DNA of 64,000 nucleotides from Candidatus Saccharimonadota bacterium (GCA_017406985.1 JAFQXL010000004.1:123708-187707); one strand, 5' to 3'. Counted from the stretch's first letter, positions 1-64,000 are shown. Notes: generated by a model from the letters alone, not told the origin. Numbers and translations: made by a program.

Positions 1-662
<662 letters not shown>

Positions 663-673
663 TTATTACCATT

Positions 674-702
674 ATTTTAGCATAAGAGATATAAAAAATA
701 AA
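674..702 (-). promoter_or_regulatory. gapA promoter
   Basis: Minus-strand -10 TAAAAT (674-679) preceded by TATGC, an extended -10, with a weak -35 TTTATT (697-702) at 17-base spacing. The leader is short and carries a strong Shine-Dalgarno site. Confidence 0.6.
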
Positions 703-722
703 GAATAAAATAAATAAAAAAC

Positions 723-866
723 GAGCGGGGTCCTGTCACCGCCATAAAGTTCCCCGCCGTGCTCAGACGCAAAATATCCGAGCCTACTGTACTAACGTAC
801 ACACGGCTCGGATTTGCTTACCTGCGCGCGACGGGGTCCCCAAGGCGGCGCCACCCCTCATGCAAT
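723..866 (-). terminator. Long branched hairpin region downstream of rplA
   Basis: The 140 bases between rplA and the gapA promoter are GC-rich in an AT-rich setting. Visible stems are GCGGGG/CCCCGC (725-730 with 752-757), CCGAGCC/GGCTCGG (778-784 with 805-811) with an inner GTAC/GTAC, and the palindrome GGGGTCCCC (833-841). On the minus strand the structure ends in CTCG followed by six T. I read it as the rplA terminator or a processed 3' structure. A 12-mer in it, CGGGGTCCTGTC (726-737), recurs at 12174-12185. Confidence 0.55.
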
Positions 867-867
867 C

Positions 868-1782
868 TTAGTTATAGATGTTTTCGACTGGAATCGACGG
901 CCCCATCGTCGTAGTGATAAAGACGGATTTGACGTAGGCGCCTTTAATCGAAGCTGGTCTTTGAGCCTTAAGCGAGTCGAAGAAGACTTGCGCGTTCTCG
1001 AGGAGAGCTTTAGCTTCGAAGTTAGTTTTTCCAATACCGAGGTGGATAAGCGCTTGCTTATCGACGCGATATTCAACTTTGCCAGCTTTAGCTTCTTTAA
1101 CAGCTTTTTCGATATCAGTCGTAACGGTTCCAGCTTTCGGATTCGGCATTAAGCCTTTCGGGCCAAGAACGCGAGCGAATTTACCGAGTTTCGGCATAAA
1201 CTGTGGAGTCGAGATAAGGACATCGAAGTCAATCGTTCCCTTTTCGAGTCTCTTTAAGAATTCGTCATCTTCCGCGATATCTGCGCCAGCTTCTTTTGCT
1301 TTTTTAGCCTCGTCGAGCGGAGCGAAGACAGCAACACGAACAGTTTTACCGTTTCCATTCGGGAGAACGACGGTAGTTCGGATGTTCTGGTCAGCTTGTC
1401 GCGGGTCGACGCCTAAGCGAACGTGGACTTCGACAGTCGCGTTGAATTTAGCCGGATTAGTCTCGACCGCGAGTTTAAGCGCATCTTCAAGAGAATAAAA
1501 CTTAGTACGGTCAATTTTCTTATAAGCAGCTTGATACTTTTTACCACGGCGCTCTAAAACTGGACGAACTTTCGGAGCGGCGCCTTTAGGTTTTTTCTCG
1601 CCTTCAGCAGCTTTAGTTTCAGCTTTTTTAGCCTGACGCTCTTCTTCAGCTTTAACTTCCTCAATGTGTTTTTTGGATTTTTTACCAGATTTAGCGAATT
1701 TCTCTTCCTCTGGAGCTTCTTTTGTCTCTGTCGCTTCTTCGACAACAGGAGTTTCAAGTTTGGCATCTTCTTTTTCTGCCAT
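868..1782 (-). CDS. rplA: 50S ribosomal protein L1 with charged N-terminal extension
   Basis: Component of the L1 stalk of the large subunit. The conserved L1 body starts near residue 75 (RGKKYQAAYKKIDR) and includes VLGPKGLMPNPKAGTVT. The product is 304 residues against about 230 for typical L1; the extra 75 N-terminal residues are a Glu/Lys/Ala-rich, probably disordered extension. The start at 1782 has GAAAGGA upstream. Unusually, rplA stands alone here: no rplK precedes it and rplJ-rplL is 18 kb away. Its promoter (-35 TTTACA 1868-1873, -10 TATAAT 1845-1850, 17-base spacer) overlaps the divergent gtrA promoter, with a leader of about 55 bases. Confidence 0.96.
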   Translation of the reverse strand: MAEKEDAKLETPVVEEATETKEAPEEEKFAKSGKKSKKHIEEVKAEEERQAKKAETKAAEGEKKPKGAAPKVRPVLERRGKKYQAAYKKIDRTKFYSLEDALKLAVETNPAKFNATVEVHVRLGVDPRQADQNIRTTVVLPNGNGKTVRVAVFAPLDEAKKAKEAGADIAEDDEFLKRLEKGTIDFDVLISTPQFMPKLGKFARVLGPKGLMPNPKAGTVTTDIEKAVKEAKAGKVEYRVDKQALIHLGIGKTNFEAKALLENAQVFFDSLKAQRPASIKGAYVKSVFITTTMGPSIPVENIYN

Positions 1783-1839
1783 AAATTCCTTTCTGTGGTA
1801 ATAACGAGTTTAACTCTCCCAACAAATTAATTATCTATG

Positions 1840-1873
1840 CTTTCATTATATCATATTTTTGTTATAATGTAAA
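1840..1873. promoter_or_regulatory. Overlapping divergent promoters of rplA and the GtrA gene
   Basis: Minus strand: TTTACA (1868-1873), 17 bases, TATAAT (1845-1850, with TATGA before it) for rplA. Plus strand: TATAAT (1863-1868) ending exactly 6 bases before the gtrA ATG, with only a weak -35 (CTTTCA 1840-1845). The rplA -35 touches the gtrA -10, so the two promoters should compete. Confidence 0.65.
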
Positions 1874-1874
1874 T

Positions 1875-2339
1875 ATGATGAAGAAACTGCTAGCGCTTTA
1901 TAAAAAATACGAAGAGCTTATAAATTATCTGGTTGTAGGGGTACTCGGAACCGCCGTTAGTATCTTTACTTATTGGCTTTTCGAGCTAATCGCATTTAAC
2001 TTTTTTAACGATAAAAACGTTTCGATTTTACTCGGGAATACGATTTCTTGGGTAATTGTCGTAGTTTTTCTCTATTTCTTGAACCGAAAATATGTCTTTA
2101 AATCGAAGTCAGAAAAGGTTTTTAAAGAGTTTATTTCGTTTACGCTCGGGCGGGTTTTTACGCTTTTTCTAGAGACAGTCGTAATTTTTCTCGTCGTTTC
2201 GGTCTTTTCGGGAAGCGATTTAGTTGGGAAAGTTTTAGGACAAATCGTCGTTATTGTTACAAATTATATTCTATCGAAGTTTATTATTTTTAAGAAACCA
2301 AATAAAGAGGAAGCCGCGCGTAAAACCTTGAAGAAATAA
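1875..2339 (+). CDS. GtrA-like four-helix membrane protein
   Basis: 154-residue integral membrane protein of the GtrA type, a family associated with translocating lipid-linked sugars or with cell-surface polysaccharide glycosylation. Four hydrophobic helices are visible (about 17-39, 47-69, 87-109, 118-138), with basic loops and a Lys-rich C-terminus; NYLVVGVLGTAVS and LNRKYVF are typical of the family. The gene has no Shine-Dalgarno site, and its -10 lies 6 bases before ATG, so the mRNA is probably leaderless. It is followed by tRNA-Pro. The sugar substrate cannot be deduced. Confidence 0.8.
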   Translation: MMKKLLALYKKYEELINYLVVGVLGTAVSIFTYWLFELIAFNFFNDKNVSILLGNTISWVIVVVFLYFLNRKYVFKSKSEKVFKEFISFTLGRVFTLFLETVVIFLVVSVFSGSDLVGKVLGQIVVIVTNYILSKFIIFKKPNKEEAARKTLKK

Positions 2340-2364
2340 CGGTTTTATGGTAAGATATTTTTAT

Positions 2365-2440
2365 CGGGGCGTAGCGCAGTTGGTAGCGCACGCGGTTTGG
2401 GACCGTGAGGTCGCAGGTTCGAGTCCTGTCGCCCCGACCA
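2365..2440 (+). tRNA. tRNA-Pro (anticodon TGG)
   Basis: Full cloverleaf: acceptor CGGGGCG/CGCCCCG, D-loop AGTTGGTA, anticodon loop TTTGGGA with TGG at 2398-2400, T-arm GGTTCGAGTCC, encoded CCA at 2438-2440. It reads proline codons of the CCN box. Confidence 0.97.
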
Positions 2441-2452
2441 CGAAATCGGTGG

Positions 2453-2474
2453 CTCGCCGAAGGCGAGTTTTTTT
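2453..2474 (+). terminator. Rho-independent terminator after tRNA-Pro
   Basis: Stem CTCGCC/GGCGAG (2453-2458 with 2462-2467), loop GAA, then seven T. Confidence 0.85.
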
Positions 2475-2491
2475 GCGCAAGAGATGTTCCC

Positions 2492-2585
2492 TTGATTTTT
2501 AAGCATAAATATGATATAATATAGATGAATACGCTAATTAGCGTTTGTCGCACATTTAGTTAGATACAGATAAGGAGGGTCTAAT
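2492..2585 (+). promoter_or_regulatory. Promoter and structured leader of the gene at 2586
   Basis: TTGATT (2492-2497), 17-base spacer, TATAAT (2515-2520) in an ATATGATATAAT extended -10. The leader begins near a perfect palindrome ACGCTAATTAGCGT (2531-2544), then TCGCACA (2548-2554), then AAGGAGGG before the ATG. This order (hairpin, TCGCACA, strong Shine-Dalgarno) recurs in front of six other genes in the window. Confidence 0.8.
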
Positions 2586-3269
2586 ATGTTAGAGTTTGTA
2601 TCAAAATTAAAAGGCTTAAAAATCAATGCTGATGTAGAGAATTCGCTTAGCAGGGAGGAAATTAACGTTATCCTTGCGATAATGTCTCAGGTGTTCAAAC
2701 ACGAAGGATATTATCCAGAAAAAGGTACGTTTATCCTCGAAGGACAAGTCGGAGACAAGGCGCCGTTCAAGATTATCGAGGCAGAAATGCCGAGCGGAGA
2801 TCAGAAGAACTTTTCTGGGACCGGTCGGTCAAGCCGGATAATCGCCGAAAACGAGCTGAAAGCTGCTTCAACTCAGCCGAAACAGGGCGGAAGTGCTTTA
2901 GTTTATCTCCCGAACAATCCCTATATAATTCGGATTAACACGAACGAGGGGAGATTTCTTTCGGCGTTCTTCGTCGATAATGGCGAGTATACCCTTCAGG
3001 GGTTCGTCTATATGGCGATAATTCGGACTTTAGCGAGACTAAGAGAAGACAAGAATCTTCAAGAAGCATGCGACCATACTTTCTTCGTAGAGGTAGAAGA
3101 CATGCCGGCATATTCGTTAGTATTCGACTTTGTCGATCAGCTGTTTGAAGACTGCGAACTTCCAGAACTTAAAGACTGGGAAAGATGGAGTGAAACTACA
3201 GAAGGACAAGGCGCCGAAGAATATTTCGGCTGGGTCGAACCCGAAGAAGAAGAGGAGGAGGAAGAATAG
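2586..3269 (+). CDS. Uncharacterised acidic protein
   Basis: 227 residues, no family recognised. The start is fixed by AAGGAGGG 8 bases upstream. No signal peptide or membrane helix is visible, so it is probably cytoplasmic. The middle (about 90-165) alternates hydrophobic strands and helices (ALVYLPNNPYIIRINTN, FVYMAIIRTLARL) and looks like a folded alpha/beta domain. The last 50 residues are very acidic, ending in a run of eight Glu. It is a single-gene unit between its own promoter and a bidirectional terminator shared with tuf, and belongs to the group with the hairpin-TCGCACA leader. Confidence 0.75.
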   Translation: MLEFVSKLKGLKINADVENSLSREEINVILAIMSQVFKHEGYYPEKGTFILEGQVGDKAPFKIIEAEMPSGDQKNFSGTGRSSRIIAENELKAASTQPKQGGSALVYLPNNPYIIRINTNEGRFLSAFFVDNGEYTLQGFVYMAIIRTLARLREDKNLQEACDHTFFVEVEDMPAYSLVFDFVDQLFEDCELPELKDWERWSETTEGQGAEEYFGWVEPEEEEEEEE

Positions 3270-3280
3270 TGATTTAAGCC

Positions 3281-3310
3281 AAAAAGCGTCGGAGAAATCC
3301 GACGCTTTTT
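3281..3310. terminator. Bidirectional terminator between the 2586 gene and tuf
   Basis: Perfect 13-bp stem (3281-3293 with 3298-3310) closed by a GAAA tetraloop. A-run on one side and T-run on the other allow termination in both directions. Confidence 0.9.
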
Positions 3311-3328
3311 ATATATAACTCAGACTAT

Positions 3329-4513
3329 CTATTTGATAATCGAAGTGATAACACCAGAACCGACAGTACGTCCACCTTCACGGATAGCGAAACGGTCGTT
3401 ATTGTTCATAGCGATTGGAGCAAGGAGTTTAACCTTGAAGGTTACTGTATCGCCAGGCATGACGATTTCCTTGTCTGCAGGAAGCTCAACTTCACCGGTA
3501 ACATCAGTAGTACGGAAGTAGAACTGTGGTTTGTAGCCCTTTGAGAACGGAGTGTGGCGGCCACCTTCCTCTTTCTTAAGGACGTAAACCTGTCCCTCAA
3601 ATTCAGTATGTGGGGTGATCGAACCAGGAGCAGCGATAACCTGACCACGTTCAATCTGATCACGCTCGATACCACGAAGGAGAAGACCAGCGTTATCACC
3701 AGCCTGACCCTGATCAAGAGTCTTATGGAAGGCTTCAATACCAGTAACAACTGATTTCTGAGTGTCACGGAGACCAACGATTTCAACTTCGTCGTTAATC
3801 TTAACAACACCCTGTTCGATACGACCAGTAGCAACAGTACCACGGCCTTTAATTGAGAAGACATCTTCAATCGGCATTAGGAATGGCTTATCGAGATCGT
3901 GTTCAGGGATGTCGAAGTATTCATCCATAGCTTTAACGAGATCCATAATAGCCTGTTCGTTTTCAGGATCACCTTCAAGAGCTTTAGTAGCAGAACCCTT
4001 GATAATAGGAGCGTTGTCGCCATCGAAGCCGTATTTATTAAGAAGTTCACGGACATCCATTTCAACGAGTTCAACGAGTTCAGGATCAGCAAGGTCCATT
4101 TTGTTCAAGAAGACGATAATCTTTGGAACGTTAACCTGGTGAGCAAGAAGGACGTGTTCACGAGTCTGTGGAAGCGGACCATCGTTCGCAGCGACAACAA
4201 GGATAGCGCCATCAATCTGCGCAGCACCGGTAATCATGTTTTTAATGTAGTCAGCGTGCCCCGGCATATCGACGTGAGCATAGTGACGTTTTTCGGATTC
4301 ATATTCCTGGTGAGAAGTAGCGATAGTAATACCGCGAGCTTTTTCCTCAGGAGCATTATCGATCTGATCGTAAGCAACAGCTTTGTTAACCTCAGAAGGA
4401 AGTTTTTTAGCGAGAACGTTTGTAATCGCAGCGGTAAGGGTAGTCTTACCGTGGTCAACGTGGCCCATAGTACCAACGTTAATGTGTGGTTTGGAACGGT
4501 CAAAATCTGCCAT
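3329..4513 (-). CDS. tuf: Elongation factor Tu
   Basis: GTPase that delivers aminoacyl-tRNA to the ribosome. 394 residues, normal length. G1 motif GHVDHGKT at 17-24, switch [14 protein letters not shown] guanine specificity motif, and beta-barrel domains 2 and 3 ([37 protein letters not shown]) are all present. The start has AAGGAGA upstream. It stands alone, separated from fusA by an orphan gene, and not in a str operon. Its strong promoter (TTTACA/TAAAAT) and 80-base leader with a hairpin suit a highly expressed gene. Confidence 0.99.
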
Positions 4514-4617
4514 TCTTATTATTTCTCCTTATTATTATTTGTCTTGATAGCACTAATATTAAACCAGCTTCAAGACCTGATACTTTATATTTTATCTTAA
4601 ATTTTAGGATTTGTAAA
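4514..4617 (-). promoter_or_regulatory. tuf promoter and leader with hairpin
   Basis: -35 TTTACA (4612-4617), 17 bases, -10 TAAAAT (4589-4594). The leader contains a stem GTCTTGA/TCAAGAC (4541-4547 with 4570-4576) and a Shine-Dalgarno site AAGGAG close to the start. Confidence 0.75.
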
Positions 4618-4640
4618 GAGTAAAACGTCCCGAAAAATAA

Positions 4641-4667
4641 AAATCCCGCAGGACGCCCGCGGGATTT
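4641..4667 (-). terminator. Terminator of the gene at 4688
   Basis: Stem AAATCCCGC/GCGGGATTT (4641-4649 with 4659-4667), followed on the minus strand by a T-rich stretch (4632-4644). Confidence 0.8.
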
Positions 4668-4687
4668 AAACAAAAGAACGCGTAATA

Positions 4688-5452
4688 CTACTTCGACTCG
4701 GTCATCAGACGCAGAATCGCCCGGTTATAGAGCGTTGAAGCTTCTGGGTCCGCCGTACGACCATGCTGAGTATCAATTTCTACGATACGGTGGTTGTTAA
4801 TCCAAAAATATGCTTTAACTTTTTCGTTATCCAAGAACTCATCCCTCGAGCTTAAGACTATACAAGACCGATGGATATTCCGGCGCTTCGATCGCCTAAT
4901 GCCAATCTCAAACAACTGATCGGCCAGTAAAGCCAAAGAGTAGTTCGTGTCGTCTGCCGGAATTATCGGCAGAACAGCAATCCAGCCCAGTAGAAATGTT
5001 ATAAGCTCAAGCACAATTGCCAGAACCGGAGACAAGATCCGAAACCGAAAATTCAAAACCTCTGGACTAGGGCAGGGATTAAGGGCGTAAATACGCTTAC
5101 ACTCTGTAATTCCACGCGCGACCTTGTCTCCAACCGAAATTGAAAATACGGTCAGAGGGACGTGCTCGATAAAGCCATTATACTCGTTAAGTTGTTTGAT
5201 ACTCTCTTTCGCGTTCCACCCGAAAATTGAAAATTCAGCATAGACCATCTGATCGGCCGTAGCCGTCCGAAGCCGACTAAACGCCACTCCCGGCTGGTTC
5301 ATCATCCCGGCTAGGAACAGACAACAGCTCTTTGGTCTAGCGCCCTGCGGACAGAAATTTAAAATCTCCATCCTTCCACGGTGGATAAACCTACGAAAAA
5401 TGAAACAAGAAATGATGTTCAGAAGTAATATTACTAGTATGATTCTAGACAT
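4688..5452 (-). CDS. Possible membrane-anchored alpha/beta-hydrolase-like protein
   Basis: 254 residues, no named family recognised. An N-terminal hydrophobic helix (about 2-20) and a second hydrophobic stretch (about 138-165) suggest membrane association. The order FSISVGD (Ser106 as a candidate nucleophile in SxSxG), then SSRDEF (Asp204), then DTQHG (His230) matches the Ser-Asp-His order of alpha/beta hydrolases, and the segment around 45-50 (LFLAGM) would be the oxyanion strand. Function is inferred from motif order only. Single-gene unit with its own promoter, terminator and a hairpin-TCGCACA leader. Confidence 0.6.
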   Translation of the reverse strand: MSRIILVILLLNIISCFIFRRFIHRGRMEILNFCPQGARPKSCCLFLAGMMNQPGVAFSRLRTATADQMVYAEFSIFGWNAKESIKQLNEYNGFIEHVPLTVFSISVGDKVARGITECKRIYALNPCPSPEVLNFRFRILSPVLAIVLELITFLLGWIAVLPIIPADDTNYSLALLADQLFEIGIRRSKRRNIHRSCIVLSSRDEFLDNEKVKAYFWINNHRIVEIDTQHGRTADPEASTLYNRAILRLMTESK

Positions 5453-5561
5453 ATTTTATCACCCCCCTCTTTAGGAAGTCTAGAAAAATTAGTGTGCGAC
5501 AAAAGACCACCTTAAAAGTCTCTTATCTTTTTATTATACCATATTTTTCACAAAAAATCCA
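5453..5561 (-). promoter_or_regulatory. Promoter and leader of the gene at 4688
   Basis: -35 TGGATT (5556-5561), 17 bases, -10 TATAAT (5533-5538). A hairpin (AAGACTTTTAAGG against CCACCTTAAAAGTC-type pairing) is followed directly by TTGTCGCACACTAAT and a G-rich Shine-Dalgarno site (GAGGGGGG). Confidence 0.75.
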
Positions 5562-5576
5562 GTAAAGCCAGGCGTC

Positions 5577-5607
5577 AAAAATCCCCCACGAGATGCAGGG
5601 GATTTTT
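5577..5607 (-). terminator. fusA terminator
   Basis: Stem AAAAATCCCC/GGGGATTTTT (5577-5586 with 5598-5607), usable in the minus direction after fusA. Confidence 0.85.
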
Positions 5608-5615
5608 CGAGAATT

Positions 5616-7715
5616 CTACTCTTTTGTGGCGCGTTTTTCTATAATCTCTTGCGCTACGTTAGGCGGAACTTCCTCGTAAGCGAAGAGCTCCATTGTCGAA
5701 GCCGCACGGCCTTGAGTCATACCACGAAGGTCGCCAGTATAACCGAAGAGGTTAGCGAGCGGGCAGAAAGCTTTAATAAGCTTTGCGCCACCTTGGAGGT
5801 CTTCCATTTCGTCGATACGACCACGGCGAGAGTTAATATCGCCGATAACGTCGCCCATGAAATCTTCAGGGGTAGTAATCTCAAGTTTCATAACAGGTTC
5901 AAGAAGAACTGGGTTGGCTTTCTTGACGCCTTCGCGAGTCGCTAGAGAACCGGCGAGTTTGAACGCGAGCTCAGAGGAGTCGACATCGTGGTAAGAACCA
6001 TCATAGAGAGTCGCTTTAACGTCAACGACCGGATAGCCGGCGATAACGCCACCAGCAAGGGTCTCTTCAACACCTTGTTGAACCGGTTTACGGTATTCTT
6101 GAGGAACGACACCACCTTTAATCTGATCGATAAATTCAAAGCCTTTACCAGCTTCGTTCGGCTCAAATTTAATCCAAACGTCACCATATTGACCACGACC
6201 ACCAGATTGTTTAATGTGTTTACCTTGCGCCTCAGCAGTACCGCGAATAGTTTCACGATAAGCAACTTGCGGAGCGCCAGTATTAGCTTCGACGCCGTGC
6301 TCTTTATTTAGACGGTCGATAATAATCTCGAGGTGAAGCTCGCCCATACCAGAGATAATGGTCTGTCCAGTTTCTTCGTCAGTGTGGACACGGAAAGTCG
6401 GATCTTCTTCAGCAAGTTTTGAAAGACCAATACCCATTTTCTCTTGATCGGCTTTAGTTTTTGGCTCGACCGCAATAGAAACAGGTGGCTCTGGGAATTC
6501 AATCGATTCAAGGTGAATCGGATGGGCCGGATCACAAAGAGTTGTACCAGTTGTCGTATCTTTAAGTCCAACGACCGCAGCGATATCACCAGCAGTAACC
6601 TCGGAGATTTCTTCACGTTTATCGGCGAACATACGGACGATACGGCCAACGCGCTCTTTATTTCCGGTAGTAGCGTTTAGGACATAAGAACCAGTTTTAA
6701 GAACACCAGCATAGACACGGATAAAGATAAGTTTTCCGACGAACGGATCAGTCGCAATCTTAAAGGCGAGAGCAGTAAGAGGTTCAGAATCAGCCGCTTT
6801 GCGGATGATTTGGTCGCCAGATTTCGGATCGGTTCCGACGGTCTGTCCTTGGTCACGATCAAGCGGGCTTGGGAGATAGTCAGCCATAAGGTCGAGAACT
6901 TTCTCAACGATAACACCACGGCCATCACCACCAGTAACGAGGAAGAAGTCGCCATCAAGAACACGTTTTCTTAAAGCGGTTTTAAGTTCGTCGACAGTAA
7001 TCGCTTCTTCGCCTTCGTTAAAGTATTTTTCCATAATTGCTTCGTCGGCCTGAACAGCCTCTTCAACGAGCATAGAGCGATAATTTTTCGCTTTCTCAAG
7101 CATATCGGCCGGGATTTCGCCAACAGTAAGCTCGTGATCGGCATAATCTTTATAGGTATAAGCCTTCATGTCGATTAGGTCGACAACACCACAGATATCT
7201 TTCTCAAATCCAATTGGAAGATGAATTGCGAAAGCGTTTTTCGAAAGACGCTTATGAATCGACTCGAGGGATTTATAGAAATCGCCACCGATTTGGTTAA
7301 TCTTATTAACAAAACAGATACGAGGGACGCCATATTTTGTGGCCTGGCGCCAAACAGTTTCAGACTGTGCCTCGACACCCATCTTACCATCGAAGACCAC
7401 GACCGCGCCGTCGAGAACACGAAGCGAACGCTCAACCTCAGCGGTAAAGTCGATGTGGCCCGGGGTATCGATAATGTTAATCTGATGTCCCTTCCAGTAA
7501 GCGGTAACAGCGGCGGAGGTAATCGTAATTCCACGCTCTTTTTCCTGTTCCATCCAGTCGGTCGTCGCACCACCAGTATCGCCTTTAACGAGGTCGATTT
7601 TGTGTTTTAAACCGGTTCGGTAAAGAATCGCCTCAGAGGTCGTCGTTTTTCCGGCGTCAATATGAGCGATAATACCGATATTACGGAACTTTGATAGATC
7701 CTTAATTTCAGCCAT
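5616..7715 (-). CDS. fusA: Elongation factor G
   Basis: Translocation GTPase, 699 residues, full length. AHIDAGKT at 17-24, DTPGHIDFT switch II and NKIN are visible, followed by domain II and domains III-V (for example [36 protein letters not shown]). It is a single-gene unit, not next to rpsL-rpsG. Promoter TTGAAA (7844-7849)/TAAAAT (7821-7826) and a leader of about 100 bases with Shine-Dalgarno AAAGGA. Confidence 0.99.
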
Positions 7716-7849
7716 ATTTTTCCTTTATTTAGTTAATATTTTGTCTTTTATTCCTGGGTTTAGCTATTACCCACGAACGCCTTTAATACTCCACGTAAAA
7801 AAGATAAGACCTTAAACAGAATTTTAGCATATTTTATAATGGTTTTCAA
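7716..7849 (-). promoter_or_regulatory. fusA promoter and leader
   Basis: -35 TTGAAA and -10 TAAAAT at 17-base spacing. The leader holds a small stem TGGGT/ACCCA (7755-7759 with 7769-7773). Confidence 0.75.
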
Positions 7850-7860
7850 GAGAAAAAATA

Positions 7861-7883
7861 CCCCGGTTTTTTATCAACCGGGG
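7861..7883 (-). terminator. Terminator of the gene at 7923
   Basis: Stem CCCCGGTT/AACCGGGG (7861-7868 with 7876-7883); on the minus strand it is followed by a T-rich stretch. Confidence 0.85.
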
Positions 7884-7922
7884 AGACATAAAGTTGCGCG
7901 ACTTAATAGTTTTTAAGGTACC

Positions 7923-8300
7923 TTATCTTATATTATCAAGAAAACGATGGATAAGACAGTTCGGATCGAACCTCTGATAGAAATCAATACTTTCAGGATA
8001 AATCCGAATCGGCTCGTTGTCTTCGTCTTTTCTGTCCCAGCTGGTAAAGGCATGGATTTTTATTCCATCTCGACCAACGGACGGCTTCCCACTCGTCTTA
8101 ACATATTCCGTTAAGCGACGTTCGTCAAAGTCTAAACTCTGATAAAACGATTCATCGACGAGGAGCGCCTTATTAGAGACGTTTTGAGGATATTCCATAA
8201 TCTTATCGACCGGGAATAATTCAATTAAACTTCCTTCCGAGTTATAAGCAATAACCTTTCTGTCGGTTGCGTTAACTATTAACTTACTTTCACATTTCAT
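7923..8300 (-). CDS. Uncharacterised small cytoplasmic protein
   Basis: 125 residues starting MKCESKLIVNATDRK. I chose the ATG at 8300 rather than an in-frame ATG at 8366 because TAGGAGGG lies 7-14 bases before it and the predicted transcript starts downstream of 8338. No signal peptide, helix or family signature is recognised. The C-terminal half is rich in charged and aromatic residues (KIHAFTSWDRKDEDNEP). Single-gene unit with its own promoter and terminator; the leader has a GCGCACA variant of the TCGCACA motif. Confidence 0.7.
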   Translation of the reverse strand: MKCESKLIVNATDRKVIAYNSEGSLIELFPVDKIMEYPQNVSNKALLVDESFYQSLDFDERRLTEYVKTSGKPSVGRDGIKIHAFTSWDRKDEDNEPIRIYPESIDFYQRFDPNCLIHRFLDNIR

Positions 8301-8366
8301 GTTCCACCCTCCTAACTTCCATGTGCGCGCAGAGGAAATTATATCACATTTTAACCTTAAATTCAA
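8301..8366 (-). promoter_or_regulatory. Promoter and short leader of the gene at 7923
   Basis: -35 TTGAAT (8361-8366), 17 bases, -10 TATAAT (8338-8343). The leader of about 30 bases contains GCGCACA and the Shine-Dalgarno site. Confidence 0.75.
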
Positions 8367-8369
8367 GAC

Positions 8370-8398
8370 TTTAGGTTTTATTCCGGTTGTGGTAAAAT
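8370..8398 (+). promoter_or_regulatory. Promoter of the aldolase fusion gene
   Basis: -10 TAAAAT (8393-8398) with TGTGG before it and a weak -35 TTTAGG (8370-8375). The -10 ends 10 bases before the ATG, so the leader can be only about 3 bases. Confidence 0.55.
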
Positions 8399-8408
8399 AG
8401 GGGTAGTT

Positions 8409-10253
8409 ATGCGTATTCTGATTGTGGGAAATTTAATCAAGGATGTTTACCTTAACCTTGATGCAAAACAGAATAGTTTTGAGACCGACGAAAACGGGAC
8501 GCCTTGGATGGACGTAGCGTTTAACGGTGGTCATCAGTCTTACTTCTCTCGAACTTCGGTCTTCGGCGGAGCGAACGTAACGCTTGAAGTTTTTAAGAAA
8601 CTCGGGCTCGAGGCGACGATTTCGCGCCCGTCCGACGAGACTTTAGCGGATTCTTATCGTTATATTTTATGTGCCGACGACAAGATCTCTTATTTTGTCC
8701 CGAGTGAGCGAAAAGTTACGAGATTTGTCGCACCAAATAATCCGGTTGATTGGATTTTTGTTGATAGATCGGCGGAAATTGACGAAGAATTAGTTTCGAA
8801 AATTAAGAATTATATCGGACTAACTCGCGCGAAGTTAGCGTTTTTTGCGGCGACGAAGAAATATGACGAGATGTCGGCAGAAACGCGCTCGGCGGCGAGA
8901 GAGCTAGTTCGAGTTTCGAACGTAGTTTTCTCGGACGACGTCTTGAAAGAGGCACATCCGGGCGGAGTAAATTGTTTAATCTTAGATAACGAAATTCGCT
9001 GTGGCGAGTTCATTAGAAGATATAGAGTTTCGAAAAATGATTTATTAACTCATTTAACCTCATATTCGATTATCGCGGCGACGATTTTCGGGACGATGGT
9101 CTCGGGCGCTTCGACGAAAGACGCGCTAGAGCTAGCTTCGATTAACGTCGAGAATTCTAAAGTAACTGGGACGCTTTCAAAAGATGCATTAATTGAGAAA
9201 TTGAACGCCCATAAGGATCAAGACGGAAATCTCCGATTAATCGCAAAATCGCTAGTTTCGCCCGGAAAAGGGATTTTAGCGGCGGACGAAAGCGGAGGCT
9301 CGATTCATAAGAAATTCGAAGAAGCTGGGATTCCGGACGACGAGACACATCGCCGAGATTATCGCAATATTTTCTTTACAACACATCATCTTTCTGATTA
9401 TGTTAACGGAGTAATTTTATTCGACGAAACGGCAAGACAGCTCTCTGATAAGGGCTCGGATTTTGTTTCATATTTGACTTCGCTCGGGATTATTCCGGGA
9501 ATTAAAGTCGATTTAGGGCTAGAGCCTTTCTCGGAGCCGGAATATATGTCTGAAAATTGGACAAAAGGACTTTCGGATTTACCGGAGAGATTAGCGGAAT
9601 ATTATGAAATGGGGGCGAGATTTGCGAAGTGGCGCGCGGCGTTTAATGTTGAGTTATCGGGCGTCGGAGAGAGCGAAGTTTCGATTAAAACTCCTTCGAC
9701 TTTTGCGATTTTAAAGAACTGCGAGATTTTAGCGGAATATGCGCGGGATTGTCAAAACGCGGGGATCGTTCCGATTGTTGAGCCGGAAGTTGTTCACGAC
9801 GGATATTATTCAGTTGAGACTTGCGCGAAGATAACAGGACAGATTTTAGACACGCTCTTTGAACAGTTAAAACGATTTAACGTAAATATCGAAGGGTGTC
9901 TACTCAAAGTAAATATGGTTCTTGCCGGAAAGAAATTCGAGAATCAGTCGTCGCCAGAGGAAGTCGGATACTGGACGGCGAAAGTTTTAAGAGAGCATTG
10001 TCCGAGAGAGCTCGCGGGAGTTGTATTCTTGTCTGGTGGACAAGGCGTCGAACAGGCGACAGAAAATCTACAAGCCGTCACGAATAACGGGCCGTTCCCT
10101 TGGCCGGTTACATTCTCGTTTGCGAGAGCCTTGCAGGGTCCGGCTTTGGACGCTTGGAAAGGCGATAATAATAATGCCGACGATGCGCGCGAGGCGTTTT
10201 ATCGTCGCCTCGTCGCAAACTGTAAAGCACTAAGGAAGAATGATTTAAGTTAA
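8409..10253 (+). CDS. Fusion of degenerate PfkB-like kinase domain and class I fructose-bisphosphate aldolase
   Basis: 614 residues in two domains. Residues 1 to about 275 have the ribokinase/PfkB fold pattern (GNLIKDVYLNLD; FGGANVTLEVFKKLGLEATI near 52-71), but the family's essential GAGD anion-hole/catalytic-base motif is absent: the matching place near 207-216 reads VSKNDLLTHL. Residues about 276-614 are a complete class I aldolase: PGKGILAADES (Asp293), FAKWR (Lys407), IVEPE (Glu459) and the Schiff-base Lys500 in GCLLKVNMV. It should cleave fructose 1,6-bisphosphate in glycolysis; the N-terminal domain may be regulatory or may bind a sugar phosphate. Single-gene unit, almost leaderless. 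Confidence 0.88.
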   Translation: MRILIVGNLIKDVYLNLDAKQNSFETDENGTPWMDVAFNGGHQSYFSRTSVFGGANVTLEVFKKLGLEATISRPSDETLADSYRYILCADDKISYFVPSERKVTRFVAPNNPVDWIFVDRSAEIDEELVSKIKNYIGLTRAKLAFFAATKKYDEMSAETRSAARELVRVSNVVFSDDVLKEAHPGGVNCLILDNEIRCGEFIRRYRVSKNDLLTHLTSYSIIAATIFGTMVSGASTKDALELASINVENSKVTGTLSKDALIEKLNAHKDQDGNLRLIAKSLVSPGKGILAADESGGSIHKKFEEAGIPDDETHRRDYRNIFFTTHHLSDYVNGVILFDETARQLSDKGSDFVSYLTSLGIIPGIKVDLGLEPFSEPEYMSENWTKGLSDLPERLAEYYEMGARFAKWRAAFNVELSGVGESEVSIKTPSTFAILKNCEILAEYARDCQNAGIVPIVEPEVVHDGYYSVETCAKITGQILDTLFEQLKRFNVNIEGCLLKVNMVLAGKKFENQSSPEEVGYWTAKVLREHCPRELAGVVFLSGGQGVEQATENLQAVTNNGPFPWPVTFSFARALQGPALDAWKGDNNNADDAREAFYRRLVANCKALRKNDLS

Positions 10254-10270
10254 GGACTACTTCTAAAAAA

Positions 10271-10295
10271 GCCTACCGCCGTAAAGCGGTAAGGC
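10271..10295 (-). terminator. ftsX terminator
   Basis: Stem TACCGC/GCGGTA (10274-10279 with 10286-10291) extended by GCC/GGC; on the minus strand it is followed by six T. No T-run in the plus direction for the aldolase gene. Confidence 0.75.
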
Positions 10296-10320
10296 CAAAA
10301 CTGTCTTAAGAATGTAAATG

Positions 10321-11331
10321 CTATAAGCGTTTTAGGTATTTTTGGATAGCGAGACGAGCGGAGATAAGGGTAATAACCGAGCCGGTTAAGATAAGCGCGA
10401 GAGCGATAAGAATAACATTTTTCGGCTCAGAGAGAAAACTATTAATCGAGCCGACTTGAATCTCGTAAGCCTCGAGGCGCGGACTTAAAGCATAATAACC
10501 GACAAGGCTTAAAATAGTCGAGATAATTCCCGCGAAAACACCCGAAATCATTGCCTCGACGAGGAATGGCCCGCGAATAAAGACGTTTCCGGCACCGACG
10601 AGCTTCTCCATATAAATCTCTTCCGAGCGAGAATAAATCGCCATGCGGATTGTATTAAAGATAACGAGGGTAGAGATAACTAAGAACAGAATAGAGAGAG
10701 CGGTTCCGCCTTTTGTCGCAATGTCGGCCCAGCTAGAGATAGTCTGGATAGCGGAGCTGTTTGTATTATAAGTTGGATCTTCTTTTTTACTTAAGTGTTT
10801 TATAAATTCTTCGTCCGAATTAACGATATTTTTAATGCTCGAGAGGTCGTCAGTATTATAGACCTTAATACGCATCGCCGCTGGCTGTCTTTGAATCATT
10901 AAATCCCTACCGACAATCTCGAGAGTAGTTAACATACTCTGGTTATCGGATTCTTTATAGCTCTGATAGAGTTTATCATATTCTTCTTCGGCGGTAGAAT
11001 ATTCAACACTTTTAACGTTTTCGTCTTTTTCAATCGTCTTACTCATACTCGCAAGTTCTTCTTTGGTCGTATCAGACTCAAAGAAAATCGAAATGTCAAT
11101 TTTCTCGCGCATCGCGTTTGCAGTAGAGGTAAGGACGGAGCTAGCAACGATAGTCGCGAAGAGCAAAATTAGAGTCAAAGTCGTAACGATAGTCGCGGTA
11201 ATTGAGAGCCAAATATTTCGCCCGAAGCCAATCGCGCCATATTTAAAGACTCTACTTCCCTGACGGAAAAAGTGTCCACTACCGGATTTCGCCATCTGTT
11301 TTAAGCGACTGACGGTTGATTTTTTACTCAT
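10321..11331 (-). CDS. ftsX: Cell division protein FtsX
   Basis: Membrane partner of FtsE, which couples division to activation of wall hydrolases. 336 residues: cytoplasmic N-terminus, TM1 about 43-66, an extracellular PLD-like loop about 67-215, then three C-terminal membrane helices (about 216-240, 265-290, 305-325), the classic 1+3 FtsX topology. It overlaps ftsE by 4 bases (ATGA-type coupling) and is translated from the same mRNA. A terminator follows directly. Confidence 0.93.
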   Translation of the reverse strand: MSKKSTVSRLKQMAKSGSGHFFRQGSRVFKYGAIGFGRNIWLSITATIVTTLTLILLFATIVASSVLTSTANAMREKIDISIFFESDTTKEELASMSKTIEKDENVKSVEYSTAEEEYDKLYQSYKESDNQSMLTTLEIVGRDLMIQRQPAAMRIKVYNTDDLSSIKNIVNSDEEFIKHLSKKEDPTYNTNSSAIQTISSWADIATKGGTALSILFLVISTLVIFNTIRMAIYSRSEEIYMEKLVGAGNVFIRGPFLVEAMISGVFAGIISTILSLVGYYALSPRLEAYEIQVGSINSFLSEPKNVILIALALILTGSVITLISARLAIQKYLKRL

Positions 11332-12122
11332 TGAATTAGCCTCCTCTTCGGCGGTTGTTTTCTCTGGTCACGCATAAGATAAGTTTCAGGGTGGAGATGT
11401 CCCGGCTGCGGAAGCGAAATTCCGTCATTATCGCCGTCAAGACGATAGATTCCGTGATCTTTCTGGTCACTAACGATTTTACCATCTCTTAAGGTAACGA
11501 CGCGCTTCTTTAAGTGATTAACGGCGTTCGCGTCGTGAGTCGTAACAAGGACAGTCGTTCCGTAGTCGTTAATTTTTTCAAGTAAATCAAGGATTCCCTG
11601 TCCGGTCTCGACATCGAGGTTTCCGGTCGGCTCGTCGGCGATTAAGATTTTCGGCTGTCTCGCGACGGCACGCGCAATCGACGTTCTCTGTCTTTGTCCG
11701 CCGGAAATATTATCCGGGAATTTGTAGGCAACATCAGAAAGCTCAACGAGGTCTAAAACTTTCGGGACGGTTCGCTCGATTTCGCGGTTACTCATTCCGG
11801 CGATTTCAAGCGCAAAGGCGACGTTTTCATAAACGGTTCTAGTCGGGAGAAGTTTAAAATCCTGAAAGACCGTTCCGATACGGCGGCGATAGTGCGGGAT
11901 ATGACGTTTTTTTACGTAATCAAGGTCGATTCCGCCGATAATAATTTTTCCTTCGTCCGGCATTTCTTCTTTTGTAATCATCTTAATTAAAGTAGACTTT
12001 CCGGCACCAGATTTTCCGACTAAAAAGACAAATTCGTTCGCTTCGATATGAAGAGAGACATTATCGAGCGCCGGCTTTTTATCGCCAGAATAAGACTTCG
12101 TCACGTGGTCGAAAAGTATCAT
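11328..12122 (-). CDS. ftsE: Cell division ATP-binding protein FtsE
   Basis: ABC ATPase of the FtsEX complex. 264 residues: Walker A GKSGAGKST at 36-44, Q-loop VFQDFKLLP near 85-93, signature ISGGQ at 139-143, Walker B ILIADEP at 159-165, and switch His in VTTHD. A C-terminal tail of about 35 basic and polar residues follows the ABC core. First gene of ftsE-ftsX. The -10 (12129-12134) lies 6 bases before ATG and there is no Shine-Dalgarno site, so translation is probably leaderless. Confidence 0.95.
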   Translation of the reverse strand: MILFDHVTKSYSGDKKPALDNVSLHIEANEFVFLVGKSGAGKSTLIKMITKEEMPDEGKIIIGGIDLDYVKKRHIPHYRRRIGTVFQDFKLLPTRTVYENVAFALEIAGMSNREIERTVPKVLDLVELSDVAYKFPDNISGGQRQRTSIARAVARQPKILIADEPTGNLDVETGQGILDLLEKINDYGTTVLVTTHDANAVNHLKKRVVTLRDGKIVSDQKDHGIYRLDGDNDGISLPQPGHLHPETYLMRDQRKQPPKRRLIQ

Positions 12123-12128
12123 AAGTTT

Positions 12129-12157
12129 ATTTTAACATAAACACTTTGCAAATGCAA
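12129..12157 (-). promoter_or_regulatory. ftsEX promoter
   Basis: -35 TTGCAT (12152-12157), 17 bases, -10 TAAAAT (12129-12134) with TATGT before it; 6 bases to the ATG. Confidence 0.75.
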
Positions 12158-12205
12158 AAAATAAGTCAGAAAACGGGGTCCTGTCCTATAATTCTAGCAA
12201 CTAAC

Positions 12206-12323
12206 AAAAAACCAGCCGGTACCTATTTCGCGGAACGCTCCGGGGCTCGCCCTCCGGCTCGCGTCCCAGGCCGCTCTGGCCAAGTCTTAGTGTCCGCGGA
12301 AATAGGCACGCGTCTGAGTTTTT
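12206..12323 (-). terminator. Long branched hairpin downstream of rplS
   Basis: The stretch between rplS and the ftsE promoter holds an outer stem (12222-12234 against 12293-12306, CCTATTT..GCGGA type) flanked by A-run and T-run, enclosing GC-rich inner hairpins such as GGCC-GCTCT-GGCC. It could terminate in both directions, or be a stable 3' structure of the rplS mRNA. The 12-mer CGGGGTCCTGTC lies just outside it (12174-12185). Confidence 0.6.
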
Positions 12324-12334
12324 TGTATATTGCT

Positions 12335-12763
12335 TTATTCCGCTGCTGGAGCTTCTTCGGCAGGGGTTTCTTTTGGCTCTTCTTTCGGAAGTTCATTTAC
12401 CGCAGCGCGGTCGAAATCTTTACCAGCGAGGCGAGCGGATTTACCGGAGCGCTCACGGAGATAAGTAAGATTTTTACGGCGAACTTTCGCGCGTTTTGTA
12501 ACTTCGATTTTTTCGACAAGCGGGCTATGGATTAAGAAGCTTTTTTCAACTCCAACACCCGAAGCGATTTTACGGACGGTAATACGAGCCGTATGAGAAT
12601 CTTTGCGGTCAGTTCTAATTACTACACCTTCGAAGACCTGAGAACGGAACTTATTTCCTTCCTTAATCTTTTGGGTAACCTTGACAGTGTCACCAGAGCG
12701 GACGTCGACAACGGCGTTCTTTTTCTGAGCATCGCCAATCTGTTTCAAAATAGAAAAACTCAT
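12335..12763 (-). CDS. rplS: 50S ribosomal protein L19
   Basis: Large-subunit protein at the 30S-50S interface. 142 residues; the core (about 1-115) includes SGDTVKVTQKIKEG, FEGVVI, GVGVEKSFLIHSPLVEKIEV and AKVRRKNLTYLRERSGKSARL. Residues 120-142 are an acidic Pro/Glu/Ala tail absent from standard L19. Single-gene unit with a good promoter that starts inside the 3' end of pnp; Shine-Dalgarno AAAGG. Confidence 0.97.
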   Translation of the reverse strand: MSFSILKQIGDAQKKNAVVDVRSGDTVKVTQKIKEGNKFRSQVFEGVVIRTDRKDSHTARITVRKIASGVGVEKSFLIHSPLVEKIEVTKRAKVRRKNLTYLRERSGKSARLAGKDFDRAAVNELPKEEPKETPAEEAPAAE

Positions 12764-12824
12764 TATTTTAACCTTTATTATTAAAAACTTATCTTATTCT
12801 AACATACTTTCTTAATTTAATCAA
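12764..12824 (-). promoter_or_regulatory. rplS promoter and leader
   Basis: -35 TTGATT (12819-12824, inside the last codons of pnp), 17 bases, -10 TAGAAT (12796-12801) in TATGTTAGAAT. Confidence 0.75.
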
Positions 12825-15012
12825 GATGTTTCATAGAGAGAGATAATCGACCTTTATCGTCAATCGCTTCGAGGCGGACTTTAATCTCATCGCCAACTTT
12901 TAAGACATCTTCGACTTTATCAATACGCTTATCGGAGATTTGAGAAATATGTAACATTCCATCAATTCCCGGCATAATATTAACGAAAGCGCCGAAATCT
13001 TTAATCGTAACGACAGTTCCGTTATAGATTTTACCGACTTCTGGCTCTTCGACGAGGCTCTTAATCCAAGCGAGTGCCTTATCGATCGACTCGCCGTTCG
13101 GGCTAGCAATTGTGACAAGACCGTTGTCATCGATGTCGACAGTCGCGCCAGTCTCAGCGGTAATTTTATTAATCATTTCGCCGCCTTTACCGATAATCGC
13201 GCCGATTTTATCCTGTTTTACTTGTAGTTTTTCGATTCTCGGAGCATATTCAGAAAGTTTCGCTTTCGGTTCAGGAATAACGGAAAGCATGTGATTTAAG
13301 ATAAACATTCTACCTTCATGAGACTGTTTAATCGCCTTTTCGAGAATATCGACCGGAAGACCGTGGACTTTCATATCCATCTGAAGAGCGGTAACGCCTT
13401 CGGTCGTTCCAGTAACTTTAAAGTCCATATCGCCAGCAAAATCTTCTGCGTCCATTAAGTCGGTTAAGACGTAAGCTTTATCAATATCTTTTTCGGTAAC
13501 AGGGGTTCCCGCCGGAACATCGACCATAAGTCCCATCGCAACACCAGAGACCGGTCGTTTCAAAGGAACACCAGCGTCCATCAAAGCCATACAGCTAGAA
13601 CAGGTCGCAGCCATAGAAGTCGAGCCGTTTTGAGACATGATTTCCGTAACGGAGCGAATCGCATATGGGAAGTCTTCTTTTGACGGAAGAACCGGGGTAA
13701 GGGCGCGTTCCGCGAGATAGCCGTGTCCAATTTCGCGACGTCCCGGAGAACCAAGGCGGCCACATTCGCCGATTGTATAGCTCGGAGCGTTATAATGGTG
13801 CATATAGCGGCGCTCGCCATCGGTCACTTCCATCGTGTCGACCATCTGAGCGAAGCTTAGAGGCGCTAAAGTTACGATATTCATAGCTTGAGTTAAGCCA
13901 CGAGTAAAGAGACTCGAGCCGTGAACACGCGGAAGAATTCCAGTTTGAGAAGAAAGCGGACGAACCTCGGTTAATTTACGGCCATCCGGACGGACATTAT
14001 CTTCGATAATAGCGCGGCGGACTTCGTGATGGACCGCAAGCTCAAAAGCATTGTCATATTCAGCTTTTAACCTCTCTTCATAATCGGCGATTTTTTCTTC
14101 GCCAGTTTCGCCTTCGCCGAATTTAAGTGCAAATTCAGCATCCATTTCGTCACGGAGTTCGTCGGCGATTTTTTGACGCTCGAGGACGTTTCCGCGAATT
14201 CTTGTTCCCTGTTTTTTATCAGAACCTTTGAATTTCTCAAAAGTCCACTCGTCGACAGTTTTCTGAATTTCTTCGTCCGGGAGAATAAGTTCATACTCTT
14301 TTTCTTCGACATCGAGTTTTTTACGGAGTTCTTCCTGTAGTTTTAAGGCAGGCTGAACATTTTTAACCGCCCAGCGCATCGCGTCGATAATTACCTCTTC
14401 TGGAACTTCTTTCGCGCCAGCTTCAACCATCACAACTTTTTCGTCTTTTACGGCTACGACGAGGTCGAGGTCAGAAGCTTCACGCTCTTCAGGGGTAAGG
14501 AAAGCCTTAAATTCGCCGTTTACGCGACCAATACGAAGCCCAGCAACCGGACCGTCGAACGGAATTCCAGCGTTATAAAGCGCGCTTGAAGCGGCAATCA
14601 TACCGACCATGTCCGGTCTAAAGTTCGGATCCATCGAGAGAACGGTCGCGACAACCTGAACCTCTTGGCGATAGCCTTTCGGGAAGAGAGGGCGAATCGG
14701 ACGATCAATTAAACGACCAATTAAAATCGCTTCATCCGCCGGTTTTCCCTCGCGTTTTATAAATTTAGAGCCAGAGATTTTACCCGCCGCATAAAACTTT
14801 TCTTCATAGTCAATACTAAGCGGGAAGAAATCCTGTTGAACCGGTTTATCGGAGACGACGACCGAGCCTAAAACGGTCGTATCGCCGTAAGAGACGAGAA
14901 CAGAGCTAGTCGTTCTAAAACCGACGCGATTTACTTCTAGGGTAAGTTTTTTACCACAAAAATCAGTCGAAACCTGCAGAGTTTTCTTCCCTGTTGGGTT
15001 AATAATTTCCAT
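12817..15012 (-). CDS. pnp: Polyribonucleotide nucleotidyltransferase (PNPase)
   Basis: 3'-5' phosphorolytic exoribonuclease of mRNA decay. 731 residues, full length: first RNase PH domain (about 1-220), an all-helical linker, second RNase PH domain (about 320-555, GILPRVHGSSLFTRG), KH domain (IGAIIGKGGEMINKI, about 585-640) and S1 domain (GTVVTIKDFGAFVNIMPGIDGMLHISQ, about 655-728). Preceded by a structured 110-base leader and a promoter that overlaps the divergent alarmone synthetase promoter. Confidence 0.98.
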   Translation of the reverse strand: MEIINPTGKKTLQVSTDFCGKKLTLEVNRVGFRTTSSVLVSYGDTTVLGSVVVSDKPVQQDFFPLSIDYEEKFYAAGKISGSKFIKREGKPADEAILIGRLIDRPIRPLFPKGYRQEVQVVATVLSMDPNFRPDMVGMIAASSALYNAGIPFDGPVAGLRIGRVNGEFKAFLTPEEREASDLDLVVAVKDEKVVMVEAGAKEVPEEVIIDAMRWAVKNVQPALKLQEELRKKLDVEEKEYELILPDEEIQKTVDEWTFEKFKGSDKKQGTRIRGNVLERQKIADELRDEMDAEFALKFGEGETGEEKIADYEERLKAEYDNAFELAVHHEVRRAIIEDNVRPDGRKLTEVRPLSSQTGILPRVHGSSLFTRGLTQAMNIVTLAPLSFAQMVDTMEVTDGERRYMHHYNAPSYTIGECGRLGSPGRREIGHGYLAERALTPVLPSKEDFPYAIRSVTEIMSQNGSTSMAATCSSCMALMDAGVPLKRPVSGVAMGLMVDVPAGTPVTEKDIDKAYVLTDLMDAEDFAGDMDFKVTGTTEGVTALQMDMKVHGLPVDILEKAIKQSHEGRMFILNHMLSVIPEPKAKLSEYAPRIEKLQVKQDKIGAIIGKGGEMINKITAETGATVDIDDNGLVTIASPNGESIDKALAWIKSLVEEPEVGKIYNGTVVTIKDFGAFVNIMPGIDGMLHISQISDKRIDKVEDVLKVGDEIKVRLEAIDDKGRLSLSMKHLD

Positions 15013-15109
15013 TAAAATACACCTTTCTTGGGAAAACTTCAGGTATCTGGAGGCGAGCGAGGGGGTAAATAGTCCCTGGGTCGGCTCCAGGTATCTGCCG
15101 TCTTCCCAG
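15013..15109 (-). promoter_or_regulatory. Structured pnp leader
   Basis: Nested stems TGGGAA/TTCCCA (15029-15034 with 15103-15108) and CTGGAG/CTCCAG (15047-15052 with 15085-15090) enclose a GC-rich loop. CAGGTATCTG occurs twice as a direct repeat (15040-15049, 15088-15097). In other bacteria the pnp leader is a long stem cleaved by RNase III and then used for PNPase autoregulation; this leader could act similarly. Confidence 0.65.
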
Positions 15110-15125
15110 TTAATTTGATGTTTTT

Positions 15126-15167
15126 ATTATATCACGAGTTGACTTTTTTGACAAAATATGATAAAAT
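15126..15167. promoter_or_regulatory. Interlocked divergent promoters of pnp and the alarmone synthetase
   Basis: Minus strand (pnp): TTGTCA 15149-15154, 17 bases, TATAAT 15126-15131. Plus strand (synthetase): TTGACT 15139-15144, 17 bases, TAAAAT 15162-15167. Each -35 lies inside the spacer of the other, so RNA polymerase cannot occupy both promoters at once. Confidence 0.8.
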
Positions 15168-15273
15168 AGACATAAGGGTTTTGGTGGTGAAACTTTAGCC
15201 GTAAATACGGCGGAAACTTTAGTCTAGACCTAACCACAGGTCGCACATTATATTCCATAGGGGGTTAATCAGT
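15168..15273 (+). promoter_or_regulatory. Leader of the alarmone synthetase gene
   Basis: A 105-base leader with hairpin-forming segments (GCCGTAAATACGGC), then CAGGTCGCACATTA (TCGCACA at about 15241-15247) and Shine-Dalgarno AGGGGGTT. It is the longest member of the hairpin-TCGCACA leader group. Confidence 0.65.
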
Positions 15274-15972
15274 ATGGAAAAAATTGAGAAGTATGAACTA
15301 GAGGATGCTTACGACGAGATCGCTGAAAAAAGAAAGTGCGGGATGAGAAGTGTACTTACGCACATTGAGAACTTACGTTCAGAAATGAAGCGTAAATGCG
15401 AACGCTCTCCGATTGAGGCAGTCACGAGCAGGATTAAGCTCTTTCCTTCTGCGCTTGAAAAGTGCGAAAGAAAGGGTTTTGAGCCGTCAATCGAGTCTTT
15501 CGAGGAGATGCATGATATTGCGGGGGTTAGGATTATCGTTCCGTTTCTCGACGACATCTGTCGCGTAAAGGAAGCAATCACTCGTCGCAAGAATCTTGAG
15601 GTAGTCGAGGAGCGTGACTACATTAAGAATCGCAAGCCATCTGGCTACCGCAGCTATCATCTGATCGTCAAGACGAAAATTACCTATGAATTTGACGATG
15701 ACTGGCCATTGGTTGAAATTCAAATCAGGACGAAGGCACAGGACTTCTGGAGTTCAATGGAGCATAAGCTTCGTTATAAAAACAGAAATCCAGCGCCGGC
15801 CGTTGTTGCTGAAATGGCTAGCTTTTCAGACGAGCTTTATGAAAAGGACAAGTGGATGGTTCACATGCGAGATTACAATAAGATCGAAAGTATTGTTGGG
15901 GACGAGAATGAAGAATCTATAGCAGGCATGTCAGATAGTTTATTAAAGTTACAAGCTCTAAAACGCTCATAA
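15274..15972 (+). CDS. Small alarmone synthetase (RelQ-type (p)ppGpp synthetase)
   Basis: 232 residues; single RelA/SpoT synthetase domain without hydrolase or regulatory domains. Motifs in order: SRIKLFPSALEK (52-63), HDIAGVRII with metal-binding Asp81, DYIKNRKPSGYRSYHL (115-130), and VEIQIRTKAQDFWSSMEHKLRYK with Glu148. It should make (p)ppGpp from ATP and GTP or GDP under stress. The start follows AGGGGGTT. Single-gene unit with a terminator. The promoter interlocks with that of pnp, which links alarmone synthesis to RNA decay. Confidence 0.92.
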   Translation: MEKIEKYELEDAYDEIAEKRKCGMRSVLTHIENLRSEMKRKCERSPIEAVTSRIKLFPSALEKCERKGFEPSIESFEEMHDIAGVRIIVPFLDDICRVKEAITRRKNLEVVEERDYIKNRKPSGYRSYHLIVKTKITYEFDDDWPLVEIQIRTKAQDFWSSMEHKLRYKNRNPAPAVVAEMASFSDELYEKDKWMVHMRDYNKIESIVGDENEESIAGMSDSLLKLQALKRS

Positions 15973-15992
15973 GTTCATAGCACATTAAAAAG

Positions 15993-16027
15993 CCCTCGCG
16001 AGTTTCGTGAGGGTCTTTTTTTCTTTC
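15993..16027 (+). terminator. Terminator of the alarmone synthetase gene
   Basis: Stem CCCTCGCG/CGTGAGGG (15993-16000 with 16006-16013), then a long T-rich run. Confidence 0.85.
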
Positions 16028-16076
16028 AACCAAGTTATAAATTACTTAATAACCGAGCTGAAGCTTATAATACGGA

Positions 16077-16343
16077 TTATTTCCTAAGTCCGAGCTTCGC
16101 AACAGTTTTCTTATAAGTCTCGAAGTCAGTTTTCTCGAGATACTTTAAGAGCTTTTTGCGACGTCCGACCATCTGCATAAGTCCGCGGCGCGCCATGAAG
16201 TCATGTTTGTTACTCTTGACGTGTTCAGTCACTTCTTTAATTCTCTCAGTGAGAATCGAGACCTGAACCTCAGGAGAACCGACGTCCTTTTTGGAGCGAG
16301 CGAGCTTAGAAATAGCCTCCGCTTTATTCTCTTTTGTTATCAT
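16077..16343 (-). CDS. rpsO: 30S ribosomal protein S15
   Basis: Small-subunit primary 16S rRNA-binding protein, 88 residues, full length; LARSKKDVGSPEVQVSILT and HDFMARRGLMQMVGRRKKLL are diagnostic. The -10 (16351-16356) is 7 bases before ATG, so the mRNA is probably leaderless; this is unlike the autoregulated long rpsO leaders of other bacteria. It is not next to pnp: the alarmone synthetase gene lies between. Confidence 0.97.
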   Translation of the reverse strand: MITKENKAEAISKLARSKKDVGSPEVQVSILTERIKEVTEHVKSNKHDFMARRGLMQMVGRRKKLLKYLEKTDFETYKKTVAKLGLRK

Positions 16344-16350
16344 GTGTTAA

Positions 16351-16379
16351 ATTATACCACCTTTATCTCAAAAATTCAA
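16351..16379 (-). promoter_or_regulatory. rpsO promoter
   Basis: -35 TTGAAT (16374-16379), 17 bases, -10 TATAAT (16351-16356) with GTGG before it; 7 bases to ATG. Confidence 0.8.
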
Positions 16380-16394
16380 GCAACCATAAAAACA

Positions 16395-16552
16395 AAAATA
16401 CCTTTCATCCAGTTATGGACTTTCTCACTAGAATTTACAACATATTTATTTCATAAAATGTTGATAAATTCTCCTGTCCCTTCGGGCGCGTCCCAAGGGG
16501 CGAACGAAAATCTGGGTCTAAATCGCATTAATAACTGGAGTGAAAGGTATTT
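16395..16552 (-). terminator. Very long branched hairpin ending the rpsF-tlyA operon
   Basis: Outer 20-bp stem (16395-16416 against 16531-16552, AATACCTTTCA-CCAGTTAT type) encloses two further hairpins: GAATTTA..CAACAT/ATGTTG..TAAATTC (about 16433-16474) and CCCTT-GGG-ACGCG-CCC-AAGGG (about 16478-16500). On the minus strand it ends in a T-rich run. The 158-base span is far longer than a usual intrinsic terminator. Confidence 0.65.
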
Positions 16553-16563
16553 CTTGTTTTTAT

Positions 16564-17163
16564 TTAATATTTCTTGGCTAATTTTAAGAGGTAGAAGCGT
16601 TCAAGATTTCCGTTCCGGCCGGCCAGGTCGTTGTCGCGCTTCTTTACAATAATAAATCCTTGCTTTTTTAGCCAAGCCTCGAATTCTTTAATAATCCCGC
16701 GCCTAATCGCCTCGTTTTTAACGACGCCGCGTTTTAGCTCGAAACTTTTTGCTTCAAACTGGGGTTTTAACATAACGAGAAAGTCGGTATTTATCGAGGC
16801 GAGGTTATATTTTGCGTGAAGTAAGACTTTTTTCAAACTCACGAACGAGACGTCCGCTAAAATTACGTCGAGACGTTCGCCTGAGCCTTTCTCGAAATAG
16901 TCCTGAAAATTAAAATCTTCCCGAGAAACCTTAAAAATATCAGTTTTTTCGCGTAAATCGATTCGCGAGTCGAGACGAAGGGGGCTTTTCATCTGATTTG
17001 TTCCCTTTTCGACCGCAAAAACTTTCGAAGCTCCCGATTTTAGCGCAAATTCAGTAAAACCGCCGGTCGAGGAGCCGATGTCGAGAACGGTTTTTCCCCT
17101 AAAATCATAAACAAACTCACGGGACGCGCCCGCGAGCTTGTTTTCAGCACGAGAGACGACTAT
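16564..17163 (-). CDS. tlyA: TlyA/FtsJ-like rRNA 2'-O-methyltransferase without an S4 domain and with no normal start codon
   Basis: The homologous protein clearly includes VVSRAENKLAGASREF and VLDIGSSTGGFTEF (SAM motif I), then DVILADVSFVSLKKVL and LVMLKPQFEAKSFELKRGVV. In frame, however, there is no ATG, GTG or TTG between an upstream TGA inside efp and the ATG at 16992, which lies after motif I. The best initiation site is an ATA at 17161-17163, 6 bases after AGGAG and overlapping the efp stop. The alternative is a -1 frameshift from efp at AGA-AAA-TAA. The N-terminal S4 domain of standard TlyA is missing. About 199 residues; last gene of the rpsF operon; expected to methylate rRNA cytidines. 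Confidence 0.8.
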   Translation of the reverse strand: MVVSRAENKLAGASREFVYDFRGKTVLDIGSSTGGFTEFALKSGASKVFAVEKGTNQMKSPLRLDSRIDLREKTDIFKVSREDFNFQDYFEKGSGERLDVILADVSFVSLKKVLLHAKYNLASINTDFLVMLKPQFEAKSFELKRGVVKNEAIRRGIIKEFEAWLKKQGFIIVKKRDNDLAGRNGNLERFYLLKLAKKY

Positions 17164-17723
17164 TATTTTCTCCTCTCGCGATAAGCGTAAGTCTCCGTAT
17201 CAATCGAGACGATGTCGCCTTCTTTAATAAAGGCAGGGACTTTAACGACTACGCCAGTTTCTAAAGTCGCGTCTTTCTGGACCGAAGTCGAAGTATCGCC
17301 TTTAACGGCGGTCTCCGTGTAGGTAACGGTAAGCCAGATATTCTTCGGAAGAACGAGGTTAATCGCCGTTCCGTTATAGAATTGAATATCCATTTCGTCG
17401 CCATCTTTCATAAAATCTTTCATATCGCCAACCATATCAGAAGCGAGTTCATATTGTTCAAAAGATTCCGGATCCATAAAATAAAACTTTTCGTCGTCTT
17501 TATAGAGATACTGGACGTGTTTTGTGGTGACTTCAGCTGGCTCAATTTTCTCTTGTCCTTTAAAAGTCTTCGGGAGAAGAGCGCCAGTAATTAAGTTTTT
17601 AACCTTGACATTTACGATCGAGCCACCGCGCCCCATTACTTTCTGAGAGTATTCGACTACCTTATACGGCTGTCCATCTAAAGTAATAAGGACGTTTTTC
17701 TTTAAATCTGTAGGTCCGTACAT
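17163..17723 (-). CDS. efp: Elongation factor P, Arg32 type
   Basis: Translation factor that relieves stalling at polyproline. 186 residues, full length, three beta-barrel domains. The tip of domain I reads KVMGRGGSIVNVK: residue 32 is Arg, as in EarP-rhamnosylated EF-P, not the Lys of E. coli or B. subtilis EF-P. No modification enzyme gene is in the window. Shine-Dalgarno AAAGGAG. Fourth gene of rpsF-ssb-rpsR-efp-tlyA; its stop codon touches the predicted tlyA start. Confidence 0.96.
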   Translation of the reverse strand: MYGPTDLKKNVLITLDGQPYKVVEYSQKVMGRGGSIVNVKVKNLITGALLPKTFKGQEKIEPAEVTTKHVQYLYKDDEKFYFMDPESFEQYELASDMVGDMKDFMKDGDEMDIQFYNGTAINLVLPKNIWLTVTYTETAVKGDTSTSVQKDATLETGVVVKVPAFIKEGDIVSIDTETYAYRERRK

Positions 17724-17742
17724 TTTACTCCTTTCTAATAAA

Positions 17743-17943
17743 CTATTCCGCTACGAACGGTAATAGAGCGAGATGTCTTGCGCGTTTAACGGCGACAGCG
17801 AGCTGTCTCTGTTGTTTCGCGGAAAGACCAGTTTTCGAGACAGGCTCGATTCGGCCATAGACATCGAGATAACGTTGTAAAGTCTTTACATCGCGATAAT
17901 CGAAATAAAGATTTGGATCGTTTTTCGCCTTTCTAGCTTTCAC
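17743..17943 (-). CDS. rpsR: 30S ribosomal protein S18
   Basis: 66-residue small-subunit protein that pairs with S6 on the platform. [51 protein letters not shown] is broken here only for reading: the IEP..TG and [10 protein letters not shown] motifs are diagnostic. It lies between ssb and efp with short gaps and its own Shine-Dalgarno site. Confidence 0.96.
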
Positions 17944-17965
17944 TTATTTCTCCTTTCAAAAAATC

Positions 17966-18409
17966 TTAGAACGGAACATCGTTAAGATCAATCGACTCCG
18001 CCGGAACGTCGTCAGGAACGATGTCGGCTTCCTCCTGTGCCTCGTCGTTACTGTAATTCGAGCTTCCTCCTTCCGCACGGCCGCCTAGGAAGTTAAAATC
18101 TTCTACGACGATTTCCGTACGAGAACGTTTTTGTCCTTCTTTAGTTTCGTAAGAATGTTGTTCAAGACGACCACTGACTAAGATACCTGTTCCGCGTTTT
18201 GCGTATTGGCAGATAACTTCGGCCGTTTTACCCCAAGCAACACAGTCGATAAACGAAACCGACTCTTTCTGGGTTCCGTCTGAAGCTCTAAAGTTACGGT
18301 TAACCGCAACACTAAAGGAACAGACCTGTGTTCCAGAAGAGACAGACCTCATCTCTGGATCTCTTGTGATGTTTCCTGTGATAATTGCTTTACTAAATCC
18401 CCGCGCCAT
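17966..18409 (-). CDS. ssb: Single-stranded DNA-binding protein
   Basis: 147 residues: OB-fold (1-110; GNITRDPEMR, SFSVAVNR, FIDCVAWGKTAEVICQYAKRG, GRLEQHSYE), then a flexible Gly/Ser/acidic linker and the C-terminal tip NDVPF, matching the acidic partner-binding tail of bacterial SSB. Between rpsF and rpsR as in many bacteria. Shine-Dalgarno AAGGAG. Confidence 0.96.
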   Translation of the reverse strand: MARGFSKAIITGNITRDPEMRSVSSGTQVCSFSVAVNRNFRASDGTQKESVSFIDCVAWGKTAEVICQYAKRGTGILVSGRLEQHSYETKEGQKRSRTEIVVEDFNFLGGRAEGGSSNYSNDEAQEEADIVPDDVPAESIDLNDVPF

Positions 18410-18427
18410 AAATAACTCCTTTTCTAA

Positions 18428-18784
18428 TTATTCTTCAGATTCTTTAGATTCAGCATCTTCGCTCTCAGTCGATTCTTTCTTCGCAGCATATTTAGCTTTA
18501 CGAGGGTCGACAGCGACTAAGAGGTAACGAATTACTTCGTCAGTAATGTTCAAAGTACTCGAAATTTTCTGCGGAGCCTGAGCCGGAAGCTCAAGGTCGT
18601 AGTAATAGTAAATAGCGTATTCGTTTTTAGCGATACTATAAGCGAGGCGCTTTTTACCTTCGTTCGAGTCTTTGGTGATTTTCCCGCCGTTATCTTCGAT
18701 AATTTTTTGAACCTTATCGAGGGCAGGAGTCATATTCATCTCTAAATCAGGATGAAACATGACAGTAAGTTCGTACTGTTTCAC
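18428..18784 (-). CDS. rpsF: 30S ribosomal protein S6
   Basis: 118 residues; MKQYELTVMFHPDLE, GGKITKDSNEGKKRLAYSIAKNEYAIYYYYDLELP and ITDEVIRYLLVAVD show the S6 ferredoxin-like fold, with an acidic C-terminal tail. First gene of the rpsF-ssb-rpsR-efp-tlyA operon, with a leader of about 65 bases and Shine-Dalgarno AAAGGAG. Confidence 0.96.
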   Translation of the reverse strand: MKQYELTVMFHPDLEMNMTPALDKVQKIIEDNGGKITKDSNEGKKRLAYSIAKNEYAIYYYYDLELPAQAPQKISSTLNITDEVIRYLLVAVDPRKAKYAAKKESTESEDAESKESEE

Positions 18785-18879
18785 TTCACACTCCTTTGGT
18801 TAAAGCAAACGCACATGTTTTCAGCCGTTTGCTGAGCTAATATTAGGTGTATTTTAACACAGATTCTAGTTTTTTACAA
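18785..18879 (-). promoter_or_regulatory. rpsF operon promoter and leader hairpin
   Basis: -35 TTGTAA (18874-18879), 17 bases, -10 TAAAAT (18851-18856). The leader has a 7-bp hairpin GCAAACG/CGTTTGC (18805-18811 with 18826-18832). I do not see the CCG bulge expected of the classic S6:S18-binding leader. Confidence 0.7.
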
Positions 18880-18885
18880 GAGAAA

Positions 18886-19317
18886 TTATTCGTGGTGGTA
18901 TTTTCCGCCGACACTAATTTCTTGAGCGCGGTAGATTTGTTCGACCATCATAATTCGCATTAACATGTGCGGGAAGACAAGCCGAGAGAAGCTCCAGATA
19001 AAATCGGCTTTATTTCGAACTTCTTCCGAGACGCCGAATGCCCCGCCAATAATAATTACCGCCTCAGAGCTAGAATTAAAGATTTTAGTTAGTTTATCAG
19101 AAAGCTCGGGAGAGCTAATATTTTTCCCTCTTTCGTCCGCAAGAATTATAACCTGATTCGGCTTAAAATCCCATTTTTCAAGTCGTTTTTCGAGTTTATC
19201 TTCGTCTAAAATTTCCCAAGAAATATTAAACGGCTTTTTTAATCTTTTTTCATATTCGTTTACGGCGTCAAGAACCCAGCCCGAGCTCTTTTTTCCGCCG
19301 GCAATAATCTTAATCAT
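18886..19317 (-). CDS. rlmH: 23S rRNA pseudouridine-1915 N3-methyltransferase RlmH
   Basis: SPOUT-family methyltransferase acting on helix 69 of 23S rRNA. 143 residues, slightly shorter than usual; LADERGKNISSPELSDKL, IIGGAFGVSEEVRNKADFIWSFS and HMLMRIMMVEQIYRAQEISVGGKYHHE-type C-terminus are diagnostic (the usual ending is YHR; here YHHE). The -10 TAAAAT (19324-19329) lies 6 bases before ATG, so translation is probably leaderless. Confidence 0.93.
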   Translation of the reverse strand: MIKIIAGGKKSSGWVLDAVNEYEKRLKKPFNISWEILDEDKLEKRLEKWDFKPNQVIILADERGKNISSPELSDKLTKIFNSSSEAVIIIGGAFGVSEEVRNKADFIWSFSRLVFPHMLMRIMMVEQIYRAQEISVGGKYHHE

Positions 19318-19374
19318 AACTTAATTTTAGCAAATTCAAGTATTTTTAACAACATTTAGTGTGGAAAAGCCTTA

Positions 19375-19403
19375 TTGCATTTTTTAAGAGTTTGTGATAT
19401 ACT
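19375..19403 (+). promoter_or_regulatory. rplJ-rplL promoter
   Basis: -35 TTGCAT (19375-19380), 17 bases, -10 TATACT (19398-19403) with TGTGA before it. Confidence 0.8.
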
Positions 19404-19408
19404 TTTAG

Positions 19409-19488
19409 AAGTTACCGAAGACAGTGGCGGGTTTACCTCAATAATGCCACCGAGGAAAAATCTTATATTTTTCAGGTTGGGAGTAACG
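19409..19488 (+). ncRNA. Ribosomal protein L10 leader RNA
   Basis: The conserved core CCGAAGACAGTGG (from 19415) and GCCACCGAGG (19446-19455) match the L10-leader family, in which L10(L12)4 binds a kink-turn in its own mRNA and represses it. An outer stem GTTAC/GTAAC (19411-19415 with 19482-19486) closes the structure. It lies between the promoter and rplJ as expected. Confidence 0.88.
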
Positions 19489-19543
19489 AAAATTAACAAT
19501 TTACCAGTTTTTAATAGCAATAAAACAACCAAAGGAAATTAGA

Positions 19544-20068
19544 ATGGCAATTTCAAAGGATAAAAAGAATACATTGGTTGCTGATTTAACTGAGCTTTTA
19601 TCGACTAGTAAAATGACCGTTTACGCTCGCTATCAGGGTTTAACTGTTGCGGAACTCCAAGAGCTTCGTAAAAATGCCCGCGAGAACGGCGTAAAAATCA
19701 AAGTCGTTAAAAACCGCCTAGTAAAAGTTGCGATGGGCTCGGTCGCGGTCTATAAAGACACTGATACGACTGGACTTACTGGACAGCTTCTCTATGCAGT
19801 TTCCGACTCTGATGAAGTCGCTCCGGCGAAGGTGCTCGCTGAGTTTGCAAAAACTCATGATATCCTTCAAATCGCTGGCGGCTTTAACGATAGCGGTAAT
19901 GCGCTCTCTGACGCAGACATTAAAGCTCTTGCGGCTCTTCCGTCGAAGAACGAACTTATCGCTCAGGTCGTTGCAAACCTCCTCTCGCCGGTCAACGAAT
20001 CTGTTTCTGGCCTTGCGAACGGAGTTTCCGAGATCGTTTCCGGACTTGAGAATAAAGCGAACGCTTAA
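19544..20068 (+). CDS. rplJ: 50S ribosomal protein L10
   Basis: 174 residues; N-terminal rRNA-binding domain (LVADLTELLSTSKMTVYARYQGLTVAELQELRKNAREN, KVVKNRLVKVA) and a C-terminal helix that binds L12 dimers. First gene of rplJ-rplL, controlled by the L10 leader. Shine-Dalgarno AAAGGAAA. L1 and L11 genes are not nearby. Confidence 0.97.
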   Translation: MAISKDKKNTLVADLTELLSTSKMTVYARYQGLTVAELQELRKNARENGVKIKVVKNRLVKVAMGSVAVYKDTDTTGLTGQLLYAVSDSDEVAPAKVLAEFAKTHDILQIAGGFNDSGNALSDADIKALAALPSKNELIAQVVANLLSPVNESVSGLANGVSEIVSGLENKANA

Positions 20069-20113
20069 ATTAGCAATCTAAATTATTAAATTTTAATTAG
20101 AAAGGTTATAACA

Positions 20114-20491
20114 ATGGCTGATATTAAAAAATTAGCTGAAGAACTCGTAAACCTTACAGTTCTCGAAGTTAACGAACTTAAAAACACTCTTAAAGATGAA
20201 TATGGCATCGAGCCAGCTGCTGCTGCGGCTGTCGCTGTTGCTGCTGCCCCTGCTGAAGGTGCGGCTGCTGATGAAGGTAAATCTGAATTTACAGTTGTTC
20301 TTAAAGACGCTGGTGCTCAGAAAATTGCTGTCATTAAAGCAGTTAAAGAAGCTACTGGACTTGGTCTTGGCGAAGCTAAAGCTATCGTCGATGGCGCTCC
20401 GGCAAACGTTAAAGAAAACGTTCCTAAAGACGAAGCTGAAGCTCTCAAGAAATCTCTTGAAGAAGCTGGCGCTACTGTCGAACTCGCTTAA
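20114..20491 (+). CDS. rplL: 50S ribosomal protein L7/L12
   Basis: 125 residues: N-terminal dimerisation helices, an Ala-rich hinge (about 36-52) and a C-terminal factor-binding domain ([36 protein letters not shown]). Stalk protein that recruits EF-Tu, EF-G and IF-2. 45 bases after rplJ with Shine-Dalgarno AAAGG. The first stem of a structured repeat begins at its stop codon. Confidence 0.98.
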
Positions 20492-20572
20492 GCAAAATCT
20501 TCGATTTTGCTTTCCGACGGGCGTCGCCTTGCAGATGAAAATAAATTTTCGCCCGTTAGGCTCCTACGTCGG
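20492..20572 (+). repeat. REP-like structured repeat, copy 1
   Basis: Hairpin GCAAAATC-TTC-GATTTTGC (20492-20510), then CTTTCCGACGGGCGTCGC (20510-20527), then GCTCCTACGTCGG (20560-20572), where CCGACG pairs with CGTCGG. Copy 2 (62073-62158) has the same order with CCGCCG/CGGCGG, a compensatory base-pair change. Confidence 0.65.
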
Positions 20573-20610
20573 TAGTTATAAGTTAAATTTTACTGGTAAG
20601 TTGGATATGA

Positions 20611-20638
20611 AAAAGACGGCTCGAAAGAGCCGTCTTTT
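20611..20638. terminator. Bidirectional terminator between rplL and the gene at 20644
   Basis: Perfect 12-bp stem AAAAGACGGCTC/GAGCCGTCTTTT with a GAAA loop (20611-20622, 20627-20638). Confidence 0.92.
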
Positions 20639-20643
20639 GTTTG

Positions 20644-21210
20644 CTAAAAGAGCTTCTTGACTTCTGACGGAGAATAGGTTTTACCACCAACAGTATAGGT
20701 AGTCTTCCATTTTCCGTTCTTTTTGACTGTAGTCTGTTTAATCGTGATTTCTTTCGACTTTTCGTCGACCTTTACGGCTTTATACTCGATTTTCGCGACA
20801 GCTTTTACCTTATTTTTTGAGGCGGATTTGATTTTCCATCGACAATCCCACCACCCCTTGGTTTGCGCATGTGTGCGTACGTCCTTGAACGAGCTTTTTG
20901 CTGCGTTCTTTGCGAACTCCTTCAATTGGTTCTTATTACCATTCAAGCCATAAATCAGGTCATTGAATTTATAAAAGGCGTTCATCGTCACGGTATAAGT
21001 GCCGTCTTTAGTCCCGGGTTTTACGATAATCTTACCAGAGCAGATGTCATCGTTCCAGGAGATTGTACCGAGCGATAAATTGTGATTTGCGAGCTCTTCC
21101 TCTGTCATTACGACAGATGACGTCTCAGGTGGCGGTGCCGCCTTTGCGGCCGAAACCAAAAGAAGAGAAAAACAAACTGTAAGCAACAAGATTCTAGTCA
21201 TTTTCTTCAT
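20644..21210 (-). CDS. Secreted protein of unknown function
   Basis: 188 residues. A clear signal peptide (basic KKMTR, hydrophobic core 6-20, AKA-APP cleavage near 24-25) shows export. The mature part has two Cys (near 57 and 122) that could pair, and is Lys-rich towards the C-terminus with alternating strand-like repeats (IKQTTVKKNGKWKTTYTVGGKTYS). No family recognised. Start at 21210 has AAGGGGGAAAAG upstream. Own promoter, with a hairpin-TCGCACA leader; single-gene unit. Confidence 0.75.
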   Translation of the reverse strand: MKKMTRILLLTVCFSLLLVSAAKAAPPPETSSVVMTEEELANHNLSLGTISWNDDICSGKIIVKPGTKDGTYTVTMNAFYKFNDLIYGLNGNKNQLKEFAKNAAKSSFKDVRTHAQTKGWWDCRWKIKSASKNKVKAVAKIEYKAVKVDEKSKEITIKQTTVKKNGKWKTTYTVGGKTYSPSEVKKLF

Positions 21211-21309
21211 AATACTTTTCCCCCTTATTATGAGAAACTAAGTTAGTGTGCGATAGCGCCTAAGTAAGGCACATATCTATATTATAGCACATTTTCTCCA
21301 AAAAATCAA
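21211..21309 (-). promoter_or_regulatory. Promoter and leader of the gene at 20644
   Basis: -35 TTGATT (21304-21309), 17 bases, -10 TATAAT (21281-21286). Hairpin GCCTTACTTAGGC, then TATCGCACACTAA (TCGCACA at 21247-21253 in reverse complement), then a G-rich Shine-Dalgarno site. Confidence 0.78.
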
Positions 21310-21339
21310 GACCACAAACATTAAAACTCTAGCGTTGAA

Positions 21340-21492
21340 CCTAGCTTTTGTTGTATAATAAAAATAGAAATTATGACTTATTTAGGCGCGATATAGGATA
21401 GGGGCCCCTGTTCTAGTTATCTTTGTTATACCTATATTAAATTAGCGGATAATAATAAAATTTAATATTAGCTAAAAAGCAAAGGATTTTTT
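21340..21492 (+). promoter_or_regulatory. Promoter and long AT-rich leader of the gene at 21493
   Basis: TATAAT at about 21354-21359 without a clear -35. The next 130 bases contain a perfect 10-bp palindrome AGGGGCCCCT (about 21399-21410) and a weak TTAGC/GCTAA stem near the gene. Shine-Dalgarno AAAGGA. A short frame MTYLGAI-stop inside the leader might be a leader peptide, but nothing else supports it. Confidence 0.4.
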
Positions 21493-22017
21493 ATGGAAAT
21501 AAAAGTAAAAATCGCCATAGATAAGATTTATACTTCACTAATTAACCGCGGGGCAGTAGATCGATTAACTAAAGCGCTAGATGACGCTCTCGAGAATAAA
21601 AATAATAAGAAAGATGTTCTTTTCGCAAGAATTACAGAAGAAATGTTAGATGAAATTAACGCAATTAGAGTCCTTCAAGACAAGAAACAACTAACAAAAA
21701 GAAATATTAAGGCTTTCTCTGGTGCAATTAATAATCATTTGACAAAACATCTTAAAGAGTATGGCTCGACTAGAAATATTGCGGAGGCAGCGTTTGAGGT
21801 ACTGATGGATAGAAGAACTCTTATATTACCAGGTTCTGCCACTCAAGGTAATAAGGGAACATTGTTAGTTAATAGAGGCAACAGAGATAGGTTTGCCGAT
21901 TCAGTTGTGCTAGGAGATACGGAAAGTGGAGAAACGAGTTTGAAGAGTATTTCCCCACGGTCTACTTCAAAATTAAAAAATCTCTCTAATTTAAAGAGAG
22001 ACTTATCTAAGAAGTGA
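21493..22017 (+). CDS. Uncharacterised helical protein
   Basis: 174 residues, no family recognised, no signal peptide or membrane helix. Residues 1-125 look mostly helical and charged (DRLTKALDDALENKNNKKDVLFARITEEMLDEINAIR; AFSGAINNHLTKHLKEYGSTRNIAEAAFEVLMDRR is similar). The last 50 residues are Ser/Lys/Arg-rich and low in hydrophobics, probably disordered. AT-rich codons differ from the neighbouring housekeeping genes. Its 3' end runs into a long hairpin terminator. Confidence 0.65.
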   Translation: MEIKVKIAIDKIYTSLINRGAVDRLTKALDDALENKNNKKDVLFARITEEMLDEINAIRVLQDKKQLTKRNIKAFSGAINNHLTKHLKEYGSTRNIAEAAFEVLMDRRTLILPGSATQGNKGTLLVNRGNRDRFADSVVLGDTESGETSLKSISPRSTSKLKNLSNLKRDLSKK

Positions 22018-22100
22018 TCCGGTAGGGGGGAGAAGTACCCTACATCCGATACCGATTGACTCGGCCGCCGGCCTCCCGAATTCCGCTCGACGAATCACTT
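22012..22100 (+). terminator. Long branched hairpin terminator of the gene at 21493
   Basis: Outer stem AAGTGAT/ATCACTT (22012-22018 with 22094-22100, including the stop codon), an inner GTAGGG/CCCTAC hairpin and a CGGCCGCCGGCC segment, then a T-rich tail. Confidence 0.6.
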
Positions 22101-22130
22101 ATGTTTTCATTGTATCACAAACCCTTCAAA

Positions 22131-22152
22131 AAGGCCACCCGAAGATGGCCTT
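22131..22152 (-). terminator. Terminator of the gene at 22160
   Basis: Stem AAGGCCA/TGGCCTT (22131-22137 with 22146-22152), followed by five T on the minus strand. Confidence 0.8.
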
Positions 22153-22159
22153 AATGTAA

Positions 22160-22483
22160 TTATTTGTCTTTTTCGAGGTTGGTGAGGCGTTTTTCAATAT
22201 TTTTATACGCCTTTTTCTCGTCTTTGCCGAAAAGTTTTTTACCGATATATTCGCGGACATAGCCCTTTGCGAGCGGACCGACCGCCGTCATGTCTTTAAC
22301 ATTTCCGGCGATGTCGTTCGCCTTATTCGCGACGGATTGTCCAGTCTCGACGACCTTTCCGGCCTCTTTCGTCAGTCTTATTACCTTAACTAGCGCAACG
22401 ATTCCGACAATTAGGAATACAAAGAGCGTAAAGCTAAGAATTCCGACGATAATCCATTCTGCTACGTTTAAATTATTTGTCAT
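22160..22483 (-). CDS. Small single-pass membrane protein, DUF948-like
   Basis: 107 residues: one transmembrane helix (about 11-33) at the N-terminus and a long cytoplasmic helical/coiled-coil region (about 36-106; KEAGKVVETGQSVANKANDIAGNV and KNIEKRLTNLEKD). The pattern resembles DUF948 general-stress membrane proteins, but this is a weak resemblance. Promoter TTGTCA-N17-TATAAT lies at the 3' end of galU; Shine-Dalgarno AAGGAAA. Confidence 0.7.
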   Translation of the reverse strand: MTNNLNVAEWIIVGILSFTLFVFLIVGIVALVKVIRLTKEAGKVVETGQSVANKANDIAGNVKDMTAVGPLAKGYVREYIGKKLFGKDEKKAYKNIEKRLTNLEKDK

Positions 22484-22521
22484 TTTTATATTTTCCTTAA
22501 TTTAGTCTTATTATAGACGAA

Positions 22522-23400
22522 TTAAGCGTTTTTGACAAATTCTTTTAATTCTTCAGCATAATCTTCGTTATCTAGGGTATAGCGAAGGTGAGCGAACATA
22601 TAGTTTTTCGGATCGCCAGTTGTCATCCAGGTACCCTTAGTCTTTTCGACGTAGACATTTCCGGTTTTCGCCATCTTCGTAATCGCGTCAACGGTCCAAA
22701 GTTCGTTATCAAGCCCAGTATTCTTCGGGTCGAGATGTTCGAAAACTTCTGGAGTTAAGAGATAACGACCATAAGAAGTTAAGTTAGACGGAGCATCTTC
22801 AATCGCTGGTTTTTCAACGATATTATCGAGCGTCATTTTCTCCTCGTCCGCCATCTTAATAATTCCGTATTTATTAAGAACTTCGCGCGGCATCTCTTGA
22901 GAGATAATAATTGCTTTAGCATCAGGATGTTTTTCGTAGCTTTCGATAAGAGTTTTCATATCCGAGCTACCATAGACGACATCATCAGAATAGGCAACGA
23001 CAAAAGCTTCGTCATCATTGATAAATTTCTTCGCCGAAGCGATTGGTGAGCCGTTTCCGTAAGGATAGGCCGGATCCTGTTCGATTACGACGATTTTTGG
23101 AAGATCTAAGACTTTGGAAATTTCCGCATAGCGGTCGTCTTTGTTCTGAGAGTGAAGCTGCTTTTTAATCTTCGTGCACGCATTATTAAAATAGTCCTCA
23201 TAAACGGACTTTCCTTCAGGTGTAGCAACGATAATAATTTCTTCAATTCCAGCTTCAGCACATTCTTCGACAACAAGCTGCATAATCGGTTTATTCCCAA
23301 GCGGCAACATCGCCTTTGGAACGGTTTTAGTAATTGGTAGATAGCGGCTCGCAAAACCAGCATCGGTAATGATTGCCTTAGTAGGTTTTTTGTAATTCAT
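22522..23400 (-). CDS. galU: UTP-glucose-1-phosphate uridylyltransferase
   Basis: Makes UDP-glucose from UTP and glucose 1-phosphate for wall and surface glycans. 292 residues. KAIITDAGFASRYLPITKTVPKAMLPLGNKP replaces the usual PAAGxGTRxLPxTK with a conserved layout; QLVVEECAEAGIEEIIIV, AYSDDVVYG, IVEKP and GRYLLTPEVFEHL match the family. AAGGAG upstream of the ATG. Own promoter; downstream membrane protein has a separate one. Confidence 0.9.
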   Translation of the reverse strand: MNYKKPTKAIITDAGFASRYLPITKTVPKAMLPLGNKPIMQLVVEECAEAGIEEIIIVATPEGKSVYEDYFNNACTKIKKQLHSQNKDDRYAEISKVLDLPKIVVIEQDPAYPYGNGSPIASAKKFINDDEAFVVAYSDDVVYGSSDMKTLIESYEKHPDAKAIIISQEMPREVLNKYGIIKMADEEKMTLDNIVEKPAIEDAPSNLTSYGRYLLTPEVFEHLDPKNTGLDNELWTVDAITKMAKTGNVYVEKTKGTWMTTGDPKNYMFAHLRYTLDNEDYAEELKEFVKNA

Positions 23401-23459
23401 AAGTATCTCCTTGAGACTTCATTATAACATACGTTAATATGTTTTGTAAAATTGCCCTC

Positions 23460-24020
23460 TTAAACCCCTGGTGAAAACATCTGAAGCTTTTTTCGATGGA
23501 ATTTGTATTTCGGATCATGTTCTCCGACCTCCGCCCAGAAGGAGCTAGAGTGATCCATGTGATTTAAGTGAGCGAGTTCATGGATAATTACATAGTCGCG
23601 CAAAACTTCCGGAACTTGCATTAAGCCGATATTTAAGGAAATTGTCGTTGAGCCGTCCTTTCCGTGTCTCGTACAAGAGCCCCAACGCGTCGAAGCGTGA
23701 GAAACGCGGAAATTGTCATATTCATAGCCGAATTTATCGGCAAGATATTTTAAGCGATAGGGGAGATATTCTTTCGCCTGTTTCATTAGGATCTTCTTTT
23801 TCGCGTCACGCGCGCGTTGAGTCGAAGGATCTTTTAAATTAAGTTTAGAGCGAATCTGCTCACGGGAGGATTTAAGATATTTTTTAACTAAAAAATCGGG
23901 GGTATATTTCGGGACGGACATCTGAAGACGTCCGGAAGTAGAGACGGAAAATTTTACGTGCGACGACAAAGCGTTTTTCCGAACAATAACTTCTCCAAAT
24001 TCTTTATCTTGGATTATCAT
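23460..24020 (-). CDS. YgjP-like (DUF45) zinc metallopeptidase
   Basis: 186 residues. The WGSC-type motif TRWGSCTRHG (111-120) and HELAH (147-151) with a third ligand candidate at His157 (NHMDHSSSFW) are the hallmarks of the YgjP/DUF45 metal-dependent hydrolase family, related to SprT and M48 peptidases. Predicted cytoplasmic; the substrate is unknown. Short intergenic gap, no clear Shine-Dalgarno site. Confidence 0.85.
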   Translation of the reverse strand: MIIQDKEFGEVIVRKNALSSHVKFSVSTSGRLQMSVPKYTPDFLVKKYLKSSREQIRSKLNLKDPSTQRARDAKKKILMKQAKEYLPYRLKYLADKFGYEYDNFRVSHASTRWGSCTRHGKDGSTTISLNIGLMQVPEVLRDYVIIHELAHLNHMDHSSSFWAEVGEHDPKYKFHRKKLQMFSPGV

Positions 24021-24072
24021 AAGTAGAAGGTATAGAAAATCAAAAATCTAAAGAGTTAAAAATAGCTTAATT

Positions 24073-24558
24073 TTATTGAAGTTGAGCCAAAACGTGAGAG
24101 AGCTGAGTCTCAAAAGTATGTTTTCCAGAGAGAATAATCGGTTTTTCCGCTTCAGCCGGAGCTTCCATCGAGCGGATTTTTGTATCATATTCCTCTTTCG
24201 CGCGGGCGACCGATTTCGTCTTCATTTTAAGACGAGCTTTAATCGTGTTTATGTCGGTCTGTATCCAGACGAGCGTCGGGTTATAATTACAAAGCTTCAA
24301 GAGCTTTCTAATTCCGTCGCGCTCCGCCTCGGTATCGAGACCGCCTTCAATCACGATATTCTGTCCGGTTTTCGAGATTGCCTCGAGAACAACGTGAATT
24401 TGTTTTTCTGTAAAATCTGCTTCTTCACGGAGCTGTTTAATATTGTAATACGGAGCTTTAAAACGACGAGAAAACTTTTCGCAGAAAGTAGTCTTACCGC
24501 TACAAGGCGCACCGAATACTAAAATAGCTCGTGGTTTTGTCTTCTTATTACCTTCCAT
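24073..24558 (-). CDS. P-loop kinase of the AAA_33/zeta-toxin-like type
   Basis: 161 residues. Walker A GAPCSGKT near 16-23, a central strand NIVIEGG, and a lid-like stretch RLKMKTKSVARAKEEYDTKI. The layout suits a small nucleoside- or metabolite-kinase; the substrate is unknown. The -10 is 9 bases before the ATG. Confidence 0.75.
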   Translation of the reverse strand: MEGNKKTKPRAILVFGAPCSGKTTFCEKFSRRFKAPYYNIKQLREEADFTEKQIHVVLEAISKTGQNIVIEGGLDTEAERDGIRKLLKLCNYNPTLVWIQTDINTIKARLKMKTKSVARAKEEYDTKIRSMEAPAEAEKPIILSGKHTFETQLSHVLAQLQ

Positions 24559-24590
24559 AATACCTCAATTATATCATAGATATTCGGTTT

Positions 24591-25427
24591 TTATGAAGTT
24601 TTTTCAATTTTTTCTGAATTTTTAAGATTTTTTTCGATAATTACGGACGAATTACTAATTAAAACTTGGCTTGGATAATAGAAAAACCAAGCGAAAAAGT
24701 TAACGAAACGGGCGAGCTCAAGCGGGAGACTTCCAGTTACGGAGAGATAAGACAAAGCGACATTAAAATCACAACAAGCAAACAAGAAGAAGCCGAAAAA
24801 GGCGCAAGTCGAGGCGACAAGCTCGCGGTCGTTATGTTTTTCGGGATTTTTAGTTACGCGTTTCCACCACCGATAAGTTAAGACGACATTTAAGCTAAGC
24901 GAAAAAAGATAAATCGTCGCGAGGACATACATTTTTTCGAGATGCGCAAGACTGCCTAGAACTAGGAGCAAAAACAAAAACGCTGACCAAGCGATAAAAT
25001 AAGTCGGCTTAATTTTTGCGAAACGAGCGAGATGAAAATATTGCGCAAGACAAAAAGCGAAAACGCCGAGCGGGCTAACATTATCTAACATTAAGAGCGT
25101 ATCGGCGAGAAGCGTAAAGCCGAGAGCAATCTGAAGAACATGGTCGCGAGGAAACTTTTTCCGAGCATAAAGAAAAGTTAAAATTATCCCGAGATATTTT
25201 AAAATCGTTACGCCAATAAAAGTTCCATTGCTAACAACCCGAAGATGAGCGTCGAAGCCGAGAAAATTAAAGTCCCAAAAAATATTTTGTCCTTTATAGA
25301 GACTTTGAAAAAGAAAATCTAGAACGACAAAGCTAAAGAAAATTGTCCCCCAAGTCGTAAGCCAAGTCCGGTCAATCGTCGTTCCATAATCTAAAACTTT
25401 TTCGACGTAAAGTTTCTTTTTCTTCAT
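24591..25427 (-). CDS. Polytopic membrane protein, possibly YhhN-like
   Basis: 278 residues with about eight hydrophobic helices. GFTLLADTLLML and FCLAQYFHLARF recall the YhhN (lysoplasmalogenase-like) family, which has an acidic residue in helix 3 and a His further on; the match is by eye and moderate. The -10 TACAAT lies 6 bases before the ATG, predicting a leaderless mRNA. Transcribed after the ygjV-like gene but with its own promoter. Confidence 0.55.
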   Translation of the reverse strand: MKKKKLYVEKVLDYGTTIDRTWLTTWGTIFFSFVVLDFLFQSLYKGQNIFWDFNFLGFDAHLRVVSNGTFIGVTILKYLGIILTFLYARKKFPRDHVLQIALGFTLLADTLLMLDNVSPLGVFAFCLAQYFHLARFAKIKPTYFIAWSAFLFLLLVLGSLAHLEKMYVLATIYLFSLSLNVVLTYRWWKRVTKNPEKHNDRELVASTCAFFGFFLFACCDFNVALSYLSVTGSLPLELARFVNFFAWFFYYPSQVLISNSSVIIEKNLKNSEKIEKTS

Positions 25428-25439
25428 AATTTTATTGTA

Positions 25440-26012
25440 TCATTTTTTATGGCGTTTGTGAGGTTTCCGACGACCTCTTCTACGGTCTTTTAGTAAACCG
25501 ATAATACAAGCAACAATCGAAAGGACGTCGGTAATAATTCCTGGAACCGAAAAATTTGTAATATCATAAGCTAGCCACATCGAAGAGGCGGTTCCGGAAG
25601 AAAGTTTAACTAAGAACCTGTTACCGAACCATTCAAAAGTAAAATAAAGCAGTCCAGCGAACGGCGGAAGGATGTTGAGCGGTTCGTTAAAATTTATGAT
25701 AATTAAACAAAAATAAATTGCGAAGATGCCGATAAAAACGAGAGAGTTATTATAAAGTGCGCGGTGACGATATTTTTTATGATGTTTTTCGCGTAAAAGA
25801 ATATAGTAGTCGCGCAAAAGCGCCACGACAAGAGCATAACACCCCGACAAAGCGCCGATTAAAAAATAATGTAAGATATAAAAAATATTCGAGATAAGCA
25901 TCGTTTTCGCGATGGAAATTTTATCTTTTTTAAAATAAGTAGAAATTAAAAAAGCCAGAGCAATAGCGCCGGCAATTTGGCCTAAAATCAGTTCAATCCC
26001 CACTCCTTGCAT
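25440..26012 (-). CDS. YgjV-family inner membrane protein
   Basis: 190 residues with about five or six hydrophobic helices and a very basic C-terminus (RRRGRRKPHKRHKK). TMLISNIFYILHYFLIGALSGCYALVVALLRDYYIL matches the YgjV (imp-like) pattern in which a QxxG/H-Y-L-L-G-A motif spans two helices. Function unknown. The start is uncertain; the gene follows tRNA-Trp closely and may share its transcript. Confidence 0.65.
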   Translation of the reverse strand: MQGVGIELILGQIAGAIALAFLISTYFKKDKISIAKTMLISNIFYILHYFLIGALSGCYALVVALLRDYYILLREKHHKKYRHRALYNNSLVFIGIFAIYFCLIIINFNEPLNILPPFAGLLYFTFEWFGNRFLVKLSSGTASSMWLAYDITNFSVPGIITDVLSIVACIIGLLKDRRRGRRKPHKRHKK

Positions 26013-26049
26013 TCTTACCTCTTTTAAGTCTAGTCTAAATAAGTCATTA

Positions 26050-26125
26050 TGGCAGGGGAAGCAGGACTTGAACCCACGACACCTGGTTTTGGAGACCAGT
26101 GCTCTACCAACTGAGCTATTCCCCT
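26050..26125 (-). tRNA. tRNA-Trp (anticodon CCA)
   Basis: Acceptor AGGGGAA/TTCCCCT, D-arm GCTC-AGTTGGTA-GAGC, anticodon loop CTCCAAA with CCA at 26090-26092, T-arm GGTTCAAGTCC, encoded CCA at 26050-26052. Confidence 0.97.
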
Positions 26126-26203
26126 ATTAAGAGTATTATAACATAAAAAATCTCTTAAAAAAAGATTGAAAAATTTAGCATAAACGTGATACAATAATAC
26201 TTG

Positions 26204-27433
26204 ATGAAGATTTTAATGCTGGGATGGGAGCTACCCCCGCATAATAGTGGAGGACTCGGGGTAGCGTGTTTAAACCTTTCCAGGGCCCTTGCCTCAGAGG
26301 GCGCGGATATTGATTTTGTCGTTCCCTACACAGCAGACCATTCCGACATCGACTTTATGAAAGTTGTTTCGGCGTTAAAATTAGATCCGCTCTTTCGCTA
26401 TGGAATGGGGGCTTATGACTCGCAGAAAATCGAGGAAGTTATTATTCCAGACGCTTCGGAACAGAAACTAATTTCGATTCGTGATGTCCAAGCGAAATAT
26501 TGTGATTTTATTAATGAGTATTTGATGGAGTTTAAGCCGGACGTTGTCCACGCGCATGATTGGCTAACGTTCGAAGCGGGAATACTTGCGAAGAAAAATT
26601 ATGGACTCCCGCTCGTCGCGCACGTCCACGCGACTGAATTCGACCGTTCGGGAATGAACGGCGGAAATCCAGTTGTTCACGCGATTGAATATGAAGGCTT
26701 AGTGATGGCTGATAAGATTATCGCGGTTTCGAAAGCGACCAAGAAAATTATCCACGATAGATATGGAATTCCTTGGGATAAAATCGATGTTGCCTATAAC
26801 TCGCTCGACGAAGATTTTGTTACTTCGGATTATTCGTTTAAAGCGGACCATTATAAATATATCGAGGCAATGAAGCGACTTGGATATACGGTCGTCTCGA
26901 CGGTCGGGCGATTTACGATTCAAAAGGGGCTTTCGCACATGATGCACGCGGCGGCGCGCGCGATTTCGAAAGAGCCGAAACTCCTATTTGTTTTCGCGGG
27001 AGACGGCGAAGAACGCGAACAACTAATGCAACTCGCGGCGGATTTACACATTTCGAATAATGTTATCTTTACGGGATTTGTCCGCGGACAGAGACTTCGA
27101 GATATTTATGAGATTTCCGATATTTTTGTAATGTCTTCTGTTTCGGAGCCGTTCGGCTTAACCGCGCTTGAAGCGGCGCACCACGGAAACGTTTTAATCT
27201 TAACGAAACAGTCCGGCGTTGCGGAAGTTTTAAAGAGCGTAATGGAATATGATTTCTGGGACGAAGAGAAACTCGCGGACGAAATTGTCGCGGTGTCGAA
27301 ATCCGGAGCTTTAAAATCGACGCTTCAAGACGGAATTTCGCGCGAATATTTAAAAATTTCGTGGGACGATATTGCGAAAAAATGTATTCAGGTCTATAAT
27401 GAAGTAAGTAAACATAAGAGGAATAACTTTTAA
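26204..27433 (+). CDS. GT4-type glycosyltransferase (glycogen/starch synthase-like)
   Basis: 409 residues, GT-B fold. N-terminal MKILMLGWELPPHNSGGLGVACLNLSRAL binds sugar nucleotide or glucan, HAHDWLT and HVHATEFDR lie in the first domain; the second has VGRFTIQKGL, FAGDGEE and the donor-binding E-x7-E in SEPFGLTALEAA. I start at the ATG at 26204, not the TTG three bases earlier. The -10 TACAAT is 8 bases before the ATG, so the mRNA is leaderless or nearly so. It overlaps the GH57 gene by one base (TAATG), so the pair probably acts together on an alpha-glucan. Confidence 0.88.
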   Translation: MKILMLGWELPPHNSGGLGVACLNLSRALASEGADIDFVVPYTADHSDIDFMKVVSALKLDPLFRYGMGAYDSQKIEEVIIPDASEQKLISIRDVQAKYCDFINEYLMEFKPDVVHAHDWLTFEAGILAKKNYGLPLVAHVHATEFDRSGMNGGNPVVHAIEYEGLVMADKIIAVSKATKKIIHDRYGIPWDKIDVAYNSLDEDFVTSDYSFKADHYKYIEAMKRLGYTVVSTVGRFTIQKGLSHMMHAAARAISKEPKLLFVFAGDGEEREQLMQLAADLHISNNVIFTGFVRGQRLRDIYEISDIFVMSSVSEPFGLTALEAAHHGNVLILTKQSGVAEVLKSVMEYDFWDEEKLADEIVAVSKSGALKSTLQDGISREYLKISWDDIAKKCIQVYNEVSKHKRNNF

Positions 27434-28665
27434 TGCGAGCGATTTGCCTTTATCTACATGTCCATCAGCCATATCGCGTTAGGGCTTATTCGATTTTTAA
27501 CGTTGCGAGAGACCATAATTACTGGAATACAGATTTTTACTCGAAACAAAGTAACGAGCGAATCTTTAAGAAAGTCGCCGAAAAATCTTATCACCCGATG
27601 TTTGATTTAATCGAGGGGAATATTAAGAGATTTCCGGATTTTAAAGTTTCGATGTCGATTACGGGAACTTGGCTTGAACAGGCAGAAGAATGGGATCCGT
27701 CTTTAATCGAACAAGTTAGAAGAATGGTCGCGACCGGACAAGTCGAGATTATCGGCGAGACTTATTATCATTCCTTAGCGTTTTTCCATAACCGCGAAGA
27801 ATTTGAGTCACAAGTCGCAAGACATCAGTCTAGGATTCAAGAGCTATTTGGATTTAAGACGAGAGTTTTCCGCGATACGGAGTTCGCTTATAACGACGAA
27901 CTAGGAGCTTGGCTCGACAATGAAGGCTTTAATAAATTCGGCTTCCGCGGGATGTTGACTGAAGGCTGGGATAAGGTTCTCGGCTGGAGATCGCCAAATC
28001 ACGTTTATCGTGCGCCTGGAGCGGTTAACACTAGACTGCTTCTTAAAAATTATCGGCTATCGGACGATATTGCGTTTAGGTTTTCTGATCGAGGCTGGAA
28101 AGAATGGCCGCTAACTGTCGATAAATATCAGAATTGGCTCGATATGGATTGCCTTCGAGGTAACTTAATTAACTTATTTATGGACTTTGAGACTTTTGGC
28201 GAAAACCAGTGGGCAGACACCGGAATCTTTGAGTTTATGAACTGTTTAATCGAGCGCTGGCTTTCGGTTTATGAAAATAAATTCGTTACCTGTTCTGAAG
28301 CGTTAGAACTAGAAGAGCCGGCGGACGAAGTTTCGATGCCTCAGACCGTAACTTGGGCAGATACGGAGCGCGATTTATCGGCTTGGGCGGGAAACTCGAT
28401 GCAAGAAGAGGCGGAGAATATTTTATACGGGATGCGCTCGGAGATTTTAGAGACTGGAGACCAGAGGTTAATTGAAGATTGGCGCCGACTTACAACTTCG
28501 GATCATCCGTATTATATGTGCACGAAATATTGGAATGATGGCGATGTTCACGCGTATTTCTCGCCTTATGATTCGCCGTATGATGCGTTTATGTATTTTA
28601 TGAATGCGATTCGAGATTTACAATATCGCTTGCTTAATGATAAGAAGAAACGTAATTTAAGTTAA
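27433..28665 (+). CDS. GH57 family alpha-amylase/glucan-acting glycoside hydrolase
   Basis: 410 residues with all five GH57 motifs: HVHQPYR (9-15), GQVEIIGE (102-109), RDTEFAY with nucleophile Glu150, FMDFETFGEN with acid Asp251, and TWADTERDLSAW near 305. It cleaves or rearranges alpha-1,4-glucan. No signal peptide, so it acts on an internal store such as glycogen. Translationally coupled to the upstream GT4 gene. The stop codon lies in the arm of a long hairpin. Confidence 0.92.
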   Translation: MRAICLYLHVHQPYRVRAYSIFNVARDHNYWNTDFYSKQSNERIFKKVAEKSYHPMFDLIEGNIKRFPDFKVSMSITGTWLEQAEEWDPSLIEQVRRMVATGQVEIIGETYYHSLAFFHNREEFESQVARHQSRIQELFGFKTRVFRDTEFAYNDELGAWLDNEGFNKFGFRGMLTEGWDKVLGWRSPNHVYRAPGAVNTRLLLKNYRLSDDIAFRFSDRGWKEWPLTVDKYQNWLDMDCLRGNLINLFMDFETFGENQWADTGIFEFMNCLIERWLSVYENKFVTCSEALELEEPADEVSMPQTVTWADTERDLSAWAGNSMQEEAENILYGMRSEILETGDQRLIEDWRRLTTSDHPYYMCTKYWNDGDVHAYFSPYDSPYDAFMYFMNAIRDLQYRLLNDKKKRNLS

Positions 28666-28787
28666 AAGTAAATCCACCTAATTTTCTCGGACTACGGAGT
28701 TCTCCGGCCCGTCTTCACGGGCGGAGCCTCCTCTGCCTCGCTAGCTGAGCTCCGGCAGGTCCTCGAAAACTAGGTAGATTTACTTTT
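28664..28787 (+). terminator. Very long branched hairpin after the GH57 gene
   Basis: Two 28-base arms (28664-28691 and 28760-28787) pair with four mismatches and enclose GC-rich inner hairpins such as GCCCGTCTTCACGGGC. It ends in a T-run that also overlaps the -35 of the next gene. Confidence 0.7.
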
Positions 28788-28877
28788 TATCGAAAATATG
28801 ATATAATTATAAGATAGGCTAGTTACTAGCTAGAGCCTATTCGCACACTTAATTGTTTCTTATAGGAGGTGGGTTCT
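28779..28877 (+). promoter_or_regulatory. Promoter and leader of the gene at 28878
   Basis: -35 TTTACT (28779-28784), 17 bases, -10 TATAAT (28802-28807). Hairpin ATAGGCT/AGCCTAT (28814-28820 with 28834-28840), immediately TCGCACA (28841-28847), then AGGAGGTGG before the ATG. Confidence 0.82.
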
Positions 28878-29426
28878 ATGAAGAACGCAGAAAACTTGAA
28901 CTATCAAACTCTGATTTTGGGGATTTTTGAGAAGATTCGCGAGCGGGCGAGACAAAGGATTCCAGAGAAAGACGGCGGAGAAATCCAGATTATGGTTTTG
29001 CCGTTTACGAAGGAAGCCGACAACTTCTTCGGGGGGCTCGGGAAGTTCGACCGAAAACAGCATCTCGGCCCGAGCGGTTGTATCGCTCTGCCGGATGATC
29101 CGGTAACATACTTCTTCGAGCTTCCGATTCGAGTTGATGTCGTCAATAACTCGAAGATAATCAGCTTTGCGAGCAGAAATTCCTACACGCTTCACGTCGC
29201 CATAAAAAAGCGAGTCGAGATTCAAAATCAAGCCGAGGGTAAGGTTTTTACCCATGAGGACTGGGTTAAGATTAGTATTACCGTTTCTGGAGGGCGCTCG
29301 AAGCATGAGTGTTTAGAGTGTATCGGAGATATCGACAAAACAATCGACAAGTTCTTTTCCGAGTTTAGTCGCGTAAATGGATATGCAGAAAATGGCCTGT
29401 CGGTCGTAATAATTTCGGGGAGATAG
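28878..29426 (+). CDS. Uncharacterised cytoplasmic protein
   Basis: 182 residues starting MKNAENLNYQT; the ATG at 28878 follows AGGAGGTGGGTTCT. No signal peptide, helix or known family. A helix (about 8-28) leads into strand-rich segments (IQIMVLPFTKEADNF, VTYFFELPIRVDVV, NSYTLHVAIKKRVEI, WVKISITVSGG), suggesting a single alpha+beta domain. Two close Cys (HECLEC) could bind metal or be coincidental. Hairpin-TCGCACA leader; terminated by a strong hairpin. Confidence 0.7.
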   Translation: MKNAENLNYQTLILGIFEKIRERARQRIPEKDGGEIQIMVLPFTKEADNFFGGLGKFDRKQHLGPSGCIALPDDPVTYFFELPIRVDVVNNSKIISFASRNSYTLHVAIKKRVEIQNQAEGKVFTHEDWVKISITVSGGRSKHECLECIGDIDKTIDKFFSEFSRVNGYAENGLSVVIISGR

Positions 29427-29432
29427 TTTAAG

Positions 29433-29466
29433 GGGTCCGAGATTTTCTCGGGCCCATTTTATTTTT
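29433..29466 (+). terminator. Terminator of the gene at 28878
   Basis: Stem GGGTCCGAG/CTCGGGCCC (29433-29441 with 29447-29455), then a T-rich run that enters the end of the convergent murL gene. Confidence 0.85.
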
Positions 29467-31066
29467 TAGCTTTTTCAAAGAAATTCTTAAAGTATTCCTG
29501 CGACTCATATTCTTTTGTATAGTCAAATTGGCTCGGCGGAACCATAAACGGAAGGTCCGAATAGAGCGGTTGCCACCAGCCTTCTGGCAGTTTCAAAGGA
29601 AGCGGTTTACCGTTTTTATCATATTCTTGTTTTACGACCGGCATCTGTGGCTGGTCGCTCGTAATTTTTCGAACTTGAGCGTCCGCCGAATGATAAAACT
29701 TATTCATGCCGAGGCGAGCGGAAGCCTGAACGAGGTTCGCATTCAAGGTTTCTTTCTGATAATTACGACTTACGCCAGAATTCGGCTCGATATAAATCGG
29801 CGGAACTTTTAAGCGATGTTGATAAGCGAAGCGAAGTTCGTCGAACGAGCCGACACATTCAAACGGCTTCGGAACATTATCGATTCCGAGCAACCCCTTA
29901 AAAGTTTCGGTTAGAGTCGGCTTCGCGAAAAGATCGGTGTCGGAGAAAAGACTCTGGAGAACGTGCGGCGCGAGGAATGGGCAGAAAAGTAGATAAGTAT
30001 TCGCACATTTAGCGCAGTTCCCGCACCAGGTTAAGCGACCGTTATTTATACCCTGTTTATAGTTCGCTTGATTACAAGAGCTAAACTGATAACCATATTT
30101 CTGCCAACATTTATGAATAAAGAGCTCAGAAATTCTTAATTCGGAATATTTACGGATTGGCGAGCCGATTTTAATATCTTCCGAGATATAACGCTTTACA
30201 TATTCCGCGAGTAAAACTTCCGCTTCCCAAGTTTTCGACCATTGATGATTAACAGGAAGGTCGCCGATATAACTATGCGGCTCGGCGCCCTCTTGGCCGA
30301 TACTCGTCACTACGACATTTTGATTATTTAAAATCGCTTGGATGAGAGCGAGAGCTTCGTTAATATAAGTAACAGGAACATGGCCGTTTAGACCGCCGGA
30401 TTGTTGAAGATGAAACTGGTCAACTTGGCGGATTACGACCGAAGCATTTTTAGCGTTAAGCTGAGGGAAGATACGGTCGATTACGACCGGATGAGCGCCG
30501 TTTGCGTCGCTTGAAACATACCAAGGAACGAAATCAACTCCTACCTCGCGCAGAAGCGTTGCGACGAGAAGACTATCTTTTCCGCCGGATTGGAGACTAA
30601 TAATTCCGTCGCCGCGATAAGAAATAGCACGTTCCGGATTTTCGGTCATAGACGGAGTAAAATGAGCGAGATGGCTACGAGTTAAGCCGTTTTCAAAGGC
30701 GTATTGAGACAAACCTTCTTGGAAAACTTTGTTGAAGAAGCCGGCCTGGAAAGCGTCGATTTTTTGAGTAAGGTGGACATTAGGGGTAGGGTGTGCTTTA
30801 TAATAACTAGTTCCGATTAAGACGAACGCAAGGAAAAGTGCGCGGTCGAGCAATTTATCGAGAGTCGGATCGTCGAGAGCATTAAAATGTTTTCCCTGTT
30901 TCGCTTCGGGATGTTCCGCAAAGACAATTTTTTCGGTAAAGATTATATTATCAATTCCCTGATAAGAAAAAGTCGCGACACGGGTTTTCTTATCAAAATA
31001 ATAACTTAGAAACTTAAAGACGGAGTTAGTCGGGTTAACATAAGCGTTAGTTGGTTGATTTTGCAT
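29459..31066 (-). CDS. murL: MurL, UDP-MurNAc-L-Ala-L-Glu epimerase
   Basis: 535 residues. MurL epimerises the terminal L-Glu of UDP-MurNAc-L-Ala-L-Glu to D-Glu, an alternative to glutamate racemase plus ordinary MurD. Family features seen: N-terminal FKFLSYYFDKKTRVATFSY and a GTSYYK segment (85-90), PP-loop SGGKDS (160-165), NGHVPVTYINEALAL, VNHQWSKTWEAE, the Cys cluster Cys331 and W-CGNCAKC (Cys348/351/354), and KPFECVG. A C-terminal extension of about 100 residues follows. Ten bases after murD, in the same operon, which is the arrangement that defines the MurD2-MurL pathway. Confidence 0.9.
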   Translation of the reverse strand: MQNQPTNAYVNPTNSVFKFLSYYFDKKTRVATFSYQGIDNIIFTEKIVFAEHPEAKQGKHFNALDDPTLDKLLDRALFLAFVLIGTSYYKAHPTPNVHLTQKIDAFQAGFFNKVFQEGLSQYAFENGLTRSHLAHFTPSMTENPERAISYRGDGIISLQSGGKDSLLVATLLREVGVDFVPWYVSSDANGAHPVVIDRIFPQLNAKNASVVIRQVDQFHLQQSGGLNGHVPVTYINEALALIQAILNNQNVVVTSIGQEGAEPHSYIGDLPVNHQWSKTWEAEVLLAEYVKRYISEDIKIGSPIRKYSELRISELFIHKCWQKYGYQFSSCNQANYKQGINNGRLTWCGNCAKCANTYLLFCPFLAPHVLQSLFSDTDLFAKPTLTETFKGLLGIDNVPKPFECVGSFDELRFAYQHRLKVPPIYIEPNSGVSRNYQKETLNANLVQASARLGMNKFYHSADAQVRKITSDQPQMPVVKQEYDKNGKPLPLKLPEGWWQPLYSDLPFMVPPSQFDYTKEYESQEYFKNFFEKAKK

Positions 31067-31075
31067 ATTTTTTCC

Positions 31076-32377
31076 TTACATTTTATTAACTATGGCTTGA
31101 AACTTTTTCCCGCGATCTTCAAAGTTTTCGAACATATCAAAGCTAGCGGCGCCTGGGCTCATTAAGACGACCGGACTAAGCGGATTAGTTACAGGGAGAC
31201 AGAGGTCGTAGTTAGAGCCAGTATCGTCGGCGATTTTTTCAGCAAGCGCCCGCGCCTCATTTACGGCGTCTTCGAGCGTCTCGACGATTTCGAACTTTTC
31301 TGGATCTTCATTTTCAGATAATCTCTTCGCGGTTTCGCCAATTAAAATCACTTTTTTAAGATTTTTCGTATCGAAAATTCGACGTTTCATTTCGGTTAAG
31401 TCGAGACCACGGTCTTTTCCACCGGCGATTAAAATTATCGGATCTTTTTCAAAAGTTTTTAGCGCGACGTCGAGCGCCGGAAAAGCAGAAGAATAATTAT
31501 CATCGAAATAGCGAACGCCGTTTAGCTCGCGGACAAACTGGATTCGGTGCGGAAGACCTTGAAAATTTTTAACGGCGGTTTTAACGTTTTCAAAAATCTT
31601 CGCGTCATTTAAGAATTCATTTAAGTCTTTCTTAAAGAAGCTAGCAACCGCAAGAAGCGCCGCCTCGAGATTCTCTCGATTATGTTCGCCCGGAACATTA
31701 AGCGAGTCTAAAATTTCTATAACTTTTTCGGTTTTTGCGACTGGATAAGTTAATTTTGTTCCCTCGGACATTTTTCCGATTTTTTCAGAAGTCTCGTTAT
31801 TGTTGTAAAAAACACAACAATTATCAGGGGTTTGATACCTCGCGATATTCGCTTTAGCGTTATGATAATCTTCCAAATTAAAATGACGATCTAAATGATC
31901 CTGTTCAACTCTTAAAACAACCGCAACTTCAGGAGATTTTTCAAGATCCCAAAGCTGAAAACTACTCATTTCAAAAACAATAATATCGTCTTCTGTCGCC
32001 TGATCTAAAACTTTTATCGACGGATTTCCGATATTTCCGACAAGATAAACATTTCTAGAAGTCCACTCGGAGTTTTTAATAATTTCTTCTAAAATCGCTT
32101 TAATAAGAGAGCAAGTCGTTCCTTTTCCTTTTGTTCCGGTAACGCCGATAACTTTAGATTTTTTATGATCAAAAAAGTATTTCGTCATCGAACTCCATGA
32201 GCTGTCGAGCGGACGAACCGAAGGACTACGAAAAACTAGGTCGAAATCTTCGAGCTGAAAAGTTTTTAAATCTTCGTCGGAAAAGTTATCAAAAACTCGG
32301 ACAGAGTTCTCGTCGCTCAAGAAATATTCTTTCAAAGCTTTCCCCTCGACGCCGCTACCTAAAATCGCGATATTCAT
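31076..32377 (-). CDS. murD: MurD-type UDP-MurNAc-L-Ala:glutamate ligase (probably MurD2)
   Basis: 433 residues of the Mur ligase family: N-terminal Rossmann domain (AILGSGVEGKA), ATP loop GVTGTKGKGTT (78-88), EMSSFQLWDL and RVEQDHLDRHF, HNRENLEAA, and a C-terminal domain with RIQFV and GGKDRGLDL. Because it is paired with murL, it probably adds L-Glu rather than D-Glu, like MurD2; sequence alone cannot prove this. The -10 lies 6 bases before ATG, in the short gap after infB, so it has its own leaderless transcript in addition to any read-through. Confidence 0.9.
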   Translation of the reverse strand: MNIAILGSGVEGKALKEYFLSDENSVRVFDNFSDEDLKTFQLEDFDLVFRSPSVRPLDSSWSSMTKYFFDHKKSKVIGVTGTKGKGTTCSLIKAILEEIIKNSEWTSRNVYLVGNIGNPSIKVLDQATEDDIIVFEMSSFQLWDLEKSPEVAVVLRVEQDHLDRHFNLEDYHNAKANIARYQTPDNCCVFYNNNETSEKIGKMSEGTKLTYPVAKTEKVIEILDSLNVPGEHNRENLEAALLAVASFFKKDLNEFLNDAKIFENVKTAVKNFQGLPHRIQFVRELNGVRYFDDNYSSAFPALDVALKTFEKDPIILIAGGKDRGLDLTEMKRRIFDTKNLKKVILIGETAKRLSENEDPEKFEIVETLEDAVNEARALAEKIADDTGSNYDLCLPVTNPLSPVVLMSPGAASFDMFENFEDRGKKFQAIVNKM

Positions 32378-32396
32378 AAGGCTATTATACTACAAA

Positions 32397-34202
32397 TTAG
32401 AGAGTTTTTCGGCGCATTTCGCGCGTAAAGAACTTAACGCGGTCGTTTAATTCGATAGTTAATTTCTTTTCGAGCTTAAAGGCGATACCGCCAGTTTCGC
32501 CGGCAACTAATTCATTAACCGCGAGCTTCTCTTTTTGAACCGAGTCGACTTGAACCTCGCCGATTAGCTCTTTATTTCGATAAACACGTCCAAAAACCGG
32601 TAAATCGACGCCGGCACCAGTCGGAGAAGGTATCGTCGCGGAGGCTTTTCCGGTCAAAACTTCACCACCAGCAATAATCGAAGAGCGCTCCGTTCTAAAG
32701 ACGCCTTTAATTTTCATTTCGCCGACTTCTTCTTCGACGACTTCCGCGTCGAGGAGATTTTCCATCGAAGATTTCGCGTCGTCTAAGAGCTCATAAATAA
32801 CTTTATAATTTCGAATCGCTACGCCGTCTCGCGCCGCCATTTTTGAGATATTAGTCGGGACGGAAACGTTAAAGCCATAAATCACGGTATTATCTCCCGC
32901 CGCCATATAAACATCATTTTCGGTAATGTCGCCGACGCCGGTCGAGACGATATTAAGCGTAACCTCGCCTTTTGTATCAATCATTTTTAGACTATCAACA
33001 ACAGAGGTAACCGAACCTAAGACGTCGCCTTTAATAATGACGTTAAAGACTTTTGAATTATCCGCGACGTTCATCATGCGGAGAAGGTCGGTCGAAGTAA
33101 CGTTTGAAGAGGCGTTTGCGTCTTGAGCGCCTTGAGCGTTAAGGAGAGCCTGTTTTCTCGCGGTTTTCTCGTCGCTACATTCAATAAAGCGGTCGCCGAA
33201 GTTCGGAAGCTCCTTAAAGCCGGTAATCGTTACTGGCGTTGAAGGAGTAGCCTTTCCCTTTGGCCTTCCGCGGAAATCGACCATTGTCCTAACTTTACCG
33301 TAAGCAGAACCGGCAACGATAAATTCGCCAGTCTTAAGTTCACCACCTGTAACTAGAAGATTTACGACCGAGCCTTTTCCGACTTCCATGTGGCTCTCGA
33401 TTACAAGGCCTTCCGCCGGAATATCGACGTCGGCTTTTAATTCTTCGAGGTCGGCAGTTAATAAAATCATATCAAGTAATTTATCGAGGTTCTGATTCAT
33501 TTTTGCGGAAATCGGCACCATCGTAATATCGCCACCCCACTCTTCCGGCTGTAAGCCGTGTTGAGATAAATCGGCCATTGTGCGAGGAATATCGGCACCT
33601 TCGCGGTCAATTTTATTTATTGCAACGATAATTTTTGCGTTTGCGCTCTGAGCGAATTTAATCGCTTCGACAGTCTGGGGCTTAACGCCGTCATCTGCCG
33701 CTACTACAATTACAACAATATCGGTCAACATTGCACCGTGTTGACGAATTGCGGCGAAGGCTTCGTGTCCCGGCGTATCAAGAAAAGTAATTTTTCGGCC
33801 TTCGTGTTCAAGCTGATAAGCGGAGATATGTTGAGTAATTCCGCCAGCTTCGTCGTCAACGGTTTTCTTATTTAGAAGCGTGTCGAGAAGAGTAGTTTTT
33901 CCGTGGTCGACGTGTCCCATTACGGCGACAACCGGAGGACGCTCAACGGCGTGATCGGAGAGTTCGTGGTGGATTTCGGAAGTTTTAGTCGAGGTGTTTT
34001 TCTTCTCGAGCTTGACGCCTTCAATTTTCAATTCGTCGATAATTAAAGTCGCGGTATCGAAATCAAGACGTTGGTTAATCGTTGCGACAATTCCCTGTTT
34101 AAAGAGCTCGCCGATAAGAGAAGTAACAGAAAGACCGAGCTCCGTCGCTAACTCATCAACCGTAATAGAACCCGCAATTTGAATAATTTTCTCTTGCTCC
34201 AT
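32397..34202 (-). CDS. infB: Translation initiation factor IF-2
   Basis: 601 residues. An N-terminal IF2N-like domain (about 1-60), then the G domain with GHVDHGKT at 96-103, DTPGHEAF and NKID, followed by beta-barrels and the C-terminal fMet-tRNA-binding domain. It lacks the long N-terminal repeats of E. coli IF-2. Leader of about 70 bases with AAAGGAG; promoter TTGAAC-N17-TATAAT. rbfA and nusA are not adjacent. Confidence 0.97.
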   Translation of the reverse strand: MEQEKIIQIAGSITVDELATELGLSVTSLIGELFKQGIVATINQRLDFDTATLIIDELKIEGVKLEKKNTSTKTSEIHHELSDHAVERPPVVAVMGHVDHGKTTLLDTLLNKKTVDDEAGGITQHISAYQLEHEGRKITFLDTPGHEAFAAIRQHGAMLTDIVVIVVAADDGVKPQTVEAIKFAQSANAKIIVAINKIDREGADIPRTMADLSQHGLQPEEWGGDITMVPISAKMNQNLDKLLDMILLTADLEELKADVDIPAEGLVIESHMEVGKGSVVNLLVTGGELKTGEFIVAGSAYGKVRTMVDFRGRPKGKATPSTPVTITGFKELPNFGDRFIECSDEKTARKQALLNAQGAQDANASSNVTSTDLLRMMNVADNSKVFNVIIKGDVLGSVTSVVDSLKMIDTKGEVTLNIVSTGVGDITENDVYMAAGDNTVIYGFNVSVPTNISKMAARDGVAIRNYKVIYELLDDAKSSMENLLDAEVVEEEVGEMKIKGVFRTERSSIIAGGEVLTGKASATIPSPTGAGVDLPVFGRVYRNKELIGEVQVDSVQKEKLAVNELVAGETGGIAFKLEKKLTIELNDRVKFFTREMRRKTL

Positions 34203-34298
34203 CTTTCTCCTTTCCTATTTTATTTTTTGTGTTTATAATTTTCTCACAAAAAACTCAAAAACTATTTCTATTATAGCATTTTTAACAGAAAAGTTCAA
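34203..34298 (-). promoter_or_regulatory. infB promoter and leader
   Basis: -35 TTGAAC (34293-34298, overlapping the 3' flank of alaS), 17 bases, -10 TATAAT (34270-34275), AT-rich leader, Shine-Dalgarno GAAAGGAG. Confidence 0.78.
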
Positions 34299-34309
34299 CA
34301 GAGAGAGGT

Positions 34310-36196
34310 TTATTCGATAATCGCTTTAATTCTTCGAACTCCGGCGGAGCTAGACTCTTCTTTCTTAATTTTATATCTTCCGATTTCTCCGGTATGTTCA
34401 ACGTGCGGACCGCCACAGACTTCTCTTGAGACTGGGTTTTCCGGATCGCCGATTGTGTAAACTTTAACTTTGTCCGGATATTTTTCCCAGAACTGGCCAT
34501 GCGCTTTTAAGGTATTTTTAGCGTAGTCTTTATCATATTCAGCGAAGCTAACCGGTAAATCTTGAAAAATCCACTCATTAACCTGATTTTCGACCGCCTG
34601 TTTTTCTTCTGGGGTAAGTTTTCGTTCGAAATTAAAGTCAAAGCGCATACGCTCAGAAGTAATATTTGAGCCTTGCTGTCCAATATTTTTATCTAAGAGT
34701 TTTTGAAGAGCGGCAAGGGTTAAGTGGGTAGCGGTGTGATATTTAGTGGTAGTTTCGCCATGGTCCTCGAGACCGCCTTTAAACATGCCTTTACTGGCGG
34801 TTTTAGAACGGTTGCGCTGTTCTTCGAGGGCTTCGTCGAATTCGGCTTTATAATTCTTCGACAATTTGATATTTTGACGATAAACTTCTTCGACCGAGAC
34901 CTCAAATGGAAAACCATAGGTATCTTGCAATTTAAAGAGATCATATCCATTTAAAACGCCGTCGCTATCTTTTTCAACCATTTTCTTCATTTCACGCAGA
35001 CCTTTATTTAAGGTCTGGCGGAAGGCTTTTTCTTCTTTTTCTAAAGTCGCGATCGCGTCTTCACGAGTTGTTAAAATTGAATCCGGTAAATCTTCGTAAT
35101 TTTTCGCGATAATCGGGATAATTTCCGAGATAAAGTTCTGTGCGATTCCGAGATCTAGAGCCTTTAAGATTGCGCGACGAATTAAACGACGAAGCGCGTA
35201 GCCTTGTTGTTTATTCGACGGCTTTAATCCCTGTGCCGAAAGTAGGTAGGCCCCTCTTAGGTGGTCTGCGATAATGCGCATCTCGTCGGTATTATTCTCA
35301 TAGCTCTTTCCGGAAATTTCTTCGAGTTTATCGATAATCGGTTTTAAAAGCGAAATCTTAAAGACGTCGAAACTATCAATCGAAGCCGCAGCAATTCGCT
35401 CAAGCCCGCCGCCAAAGTCAACATTCTTCTTCTCGAGTTCAGAGAAAGTTCCGTCTTCATTACGTTTATATTGCATAAAGACTTGGTTCCCGATTTCCAT
35501 AAAGCGAGCGCCGTCCGAAGCAGGATGAGACTTCCCGTATTTTTCGACATCCTGTTTATCTTCGCCAAAATCATAAAAGACTTCCGAATCCGGACCACAA
35601 GGGTCGCCAATCGGCGTAGTTTCGATTCCGCCGCCGCGAGACCACCAGTTTTCATGGTCGTCGTAGAAGAAGATATGTTCGCCCGGTTTTACGCCGCGTT
35701 TATCACCGTTTTCAGCAGAGCCAATTTCGGCGATTTTCGCGTCGATTCCGGCTTTTTTAAAGACTTCCTGCCAAATTTCGGCAGCTTCCGTATCTTTTGG
35801 GATTCCGTATTTTTCATTTCCGATAAAGCAAGTGACATAGATTTTATTCGGATCGAGACCGACAACTTTTGTTAGAAACTCGAAGAACGCCGGAATTTGT
35901 TCCTTTTTAAAATAATCTCCGAGAGACCAGTTTCCAAGCATCTCGAAAACAGTTGTATGGCGCGGGTCGCCAACGTCTTCGATGTCCTGCAATCGCATCG
36001 ACGGCTGGGAGTCAGTTAAGCGTTTTCCGTCTTTATGTTCTTTTCCAAGAAGATAAGGCAAGAGCGGCTGCATTCCGGAGCCGGTAAAAAGCGTTGTCGG
36101 GTCATTTTCAAGAACAAGCGGGGCGGGAGCGATAACCTTATGTCCGAGCTTTTCTTGATATTCTAAAAATTTCTGTCTAATTTCACTTGCATTCAT
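34310..36196 (-). CDS. alaS: Alanyl-tRNA synthetase, short CPR form
   Basis: 628 residues against about 870 in E. coli. The aminoacylation domain is complete (FTGSGMQPLLPYLLG, DPRHTTVFEMLGNWSLGDYFK, GGGLERIAAA) and so is the editing domain with HxxxH in TATHLTLAAL and CGGPHVEHTGEIGRYKI. It ends right after SSAGVRRIKAIIE, so the C-terminal oligomerisation/C-Ala region (DHHA1) is missing. Charges tRNA-Ala. The -10 TATAAT (36203-36208) is 6 bases before ATG, so it is probably leaderless. Confidence 0.95.
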   Translation of the reverse strand: MNASEIRQKFLEYQEKLGHKVIAPAPLVLENDPTTLFTGSGMQPLLPYLLGKEHKDGKRLTDSQPSMRLQDIEDVGDPRHTTVFEMLGNWSLGDYFKKEQIPAFFEFLTKVVGLDPNKIYVTCFIGNEKYGIPKDTEAAEIWQEVFKKAGIDAKIAEIGSAENGDKRGVKPGEHIFFYDDHENWWSRGGGIETTPIGDPCGPDSEVFYDFGEDKQDVEKYGKSHPASDGARFMEIGNQVFMQYKRNEDGTFSELEKKNVDFGGGLERIAAASIDSFDVFKISLLKPIIDKLEEISGKSYENNTDEMRIIADHLRGAYLLSAQGLKPSNKQQGYALRRLIRRAILKALDLGIAQNFISEIIPIIAKNYEDLPDSILTTREDAIATLEKEEKAFRQTLNKGLREMKKMVEKDSDGVLNGYDLFKLQDTYGFPFEVSVEEVYRQNIKLSKNYKAEFDEALEEQRNRSKTASKGMFKGGLEDHGETTTKYHTATHLTLAALQKLLDKNIGQQGSNITSERMRFDFNFERKLTPEEKQAVENQVNEWIFQDLPVSFAEYDKDYAKNTLKAHGQFWEKYPDKVKVYTIGDPENPVSREVCGGPHVEHTGEIGRYKIKKEESSSAGVRRIKAIIE

Positions 36197-36202
36197 TTTT
36201 CT

Positions 36203-36318
36203 ATTATATCATAGATTGATTTTTTAGCGAAAATATGGTAAAATAATAGGTGAACCGTATGGGGTTCGTCTTACTGGGAGAAGGCCCAGAATCGTACATT
36301 ACAAGGAGGAAAAAGAAG
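36203..36318. promoter_or_regulatory. Divergent promoters of alaS and the secreted-protein gene at 36319
   Basis: Minus: -10 TATAAT 36203-36208 in TATGATATAAT, 6 bases before the alaS ATG. Plus: TTGATT (36216-36221), 17 bases, TAAAAT (36239-36244). The plus leader holds GAACC/GGTTC and CTGGG/CCCAG hairpins, then TCGTACATTA (a TCGCACA variant) and AAGGAGG. Confidence 0.78.
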
Positions 36319-36930
36319 ATGAGAAAGTCTAAGCGTAGTAGTATCATAGCAGTATTGCTCGCGGCGTTGGCGGTAATTGGGCTACCGGTTTGCGTCTATG
36401 CAGCGGGAAACTTCGCGGTAGTAAAACAGGGGCAATATTATATTGTCGATACCGTGAAGAACGAGGCAACCACAGACGGCGTCCTGATTCAAACAATCGA
36501 GCGTCGTTACATCCCGGAAGGTCGTTATAACCCGAATAATCCGCGCGTTCCTTATTCTTCGGGAAATGGTTATTGGGACAATAACGGCAACTATGTAAAT
36601 AGCGGACAATGGAACCCGAACTGGAACCAAAATCGCGCAACGCAGTTAAAAAACTCTGGCTATAGCTCCGCAACAGGCGTAATGAATTACGGCGCGGCAC
36701 GCGGCTGGACCTACGATTATCACGAGAATTACTCGAACGATTCGGAATATTCGATGTATCTCTATTTTCGCTATAACAATGCGAAGAATTACGACTATGT
36801 CGATATTGCGTTTACAGTCAAAACTGTATTTGATAACGCAGGAAATCCCTATACTCGCTATTACAAAGACGGTGCAGGGACGGCTTACACGGAATCAGAC
36901 ATCAAGTCAATGTTCGATCGCACATACTGA
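36319..36930 (+). CDS. Secreted protein rich in Tyr, Asn and Gly
   Basis: 203 residues starting MRKSKRSSIIAVLLAALAV; the ATG at 36319 follows AAGGAGG, so I reject an in-frame ATG at 36250. Signal peptide 1-26 (cleavage near VYA-AGN). The mature part is soluble, rich in Asn, Tyr and Gly (NPNNPRVPYSSGNGYWDNNG), and ends with strands (YVDIAFTVKTVFDNAG). No family recognised; an extracellular or wall-associated role is likely. Leader of the hairpin-TCGCACA type (variant TCGTACA). Confidence 0.72.
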   Translation: MRKSKRSSIIAVLLAALAVIGLPVCVYAAGNFAVVKQGQYYIVDTVKNEATTDGVLIQTIERRYIPEGRYNPNNPRVPYSSGNGYWDNNGNYVNSGQWNPNWNQNRATQLKNSGYSSATGVMNYGAARGWTYDYHENYSNDSEYSMYLYFRYNNAKNYDYVDIAFTVKTVFDNAGNPYTRYYKDGAGTAYTESDIKSMFDRTY

Positions 36931-36960
36931 TCATTTCTATTTTTCTACTTTAATCTAACA

Positions 36961-36985
36961 AACCGCCTCTATAAGGCGGTTTTTC
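36961..36985. terminator. Terminator between the 36319 gene and csd-mnmA
   Basis: Stem AACCGCCT/AGGCGGTT (36961-36968 with 36974-36981), then a T-run on the plus strand. Confidence 0.85.
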
Positions 36986-39244
36986 TTAGTCGACAATAAC
37001 TCCGCCGCCGAGACAAATATTGCCGTCATAGATTACTGCGGATTGACCGTTTGCGGGACGTTTTACTTCGTTTTTGAAAATCAAGGTATTAGTTTTTTGG
37101 TTAAAGGTAGCTTCTTCGAGCTTTGCGCGATGACGTAAGCGAACCTCAACTTTTGAAACAGGTTTTGAGCTTCGTAAAATTACATCTTTTAGTTTTAGCT
37201 CTTTCGTCCATAGATTGTCGTTATTTAAATTCTTTGAAACATAGACTTCATTTTTCTCTATATCTTTTCCGACAACATAAAAGGGTAGTCCGCCACCAAC
37301 ATCAAGACCGTGGCGCTGACCGATTGTATAGAAAATCGCGCCGTCGTGAAAACCGAGGACTTTCTTCGTTTCGCGTTCAATAATTTTTCCAGGCTTTAGG
37401 TATTTTTTCTTGTCGCCTTCGGATTTTAAATATTCTTTCAAGAAGTCTTTGATTCCGACGTCGCCAACAAAACAGATTCCCATACTCTCTTTTTTATAAG
37501 CATTATCAAGGCCGTGTTCTTCAGCAAGTTTCTTTACGTCCGGTTTTAACATATTGCCGATTGGAAAAAGTGTATGATTTATCGCGTCTTCGGAGATGCG
37601 GTAAAGGAAGTAGGTTTGGTCCTTGTTTTCATCTTTAGCTTTAGCCAGTTTATTATTAGCAATATTTGCATAATGCCCCGTCGCAATAAAATCCGCGCCC
37701 TGTTCCCGCGCAATGTCGTAGAAGAGTTTAAACTTAATCTCTTGATTACACATAATGTCTGGGTTCGGGGTGTTGCCTTTTTTAAATTCTTCGAGCATAT
37801 AGTCAACAACTTTTTGTTTATACTCTTTTTCAAAGTCGAAAACTTTAAACTCGATTCCGAGTTTTGTGGCGACACGCTTCGCGTCGGCGAGGTCTTCCGC
37901 CCAAGGGCATTTCATTCCCGGAAGGTCGCGCGACCAGTTTTTCATATAAACGCCAACGACGTTATAACCCTGTTCTTTCAGAAGTAAAGCAGAAACGCTC
38001 GAGTCGACGCCGCCAGACATTCCGACATAGACAACCGGTTTCTTCTGAGCCGTTTTATTATTTTCAGTTTCTAATTCTTTAACGGCTTCAATAATTTTTA
38101 TCGCAGCGGTTCTAATTTGTTCTTCATTATTTAGGCTACCGAGCGAAATGCGGAGTGAGCCGGCGATTTCAGAATCCGACAGCCCAATCGCTTTCAGAAC
38201 ATGTGATTTTTTACCCTTACTGGCGGCACAAGCGGCGCCAGTACTAAGATAGATTTTTTCTTGTTCTAATTTATAAATTAATCTTTCCGCGTCGATTCCG
38301 TTAAAACAAACCGGAATAAAATTCGCGAGCTGGTGTCTTTTATGGCCGAGAAAAGTTAATTCTGATTTTATGTCTAATTTTTTAGCTTCAGAGATTAACG
38401 TTTCTCGAAAGAGACTCGATAATTTTTCATATTTTTTACGGTTTCCGTTAACGTGTTCTTTCGCTAATTTCGCAGCGGTAGAAAAGCCGATTAGGCTCGG
38501 AACATTTTCGGTTCCCGATCTTAAACCTAATTCTTGTCCGCCGCCATAAACGACCGGACTTAATTTTATTCCGCGTCCAACATAGAGCGCGCCGATTCCT
38601 TTCGGGCCATAGAGTTTTGCCGAGTTTATTGTCAATAAATCGACACCGAGCCTCGAGATATAAAGGTCGATTAAATTCATGCCTTGAGAGGCGTCGGAAT
38701 GGAGATAGAGCGGAGTCTCGTTTCCGTTTTTTAAACGCGACTGTTTCTCTTGTTTTAAGATTTCCGAAATTTCCGAAAGAGGCTGGATCGTTCCAAGTTC
38801 ATTATTCGCAAGCGCGACCGAGACTAAAACGGTTTTTTCGTCGAGTTTATTTTTTAAATCTAAAAGGTCAATTAAGCCAGTTTTTTTAACTTTAATTTCG
38901 CGAACATCCGTACAGAAAGCCTTTGCCGCTTCGCGAACAGAAGCGTGTTCTGTTTCAAGAATTAGGCAGTTAACATTTTGATAATTTTTTAAAGCTGAAA
39001 AAGCAAGATTATTTGCTTCGGTTGCGCCGGCGGTAATGACGAGGTCATTTCCCTTCGCGCCGATAGTATGCGCAAGCTCATCTTTATTTTTTTCGTAAAT
39101 TTCGCGAACGCGTTTTCCGGAAAGATAAGGCGAGGACGGATTAAAGAAATTTTCAGAAAAAAACGGCTTCATTTTCTCAAAAACGCGGTCGTCAACAGGA
39201 GTTGCCGAGGCGTAGTCTAGAAAAATAAAGTCGTCTTTATCCAT
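36986..39244 (-). CDS. mnmA: Fusion of cysteine desulfurase and tRNA 2-thiouridylase MnmA
   Basis: 752 residues. Residues 1 to about 390 are a NifS/IscS-type PLP enzyme: ETEHASV, SDASQG, TINSAKLYGPKG with PLP Lys210, and the persulfide Cys339 in STGAACAASKGKKSH. Residues about 402-752 are MnmA: PP-loop SGGVDS (410-415), catalytic Cys499 (PDIMCNQE) and Cys591 (MGICFVGD), and YTIGQRHGL. The fusion should pass sulfur directly from cysteine to the wobble uridine of tRNA-Lys/Glu/Gln without a Tus relay, as the separate YrvO-MnmA pair does in B. subtilis. Leaderless promoter. Confidence 0.95.
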   Translation of the reverse strand: MDKDDFIFLDYASATPVDDRVFEKMKPFFSENFFNPSSPYLSGKRVREIYEKNKDELAHTIGAKGNDLVITAGATEANNLAFSALKNYQNVNCLILETEHASVREAAKAFCTDVREIKVKKTGLIDLLDLKNKLDEKTVLVSVALANNELGTIQPLSEISEILKQEKQSRLKNGNETPLYLHSDASQGMNLIDLYISRLGVDLLTINSAKLYGPKGIGALYVGRGIKLSPVVYGGGQELGLRSGTENVPSLIGFSTAAKLAKEHVNGNRKKYEKLSSLFRETLISEAKKLDIKSELTFLGHKRHQLANFIPVCFNGIDAERLIYKLEQEKIYLSTGAACAASKGKKSHVLKAIGLSDSEIAGSLRISLGSLNNEEQIRTAAIKIIEAVKELETENNKTAQKKPVVYVGMSGGVDSSVSALLLKEQGYNVVGVYMKNWSRDLPGMKCPWAEDLADAKRVATKLGIEFKVFDFEKEYKQKVVDYMLEEFKKGNTPNPDIMCNQEIKFKLFYDIAREQGADFIATGHYANIANNKLAKAKDENKDQTYFLYRISEDAINHTLFPIGNMLKPDVKKLAEEHGLDNAYKKESMGICFVGDVGIKDFLKEYLKSEGDKKKYLKPGKIIERETKKVLGFHDGAIFYTIGQRHGLDVGGGLPFYVVGKDIEKNEVYVSKNLNNDNLWTKELKLKDVILRSSKPVSKVEVRLRHRAKLEEATFNQKTNTLIFKNEVKRPANGQSAVIYDGNICLGGGVIVD

Positions 39245-39268
39245 ACTTATATTATATCATATTTATGC

Positions 39269-40018
39269 TTATTTCGCAAATTTAAAAAGTTCAAAACAGT
39301 TTCCAGTCGTCGTTTTCATTACTTCATCGAGCGTTGTCTTGTGCTGCTCAGTAAGCCAAGCGGCAATTTCTGGAATAAAACTCGATTCGTTCGTCTCTCC
39401 GCGGTGTCCTCTTGGAGAGAGAAAAGGTGCATCGGTCTCGATTAAAGTTCGGTCGAGCGGCGGAAGAGGAAGGGTTGAATAAGTCGCGAGTCCGTTAACG
39501 CCGATATAAAATCCGCGCTCAAGCGACTCTTTAAGATATTTTTTCTTGTCGGTAAAACTATGGACAACGCCGCGAAGATTCGGAAAATTAGACGTTAAAC
39601 CGAGAAAATCATCAAAGGCTTCGCGGACATGGAAAATTAGCGGAAGATTATTATCGAGAGCTAGTTGACACATCTCATTTAAGAGTTTAAATTGTTCTTC
39701 TTTATCGCTCGAGCTGTAATGATAATCTAGTCCGACCTCGCCAATCGCAATCGGTTTATCGTTTGAAAAATCCGGAATTTCGCGTGGTTTCTCATATTCA
39801 TTCGGATGGATTCCAAAACTCCAGAAAAGATGTTCCCGTTTTTTGTCGTTTTTTAAAGCAAAGTCGCGCGCGTTAAAGGAATCTTTATAATCCGTGCCGA
39901 TAAAAATCATTTTTTGAACGTTCGCTTTATAAGCACGTTCTAGAAGTAGAGTTTGTTCTTCAGGAGAATAAAACTCCGTATCGTGCATGTGGCAATGAGA
40001 ATCGACAAAATAATCCAT
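39269..40018 (-). CDS. tatD: TatD-family metal-dependent DNase
   Basis: 249 residues. DSHCHMHD (metal ligands), GIHPNEY, AIGEVGLDYHY, PLIFHVREAFDDF, VVHSFTD and ETDAPFL match TatD (3'-5' DNase/quality control). I start at the ATG at 40018 (MDYFVDSHCH), not the in-frame ATG at 40036, because TATACT ends 6 bases before it and it clears the typA stop. Last gene after typA. Confidence 0.92.
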   Translation of the reverse strand: MDYFVDSHCHMHDTEFYSPEEQTLLLERAYKANVQKMIFIGTDYKDSFNARDFALKNDKKREHLFWSFGIHPNEYEKPREIPDFSNDKPIAIGEVGLDYHYSSSDKEEQFKLLNEMCQLALDNNLPLIFHVREAFDDFLGLTSNFPNLRGVVHSFTDKKKYLKESLERGFYIGVNGLATYSTLPLPPLDRTLIETDAPFLSPRGHRGETNESSFIPEIAAWLTEQHKTTLDEVMKTTTGNCFELFKFAK

Positions 40019-40035
40019 ATATCTAGTATAACACA

Positions 40036-41871
40036 CTAGATACGGTTTTCGCGCTTGCGCTTGATCGGGTCGAGCTGGCGCTTTCTGAGTCTTAGATTTT
40101 TTGGAGTAACTTCGAGAAGTTCGTCATCGAGGAGAAAATCTAAACATTGTTCAAGCGATAATTGAGTATAAGGAGTGAGCTGAATCGCGCCGTCACTAGC
40201 GTGAGTCCTCATATTCGTGAGCTGTTTCTCGCGACAGACGTTTATATCAATATCCTCTTTTTTATTCGAGAGACCGACGATCATGCCTTGATATACCTCG
40301 GCTTGAGGCGGGATATAGAGAGTTCCGCGAGCCTGCGCTGTATCGAGCGCGTAAGCGGTCGAAACACCCGATTCAAAGGAAATTAGTGCGCCGTTTCGCT
40401 CTGGTTTGTATTTGGAATCTGCCGGTCTATATCCCATTGGAAGACTTGACATAATAACCGTGCCTTTTGTAGCGGTAAGAAGATTATTTCTAAGCCCAAT
40501 AAGAGCGGCGGTAGTAATTTCATAGGTAAAGCGGGTAGTTCCAGATGTTGTTAATTCTTGGCTCTTTAAATCGGCTTTTCGGATTCCCATTTCTTGAGAA
40601 ACGGCACCGACATATTCGCTATCAACTTCAATTGTTAATTCCTCAACTGGTTCATTTTTAACGCCGTCGATTTCTTTATAGACAACTTCCGGACGACCAG
40701 CTTCAAGTTCGTAACCTTCGCGGCGCATAGTTTCGATTAAGACCGATAGATGGAGCTCGCCACGACCAGAAACTTTATAACCGAGTCCATCCGGTTTAAT
40801 TTTCAAGGCAATATTTGTCTCGAGCTCTTTTTCGAGACGTTCAGCGATTTGGCGGGAAGTCGTAAACTCGCCTTCTTTACCTTTCAGAGGGGAGGTATTC
40901 GGACCGATATAAATACTTAAAGTTGGTGGCTCAAGTTCAATCGTCGGGAGGGCTTCTGGATTATCTCCCGTAGCAACCGTGTCGCCGATATTCGCATCAG
41001 CAATTCCGGTAAGCGCGACGATATCGCCAGCATAAGCTTCGTTTGTTTCTTCTTTTGAAAGACCGCGATAGGTAAAGATTTTCTCGATTTTTGCCTGCTT
41101 ACTTTCGATTTTTGGCTCGCCATTTTCAAAAGTAGTCTTTAGAATCTTAACGGTTTCGCCGTGTTTTAATTTTCCGCGGTGGATTTTACCGATTGCATAT
41201 TTCCCGAGATAGTTATCGGCAGCGAGGGCGGCGACAAGAAGCTGCGCGCCCCTACCTTCGTTTTCGTCGACTTTCGGAGCCGGAATATCATTGATAATTG
41301 AGTCGAAAATTACGTGAAGGTCATTATCGAGGTCGGTAGTTTTTCCAGCTCTCCCGTCACGAGCGATAGCATAATAAATCGGATAGTTAAGCTGAGACTC
41401 GTCGGAAGCTAGCTCGAGGAAGAGGTCGGCAATTTCACTTTCAACTTCGGAAATTCTAGCCGCCGGTTTGTCGATTTTATTGATGACGACAACCGGTTTT
41501 AAATGAAGCCCTAAAGCTTTTTGGAGAACAAATTTCGTCTGAGGCATCGGGCCTTCTTGAGCGTCGACAATTAAAATGACGCCGTCCGCCATGTTAAGAG
41601 TTCTTTCGACCTCGCCAGAGAAGTCGGCGTGGCCTGGGGTATCGATAATGTTGATTTTATAGCCATCATAAAAGACGGCGGTCTGCTTCGCGGTAATAGT
41701 AATTCCGCGTTCATGTTCCTGATCGCCAGAGTCCATAATTAAAGTTTGGCTCATTTCCGCCTGATTATCACGAAAAGTATGCGACTGTTTTAGAAGCGCA
41801 TCGACAAGAGTAGTTTTTCCGTGGTCAACGTGCGCAATAATCGCGACGTTACGAATTTTATTCTGGTTCAT
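40036..41871 (-). CDS. typA: Translational GTPase TypA/BipA
   Basis: 611 residues. AHVDHGKT near 11-18, MDSGDQEHERGITI, DTPGHADFSGEVERTL, NKIDKP, EF-G-like domains II, III and V and the TypA C-terminal domain (GQLTPYTQLS-like, RNLRLRKRQLDP) are visible. Ribosome-associated GTPase for stress and low-temperature ribosome assembly. I start at the ATG at 41871 (MNQNKIRN), since TATTAT ends 6 bases before it with TTGTAA 17 bases further. Confidence 0.95.
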   Translation of the reverse strand: MNQNKIRNVAIIAHVDHGKTTLVDALLKQSHTFRDNQAEMSQTLIMDSGDQEHERGITITAKQTAVFYDGYKINIIDTPGHADFSGEVERTLNMADGVILIVDAQEGPMPQTKFVLQKALGLHLKPVVVINKIDKPAARISEVESEIADLFLELASDESQLNYPIYYAIARDGRAGKTTDLDNDLHVIFDSIINDIPAPKVDENEGRGAQLLVAALAADNYLGKYAIGKIHRGKLKHGETVKILKTTFENGEPKIESKQAKIEKIFTYRGLSKEETNEAYAGDIVALTGIADANIGDTVATGDNPEALPTIELEPPTLSIYIGPNTSPLKGKEGEFTTSRQIAERLEKELETNIALKIKPDGLGYKVSGRGELHLSVLIETMRREGYELEAGRPEVVYKEIDGVKNEPVEELTIEVDSEYVGAVSQEMGIRKADLKSQELTTSGTTRFTYEITTAALIGLRNNLLTATKGTVIMSSLPMGYRPADSKYKPERNGALISFESGVSTAYALDTAQARGTLYIPPQAEVYQGMIVGLSNKKEDIDINVCREKQLTNMRTHASDGAIQLTPYTQLSLEQCLDFLLDDELLEVTPKNLRLRKRQLDPIKRKRENRI

Positions 41872-41877
41872 TAGACT

Positions 41878-41906
41878 ATAATACCATATTTTTAAGCTTT
41901 TTACAA
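41878..41906 (-). promoter_or_regulatory. typA promoter
   Basis: -35 TTGTAA (41901-41906), 17 bases, -10 TATTAT (41878-41883) with TATGG before it; 6 bases to ATG. Confidence 0.78.
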
Positions 41907-42001
41907 GAGGTAGGCGAGCGTTTTGAAGAATCATAATCTGTGTTATACTTAAAGTGTAACTATGGTGGGGTTGTTAGATCTTTAATAGGGAGGTGGTTTT
42001 T

Positions 42002-43357
42002 ATGAGTAGACCAAAAAAGATCGAGAAAAACCAGAATCTAGAGTCAGCCGTAAAAGCCGACTCCGTAACAACAGAGGAAGTAAAGGAAGGTGGTAAGGAA
42101 AAGGGACATCCGGCTAAACCGATTGACCGGATGTTAGAGGAAGCACAGAAGCATAATCCCTTAGATAAGATTTGCGCCGATGTAAGAGACGCGGATTTCG
42201 AGGAAGAGATTCAATTTACGGAGGAGGATTTAAACGCTTTAACGCCGGACGCAAACGGGCGAAATATCTTCGAATTTTATCAGCTCGACGAACCAGAGGA
42301 AGAATTTGAAGATTGGATTTATCTGGAACTGCCGATTTTAAACAATGAACTTGCGAAACAACATAATGTTTTCGTAATGGTAGTCGTACCATATTTGTTT
42401 AAAATCCCTCTCTCCGACATCAATACGGACCCGCGCGTTAACGACGACACGCTCTGTATTATCCTCGGGGACACGTTTCTCGCGGTAACGGAAGAGACTT
42501 TGAACGAATATTCAAAAGCGCTAAATTATATCGGCCTTGAATATGGGGCGCAGAATATCTCAGAAAATGAGAGCGCGCTAGAGAAGATTTGCGAGATTGT
42601 CGAAGCGGCACAAGTTCGAGAGACGGGATATTATGAGGATTTAATGGAATATTGGTACGCGGGAAGATTGTATCACGAGAAGGACGTAATTTGGGTTGAG
42701 CTGGAGACAATGGCAAAAATTCCGCTGAAGAAAAATCCGCAGGCCGGAATAGTAGAAGAAATCGAAGAAGAGCCGGAACCGGTAGATGAAGTAAGGACGC
42801 TAGGAAGTCCACCGACGTTCGTTTTAAATTTCGACGTTTTAGGCGGGCCACATACGGCGATCGATATTTCAAGAGTTAAGAACGTTAAAATCGAAAACGG
42901 TCGGCGCGTTCTGTCGAAGGCGGAAGAAGGTTATGCGAAGTTTTATGGACAGAGTTTAGATTTTCTACAGACGCCGACGCCGGCGGAAGAAGTCTGGCAT
43001 CTCGCGACGGAAAAAGCGAGGCAGGAAGATGCGGCAGGATTCGCGGTTGTCTGTCTAAACGGAAAGTTTTATGTTCCGGTCGAGACATCGATTAACTTCT
43101 ATACCCATGAAGTTGAGGAATATATTTCTCTCTTTAATGTCGTTCCCTGTTTTATGAATCATCATAACTGTATCGGCTGGATTATTGTCGATGTCGGGAA
43201 TATGCAGATTAATACTGGCGTAAGATATTTAAAAGGTCGACATTTCGACTGGAAGAAAAGGATTGAACAAGAGTTAGAATCTTATCGATTAGACAATCCG
43301 GATTTCGACCCTTTTGCGGATCCTTATGACGATCCGACAAACTCTTATAATTTTTAG
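42002..43357 (+). CDS. Large uncharacterised acidic protein
   Basis: 451 residues starting at ATG 42002 after GGGAGGTGG. No signal peptide or membrane helix. The N-terminal 60 residues are charged and low-complexity. Residues about 95-245 and 270-430 look like two folded alpha/beta segments with a similar strand order (FVMVVVPYLFKIPL..LCIILGDTFLAVTEETL; FAVVCLNGKFYVPVETSINFY..IGWIIVDVGNM), so a domain duplication is possible. An acidic linker (EEIEEEPEPVDE) joins them. Promoter with an extended -10 TGTTATACT and no TCGCACA motif. Function unknown. Confidence 0.7.
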   Translation: MSRPKKIEKNQNLESAVKADSVTTEEVKEGGKEKGHPAKPIDRMLEEAQKHNPLDKICADVRDADFEEEIQFTEEDLNALTPDANGRNIFEFYQLDEPEEEFEDWIYLELPILNNELAKQHNVFVMVVVPYLFKIPLSDINTDPRVNDDTLCIILGDTFLAVTEETLNEYSKALNYIGLEYGAQNISENESALEKICEIVEAAQVRETGYYEDLMEYWYAGRLYHEKDVIWVELETMAKIPLKKNPQAGIVEEIEEEPEPVDEVRTLGSPPTFVLNFDVLGGPHTAIDISRVKNVKIENGRRVLSKAEEGYAKFYGQSLDFLQTPTPAEEVWHLATEKARQEDAAGFAVVCLNGKFYVPVETSINFYTHEVEEYISLFNVVPCFMNHHNCIGWIIVDVGNMQINTGVRYLKGRHFDWKKRIEQELESYRLDNPDFDPFADPYDDPTNSYNF

Positions 43358-43394
43358 CCCTTTTCTCGGGACTCGTTAAACTCCTCTTTAGAAT

Positions 43395-43420
43395 AGGTCG
43401 GGATTTCGCCCGACCTTTTC
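43395..43420 (+). terminator. Terminator of the gene at 42002
   Basis: Stem AGGTCGGG/CCCGACCT (43395-43402 with 43409-43416), then T-run. Confidence 0.88.
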
Positions 43421-43421
43421 T

Positions 43422-44126
43422 TTATCTTTTGGTAGTTTTACGTTTTGTTGTTTTCTTTACCGTTTTAGCTTTTGTTGATTTCTTTGTCGTTTTAGCCGGT
43501 TTTGTCGTTGCGAGTTTAGCGAGTTTTTTAGCACTCTTTTTTGCTGCTTCGGAGCGTTCGGTTTTAAGGTCAGTCGCCTGATCATGGTTATGGACACCAT
43601 AAATTAAGTTCGCAAGACCATAAAGCATCATATAAGCGCCGAAGAATTTAACGAAAGTCGGGGCGTTATTCTCGACCGTGGCCGAGCCGGAGTTTAAAAT
43701 AACGAAGCCCATAATCGAGCCACAAATTCCGGTAATAACCCAAATAAATTTATCGGTCATATCGTCGACGGCTTTAAGACCGACTAAGATTTCGAAAATA
43801 CCGCGAGTAATTGTATAAGCAGCGATTAAAGCGAGATGCCAAACGGCGTTCTGATCTGAAGTAAAGAGGAGAGCGAACGCGGTCGCGATTTCAAACAGTG
43901 CCGAAACGAGCGTAAAGCCCCAAGTCTCGTTAAGGTGAGCGCGGCGGAGAAGGTTAAAGAGCTCAATAATTCCGAGACCGAGAAGTAGGCTTCCAACGAT
44001 CGAAACTAGAGCGCCAGTATCGGCGAGGTTAGTAAAGAGCGCAAACCAGCCGAAGAGCAACGCAACGGCTCCTTCAAACGCGAAGATTAGCCAGTGGCTA
44101 TCGACATATTTTCTTTTGATTGACAT
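43422..44126 (-). CDS. HdeD-like DUF308 membrane protein with Lys-rich tail
   Basis: 234 residues. Six membrane helices (about 11-31, 37-60, 70-92, 96-118, 126-147, 156-178) in the DUF308/HdeD pattern (GSLLLGLGIIELFNLL, YTITRGIFEILVGL). Residues 190-234 form a cytoplasmic tail with repeated KK and TTKK motifs, which could bind nucleic acid or anionic lipid. AAGGAGA is upstream of the ATG. Function of the family is not well defined. Confidence 0.8.
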   Translation of the reverse strand: MSIKRKYVDSHWLIFAFEGAVALLFGWFALFTNLADTGALVSIVGSLLLGLGIIELFNLLRRAHLNETWGFTLVSALFEIATAFALLFTSDQNAVWHLALIAAYTITRGIFEILVGLKAVDDMTDKFIWVITGICGSIMGFVILNSGSATVENNAPTFVKFFGAYMMLYGLANLIYGVHNHDQATDLKTERSEAAKKSAKKLAKLATTKPAKTTKKSTKAKTVKKTTKRKTTKR

Positions 44127-44189
44127 ATTTCTCCTTAAAATAGCTATTTCATTTTAATAATGCTTATGCTTATTATAGCATAGATTTAG

Positions 44190-45212
44190 CTATACGTGGC
44201 GGATTTTGCGGCGAAGGGTTTCAATTAGCCAAGTTTTTAAATAATATGGAAACGGTTTTAAGATTAAATCGTGCGCCGGAAGATATTTTAATTCAGAAAC
44301 GCCGAAGCCGCGTTTAAAGACAGAAACGCCATAGAAACGATGTTTTGTCTCGTTTTCGCCGACAATTCCCCAGAAATTATAGCGCTTAATTCCCCGCTTC
44401 CTAGCATCACGCATCGCCTCCATGTGAAGAACCGGAGCGCCGGAAAGTTTCGTTCCGAGTTCGGAGCTGACGCCGTAATGATAACTCGCTTCGTTTCCAT
44501 AGAAAATCATAAAATTCTGGGCTAAGATTTCGCCATCCTTTTTCGCAGTATAGAGAACCGCCTCGTCGTTTTTCGCGAAAGCTTTAAATTGCTTCTCTAA
44601 AAAGTCCTCCGAGAAAGCGTAAAAATCATGGCGCTTCGCGGTTTCGAGCTGGATTTTATAAAAGGTTTTTATATCTTTTGGATTAGTCGATTTTTCGACT
44701 TTAATATCGTTTTTCGCGGCCTTTCGAAGGGCGCGACGAAGCCTCTGACGCATTCCGGCGAGAATCTCTTCTTCAGTTTCGTTTAGATTCAAAACTCCGG
44801 CATATTCAACCGAAAGATACATCGGCGCTTTTTTCAAGCCGTTCTCGCGGAAAATCGAAAAGTTTTTCTCGTTTCTTTCACATTGCGGACGAACACGAAC
44901 AAAAACACAGTTGAGCTTTTTTCCTTGTTCTTTCATATCTTCAAAGACCGCTTTGACGAGCTGATGATTACTCCAGTCTAAAATCGGACCGCCAGCAATC
45001 GCCATGTGGCGACCGCGCTTTGCGTGTTCGACTTCGCCGGCATAAGCGCCGATAATATCGCCGTTTTTATCGCGAACAATTCGGCGGACAATTTCTTCGC
45101 CGCGGCTTTTATGAAACTCATAAAAATCCCAACTCTGAAGGAAGTTTGCCTCTTCGTGGTTCGTAACGAAGCCGTCCCATTCTATGGCGTTTTCACAATT
45201 CTCGATTTTCAT
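44190..45212 (-). CDS. FemAB-family peptidyltransferase, copy 2
   Basis: 340 residues of the FemX/FemAB GNAT-like fold. NFLQSWDFYEFHKSRGEEIVRRIV, RRLRRALRKAAKNDI, YKIQLETAKRHDFYAF, HYGVSSELGTKLSGAPVLHMEAMRDARKRGIKRYNFWG and RFYGVSVFKRGFG match the family. These enzymes add amino acids from aminoacyl-tRNA to lipid-linked peptidoglycan side chains to build cross-bridges. It starts 4 bases inside the upstream copy (ATGA). Last gene of the murF operon. Confidence 0.9.
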   Translation of the reverse strand: MKIENCENAIEWDGFVTNHEEANFLQSWDFYEFHKSRGEEIVRRIVRDKNGDIIGAYAGEVEHAKRGRHMAIAGGPILDWSNHQLVKAVFEDMKEQGKKLNCVFVRVRPQCERNEKNFSIFRENGLKKAPMYLSVEYAGVLNLNETEEEILAGMRQRLRRALRKAAKNDIKVEKSTNPKDIKTFYKIQLETAKRHDFYAFSEDFLEKQFKAFAKNDEAVLYTAKKDGEILAQNFMIFYGNEASYHYGVSSELGTKLSGAPVLHMEAMRDARKRGIKRYNFWGIVGENETKHRFYGVSVFKRGFGVSELKYLPAHDLILKPFPYYLKTWLIETLRRKIRHV

Positions 45213-46243
45213 CCTAAATGCCTTACTTTCTTTCTTATATTTTCAATTATTTTCGTTTTCTGGTATTTCAGAGGGTTTATCACGATGTCCTGCGCATGGA
45301 TAAACTCAACTTGTTCACCGCCGAAGCCGGTTTTAAAGGTTGTAACGCCGGCATAGCGATGATGAGGCTGATTCGGAGGGGCGATTCCCCAGAGATTAAA
45401 ACGTTTAATTCCTTTTTTCTTATAATCTTTCATCGCCGCCCAAAGCATAGCGTAGGCGCCCGGGAGAAGATGTCCATATTCAGTACTCGCCGCCTCAAAA
45501 TATTCAACTTCAGAGCCATAATCGATAAAAAGCCCATAACAAATCGTCGAGTTTTCCGGGATAAAGTCGCCAGACGGCTCGCCCTCGATTAGTTTTTTAC
45601 CGTCTGAAGAAATCGGTTTAGAAGTTTTTACGACATAGATTTTAGCATTATCTCTGAAGATTTCGCGATAAGCCTCGAGCTCGTCTAGACTCGGCGGGAT
45701 AAAGTTTTGGCGTTTCGCGGTTTCGACTTGAACCTTATGGAACTCCTCGAATAATTCTTTCGAGTTACCGCTCTCGACCAAAAGCTCTAATTTTCCAGAG
45801 CGACGAACCTCATAACGAGTTTGACGACGCATATTCGAGAGAAGCTCGTCCTCAGTCTTTTCTAAATCTAGAATAACGGTGTTTTGAGCGTGAAGATGAA
45901 ACGGAGCCGGACGAGAACCCTTCGGAAGTTTTTGTAAATTTTCTGGGGTATTTTTAAGTTGCGGACGGAAGCGGATAAATGCGCATTTTTCGAGTTTTGC
46001 AATCTTTCTGATTTCACTAAAAATTTCTTCAACGCGAGTTTTATTGTCCCAGTCGATTAAAGGTCCGCCCGGAATTTCAAGATAGCGACCGCGACGCGCG
46101 GATTTAATAATTAAAAGCGCGAGGTCGCCTTGTCCGAAATCTTTTAAAATCGCTTTATGACCGACGAGGTTCGCAACCTCTCCCCACTCTTCGCTCTGGA
46201 GAAAGTTTCCTTCTTCATGTTTTATAAAAGCATATTTAGTCAT
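45209..46243 (-). CDS. FemAB-family peptidyltransferase, copy 1
   Basis: 344 residues starting MTKYAFIKHEEGNFLQSEEWG; the ATG at 46243 follows GGGGGT and overlaps the aminotransferase stop by 8 bases. Paralogous to the next gene, with the same motifs (MRRQTRYEVRRSGKLELL, HKVQVETAKRQNFIPPS, GHLLPGAYAMLWAAMKDYKKKGIKRFNLWG). Two copies suggest a two-residue cross-bridge or two different acceptor positions. Confidence 0.9.
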   Translation of the reverse strand: MTKYAFIKHEEGNFLQSEEWGEVANLVGHKAILKDFGQGDLALLIIKSARRGRYLEIPGGPLIDWDNKTRVEEIFSEIRKIAKLEKCAFIRFRPQLKNTPENLQKLPKGSRPAPFHLHAQNTVILDLEKTEDELLSNMRRQTRYEVRRSGKLELLVESGNSKELFEEFHKVQVETAKRQNFIPPSLDELEAYREIFRDNAKIYVVKTSKPISSDGKKLIEGEPSGDFIPENSTICYGLFIDYGSEVEYFEAASTEYGHLLPGAYAMLWAAMKDYKKKGIKRFNLWGIAPPNQPHHRYAGVTTFKTGFGGEQVEFIHAQDIVINPLKYQKTKIIENIRKKVRHLG

Positions 46244-47396
46244 TTTTACCCCCAATCTGATATTTCTTAATTATTTTTCGCGCAGGTTGTAGCTCGGTTC
46301 TTTTATAATAAGTTGGGAGATTTATTAAATGTTTCGAGATTTCGGTCGCGACCGGACACTCGTTTTCCGGAAATCTGACTTTATTATAATAACGTTCAGG
46401 AGAAACTGGAATATCATACCAGATTTCATTCATTATAAAGCCGTTTTTCTCGAGTTCTTTTAAGACTTTTTCACGGTCTTCTACGAAATAAAATTCGCGG
46501 AGCGGCGGACGGTCTTTCGGGAGAGATTTAAGCTGTTCTAGAGCGAGTTTCGCCTGCCAATAAGTTAAGCGGACTTTTAAATCCAAGTCGGCGTCGGCGG
46601 AGCGCTTAATTTGATGCGTTTTTAAGAGAAAACTCGTAAAGAGACGTCCGAGTTTTAGATGATAAAAACCACGAATAAGCGTCCCGAAAAGCGGATAAAA
46701 ACGGTCTCGGAAGCGGTCGGAGAATTTCGGCTTTCTGCCCGGTTCTTTCGGAAGTTTTACTTCTTTTGTTTTAAAGCGTCCGCGCTCGACATAAGTAATT
46801 TCTTTCGCGCGAAGAACTAAAGCTCCGCCGGAAATCGTATCGATAGACTTTCCTTTCCCGAAGCTTAAAGCGACGACGTCGCCGAGAGTTCCGGCTTCTT
46901 TCTTGTTATCATAAGAGATTCCAGCGCAATGCGCTAAGTCTTCGATTAAAACTAAATTATGTTTTTTTGCGACAGTTTTTATCGACTTTATGTCACAAGG
47001 ATAACCCAAGTTATTTTGAACGATAATTGCGCGGACGTTTTTATGCTTTTTCAAAGCAGATTCCGCAGTCCTACCGTTAAAATGGAGAGTTTTTTCGTCG
47101 ATGTCGGCAAAAACAGGAGTAAAGCCGGCGGATTTTACTGCTTCGACAACCGCATAACATGTTAAAGCGGTAATTAAAACACCTGGATGTTCGCCGTTCT
47201 TCTTCGGCACCGCCGCTCTTAAACCGGCAGAGAGAGCCGTTCGCCCGTTATGATAGAGAAAAACGTTTTTTAGATCAACGTCGTAATGTCCCGCGAGATA
47301 TTTTTTAAGCTCGTCATAATCTTTTCGAGCTCCGGTAGAAAAAGTATGTTTTAAAATTTTTCCGCGAAGATTCGCCGCTTGACCTAAGAAAAACAC
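46236..47396 (-). CDS. DegT/DnrJ/EryC1-family PLP aminotransferase
   Basis: 386 residues with a GTG start at 47396 that overlaps the preceding stop (TAGTG). FLYHNGRTALSAGLRAA, ADIDEKTLHFN, NNLGYPCDIKSI, IEDLAHCAG and SFGKGKSIDTISGG with the PLP-binding Lys are family motifs. Most members transaminate nucleotide-linked keto-sugars; here, inside a wall operon, it may make an amino-sugar or wall-glycan precursor. Specific substrate unknown. Confidence 0.85.
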   Translation of the reverse strand: MFFLGQAANLRGKILKHTFSTGARKDYDELKKYLAGHYDVDLKNVFLYHNGRTALSAGLRAAVPKKNGEHPGVLITALTCYAVVEAVKSAGFTPVFADIDEKTLHFNGRTAESALKKHKNVRAIIVQNNLGYPCDIKSIKTVAKKHNLVLIEDLAHCAGISYDNKKEAGTLGDVVALSFGKGKSIDTISGGALVLRAKEITYVERGRFKTKEVKLPKEPGRKPKFSDRFRDRFYPLFGTLIRGFYHLKLGRLFTSFLLKTHQIKRSADADLDLKVRLTYWQAKLALEQLKSLPKDRPPLREFYFVEDREKVLKELEKNGFIMNEIWYDIPVSPERYYNKVRFPENECPVATEISKHLINLPTYYKRTELQPARKIIKKYQIGGKND

Positions 47397-48076
47397 TAGT
47401 CGATTCCCTCCATTACTTTATTGATTGCGCGCGCAAGACCGCTCGGGTCGACAATATAAGGAGCGTGAGTCCAGTTTTTATAAGTCGTAAGGCTCGAGCC
47501 TTCGATTAATTCGTGAATCTTTTCGCCCTGTCGGAGCGGAGTAATCGTATCTTTTTCGCCCCAGAGAATCGAAGTCGGGGTTTTAACGCTAGAAATATCT
47601 AACTTTTTATCCGAGCTTAACATATTCGATAAAGTTTTTTTCATGTTTTCCGGAGCGCGGTCATAATCGCTCGCGCCGACGAGTTTGTGGAAAATCTTAC
47701 GAAGAAGCGCAGACTTTTTCAACGGCGCAAAAATCTTCGAAAGTTTCCGAGAAGCTTCGCGTTTTTTATTCTCTTCATAGACACCGGCGGATGAGAGTAA
47801 AATTAAATGTTTTAACTTTTCTGGCTTTTTTCCGCAGAGATTTAAAAGGATTCGCCCGCCGTTACTGTGTCCGAGCGCGACAGAGCCGGACGGGATATTT
47901 CGATCCGCCCAGTCGGCATATTCTTCGATTGTCCAGACCTTTTTCGAGCTAGTCGTCAGCCCCGGAACGTTTAACATTTCAACGTCGATTTTATATTCTT
48001 TTTTCAAAATCTCGAGCGTCCTCGCCCAATGTTCAGTTGTATAAGTCCAACCATGAATTATATAGAGTTTTTTCAT
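47396..48076 (-). CDS. Alpha/beta hydrolase
   Basis: 226 residues. IHGWTYTTEHW (oxyanion strand), GHSNGG with nucleophile Ser (near 72), a helical cap about 115-165, ILWGEKDTITP with the acid Asp and NWTHAP with the His. Probably an esterase/thioesterase or amidase acting on a small substrate. Overlaps murF by 4 bases (ATGA) and the aminotransferase by one base, so it belongs to the wall operon. Confidence 0.88.
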   Translation of the reverse strand: MKKLYIIHGWTYTTEHWARTLEILKKEYKIDVEMLNVPGLTTSSKKVWTIEEYADWADRNIPSGSVALGHSNGGRILLNLCGKKPEKLKHLILLSSAGVYEENKKREASRKLSKIFAPLKKSALLRKIFHKLVGASDYDRAPENMKKTLSNMLSSDKKLDISSVKTPTSILWGEKDTITPLRQGEKIHELIEGSSLTTYKNWTHAPYIVDPSGLARAINKVMEGID

Positions 48077-49362
48077 GAATCTAACCCCCTATTTTTACGC
48101 CTTTTTATCGCGGCTTTTTCTCTTCGCGGCAAGAACTTTTTATCTTCCGGATTTTTCAAGAGTTTTTCGATAATCCACTCTAAATACTGCGAACCTTTAA
48201 AAACGAGAATTTCTTTTCCGGTCGTTTTTTCTTCAATAAACTTCAAGGCTTCGCGCGGCTCGAGCGTCGTAAAAGTTTCGATTTTATTTTTTCTTAAAAT
48301 CGGCGCGGTATATTTTTCGGTTCTTCGCCCGATTAAAATAACCTGTTCCGGTTTTACTTTCATTAAAGCAGTGGCGAGTTTTTCGTGTTCTTCGCCCTCG
48401 ATTTCGCCCTGTTCGACCATATCGCCGATAATTAACCATTTATGTTCCTCTTTAATTTCAGAGACCATATCCATAATCGCCTCCATCGAGATAAGATGAG
48501 CATTATAAGAGCTGTCGATAATTTGAAGACCGTTTTTTCCTTCAAAATAAGAATTTCTCCCCGGCGGAAGTGGCATCTTCTTAAAGTCAGTTTTTAATTT
48601 AACGCCGAGATAGTCGCAGAGCTTTTTTAACTGGACAAGCTGAATCGTTACGTCTTCCGGCATTGGATTATAAAAATGAAACTTCGTTCCTTTAATCGTA
48701 AAGTCAGAATGATCTGGGTGGACATGATAACGAGTACACTCTTTTTTATAACATTTGACAATTTCGGCAGATATGTTATGGTGTAACTTTACTTTTTCGC
48801 AAGCGCGAACCATCAAAGGAACGTCGCCGTCGATATAGATTTTCTCTTTTGTATATTGCGGAAGCATCGCGAATTCATGAGTAATCGCTTTATCAATATT
48901 TTCAAAAGTTCCCTCTTTAACCTGATTTTCAAACTGGATAGCGTGAGAACGACCGAGCGAAACCCAAAGCGTAACTTCTGGCTTTAACCATTTCGCGAGG
49001 AACTCGGTTTCATGCGGGCGTTCGCCGTCGATTTCGACGACGTAAAACTCTTCAGTCCGGTTATAAAAGAGAGACCTAAACGGGACGGCAAGAATCAGAT
49101 AAAGCCAACGCAGCTTAGAGCCATAAATCCCCTTAAGCCCGACTAAATCAAAAGCGATTCCAAAAGCGGAATTAGCGTCATGAGAATAGTGAGCGCGAGA
49201 GCCGAGTTCTTGTTCGATAAGATGTAACATGGTCGTTTTTCCGACGGAACCGGTAATCGCGATAACTCGGGGACTCCAGCGTTTAAACGCGCGCTTGACA
49301 AAGAAGCGGAAATAGCCCGCGGCGATAAAATAAAATTTCTTTTTTATGTTCCTGAACGACAT
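48073..49362 (-). CDS. murF: MurF-like Mur ligase
   Basis: 429 residues. A basic/hydrophobic N-terminal segment replaces the usual uridine-binding domain; then AITGSVGKTT (ATP loop near 36-45), EIDGERPHETEFL, central HYSHDANSAFG, and the MurF-type C-terminal motif LPPGRNSYFEGKNGLQIIDSSYNAH. Full MurF adds D-Ala-D-Ala to UDP-MurNAc-tripeptide. The missing N-terminal domain makes a related ligase (of the CapB or MurT kind) a possible alternative. First gene of the wall operon; -10 is 8 bases before ATG. Confidence 0.75.
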   Translation of the reverse strand: MSFRNIKKKFYFIAAGYFRFFVKRAFKRWSPRVIAITGSVGKTTMLHLIEQELGSRAHYSHDANSAFGIAFDLVGLKGIYGSKLRWLYLILAVPFRSLFYNRTEEFYVVEIDGERPHETEFLAKWLKPEVTLWVSLGRSHAIQFENQVKEGTFENIDKAITHEFAMLPQYTKEKIYIDGDVPLMVRACEKVKLHHNISAEIVKCYKKECTRYHVHPDHSDFTIKGTKFHFYNPMPEDVTIQLVQLKKLCDYLGVKLKTDFKKMPLPPGRNSYFEGKNGLQIIDSSYNAHLISMEAIMDMVSEIKEEHKWLIIGDMVEQGEIEGEEHEKLATALMKVKPEQVILIGRRTEKYTAPILRKNKIETFTTLEPREALKFIEEKTTGKEILVFKGSQYLEWIIEKLLKNPEDKKFLPRREKAAIKRRKNRGLDS

Positions 49363-49387
49363 ATACTTAAATTATACCATAAAAATA

Positions 49388-49411
49388 CCCTCTCCGGTAA
49401 ACTGGAGAGGG
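49388..49411 (-). terminator. Terminator of the gene at 49419
   Basis: Stem CCCTCTCC/GGAGAGGG (49388-49395 with 49404-49411), followed on the minus strand by TATTTTTA. It lies directly next to the murF promoter. Confidence 0.85.
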
Positions 49412-49418
49412 ATTTTTC

Positions 49419-50162
49419 TTAGTAGTGAAGGTCTAAACCTTCTTCAACGGTGTAACCGCCGAGGTCGTCATGCCAGCGAACTTCGCCGGTTTTCGGATCC
49501 TTGTCATAATGGAGGATTCCGAGTCCGTAAAACGGACAGTCGCGCTCGGTCATGTGTTCCCGGAGCTCGGCTTTAAGTTCTGAATTCGGATCGGTCGCGA
49601 TATGGAACATATCGAACGCTAATCGATCAAACCAGAACGGCGAGGTCGCGTCCATCATTAGAGTCCCACAATTTTCGACTGGGGCGCGATAAATCGTTCC
49701 GGAAATCCGGTTTTTCGCTTCGACTCCGGTATAAACTCCGTAGTTCGAATTACCGTCCGCGAAGACGACAGTTTCAACCGTCCAGTCGAAATTACCGAGC
49801 GAGAACAACAGCTTCTGATGAGTCCCATCGTTAGTCTGATAAATCGCTCTTTGAATCTCGGTCGCGCCGATTGAATTAAGGTAGGAGTTTACTTCGAAAC
49901 ATATGTCCGAATAATCGCCTTGGGCACGCCCCGGATAAAACTTATCCGTCTCGGTTTTTACCGGTTCATAGCTTATCTCCTGAGCCGAGGCACGGACCAA
50001 CCGGGTCCCCATATAAGCCATGAGAATCAGCAAGAGAATTACAAAACCGACTAAGACTCTAACGACTACTGCGTAACGTTTCTTCTTTCTCCTAAGCTCA
50101 ATGAGCTCGCTAATCTCCTCAGCGGAGACATTATTAGTTCCGTTCATGTTTACATTTTCCAT
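49419..50162 (-). CDS. Membrane-anchored protein of unknown function
   Basis: 247 residues starting MENVNMNGTNNVSAEE; the ATG at 50162 follows AGGAGGGG. A cytoplasmic N-terminus with RRKKKR, one membrane helix (about 31-54) and a long outside domain with three Cys (near 87, 165 and 200). Strand-rich text (FSLGNFDWTVETVVFADGNSNYGVYTG) and the HMTERDCPFYGLGILHYDKDPKTGEVRWHDD segment suggest a folded extracellular domain. No family recognised. Own promoter and terminator. Confidence 0.7.
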   Translation of the reverse strand: MENVNMNGTNNVSAEEISELIELRRKKKRYAVVVRVLVGFVILLLILMAYMGTRLVRASAQEISYEPVKTETDKFYPGRAQGDYSDICFEVNSYLNSIGATEIQRAIYQTNDGTHQKLLFSLGNFDWTVETVVFADGNSNYGVYTGVEAKNRISGTIYRAPVENCGTLMMDATSPFWFDRLAFDMFHIATDPNSELKAELREHMTERDCPFYGLGILHYDKDPKTGEVRWHDDLGGYTVEEGLDLHY

Positions 50163-50277
50163 ACTAGCCCCTCCTGTATGAAATTTTGCAAAAACCACCA
50201 CTATAAGTTACGATTACAGATTAGGATATTAACCTACTGTATACCTTAATTATACCATATTTTTAAGATTTTTTCAA
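50163..50277 (-). promoter_or_regulatory. Promoter and leader of the gene at 49419
   Basis: -35 TTGAAA (50272-50277, inside the end of the acyltransferase gene), 17 bases, -10 TATAAT (50249-50254); leader of about 80 bases without the TCGCACA motif. Confidence 0.75.
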
Positions 50278-51294
50278 GAGGCTTATGCTTTTTCTAGCGA
50301 GTAGTTTCTTTAGTCCGAGGAGGATAAAGAAGCCAGCAAAATCGACCGCGAAACGAGCAAGAAGCGAGATGGCGAGCATTTTATTCGAGCCGTCGCAGAA
50401 GTTCCAAAGTTTCTCAAAAAGGCACCAATCGAGAGAGTGAACGAGATAGAGGAGGAAGGTATTTTTCCCTAAAACAACGAGAGCGTCTTTTAGAGTTTTT
50501 ATTATTTTCCCAGATTTTCTGCTCGATTCTTCGACGAAAATAGCGAGACGAGAAACAAGAAAAGTTCCCGCGATTGCGACAAGGAAGCTCACTTCATAAC
50601 CGCCATAAAAACGAAGCCAAAGTTCCATAAAATCTCCACGCATCGTATGCGAAAACCAATAAACTCCGGCGACAAGCGAAATCGGGAGAGCATATTTCTC
50701 AATTATCTTTTCGTGTTTTCGCCAGAGCGTCCCGAGATACATAAAGAATGCGCCGACAAGCCCGAGGTCGAAAAAGGCGGGCGGGCGGAGGCCATAAACG
50801 CCCATAAAAACGCCGGCGATTCCGAGAATAAAGAAGATAATTCCGTTTTTCTCGGTTTTAAAGACGACGTTTATAAAGTCCATAATTAGTTTTGCCCAGA
50901 AGAGCGCGACTAAAAACCAGACGGCGCCCGCGGTATAAAGTCCTTCGGGATAAGGATCGAGGAAAAATTCGCGCAGCCAATAAACGATTTTTTCAGGAAA
51001 AAGATAGATTCCGCCCTGTTTTATCGCGTCGGTAATTGTAAAGATAGCTAAAACGGCGAGCGTCGGGAGGATAAGATAGATAAAGTTCTTCTTTAAACGT
51101 TTTAAAAGTTCGTTCCAGTTCGTCGCGAGGCGAGTTGTAAAGCCGCTAAGGATAAAAAACAGGGGCATGTGGAACGAGAAAATCATTGTTCTCATAGTCC
51201 ATTCAATCGGGATAGTATGCGCAAACGGGACCGACAAAATCGTAAAGGCCTTCGCAATATCAACCCAAACGATACGTTTTTTTACCTCCTTCAT
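50263..51294 (-). CDS. Acyltransferase 3 family membrane protein (fucose 4-O-acetylase-like)
   Basis: 343 residues with about ten hydrophobic helices. WVDIAKAFTILSVPFAHTI has the catalytic His of acyltransferase-3 proteins, followed by FSFHMPLFFILSGF. Such proteins O-acetylate surface sugars or peptidoglycan. The C-terminus is basic. The -10 (51301-51306) is 6 bases before ATG: leaderless. Confidence 0.88.
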   Translation of the reverse strand: MKEVKKRIVWVDIAKAFTILSVPFAHTIPIEWTMRTMIFSFHMPLFFILSGFTTRLATNWNELLKRLKKNFIYLILPTLAVLAIFTITDAIKQGGIYLFPEKIVYWLREFFLDPYPEGLYTAGAVWFLVALFWAKLIMDFINVVFKTEKNGIIFFILGIAGVFMGVYGLRPPAFFDLGLVGAFFMYLGTLWRKHEKIIEKYALPISLVAGVYWFSHTMRGDFMELWLRFYGGYEVSFLVAIAGTFLVSRLAIFVEESSRKSGKIIKTLKDALVVLGKNTFLLYLVHSLDWCLFEKLWNFCDGSNKMLAISLLARFAVDFAGFFILLGLKKLLARKSISLLKKS

Positions 51295-51316
51295 AGGGAA
51301 ATTATAACAAAAAATA

Positions 51317-51335
51317 ACCCCTATTTCTAGGGGGT
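51317..51335 (-). terminator. rpsJ terminator
   Basis: Stem ACCCCT/GGGGGT type (51317-51322 with 51330-51335), then T-run on the minus strand that doubles as the acyltransferase promoter region. Confidence 0.7.
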
Positions 51336-51342
51336 ATTTGTA

Positions 51343-51669
51343 TTACATCTTGATTTCTGCGTCGACGCCAGACGGAAGCGAGAGGTTCTGTAATGAATCA
51401 ATCGTCTTCGGAGTCGCGTTAGAGATGTCGATTAAGCGCTTATGAACTTTCATTTCGAACGCTTCGCCGCCGGTTTTGTAAACGTGCGGGGATTTAACGA
51501 CCGTAAAAGTCGAGCGTTTAGTCGGGAGAGGAACTGGTCCCGAGACGGTCGCGCCGGTACGGATAGCGGTGTCGACAATTTGTTTTGCGCTCTGATCAAT
51601 TACGCGATGATCATAAGCCTTGAGACGGATACGAATTTTAAGTCCGCCATCTTTTTTGGCATCTGCCAT
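51343..51669 (-). CDS. rpsJ: 30S ribosomal protein S10
   Basis: 108 residues; [62 protein letters not shown] and [11 protein letters not shown] are diagnostic. It stands alone; rplC and the rest of the S10 operon are not adjacent. Leader of about 80 bases. Confidence 0.97.
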
Positions 51670-51775
51670 AATATTTTTGCCTTTCTTATCTGATAACCTC
51701 GAAGAATGGAGTTTTTCAGACTAAATAATTATTTAATAATAAACAAATTATACCATTTCTATTTAGTTTTTTCAA
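51670..51775 (-). promoter_or_regulatory. rpsJ promoter and leader
   Basis: -35 TTGAAA (51770-51775), 17 bases, -10 TATAAT (51747-51752). The leader begins near TAAATAATTATTTA, a perfect palindrome; Shine-Dalgarno GAAAGG. Confidence 0.75.
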
Positions 51776-51786
51776 GAGAAAAAATA

Positions 51787-51813
51787 GAGGTAGAGTTATA
51801 TTAACTCTACCTC
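51787..51813 (-). terminator. Terminator of the gene at 51838
   Basis: Stem GAGGTAGAGTTA/TAACTCTACCTC (51787-51798 with 51802-51813); T-run on the minus strand. Confidence 0.88.
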
Positions 51814-51837
51814 AAAGGTACTGTGGTTTTTCTGGAA

Positions 51838-52023
51838 TCAATAATTGCTCGGGGGATAAACCGAATCCAGCCGTCCAAGGCTGCCGGAGTTGTCGTCTGA
51901 AACGTTGTGCCCCGCCGACACGTGCTCATCGCGCCATTGCGCCGCCTGCTGATACCCGATTGTTGATGCTGTAAAAGTCTTACTTTCTCCTGTTGTACTG
52001 TCTCTTAAAACCAGTTCGCCCAC
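51838..52023 (-). CDS. Small uncharacterised protein with GTG start
   Basis: 61 residues beginning (V/M)GELVLRDSTTGESKTFTAS. The upstream in-frame ATG at 52059 would place AAGGTGG inside the gene; I prefer the GTG at 52021-52023, which follows AAGGTGGTG by 6-8 bases. Hydrophilic, no signal peptide or helix. Its own promoter and a strong terminator support a real gene. No family recognised. Confidence 0.6.
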   Translation of the reverse strand: MGELVLRDSTTGESKTFTASTIGYQQAAQWRDEHVSAGHNVSDDNSGSLGRLDSVYPPSNY

Positions 52024-52123
52024 ATAAATCACCACCTTCCAAAAAAATGAAAAGAACAATAGTTTCTAAGGTCATTATTAACCCTACTGACAACTATTAT
52101 ACCACATTATAGATTTTTGACAA
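52024..52123 (-). promoter_or_regulatory. Promoter of the gene at 51838
   Basis: -35 TTGTCA (52118-52123), 16 bases, -10 TATAAT (52096-52101); both lie at the very end of uvrD. Leader of about 65 bases. Confidence 0.7.
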
Positions 52124-55100
52124 GACCTACAAACTCGCGAATTTGTTTAATTCCGTTTTTACTATCAGGATAAACGGCGAGCGGAGAGCTTTCGTCGATA
52201 AAGTCGAGCGACTTTATATGGCGATAAACCGCTTCGAGAAGTTCCCGAAAGTCGGTCTCCTCTTCAGCATTAAAGAGATAGGGTTTATCGTGGACAAGGT
52301 CGGCGACTTCGGCGTCGATTTCCGAGACGGCGAGGTCGCTCGCTTTCGGCGAGACGAAGAGGATATGCGCCTTTTCGATTTTATATTTATTATAAGTCGG
52401 ACTAAGGTTCAAGAGGAGTTTATAGAACATGAGCTGGAGCGTATATTTATAGAGAGTAGGATGAGAGCCCCAGTTTTTATCATGGAAATTCCCGGTCTTA
52501 AAATCATAAATCTCGATCGTCTTATTTTCTTCGTCGATATTTATATGGTCGATTTTTCCGGTCAAAGGAACGCCATTAAAGACGAGGTGTTCCGGACCGA
52601 GGTTTACCTCGGCGCGAGCCTTCAGCTTTTCGGGGACAAGGATAGGACGGAACGCTTTTAGCGACTCAGTCAAGGCGATTTCGCCGCGCTTTTCTAGGTC
52701 GCTTTTTTCCGATTCCTCAAGATCGAGTTTTTCGACTTCGGTTTTAAAGAAGGCGAGCGCGTCCGCGTCGGACATTTTTTCGTTCGTCACTTTTTCAAAA
52801 GTTAAATGGATTAAGTTTCCGAAAATCATGTCGGAACTCGACGGCTCTCCCGGAGCTTTTAAAATATAGCTCTTATAAAATTCGAGTGGACCAGAATAAG
52901 CAATGTCGATAAAGCTAGTCAACTTTGTCGCGGTCATCGGAAAGTTCTCGACGCTTTTTTCAAGAACTGGTTTTAAGTTAGGAGTTAGATTAAGATAACT
53001 CGAAAGCCAATAATTCTCGACATTTTCGCGACGTTCTTCTTCGGAAATTTCTTCATAATGTTCGACGACGTCGGTATCTTTTAAGAGCGGGCTAACGATT
53101 GAACCGGTAGCGCCTTCATATTCCTCGAGATAAGCGAGGCGTTTCGGTTTTTTACCGGAAAAATCTTGAATCGAGTTCGTTAGAGTTAAAGTTTTTTCGG
53201 CGCGAGTAATCGCGACAAAGAAAAGCCGAAGTCTCTCGTCGTCAGTAATTCCGGTGTGGCGGACGACTTGAAGATTATAAGGAAGAGTTAAACGGTTATT
53301 ATTCCCTTTTCCCTTACCCCAAGAGAGGTCGTCGACCGAGATAATAAAAACGTGTTTAAATTCAAGACCTTTAGACTTATGAGCGGTTAAAATCTGGACC
53401 GAGTTTTCAGAATCCTGATAAGGAGAAGTATTTAAAATCGCTTCGCCGGCGAGTTCATAATCGTCGAGAAAATCGATAAAATCTTTTAAGCGCGGTTTTT
53501 CAGTTTTAACATGAGACTTAATATGTTCTCTTAAAGCGGCGAGATTTTCATAAAGATTATAAGTCTTAAAGTCAGGGACTTTCGCAGTGTAAAAATCGAG
53601 AAACGGCGACTTAACTCCCGCTTTTATTTCGGCATTTCCGGTTAGGTAATCGATAAAGAGTTCGAGCGGAGTATCAAAACTCTTCATTACGAGTTCGGAG
53701 AGAAGCGTCATCGTCGGCTTTAGAGATTCTTTCTCGGAGAGATATTCAAAGACAGTTCTTTTATCATCGAAATTAGTCTTCAAAGCGGAAATTGCGTCGA
53801 GCGCCGGAACTTCAAGAAACGGAAAACTTAAAATTTCAAGGAGGCGGAAGCTCGGATCGACGCCATTTCCAACTTCATAAATAAAGCGGGCGAGAACTGA
53901 AAGTTCGTGGATATAAGGATCTTCAAGGACGTTTTCGCGTTTTTCATAAGCGATATTGATATTTTCATGACTCTTTAAATAAGGTAAGAGCGGGGCGATA
54001 TATTTATGTTTCGGAGCGAGGATAGCAATATCTTTTTGTTTCTCGCCAGAAGCGATTAAATCGGAAATTTTCTTCGCGACAAAAGCATATTCCGAGTCGG
54101 CAGACAAAAATTCATGACGTTCGACGAGCGGTGTTTTTTCGCCGCCCAATATTTCGTCGTTTCGAGCGCTCGTTAAAACTTTATTATAGTCATGCGCCTT
54201 AGCAAAACTATTTTCGATTTTATCGGCGATTTTTCGACCAAGCTCGATAATCTCGGTCGTCGAGCGATAGTTCTCGGAGAGATTAATTACTTTTGCGTTA
54301 TATTTAGAATAAAAATCGAGGAGATTATTCGCAGTTGCGCCTTGAAACTCGTAGATAGCCTGGTCGTCGTCTCCGACCGCCATAATATAAGTCTGTTCCT
54401 CGTTCGAAACAAGCTCAACAAGCTTAAACTGGGAAGGGTTTGTATCCTGAAACTCGTCGAGAAGAATATACTGGTACCTTTCTTGAAGAGTATAGCGGAA
54501 GCCGTCGTCGGTCTCGAGAATTTTAATCGACTGCTGAATCATGTCGTCATAATCGAAAAGATTATTTTCTTTAAGATAATCCTCATAAGATTTTAAGACG
54601 TTCGCGAGGCTAACGAGTTTTTTGTTCGCGACAAAGTTTTTTAGCCTATCGCGATTATTATTATCTTTCTCGAAATAATTTTTACGCCAGTCGGAAAGAG
54701 GTTTTAACTTCGGTTTTTCGGCAAATTCGACCTCTTCAATCGCGAGAGCGAGAGTTCGCGCAAGTTCGTTCGCTTCTTTTTCGATATGACCGACAATCGG
54801 CTCTAAACTTACATAATCCTTTAAAACGTCGTCGACAGCTTTATAAATCGGGAGGGCGGCGAGCGGTTTCATTCGCGGGACGACTTCTTCTAAAATTTCA
54901 GAAATCCGCTCGTTTAACTCTTTCGTTTCGGAGAGGTTTATTTCTGAGATTTTAAAGAGATCTTCGGAGTTCAAGCCGGCGGATTTAATATCAGAAATAG
55001 TCGAGATAATATCTTTAGTATCGTTCGTTCTTAAAATATCGGTTACTTCTAGACCGTTTATAATTTCGCTAACGATTTTATATTGTGTTACGGTATCAAT

Positions 55101-55424
55101 TGGCTCGTCGAGGTTTCGGTCGAAGTTTTCGGCGTAGTTTTTATATTGTCCTAAAATATCAGAACCAAAAGCATGATAAGTATGGATATTAACTTTATTC
55201 GCGTCCGGACCAATCATCGATAGGAGACGTTCGCGCATATTCGCCGCGCCCGCCTCAGTAAAAGTTAAACATAAAATATTCTCCGGACTAACGTCGAGAG
55301 ACTCTAAAATATGGGCGACTTTCGCGGAGAGGAGCTGAGTTTTTCCTGTCCCTGGACCGGCAAGGACGAGCAAAGGCCCGTCGAGATAGTCGACCGCTTC
55401 CTGTTGTTTCTGATTTAATGGCAT
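52107..55424 (-). CDS. UvrD/PcrA-type helicase fused to a RecB-like nuclease domain
   Basis: 1105 residues starting MPLNQKQQEAVDYLDGP; I start at 55424 because TATAAT ends 6 bases before it. Superfamily 1 motifs: Q-motif, Walker A AGPGTGKT (22-29), LDEFQDTN, GDDDQAIYEF, ENYRSTTEI, LTAHKSKGLEF and VAITRAEKTL. The C-terminal 250 residues have a PD-(D/E)XK nuclease core (GNLIHLTFEKV; KIDHINID; IEIYDFKTG; LQLMFYKLLL), so it resembles AddA/RecB more than plain UvrD. Probably a double-strand break-processing enzyme; addB is not in the window. Confidence 0.93.
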   Translation of the reverse strand: MPLNQKQQEAVDYLDGPLLVLAGPGTGKTQLLSAKVAHILESLDVSPENILCLTFTEAGAANMRERLLSMIGPDANKVNIHTYHAFGSDILGQYKNYAENFDRNLDEPIDTVTQYKIVSEIINGLEVTDILRTNDTKDIISTISDIKSAGLNSEDLFKISEINLSETKELNERISEILEEVVPRMKPLAALPIYKAVDDVLKDYVSLEPIVGHIEKEANELARTLALAIEEVEFAEKPKLKPLSDWRKNYFEKDNNNRDRLKNFVANKKLVSLANVLKSYEDYLKENNLFDYDDMIQQSIKILETDDGFRYTLQERYQYILLDEFQDTNPSQFKLVELVSNEEQTYIMAVGDDDQAIYEFQGATANNLLDFYSKYNAKVINLSENYRSTTEIIELGRKIADKIENSFAKAHDYNKVLTSARNDEILGGEKTPLVERHEFLSADSEYAFVAKKISDLIASGEKQKDIAILAPKHKYIAPLLPYLKSHENINIAYEKRENVLEDPYIHELSVLARFIYEVGNGVDPSFRLLEILSFPFLEVPALDAISALKTNFDDKRTVFEYLSEKESLKPTMTLLSELVMKSFDTPLELFIDYLTGNAEIKAGVKSPFLDFYTAKVPDFKTYNLYENLAALREHIKSHVKTEKPRLKDFIDFLDDYELAGEAILNTSPYQDSENSVQILTAHKSKGLEFKHVFIISVDDLSWGKGKGNNNRLTLPYNLQVVRHTGITDDERLRLFFVAITRAEKTLTLTNSIQDFSGKKPKRLAYLEEYEGATGSIVSPLLKDTDVVEHYEEISEEERRENVENYWLSSYLNLTPNLKPVLEKSVENFPMTATKLTSFIDIAYSGPLEFYKSYILKAPGEPSSSDMIFGNLIHLTFEKVTNEKMSDADALAFFKTEVEKLDLEESEKSDLEKRGEIALTESLKAFRPILVPEKLKARAEVNLGPEHLVFNGVPLTGKIDHINIDEENKTIEIYDFKTGNFHDKNWGSHPTLYKYTLQLMFYKLLLNLSPTYNKYKIEKAHILFVSPKASDLAVSEIDAEVADLVHDKPYLFNAEEETDFRELLEAVYRHIKSLDFIDESSPLAVYPDSKNGIKQIREFVGLVKNL

Positions 55425-55454
55425 AATCTTATTATAACACCTTTCAACAGAAAA

Positions 55455-55471
55455 GGCCGGCAGAGCCGACC
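55455..55471 (-). terminator. Terminator of the SleB-like gene
   Basis: Stem GGTCGGC/GCCGGCC read on the minus strand (55465-55471 with 55455-55461), then TTTTC. Confidence 0.75.
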
Positions 55472-55491
55472 TCATCTAAAGGAACTGAGGA

Positions 55492-56226
55492 TTAAGTTTC
55501 ATACGGACTGGGAAGTTTACTTCCCCAAACGTAAGGAGTTCCGAACTGAACGATCGTGAAATAATTATGGACACCGTCGCCCGTAAAATATAAATATTCT
55601 TCGGGGAGAGTTCGTCCGACATTTATTTCGCCGTTCATCTCTCTATTCCAGCGCTCTAGAACATCCCTTGCGATTTCGATACAGTGATCATAAGGGACGG
55701 TTTCCTCGTGCCAGCCTTCGAATTGGTTACTCTGAGTAATTACGCCGTGAATTGTGTTCGGAAAACTCGGCGATTTTACTCGATTTAAGACTATCCAAGG
55801 AACGCCAGATTGTTCCGTGTCCGAGGGGATTCCGCCGCCTTCCTTCGTCAACAGTTTCGCTACTTCTATTACATCTTGTTCGGTGTAATATTTCGTAATC
55901 GTTTCTATCTTGGGTAACTCGACAGGTGCGGAAGTCCGAGTTTTAACCTCGAACTGTTCTACCTTAATAGTTGCTTTTTCGTTCGCATCCTTGATAATCT
56001 CGGCAACCTTGAGCGTACCGCCCGCGAGAAGCTTTGATGCATCAACGTCAATATCTTCCATTATGACCGTAGTTTTTGTAACGGTTGTAACATTGATGTC
56101 CGGAGTCGTGATCATAGTTGTGCCAATAAATAGCGCTAAAACCGTGGCGAGGCCAAGTAATTTTACAAGGCTATACCTTATTTTCAGCTGCTTCTTGTAG
56201 ATGTAACCATTGATTCTTTTCTTCAT
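55492..56226 (-). CDS. SleB/CwlJ-like cell-wall hydrolase, membrane-anchored
   Basis: 244 residues. N-terminal membrane anchor or uncleaved signal (about 20-40), a spacer (45-110), then a Hydrolase_2 domain from about 112: YYTEQDVIEVAKLLTKEGGG with catalytic Glu129, IVLNRVKSPSFPNTIHGVITQSNQFEG and the YLYFTGDGVHNYF segment. It should cut peptidoglycan glycan strands, either in its own wall or at the host surface. Start follows AGGAGG. Leader has two hairpins. Confidence 0.87.
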   Translation of the reverse strand: MKKRINGYIYKKQLKIRYSLVKLLGLATVLALFIGTTMITTPDINVTTVTKTTVIMEDIDVDASKLLAGGTLKVAEIIKDANEKATIKVEQFEVKTRTSAPVELPKIETITKYYTEQDVIEVAKLLTKEGGGIPSDTEQSGVPWIVLNRVKSPSFPNTIHGVITQSNQFEGWHEETVPYDHCIEIARDVLERWNREMNGEINVGRTLPEEYLYFTGDGVHNYFTIVQFGTPYVWGSKLPSPYET

Positions 56227-56350
56227 CTTATCCTCCTAAAACTTAAAGAACGATAGGGTAATCACCCTATATTATGACAACAGAGAGTTATTCTAGTTAG
56301 AAACCTCTCTTTTATGTCTTTATTATATCATACTTATGCTAAAAAATCAA
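56227..56350 (-). promoter_or_regulatory. Promoter and leader of the SleB-like gene
   Basis: -35 TTGATT (56345-56350), 17 bases, -10 TATAAT (56322-56327) in TATGATATAAT. Two hairpins: AGAGAG/CTCTCT, and ATAGGGT-GATT-ACCCTAT followed by ATCGTTCTT, which is at best a distant variant of the TCGCACA site. Confidence 0.72.
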
Positions 56351-56379
56351 GTGTTAGAACATAAAATATCGGGGTAGCG

Positions 56380-57483
56380 CTAGTCCGAGAAGTCGGTATC
56401 GAGGACGATATTAACGGTATATTTAGGATATTCTTCTGCGATTTTTTCGCGAATTTCTTCGATAAGCTTCGAGGTTTCCTTCTCTTTAAAATCGAAAACA
56501 AGATCGAAACTAATTAGCTTTTTCTCGGAGTCAACATAATAACCGTGCATTTGGAGAATACTTGGATATTTCTTAATTAATTTCTCGATTTTCTGTTTTA
56601 TTTCGGCATATTCGGTCTTTTCGGTGTTCGTCGCGTAGATTCCGATTGTTAAAATTACGCCGAATTTTTCGAAAATCTGTTCAGAGATTTTACGGGTTAA
56701 GAGGTGGATTTCGCGAGCAGTTAACTTATCTTCAACTTCGATATGAATCGATCCGATTATGCGTTCCGGGCCGTATTGATGGAGAGTTAAGTCATAAGCG
56801 CCGAGGACTTCTTTATTTCTCGAAACGGCTTTTTTAATCTTAAAAGAGAGGTCAGAATCGACGCGCTCGCCGATAATACTCGAGACGCTATCCATAATAA
56901 TTTCGACGGCGGTTTTAATCACAAGGGCGGAAATTATAAGGCCGAGCCAACCGTCGATCGTAATATTGAAGATAAAGGTTATAAGAGCGCCGACGAGAGT
57001 CGCGGTAGAGACTAAGACGTCGAAGAGGGCGTCGGAGCCGCTCGCAACGAGCGAGTCGGAGTTTAGCTCTTCTCCGCGTTTTTTTGTAAAACGACCGAGG
57101 AGAAATTTAATAAAAATACCGGCAGTAATAATAATTAACATCGGGACGTCGAACTTCGCGAGCTCCGGTTCGATAATTTTCTGCGCCGATTCGACAAGGA
57201 GCGAAATTCCGGTTCCGAGGATAATAATTCCGACAGTTAAAGCGGAGACGTGTTCGATTTTTCCGTAACCATAAGGATGTTTCTTGTCCGGTTTCTTCCC
57301 CGCAAGGAGCATCCCGACAATCGTCACGATACTCGAAATTGCGTCCGAGAGATTGTTTAAAGCGTCAGAGATAATCGAAATCGAGCCAGAAACGAGACCG
57401 ACGAAAGCCTTAAAAGCAACCAAAATTAAATTCGTAAGAACGCCAACAAGGCTCGTTTTTATAACTCGTTTCATGCGGTTCAT
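56380..57483 (-). CDS. Cation diffusion facilitator metal transporter
   Basis: 367 residues, CDF family Zn/Fe/Mn efflux. Six membrane helices; SDALNNLSDAISS (metal site in helix 2), KKHPYGYGKIEH (histidines between helices 2 and 3), SDALFDVLVSTATL (site in helix 5); a long cytoplasmic CTD (about 210-367) with LTLHQYGPERIIGSIHIEVE. The CTD is about 60 residues longer than usual. Leaderless promoter (-10 TATAAT 57490-57495, 6 bases to ATG). Confidence 0.93.
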   Translation of the reverse strand: MNRMKRVIKTSLVGVLTNLILVAFKAFVGLVSGSISIISDALNNLSDAISSIVTIVGMLLAGKKPDKKHPYGYGKIEHVSALTVGIIILGTGISLLVESAQKIIEPELAKFDVPMLIIITAGIFIKFLLGRFTKKRGEELNSDSLVASGSDALFDVLVSTATLVGALITFIFNITIDGWLGLIISALVIKTAVEIIMDSVSSIIGERVDSDLSFKIKKAVSRNKEVLGAYDLTLHQYGPERIIGSIHIEVEDKLTAREIHLLTRKISEQIFEKFGVILTIGIYATNTEKTEYAEIKQKIEKLIKKYPSILQMHGYYVDSEKKLISFDLVFDFKEKETSKLIEEIREKIAEEYPKYTVNIVLDTDFSD

Positions 57484-57510
57484 TGTTTTATTATAACATA
57501 GTTTTAATTA

Positions 57511-57539
57511 AAAAATCCCCCTTAACTAGGGGGATTTTT
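57511..57539. terminator. Bidirectional hairpin at the 3' end of silent cassette A
   Basis: Stem AAAAATCCCCCT/AGGGGGATTTTT (57511-57522 with 57528-57539). Confidence 0.85.
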
Positions 57540-57553
57540 TAAGTTAGCCGTGA

Positions 57554-58177
57554 TTACGGTTCAACAGGAGCAGCGTTTGCAGAGACGGTGTAGGTAATTA
57601 CGTTAGCATAAGTACCAGCAGCCTGATCTTTATCAGTTGCGAAGTTGTAAGTCATTTCAATGTCTTGTTCTTCTGCACCAGTTGTCGAGGTACCGACATA
57701 GACGTTCTGTCCAGCAGTCGTGATAGCTTTGTTGGAGAGGAGACCACCAGAGATGTTCCAGCCGCCGCCAGTCATACCAGCGGTTAAAGCACCATCTACC
57801 GCGGCGATAGTATCAGTAGTATCGGCACTATGGAGGGTTAAGTTGTTGCTATCGTCAGTTCCTTTATCGGCGACAGTCAAAGTCATACCATATTTATCAT
57901 TCGTACCAATCGAGACAGTGTGAGCACAGCTTCCCGTTGCGTTAGGAAGTAATGAGCTAGCAGCGGCACAAGTTTTAGTACGACCAGACGTATCGTCGGA
58001 CGGATCGGTTTGGTCACGACCAGAGTCAACAGCGATACCAACAGCATTCGCGACTTCGAGTTGGACTGTTACATCGGCCGAGTCAGTGTCGGCAATATAT
58101 GGAGTTACAGTGTAGTGATCTACGGCGAAAGTGCCGAGTGGGAGGGCGGCTACGCCGAGGCCGGCTGCGAGAACTTG
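57554..58177 (-). pseudogene. Silent surface-protein cassette A (no start, no promoter)
   Basis: Open frame of 207 residues from a TAA at 58178-58180 to the stop at 57554. It begins inside the signal peptide (VLAAGLGVAALPLGTFAV) and continues as a secreted beta-rich protein like the complete gene at 61296: DVTVQLEVANAVGIAV, two Cys in TKTCAAASSLLPNATGSCAH, SIGTN, MTLTVADK, WNISGG, MTYNFATDKDQAAGTY and ITYTVSA. There is no ATG, ribosome site or promoter before it; the sole in-frame ATG, at 57886, would drop the N-terminal third. The frame shows no decay, so it may be a donor for gene conversion, not a dead copy. Confidence 0.8.
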
Positions 58178-58219
58178 TTATTTTAGGTTGTTTTCCACAG
58201 AGAGGAGGGGGGAGGTCGG
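58133..58219 (-). repeat. Cassette border A: 38-bp anchor plus flank and GTTTTCCACAGAGAGG
   Basis: The 38-bp anchor (58133-58170) encodes AAGLGVAALPLG and is identical in all four copies. GAACTTGTTATTTTAGGTT and GTTTTCCACAGAGAGG follow (to 58205), identical in A, B and C, then a G-rich tract to 58219. Confidence 0.88.
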
Positions 58220-58232
58220 AAATAAGTAGAGG

Positions 58233-58370
58233 TTGTTTTTTATTAAGATAAGTGATATAATTAGGTTAATGCAGCGACTGGTAAGTAGTTGGTTTACCCC
58301 TGCGGCATAGTGGCGAAGGTCCTATGCAGGTCGCAGCGCCAAAAAATCCTCTTTCCGGAGGACTTTTTGT
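58233..58370 (+). ncRNA. Candidate small RNA with own promoter and terminator
   Basis: Plus-strand TTGTTT (58233-58238), 17 bases, TATAAT (58256-58261), predicting a start near 58268. About 100 bases follow with a GCATAG/CTATGC stem and GCGAC/GTCGC pairing, ending in TCCTC/GAGGA (58347-58351 with 58358-58362) and five T. No coding frame with a ribosome site lies inside. The terminator is bidirectional and also serves the DUF3800 gene. Confidence 0.6.
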
Positions 58371-58384
58371 TACCCTAGCGCAGA

Positions 58385-58966
58385 CTAATCAGCTATCTCA
58401 ATAAAAGCTAAGACTTTCTTCGCAATTGCCTTATACCATCTATTTGCCGTTGGTGTATTTTTAACCTTCTTAGCAGATATATTGACTACATAGTCTGCAA
58501 CTTGAATCAGACGACTATTTCTGGAATTTCTTTCCCGAAGTTTGATATATTTTATTCTGCGTTTGCGAATTTCTTTGCGTATTTCTGTGTAAAATATAGG
58601 ATTTGAATCCATCTCAATCTTAATTTCCGGAAAGCGTTTCTGAATTTCGTCGACCAGAAGTCCTGCAATGCGACTATACGAAGCCGTTTTCTTAAAATCA
58701 TTTTTATGTATAGCAATAGTTATGAAACGAAATTCAAGATTTGTGAGAGTTTTTAGAAATTCTGTCTGCGGCCTAGTCGAGTTACTACTACAATGAAATT
58801 CGTAATCATCAGGTAGTCGTAATTCGTTCCTTAACCTCTCAATAATAGAAATACTTTTATCCCGTTTTTCCTCGGAACTAAATAAGATTAGGCTTACTAC
58901 TAAACAATCTTTACTGTGGCTTGCGATGCCTGGAGCACCAGATTCGTCAATATACCCAAATATCAT
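58385..58966 (-). CDS. DUF3800 protein
   Basis: 193 residues. The N-terminal YIDESG (Asp7, Glu8), LVVSLILFSSEE and the C-terminal LIQVADYVV are the DUF3800 pattern, a predicted RNase H-like metal-dependent fold found in phages and accessory regions. Biochemical role is unknown. The -10 (58974-58979) is 7 bases before ATG, so it is expressed independently. It sits between silent cassettes A and B; AT-rich codons differ from housekeeping genes, consistent with cargo. Confidence 0.8.
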   Translation of the reverse strand: MIFGYIDESGAPGIASHSKDCLVVSLILFSSEEKRDKSISIIERLRNELRLPDDYEFHCSSNSTRPQTEFLKTLTNLEFRFITIAIHKNDFKKTASYSRIAGLLVDEIQKRFPEIKIEMDSNPIFYTEIRKEIRKRRIKYIKLRERNSRNSRLIQVADYVVNISAKKVKNTPTANRWYKAIAKKVLAFIEIAD

Positions 58967-58992
58967 GCTAATAATTATAGCATACTTGAGCT

Positions 58993-59024
58993 AAAAATAA
59001 GACCTCGAGAGAGGTCTTATTTTT
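58993..59024. terminator. Hairpin at the 3' end of silent cassette B
   Basis: Near-perfect stem AAAAATAAGACCTC/GAGGTCTTATTTTT around GAGA. Cassette C has the same stem around TCTC. Confidence 0.88.
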
Positions 59025-59035
59025 AGCCTACCTAA

Positions 59036-59668
59036 TTAGTCGTTGATAGAGACAGAGTACGTAATAGTATCAGTGTAAACACCAGCTGGCTGGTTGGCAG
59101 CAGTGCCGAAGTTGTAAGACATAGTAACATCAGCTTCTTCTGCTTTTGTACCAGTGTAGATAGTGATCGGGCTATCTGTACTAGCGACCATGGCTGCGTT
59201 GGTTACGGAAGCAAGCGGAGTATATTCGCTGCCTTCAGTAGTGACCGTAGTACTTGCAGAGACGGCCGAAATGTTCCATTTCGAAACACCGTCAGCAACG
59301 GCACCAGTTCCAGTGTCAATGTGGGTAGAAGCAGCATCATTACCGAGAAGATAGGTGTTAGCATCTTTATCTGCAACGGTAAGAATCATACCATTAGAAG
59401 AGTTCGTACCAATCGTAACAATACCGTTTACGCTACCATGAGAGTTAGGCATTAACGACGTAGCGATAAGTGCGTGGTGTTTATCCGTATCTTCGTCCGG
59501 ATCAGTTGCCTGTCCGTTATCTACAGCAATACCAACGCCTTCTTGAACCGTAAGTTGAAGAACAACATCAGCATCTTCTGGTTCAGCTTCATATGGTTGT
59601 GGTTGATAAGTTACAGCAAAGGAGCCGAGTGGGAGGGCGGCTACGCCGAGGCCGGCTGCGAGAACTTG
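59036..59668 (-). pseudogene. Silent surface-protein cassette B (no start, no promoter)
   Basis: Open frame of 210 residues from the TAA at 59669-59671. Same layout: VLAAGLGVAALPLGSFAV, YQPQPYEAEPEDADVVLQL, VGIAVDNG, no Cys pair, SIGTN-like TIGTNSSNGM, LTVADKD, WNISAV, EADVTMSYNFGTAANQPAGVY and ITYSVS. Variable segments differ strongly from the other copies in sequence and length. No promoter or start in front. Confidence 0.8.
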
Positions 59669-59710
59669 TTATTTTAGGTTGTTTTCCACAGAGAGGAGGG
59701 GGGAGGTCGG
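59624..59710 (-). repeat. Cassette border B: anchor plus GTTTTCCACAGAGAGG
   Basis: Anchor 59624-59661, shared flank, and GTTTTCCACAGAGAGG from 59681, with the same G-rich tail as border A. The 9 bases just before the anchor differ from the other copies. Confidence 0.88.
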
Positions 59711-59737
59711 AAAAAGTAGTGAGGCGACGGCTTCTAG

Positions 59738-59796
59738 TAAAAAAGGGAGCCCCTCGCGGAAGGTGAATGCTCACCGTGCGATAGGCTCGCTATAAC
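59738..59796 (-). ncRNA. Candidate small RNA or structured 3' end after the nuclease gene
   Basis: Minus-strand TTGACA (59823-59828, inside the last codons of the nuclease gene), 17 bases, TACTAT (59800-59805). The predicted 60-base RNA has GAGCC/GGCTC closing pairing (59784-59788 with 59747-59751), a GGTGA/TCACC hairpin and a run of seven T. It contains GAGCCTATCGCAC, close to the leader element at 28834-28846. It could be only the nuclease terminator. Confidence 0.45.
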
Positions 59797-59805
59797 ATTA
59801 TAGTA

Positions 59806-60207
59806 TCAAATGAACTTATTTATGTCAATAATTTCCCCTCGTTTATTGATAAAGATTATCTTTTTTAGTCCCTTACCATTACGAAGACATTTTACTAATT
59901 CGTTTAAAATCTTATTGTCTCGGACTCTCATTCTAGAACTATCAAAGATAATATTGGGACATTTTTCTAAAGCTCTAGTTAAGTTACGCTCAACTGCATC
60001 TATTTTATCGCTTGTCGGAGATTTTATTTCATATTCAGTTCTCCCTAAATAAATATCAGGTGTCTTAATTGAGGCTTCAGGGATAAACTCTATAATATAC
60101 CCCACCTTAGCGAGAATCGTCGCCGCGCGTTTTTCGTGCGGCCAAGGATTTGCGCTAGCAGGAGTAATGACTTTTCCGCTTTTCTGGTTTTTACCTCGCT
60201 TTGTCAT
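59806..60207 (-). CDS. PD-(D/E)XK nuclease resembling CdiA-CT toxin domains
   Basis: 133 residues. Glu25 (HEKRAATILAKVGY), Asp51 (IKTPDIYL) and Glu60-x-Lys62 (YEIKSP) give the PD-(D/E)XK order; NLTRALEKCPNIIFDSSRMR and KKIIFINKRGEIIDI match the C-terminal nuclease domain of CdiA contact-dependent inhibition toxins by pattern. It stands alone without a secretion partner. No immunity gene is recognisable, though the DUF3800 gene or an RNA could serve. -10 is 7 bases before ATG. Lies between cassettes B and C. Confidence 0.65.
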   Translation of the reverse strand: MTKRGKNQKSGKVITPASANPWPHEKRAATILAKVGYIIEFIPEASIKTPDIYLGRTEYEIKSPTSDKIDAVERNLTRALEKCPNIIFDSSRMRVRDNKILNELVKCLRNGKGLKKIIFINKRGEIIDINKFI

Positions 60208-60254
60208 GTTGTAAATTATACTACGTCCTATCTAATAGTTCAAGAGTTTTCCAC

Positions 60255-60286
60255 AAAAATAAGACCTCTCTCGAGGTCTTATTTTT
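60255..60286. terminator. Hairpin at the 3' end of silent cassette C
   Basis: Stem AAAAATAAGACCTC/GAGGTCTTATTTTT around TCTC, next to a second GTTTTCCACA (60247 onward). Confidence 0.88.
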
Positions 60287-60293
60287 AGCCTAC

Positions 60294-60983
60294 TTAATTA
60301 AGAGAAACGGTGTAGGTAAGAACGTTCTGATAAACACCAGCAGCCTGATCGACAGCAGTCGCAACATCGTAGGTCATGTTGATATCAGTTTCTTCTGCTT
60401 CGTGTCCAACATAGACCGTTTTAGCCGTTTGTCCATCTAAGACTTGATTGCTGAAGCCAGCAGCAGTGCCGGAACCAGTTGTAGTTTCACCGCCGATGTA
60501 GCCGGAGCCACCACCAGTAGTTGGGAGAGCAGCAGAGATATTCCAGCCCGGAACCCAAGTTCCGCTTTGGTCGCCAATAGCTGCTACCATAGGAATCGAA
60601 CGGTTCGTAGTAGATGAAGCAGCGCTATTGAAGAGATTTGTATCTCCCGCCTTGTCAGCAACAGTGAGGTTCATACCACCAGCAGCGTTTGTACCAATAG
60701 AGACCGCGTCACCAAAACTTTTGTGCTGTTTTGGAGCAAAGAGGTTGGCGTTTGCGACTACATCAGTATCCGAGAAGACGTGAGAAGTCTGTTTGTCTGC
60801 ATCGCTATCTGAAGATGTAGAGGCATCAGAGGTATCGACTGCAATTCCGACTCCTTCAGCAACTTTTAACTGAACCGTAACATCAGCGCTTTGGTCGCTA
60901 GTTTCATACGGAGTAGTCGTATAGGTTGTAGCGAAAGTGCCGAGTGGGAGGGCGGCTACGCCGAGGCCGGCTGCGAGAACTTG
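60294..60983 (-). pseudogene. Silent surface-protein cassette C (no start, no promoter)
   Basis: Open frame of 229 residues from the TAA at 60984-60986, the longest copy. VLAAGLGVAALPLGTFATTYTTTPY, SADVTVQLKVAEGVGIAV, no Cys pair, SIGTNAAGGM, NLTVADK, a longer second variable block, WNISAALPT, then AEETDINMTYDVATAVDQAAGVY and LTYTVSLN. Only the in-frame ATG at 60674 exists, deep in the gene. Its border is the closest match to the complete gene (identical for 49 bp). Confidence 0.8.
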
Positions 60984-61022
60984 TTATTTTAGGTTGTTTT
61001 CCACAGAGAGGGGGGGGAGGTC
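60928..61022 (-). repeat. Cassette border C: anchor plus GTTTTCCACAGAGAGG
   Basis: Anchor 60939-60976; identity with the complete gene extends back to 60928. GTTTTCCACAGAGAGG from 60996, followed by a tract of eight G as in the expression-locus copy. Confidence 0.88.
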
Positions 61023-61079
61023 AGAAAGAGGCGGGCGACAAACAAAAAAACAAGTTTTTTGCTTGCTTAATTCCTAGCG

Positions 61080-61166
61080 TGGTGCACCTGACTAGACTCG
61101 AACTAGCACAGCCTTTCGGCCACTACCACCTCAAGGTAGCGTGTATACCAATTTCACCACAGGTGC
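61080..61166 (-). tRNA. tRNA-Leu (anticodon GAG)
   Basis: 87-base class II tRNA: acceptor GCACCTG/CAGGTGC, anticodon loop TTGAGGT with GAG at 61130-61132, a long variable arm, T-arm GGTTCGAGTC-type (GTTCGAGTCTAG), encoded CCA at 61080-61082. It lies between the complete gene and silent cassette C and is followed by its own T-rich terminator. Confidence 0.93.
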
Positions 61167-61249
61167 ATAATCACCCGCTAGATATATTTATCTTACCCTA
61201 AAAACAGTTAAAAGTCAAGGTACCAAATATCCCCTTCACGTTTTAAGCT

Positions 61250-61284
61250 AAAAAATAGAGCCTCCGAGGAGGACTCTATTTTTT
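61250..61284. terminator. Hairpin at the 3' end of the complete surface-protein gene
   Basis: Stem AAAAAATAGAG/CTCTATTTTTT (61250-61260 with 61274-61284) with inner CCTCC/GGAGG. The downstream TTTTTAGCTTACTTGATTAGTC resembles the 3' border of cassette B. Confidence 0.88.
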
Positions 61285-61295
61285 AGCTTACTTGA

Positions 61296-61895
61296 TTAGT
61301 CAGCAGTTACCGTGTAGGTGATAACGTCAGAGTAAGTACCAGCCATCTGATCAACGTTAGTTGCGAAGTTATAAGTCATAGAGACATCCATTTCGCCAGC
61401 GGCTTCTAGGTTATCAACTGTCTGTGCAGTGGTGCTGATACCGGCATTAGTTAAGTCACCACCAGTAATGTTCCATCCGGCAGTGCCAGCAACGACAGCG
61501 GAACCGTCTTGAGCTGGGATTGGATCGCTTCCGGTCGGGCCAACGAGGCTAGTGTTAGTTTCGGAAGTTGCGTTTACAACCGTAAGAGTTGCTGGGGTGT
61601 TTGCACCGATAGAAACTACATGTGTACAAGTCGCAGTCGAGTTCGGGAGAACGTTATTAGCAGCACAGGTATAAGTACGTCCACCAGTAGCGCCATCTGC
61701 AGAACGTCCGTCAGCAACAGCGATACCAACCGATTTTTTAATTGAAAGTTGAACAGTTACATCTGCGCTTTGTGTATTGTCAACATACGGGGTAACGTCA
61801 TAAGTCGCCGTAGCGAAAGTGCCGAGTGGGAGGGCGGCTACGCCGAGGCCGGCTGCGATACCGAGAGCTGCAACAAATTTTGTAGATTTAGTCAT
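61296..61895 (-). CDS. Expressed surface protein (complete copy of the cassette family)
   Basis: 199 residues. Full signal peptide MTKSTKFVAALGIAAGLGV (cleavage near 26-30), then a Thr/Ser/Ala-rich beta protein: ADVTVQLSIKKSVGIAV, Cys77 and Cys90 (a likely disulfide), SIGANTPATLTVV, variable block, WNITGGDL, DVSMTYNFATNVDQMAGTY and ITYTVTAD. No membrane anchor or sorting motif is visible, so how it stays at the surface is unclear. It is the only family member with a start codon, Shine-Dalgarno site (AAAGGA) and promoter (TTGACA-N17-TATACT). Predicted to be the expression site that silent cassettes A-C can rewrite. Confidence 0.82.
   Translation of the reverse strand: MTKSTKFVAALGIAAGLGVAALPLGTFATATYDVTPYVDNTQSADVTVQLSIKKSVGIAVADGRSADGATGGRTYTCAANNVLPNSTATCTHVVSIGANTPATLTVVNATSETNTSLVGPTGSDPIPAQDGSAVVAGTAGWNITGGDLTNAGISTTAQTVDNLEAAGEMDVSMTYNFATNVDQMAGTYSDVITYTVTAD
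61821..61858 (-). repeat. 38-bp anchor in the complete surface-protein gene
   Basis: Identical to 58133-58170, 59624-59661 and 60939-60976. It encodes residues about 14-25 of the signal peptide. In the complete gene the preceding 37 bases carry the start and first 13 codons. Confidence 0.93.
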
Positions 61896-61996
61896 GATTT
61901 TTTCCTTTTTGTTATTATATTTATTATTGTTTTAGCTTTTGATTTATATGACCTTAAAGCTATTATTAGTATATCGTTTTATAATGCTTATGTCAA
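61896..61996 (-). promoter_or_regulatory. Promoter and leader of the expressed surface-protein gene
   Basis: Perfect -35 TTGACA (61991-61996), 17 bases, -10 TATACT (61968-61973). The leader of about 70 bases has a TAGCTT/AAGCTA stem and AAAGGA. None of this is present at the silent copies. Confidence 0.85.
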
Positions 61997-62043
61997 TAAG
62001 TTTTTCGGACTTTTTTAAAGATTTTTTAATAATTTTAGGGGCC

Positions 62044-62069
62044 GTTTTCCACAGAGAGGGGGGGGAGGT
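62044..62069 (+). repeat. GTTTTCCACAGAGAGG with eight-G tract, upstream of the expression locus
   Basis: Fourth copy of the cassette border motif. Here it lies about 150 bases upstream of the gene start, beyond the promoter; in the silent copies it follows the anchor after only 19 bases. Confidence 0.85.
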
Positions 62070-62072
62070 AAT

Positions 62073-62158
62073 AAATTTGCTTCGCAAATTTCTTTCCGCC
62101 GGGCGTCGCGTCGCGAGTGAAAAAGCAAGCTTTTTCGTTCGCTCCGCTCCTACGGCGG
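62073..62158 (+). repeat. REP-like structured repeat, copy 2
   Basis: Hairpin AAATTTGC-TTC-GCAAATTT (62073-62091), CTTTCCGCCGGGCGTCGC (62092-62109), an inner 12-bp hairpin with CAAG loop (about 62112-62141) and GCTCCTACGGCGG (62146-62158). CCGCCG pairs with CGGCGG. It lies between the expression-locus border and the end of the solute-binding protein gene. Confidence 0.65.
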
Positions 62159-62164
62159 TACAGC

Positions 62165-63904
62165 CTATGGCGTTCTATTTTTACTAATTGGCTCGATTCC
62201 CCAGCGTTTCACGTCAATAAAGCGCTCGAGCGGGGTAACGAGTTTATTCTCCGAGCTAAAACTCCTAACATTTTTATTTACGAAGTAATTATAATTTGTC
62301 TGATAGATTCCGAGTGCAGGGACGTCTTCGACGAAGTATTTTAAGAAGTTCTCATATTTTCGTTCGCGGAGCGTTTCGTTCATCGTGCTTCTCGCGGAAA
62401 GAACGAGGTCGGAGACGACGGCGCTTCGATAGTTCGATAAGTTATGTCCGTTTCCGTTCGCCTCGGTAGAATGAAAATAAGCGAAGAGATCCGGATCGGC
62501 GCCAAGCCCGATTTCATAAACTAGAATATCATAAGCGCGCTGAGTCAAGACGTTAAAGAGAAAATCCTGATTAGAATCATAAGAATTAACAGTTACGGAG
62601 AGTCCGAGCGAGCGGATTTCTTCGGCGAGCTTTTCTGAAACTTCCGGAAGGAAGCTCGACTTAACGGTTACGATATTAATTCCCCGCTTTTTTAATTCCG
62701 GATCATTATCTAAAATATCTTTAATCGATTTTTTCGCGGTATTCGTATCAAGAATCGGCAGACTCGGGACGTTTTCGAGAGACATCTGTGTCTCGGTAAT
62801 CGGGAAGTCGAGGGCGTGTTCCCCATTTAAGACGCTTCGGACATTTTCCATATTAATTCCCTGCTGAAGCGCTTTTCGAAGTTTTTTATCGTTAATCGAT
62901 TCGACATTAAAGAAAGCGAAGACACCATAATTTAAAGAACTCTGTTTTTCGGTAATATTAGCCGAAGTAACCTGTTTCGCGTCGCTTCCAGAGAGGGCGC
63001 CAGAGGCAGTAATCGTTCCGTTATTTAAAGCAGAGATAATATCGGAAGTTTTTGTAAAGGCATGGACAACGAAACTATCAATTAGAGGTCGCCCCTCGAA
63101 ATAATGTTCGTTCGCAGTTAAATAAACGGTTTTTTCGCCGAGATTCCCGATAGTCTGGGTTGCGTTATAAGAGAAGGCACCCGAGCCGACCGGCTTTAGA
63201 GAGAAAGAATGTTCTAGAATTAGCTCTGGAGCAACATCGCCTAAAATGTGTTTCGGAAGAATCGGGAAGTCGAGAGCAGATTCAAAATAGGCGTTCGCGG
63301 TCGAGAGAGTAAAAACTAGAGATTTTTCAGACGTTTCTTCAACTTTTACGCCAGAAAGATTACTCGAGTAGCTACTATTTAGGAGCGGGTTTTTAATTAA
63401 ATTAACAGTAAAGAGGACATCTTCATTCGTTAAAGGCTCTCCGTCAGACCACTTCAAGTTTTCGCGAAGTTTAACGTTCCAGTTTTTTCCGGAATCGTCA
63501 ACGGTAATACTCTTCGCGAGAGCGAGGCCGGAATGTCCAGAATAGTCAGGAGAAGAAAGACTAGAAAACATTAAACGACTCAAAGTTTTTTCAGAGTTAG
63601 AGTCTGCGAAAAGCGGATTTAGAGTGTCGATTTCGCCGAGCGTCCCCTCGATATAAGTTCCACCCTCTTTATAAGTTTCGGTCGCATAAGACTCGGAATA
63701 CCAGTAGGCCTGAGTTAGACTTAAGAAAATAATCGCAAGAACGAGGAGCGACCATTCGAGGATTAAAAGACGAACCTGACGGATATGAGAAAAACGATCG
63801 ATTACGTTTTCTTGGACGTGTTCAATCGTGTCTTCGCCGGCTTTTTTCGAAAGAAAAGTCAGTTTTTTAGTTAATTTAGTCCCACTCCCTAGCTTCTTCT
63901 TCAT
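62165..63904 (-). CDS. Membrane-anchored extracellular solute-binding protein, family 5 (oligopeptide type)
   Basis: 579 residues. GGTYIEGTLGEIDTLNPLFADSNSEKTLSRLMFSSL and WNVKLRENLKWSDGEPLTNEDVLFTVNLIKNP are SBP_bac_5 motifs, as are LRKALQQGIN and ADPDLFAYFHS. Instead of a lipobox, the protein has a basic cytoplasmic N-terminus (1-45) and one membrane helix (about 46-66). It would capture peptides at the surface for an ABC importer whose other parts are not in the window. The start lies 2 bases after a SecG-like gene, so the two are probably cotranscribed. Confidence 0.9.
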   Translation of the reverse strand: MKKKLGSGTKLTKKLTFLSKKAGEDTIEHVQENVIDRFSHIRQVRLLILEWSLLVLAIIFLSLTQAYWYSESYATETYKEGGTYIEGTLGEIDTLNPLFADSNSEKTLSRLMFSSLSSPDYSGHSGLALAKSITVDDSGKNWNVKLRENLKWSDGEPLTNEDVLFTVNLIKNPLLNSSYSSNLSGVKVEETSEKSLVFTLSTANAYFESALDFPILPKHILGDVAPELILEHSFSLKPVGSGAFSYNATQTIGNLGEKTVYLTANEHYFEGRPLIDSFVVHAFTKTSDIISALNNGTITASGALSGSDAKQVTSANITEKQSSLNYGVFAFFNVESINDKKLRKALQQGINMENVRSVLNGEHALDFPITETQMSLENVPSLPILDTNTAKKSIKDILDNDPELKKRGINIVTVKSSFLPEVSEKLAEEIRSLGLSVTVNSYDSNQDFLFNVLTQRAYDILVYEIGLGADPDLFAYFHSTEANGNGHNLSNYRSAVVSDLVLSARSTMNETLRERKYENFLKYFVEDVPALGIYQTNYNYFVNKNVRSFSSENKLVTPLERFIDVKRWGIEPISKNRTP

Positions 63905-63906
63905 TT

Positions 63907-64000
63907 TTACTCCGGAATTAAGAGAAGCCCCAGAATAGAGAGGACGAAGATTAAGACGAAGATAATCGTCGCGTTAAAGAGAGATTTATCGAGACCACGA
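63907..64000 (-). CDS. secG: SecG-like protein, C-terminal part (cut by window edge)
   Basis: Only the last 30 codons are present: GLDKSLFNATIIFVLIFVLSILGLLLIPE-type ending (positions 63910-64000), a hydrophobic helix after a GL-K/D-x-S start that resembles the second helix of SecG in the SecYEG translocon. Too short for certainty. It ends 2 bases before the solute-binding protein start. Confidence 0.5.
   Translation of the reverse strand, partial: RGLDKSLFNATIIFVLIFVLSILGLLLIPE

Follow-up and report, generated by a model that had tools for sequence, protein, structure and literature searches.

The window analysed here, a stretch of 64,000 nucleotides from a Candidatus Saccharimonadota bacterium, belongs to a contig of 554 kb in a genome of 731 kb that is 97.9% complete. 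It contains four related genes on the minus strand (Table 1). One of them, D, had been described in the initial annotation as a complete secreted-protein gene with a promoter, a ribosome site and a signal peptide, and this description holds: we located the ATG, the TTGACA-17-TATACT promoter and a purine-rich ribosome site. The three others, A, B and C, had been presented as same-strand relatives with open frames but lacking a start codon and a promoter, each behind the same TAA, and their frames were confirmed. The copies do not form a pure array, being interrupted by unrelated genes and by a tRNA, which was the only match of an Rfam search across the locus.

Table 1. Features of the locus, in the order in which they are read on the minus strand (positions counted from the first nucleotide of the window).
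Feature	Position	Strand	Remarks
SBP_bac_5 gene	62165..63904	minus	upstream of D; synteny anchor of the clade
D 5' flank	62044..62069	minus	G/C-run and TGTGGAAAAC; repeated before every silent copy
D promoter	61968..61996	minus	TTGACA-17-TATACT, 11/12; best sigma-70-like match on the strand of D
D	61296..61895	minus	complete gene, 199 aa, ATG start; signal peptide and predicted beta-sandwich body
D signal-peptide arm	61810..61858	minus	exact match to A (46 nt), B (38 nt) and C (49 nt)
D terminator hairpin	61244..61290	minus	
tRNA-Leu(GAG)	61080..61166	minus	between D and the first silent copy; same position in G054 and G038
C 5' arm	60927..61028	minus	flank, TAA, remainder of the signal peptide
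C	60294..60983	minus	silent and startless, 229 open codons; body 97% identical to that of the G054 silent copy
C terminator hairpin	60255..60289	minus	3' limit of the block in common with G054
CdiA_C-domain (PF18451) gene	59806..60207	minus	between B and C; a similar gene adjoins the expressed copy of G054
B 5' arm	59612..59713	minus	
B	59036..59668	minus	silent and startless, 210 open codons; body clusters with that of the expressed G054 gene
B terminator hairpin	58990..59027	minus	reverse complement of the hairpin of C
DUF3800 gene	58385..58966	minus	between A and B
A 5' arm	58121..58222	minus	
A	57554..58177	minus	silent and startless, 207 open codons

The first 50 codons of A, B and C contain no ATG, GTG or TTG. 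There is no sigma-70-like promoter in the 150 nt upstream of any of them, nor a ribosome site, and the TAA lies directly upstream in each case. We considered translation from an internal start and rejected it, because the first internal ATG lies ~97 (A), ~72 (B) or ~103 (C) codons in, past the signal peptide. Each silent copy retains a piece of DNA matching the sequence upstream of the promoter of D, a feature absent from the initial annotation, and the promoter itself is deleted between this flank and the arm. The flank sequence TTTTCCACAGAGAGG is present at each of the four copies and is otherwise absent from the genome, even when up to three mismatches are allowed, and the window contains exactly three instances of a 28-nt junction repeat (0.00 expected from shuffles). 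Judging from these remnants, a silent copy looks like D minus everything from the promoter through approximately codon 12. The loss of signal-peptide sequence reported in the initial annotation is real, but it exceeds the first third proposed there: ~12 of the ~28 residues are absent.

The collection analysed includes 173 other genomes of the same genus. Relatives of D lie directly downstream of the same solute-binding-protein (SBP) gene in G054, G055, G038, G161, G160 and G157. Three of these are registered as 'Candidatus Saccharibacteria bacterium' (G054 and G055 from roe-deer rumen, G038 from goat jejunum); by their names they are isolates of gut samples, presumably metagenome-assembled. 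Three species (those of the window, G054 and G038) have one layout, in which the expressed copy follows the SBP gene and a startless copy lies 96–181 nt past tRNA-Leu(GAG). We term the startless open copies of the two relatives S54 and S38, and their expressed partners E54 and E38. S54 results from a clean deletion of promoter, leader and ATG that spared codons 3 onward, and S38 has an altered -10 box and lacks the leader and the first codons. The lesions thus differ among species, and every one of them abolishes promoter function and the start while sparing the frame. Silent copies are lacking in G055 and G157, and the contigs of G160 and G161 end beside the tRNA. Among the full-length family members inspected, 62 distinct ones have a start codon versus five that are startless (A, B, C, S54 and S38). 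The genus survey, which counted full-length copies and set aside fragments cut by contig ends and short broken pieces at other loci, revealed no startless copy outside this locus. The viral contigs that we searched contained no relatives of the family.

The neutral decay against which the initial annotation had set its reading is not apparent: no stop or frameshift interrupts the five silent copies, which together span 1064 codons. Over that length one expects ~0.8 stops per 1% of neutral divergence, and their absence is hardly compatible with neutral change above ~4% since silencing, a bound that we infer. The pN/pS ratios are 0.55–0.60 for the silent pairs among A, B and C and 0.63–0.72 for the expressed pairs (D/E54, D/E38 and E54/E38). 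By this measure there is no relaxed constraint on the silent frames, whose bodies would be either under selection or recently exchanged with expressed alleles.

Arms and bodies of the copies have different histories. The exact arm matches within genomes reach 38–49 nt between D and A–C, 80 nt between S54 and E54, and 59 nt between S38 and E38, while the same 48 arm nucleotides are 73–83% identical between the window species, G054 and G038. The bodies are ~50–65% identical at the nucleotide level within one genome. In the arm tree, sequences group mainly by genome. In the body tree, C pairs with S54, both of them silent (support 100), and silent B pairs with expressed E54 (support 86). Near-identical arms in front of such unlike bodies point to intragenomic gene conversion of the 5' part, since the arms would have diverged after an old duplication and the bodies would still be alike after a recent one. 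As read from these comparisons, the homogenised arms show that conversion has happened, whatever its speed and direction. The pair formed by C and S54 is 97.3% identical over 714 nt, with limits at the signal-peptide arm and at the terminator, versus 77.2% for the SBP gene and 75.5% for an efflux gene, both in its neighbourhood. This difference shows, at the level of alignment, that the silent cassette has passed between species.

Outside the 5' end, 3' ends included, D has no exact word of at least 20 nt in common with any silent copy, so the 3' end of a conversion tract would depend on short similarity. A tract test for mosaics within the bodies was not significant after 28 comparisons, and no canonical G-quadruplex (G4) motif was found near the expressed gene. 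We also observed a two-tier G-rich pattern adjoining each copy, in the window genome only.

Searches of D and A–C against the Pfam and NCBIfam profiles gave no match above the cut-off, and a sequence search of the PDB gave none either. A model built from 55 relatives (mean pLDDT 81.8), which superseded an earlier one from 13 sequences (pLDDT 69), has a disordered or extended N-terminal part followed by a beta-sandwich. The top Foldseek matches are the pilus subunits CfaB, FimA and CsuA/B (probability 1.00, E-values from 2e-4, TM-scores of only 0.4–0.55), with TasA and archaeal bundling pili ranked lower. The C-terminal domain of the CPR Pam pilin (NF058581) gave weak matches, below the cut-off, in two of 13 relatives (best E-value 5e-4). 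The D family resembles this domain in weak profile similarity and in its predicted pilin-like fold, but D itself has no match and the genuine members sit in other families of the order. The product of the D family is likely a pilin-like fibre or adhesin subunit, to judge by the model. We rejected a WxL identity: a neighbouring gene in sister species resembles WxLIP only below the cut-off, and the predicted structure favours pilins.

The initial annotation interpreted the locus as an expression site with silent cassettes. The layout in two more species, the homogenised arms with divergent bodies, the interspecies exchange bounded by the cassette, the intact and unrelaxed frames, and the genes for RecA, RecO and ComEC found in the genome all speak for this interpretation; segmental mosaics in the expressed body, a 3' recombination sequence and a pilE-type G4 did not emerge. 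On balance, we think it fairly probable that this is a pilS/pilE-like system, with one expression site and a silent archive of alleles for a secreted pilin-like fibre subunit. D would be the sole copy transcribed and translated, and A, B and C would be maintained as coding information devoid of promoter, ribosome site and start. RecA-dependent homologous recombination would initiate in the identical signal-peptide arm and terminate at short similarities in the framework or terminator, copying a silent body behind the promoter and start of D, so that the cell would display another variant. Gene conversion is the expected mode of transfer because the donor has neither the promoter nor the start of D; it may also be favoured because a reciprocal exchange between D and C, which are direct repeats, would delete tRNA-Leu. 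The silent bodies would also be traded between species via the same arms, with natural transformation as the probable route. The silent-to-expressed direction, the dependence on RecA, the frequency, the surface role and the benefit, for which the initial annotation proposed host range or phage escape, are what we infer beyond these observations. Homologous recombination via the 5' arm is the simplest mechanism. With regard to a diversity-generating retroelement, which would bring a reverse transcriptase and adenine-specific template and variable repeats to the locus, the differences among copies include indels and affect all codon positions; no reverse transcriptase gene lies in the span of the window, and the genome has two (C1:39146 and C3:64239).

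The main rival to the pilS/pilE-like reading is a slow bank of alleles, former or imported, that recombine on evolutionary time scales without a programmed and frequent switch. The exchange of a whole silent body between species fits such a bank, and so do the presence of competence genes, the small silent repertoire (three copies) and the lack of a dedicated recombination signal; the arms could be ordinary products of recombination. Yet the fact that promoter and start were lost independently in three species, always in the same place and with the frames intact, suggests, as does the unrelaxed constraint, that the silent state is maintained. We regard this explanation as rather unlikely, though it deserves more weight than the others. 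That the copies are merely decaying duplicates, tandem genes without 5' ends on their way out, would account for their startless and promoterless state and for the species that have none. It is improbable given the absence of stops and frameshifts over five copies and 1064 codons and a pN/pS that is not raised, and simple duplication and decay could not produce near-identical arms with divergent bodies.

Switching might instead be catalysed by a site-specific recombinase, as suggested by sister species with inverted pairs of copies that have a tyrosine- or serine-recombinase gene between or beside them (see below). The copies in the window, however, share one orientation, and no gene for a recombinase adjoins them: the genome has a single gene of the phage-integrase family (313 aa) and a single one of the resolvase family, ~93 kb from the window. 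Simple recombination between direct repeats would, moreover, remove tRNA-Leu, and we give this mechanism very little credence. A chimera of metagenome assembly is the least credible explanation, close to negligible. The relatives are bins from gut samples, presumably metagenome-assembled, but the same layout is seen in three genomes, where each silent copy has species-specific sequence on either side, and the window comes from a contig of 554 kb.

Among known systems, pilE/pilS of Neisseria is alike in having one promoter-bearing expressed gene and nearby 5'-truncated silent copies that share conserved segments and differ in their bodies, together with a product that is pilin-like (here by prediction) and RecA-type recombination genes. 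It differs in that the product of D is not a type IV pilin, and in that the locus described here has homogenised arms on the 5' side only, lacks a Sma/Cla-like 3' repeat and a canonical G4, and comprises just three silent copies, which are interspersed with other genes. The vlsE/vls system of Borrelia similarly combines a single expression site with silent open cassettes in which variable segments alternate with conserved ones. Its cassettes adjoin one another in an array and are flanked on either side by 17-bp direct repeats (PMC3585125). Short direct repeats of this type, on both sides and in a contiguous array, are absent from the window copies, which have arms at the 5' side only, are near full length, are separated by genes and lie on a chromosomal contig instead of a linear plasmid. 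The locus should not be filed within either system, because searches for the 3' or flanking repeats that define them, and for the G4, gave nothing.

Silent-cassette antigenic variation is mainly known from animal pathogens facing antibodies. Our search of the open-access literature retrieved no description of it in Patescibacteria, where one paper has raised it, as an open question (PMC11809585). Cultivated relatives among the Saccharibacteria grow on host Actinobacteria and are naturally competent (PMC10633639), which makes the silent-cassette idea testable. If it is true, variation would take place in a presumed epibiont of bacteria, and its driving partner could be either a bacterium or a phage.

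Inversion of the pilin genes of Moraxella bovis, like invertible promoters, places alternative bodies with an identical 5' part under one promoter. This arrangement resembles that of four sister species (G079, G171, G167 and G056) and differs from the window, with its direct, startless copies and no adjoining recombinase gene. The sister species carry inverted pairs of the same family with exact 5' arms of 149 nt (G171), 132 nt (G056), 86 nt (G079) and 66 nt (G167), and a promoter matching at least 10 of 12 positions precedes only one copy per pair. From these features, they look like candidate inversion switches of the same protein. Across the genus, whose members are ultrasmall, one promoter may serve alternative pilin-like bodies via an identical 5' arm, by different mechanisms of DNA rearrangement that vary a single contact protein, and with silent alleles traded between species. 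We hold this broader view tentatively, as a serious possibility falling somewhat short of an even chance; it covers direct silent cassettes in the clade of the window, recombinase pairs in G171, G167 and G056, and, in G079, two copies placed tail to tail with one promoter. The pairs of G171, G167 and G056 are placed head to head. Between the copies lies a tyrosine-recombinase gene in G171 and G167 (truncated in the latter) and a serine-recombinase gene in G056.

In sister species, the pilin-like family also occurs as inverted pairs, and at each of the four loci a promoter was found at one copy only. A recombinase gene lies between the inverted copies in genomes G171, G056, and G167, being truncated in the last. 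The four pairs are candidate inversion switches. Two full-length family genes of G149, with a spacing of 1883 bp, are identical, as are their 5' flanks, and represent either a recent duplication or an assembly artefact. Two direct-orientation family genes of G044 have identical leaders and signal peptides; the second has an intact start and a degraded promoter.

Features in the window and in genomes of the genus
Feature	Locus	Positions	Strand	Remark
Inverted family pair	L033	303-1584		Identical 5' arms
Inverted family pair	L054	7630-9011		Identical 5' arms
Inverted family pair	L045	8613-11220		Identical 5' arms
Inverted family pair	L077	845-2124		Identical 5' arms
Identical genes	L050 (G149)	6824-7501, 8707-9384
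Direct-orientation genes	L072 (G044)	3328-5834
Likely diversity-generating retroelement	L096 (G000:C1)	4761-9035		Outside window
Likely diversity-generating retroelement	L097 (G000:C3)	5348-9371		Outside window
CdiA_C-like gene, small unknown gene	L040 (G054)	7087-7880		Between expressed copy and tRNA-Leu
Strong promoter-like TTGACA-17-TACTAT with hairpin and T-run	Window	59743-59828	minus	End of CdiA_C-domain gene
Small RNA candidate	Window	58256-58369	plus	Upstream of silent copy A

The window's own genome (G000) likely carries two diversity-generating retroelements: each comprises a reverse transcriptase (about 370 aa), an accessory gene, a template repeat, and a large target terminating in IRCV/VRCVAR. 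Over 60 nt, the template repeat departs from the target 3' end at 4-5 positions, exclusively at adenines, with 0 other mismatches.

The start of the CdiA_C-like gene of G054 is 85% identical to the window gene at 59806-60207. In the window, a T-run and a short hairpin rich in GC come after the promoter-like element, a little upstream of silent copy B; the whole may be a small RNA or an insulating terminator. The plus-strand candidate, which had no match in an Rfam search, is possibly a small RNA, with a TATAAT-like box, a structured stretch, and a terminator-like hairpin.
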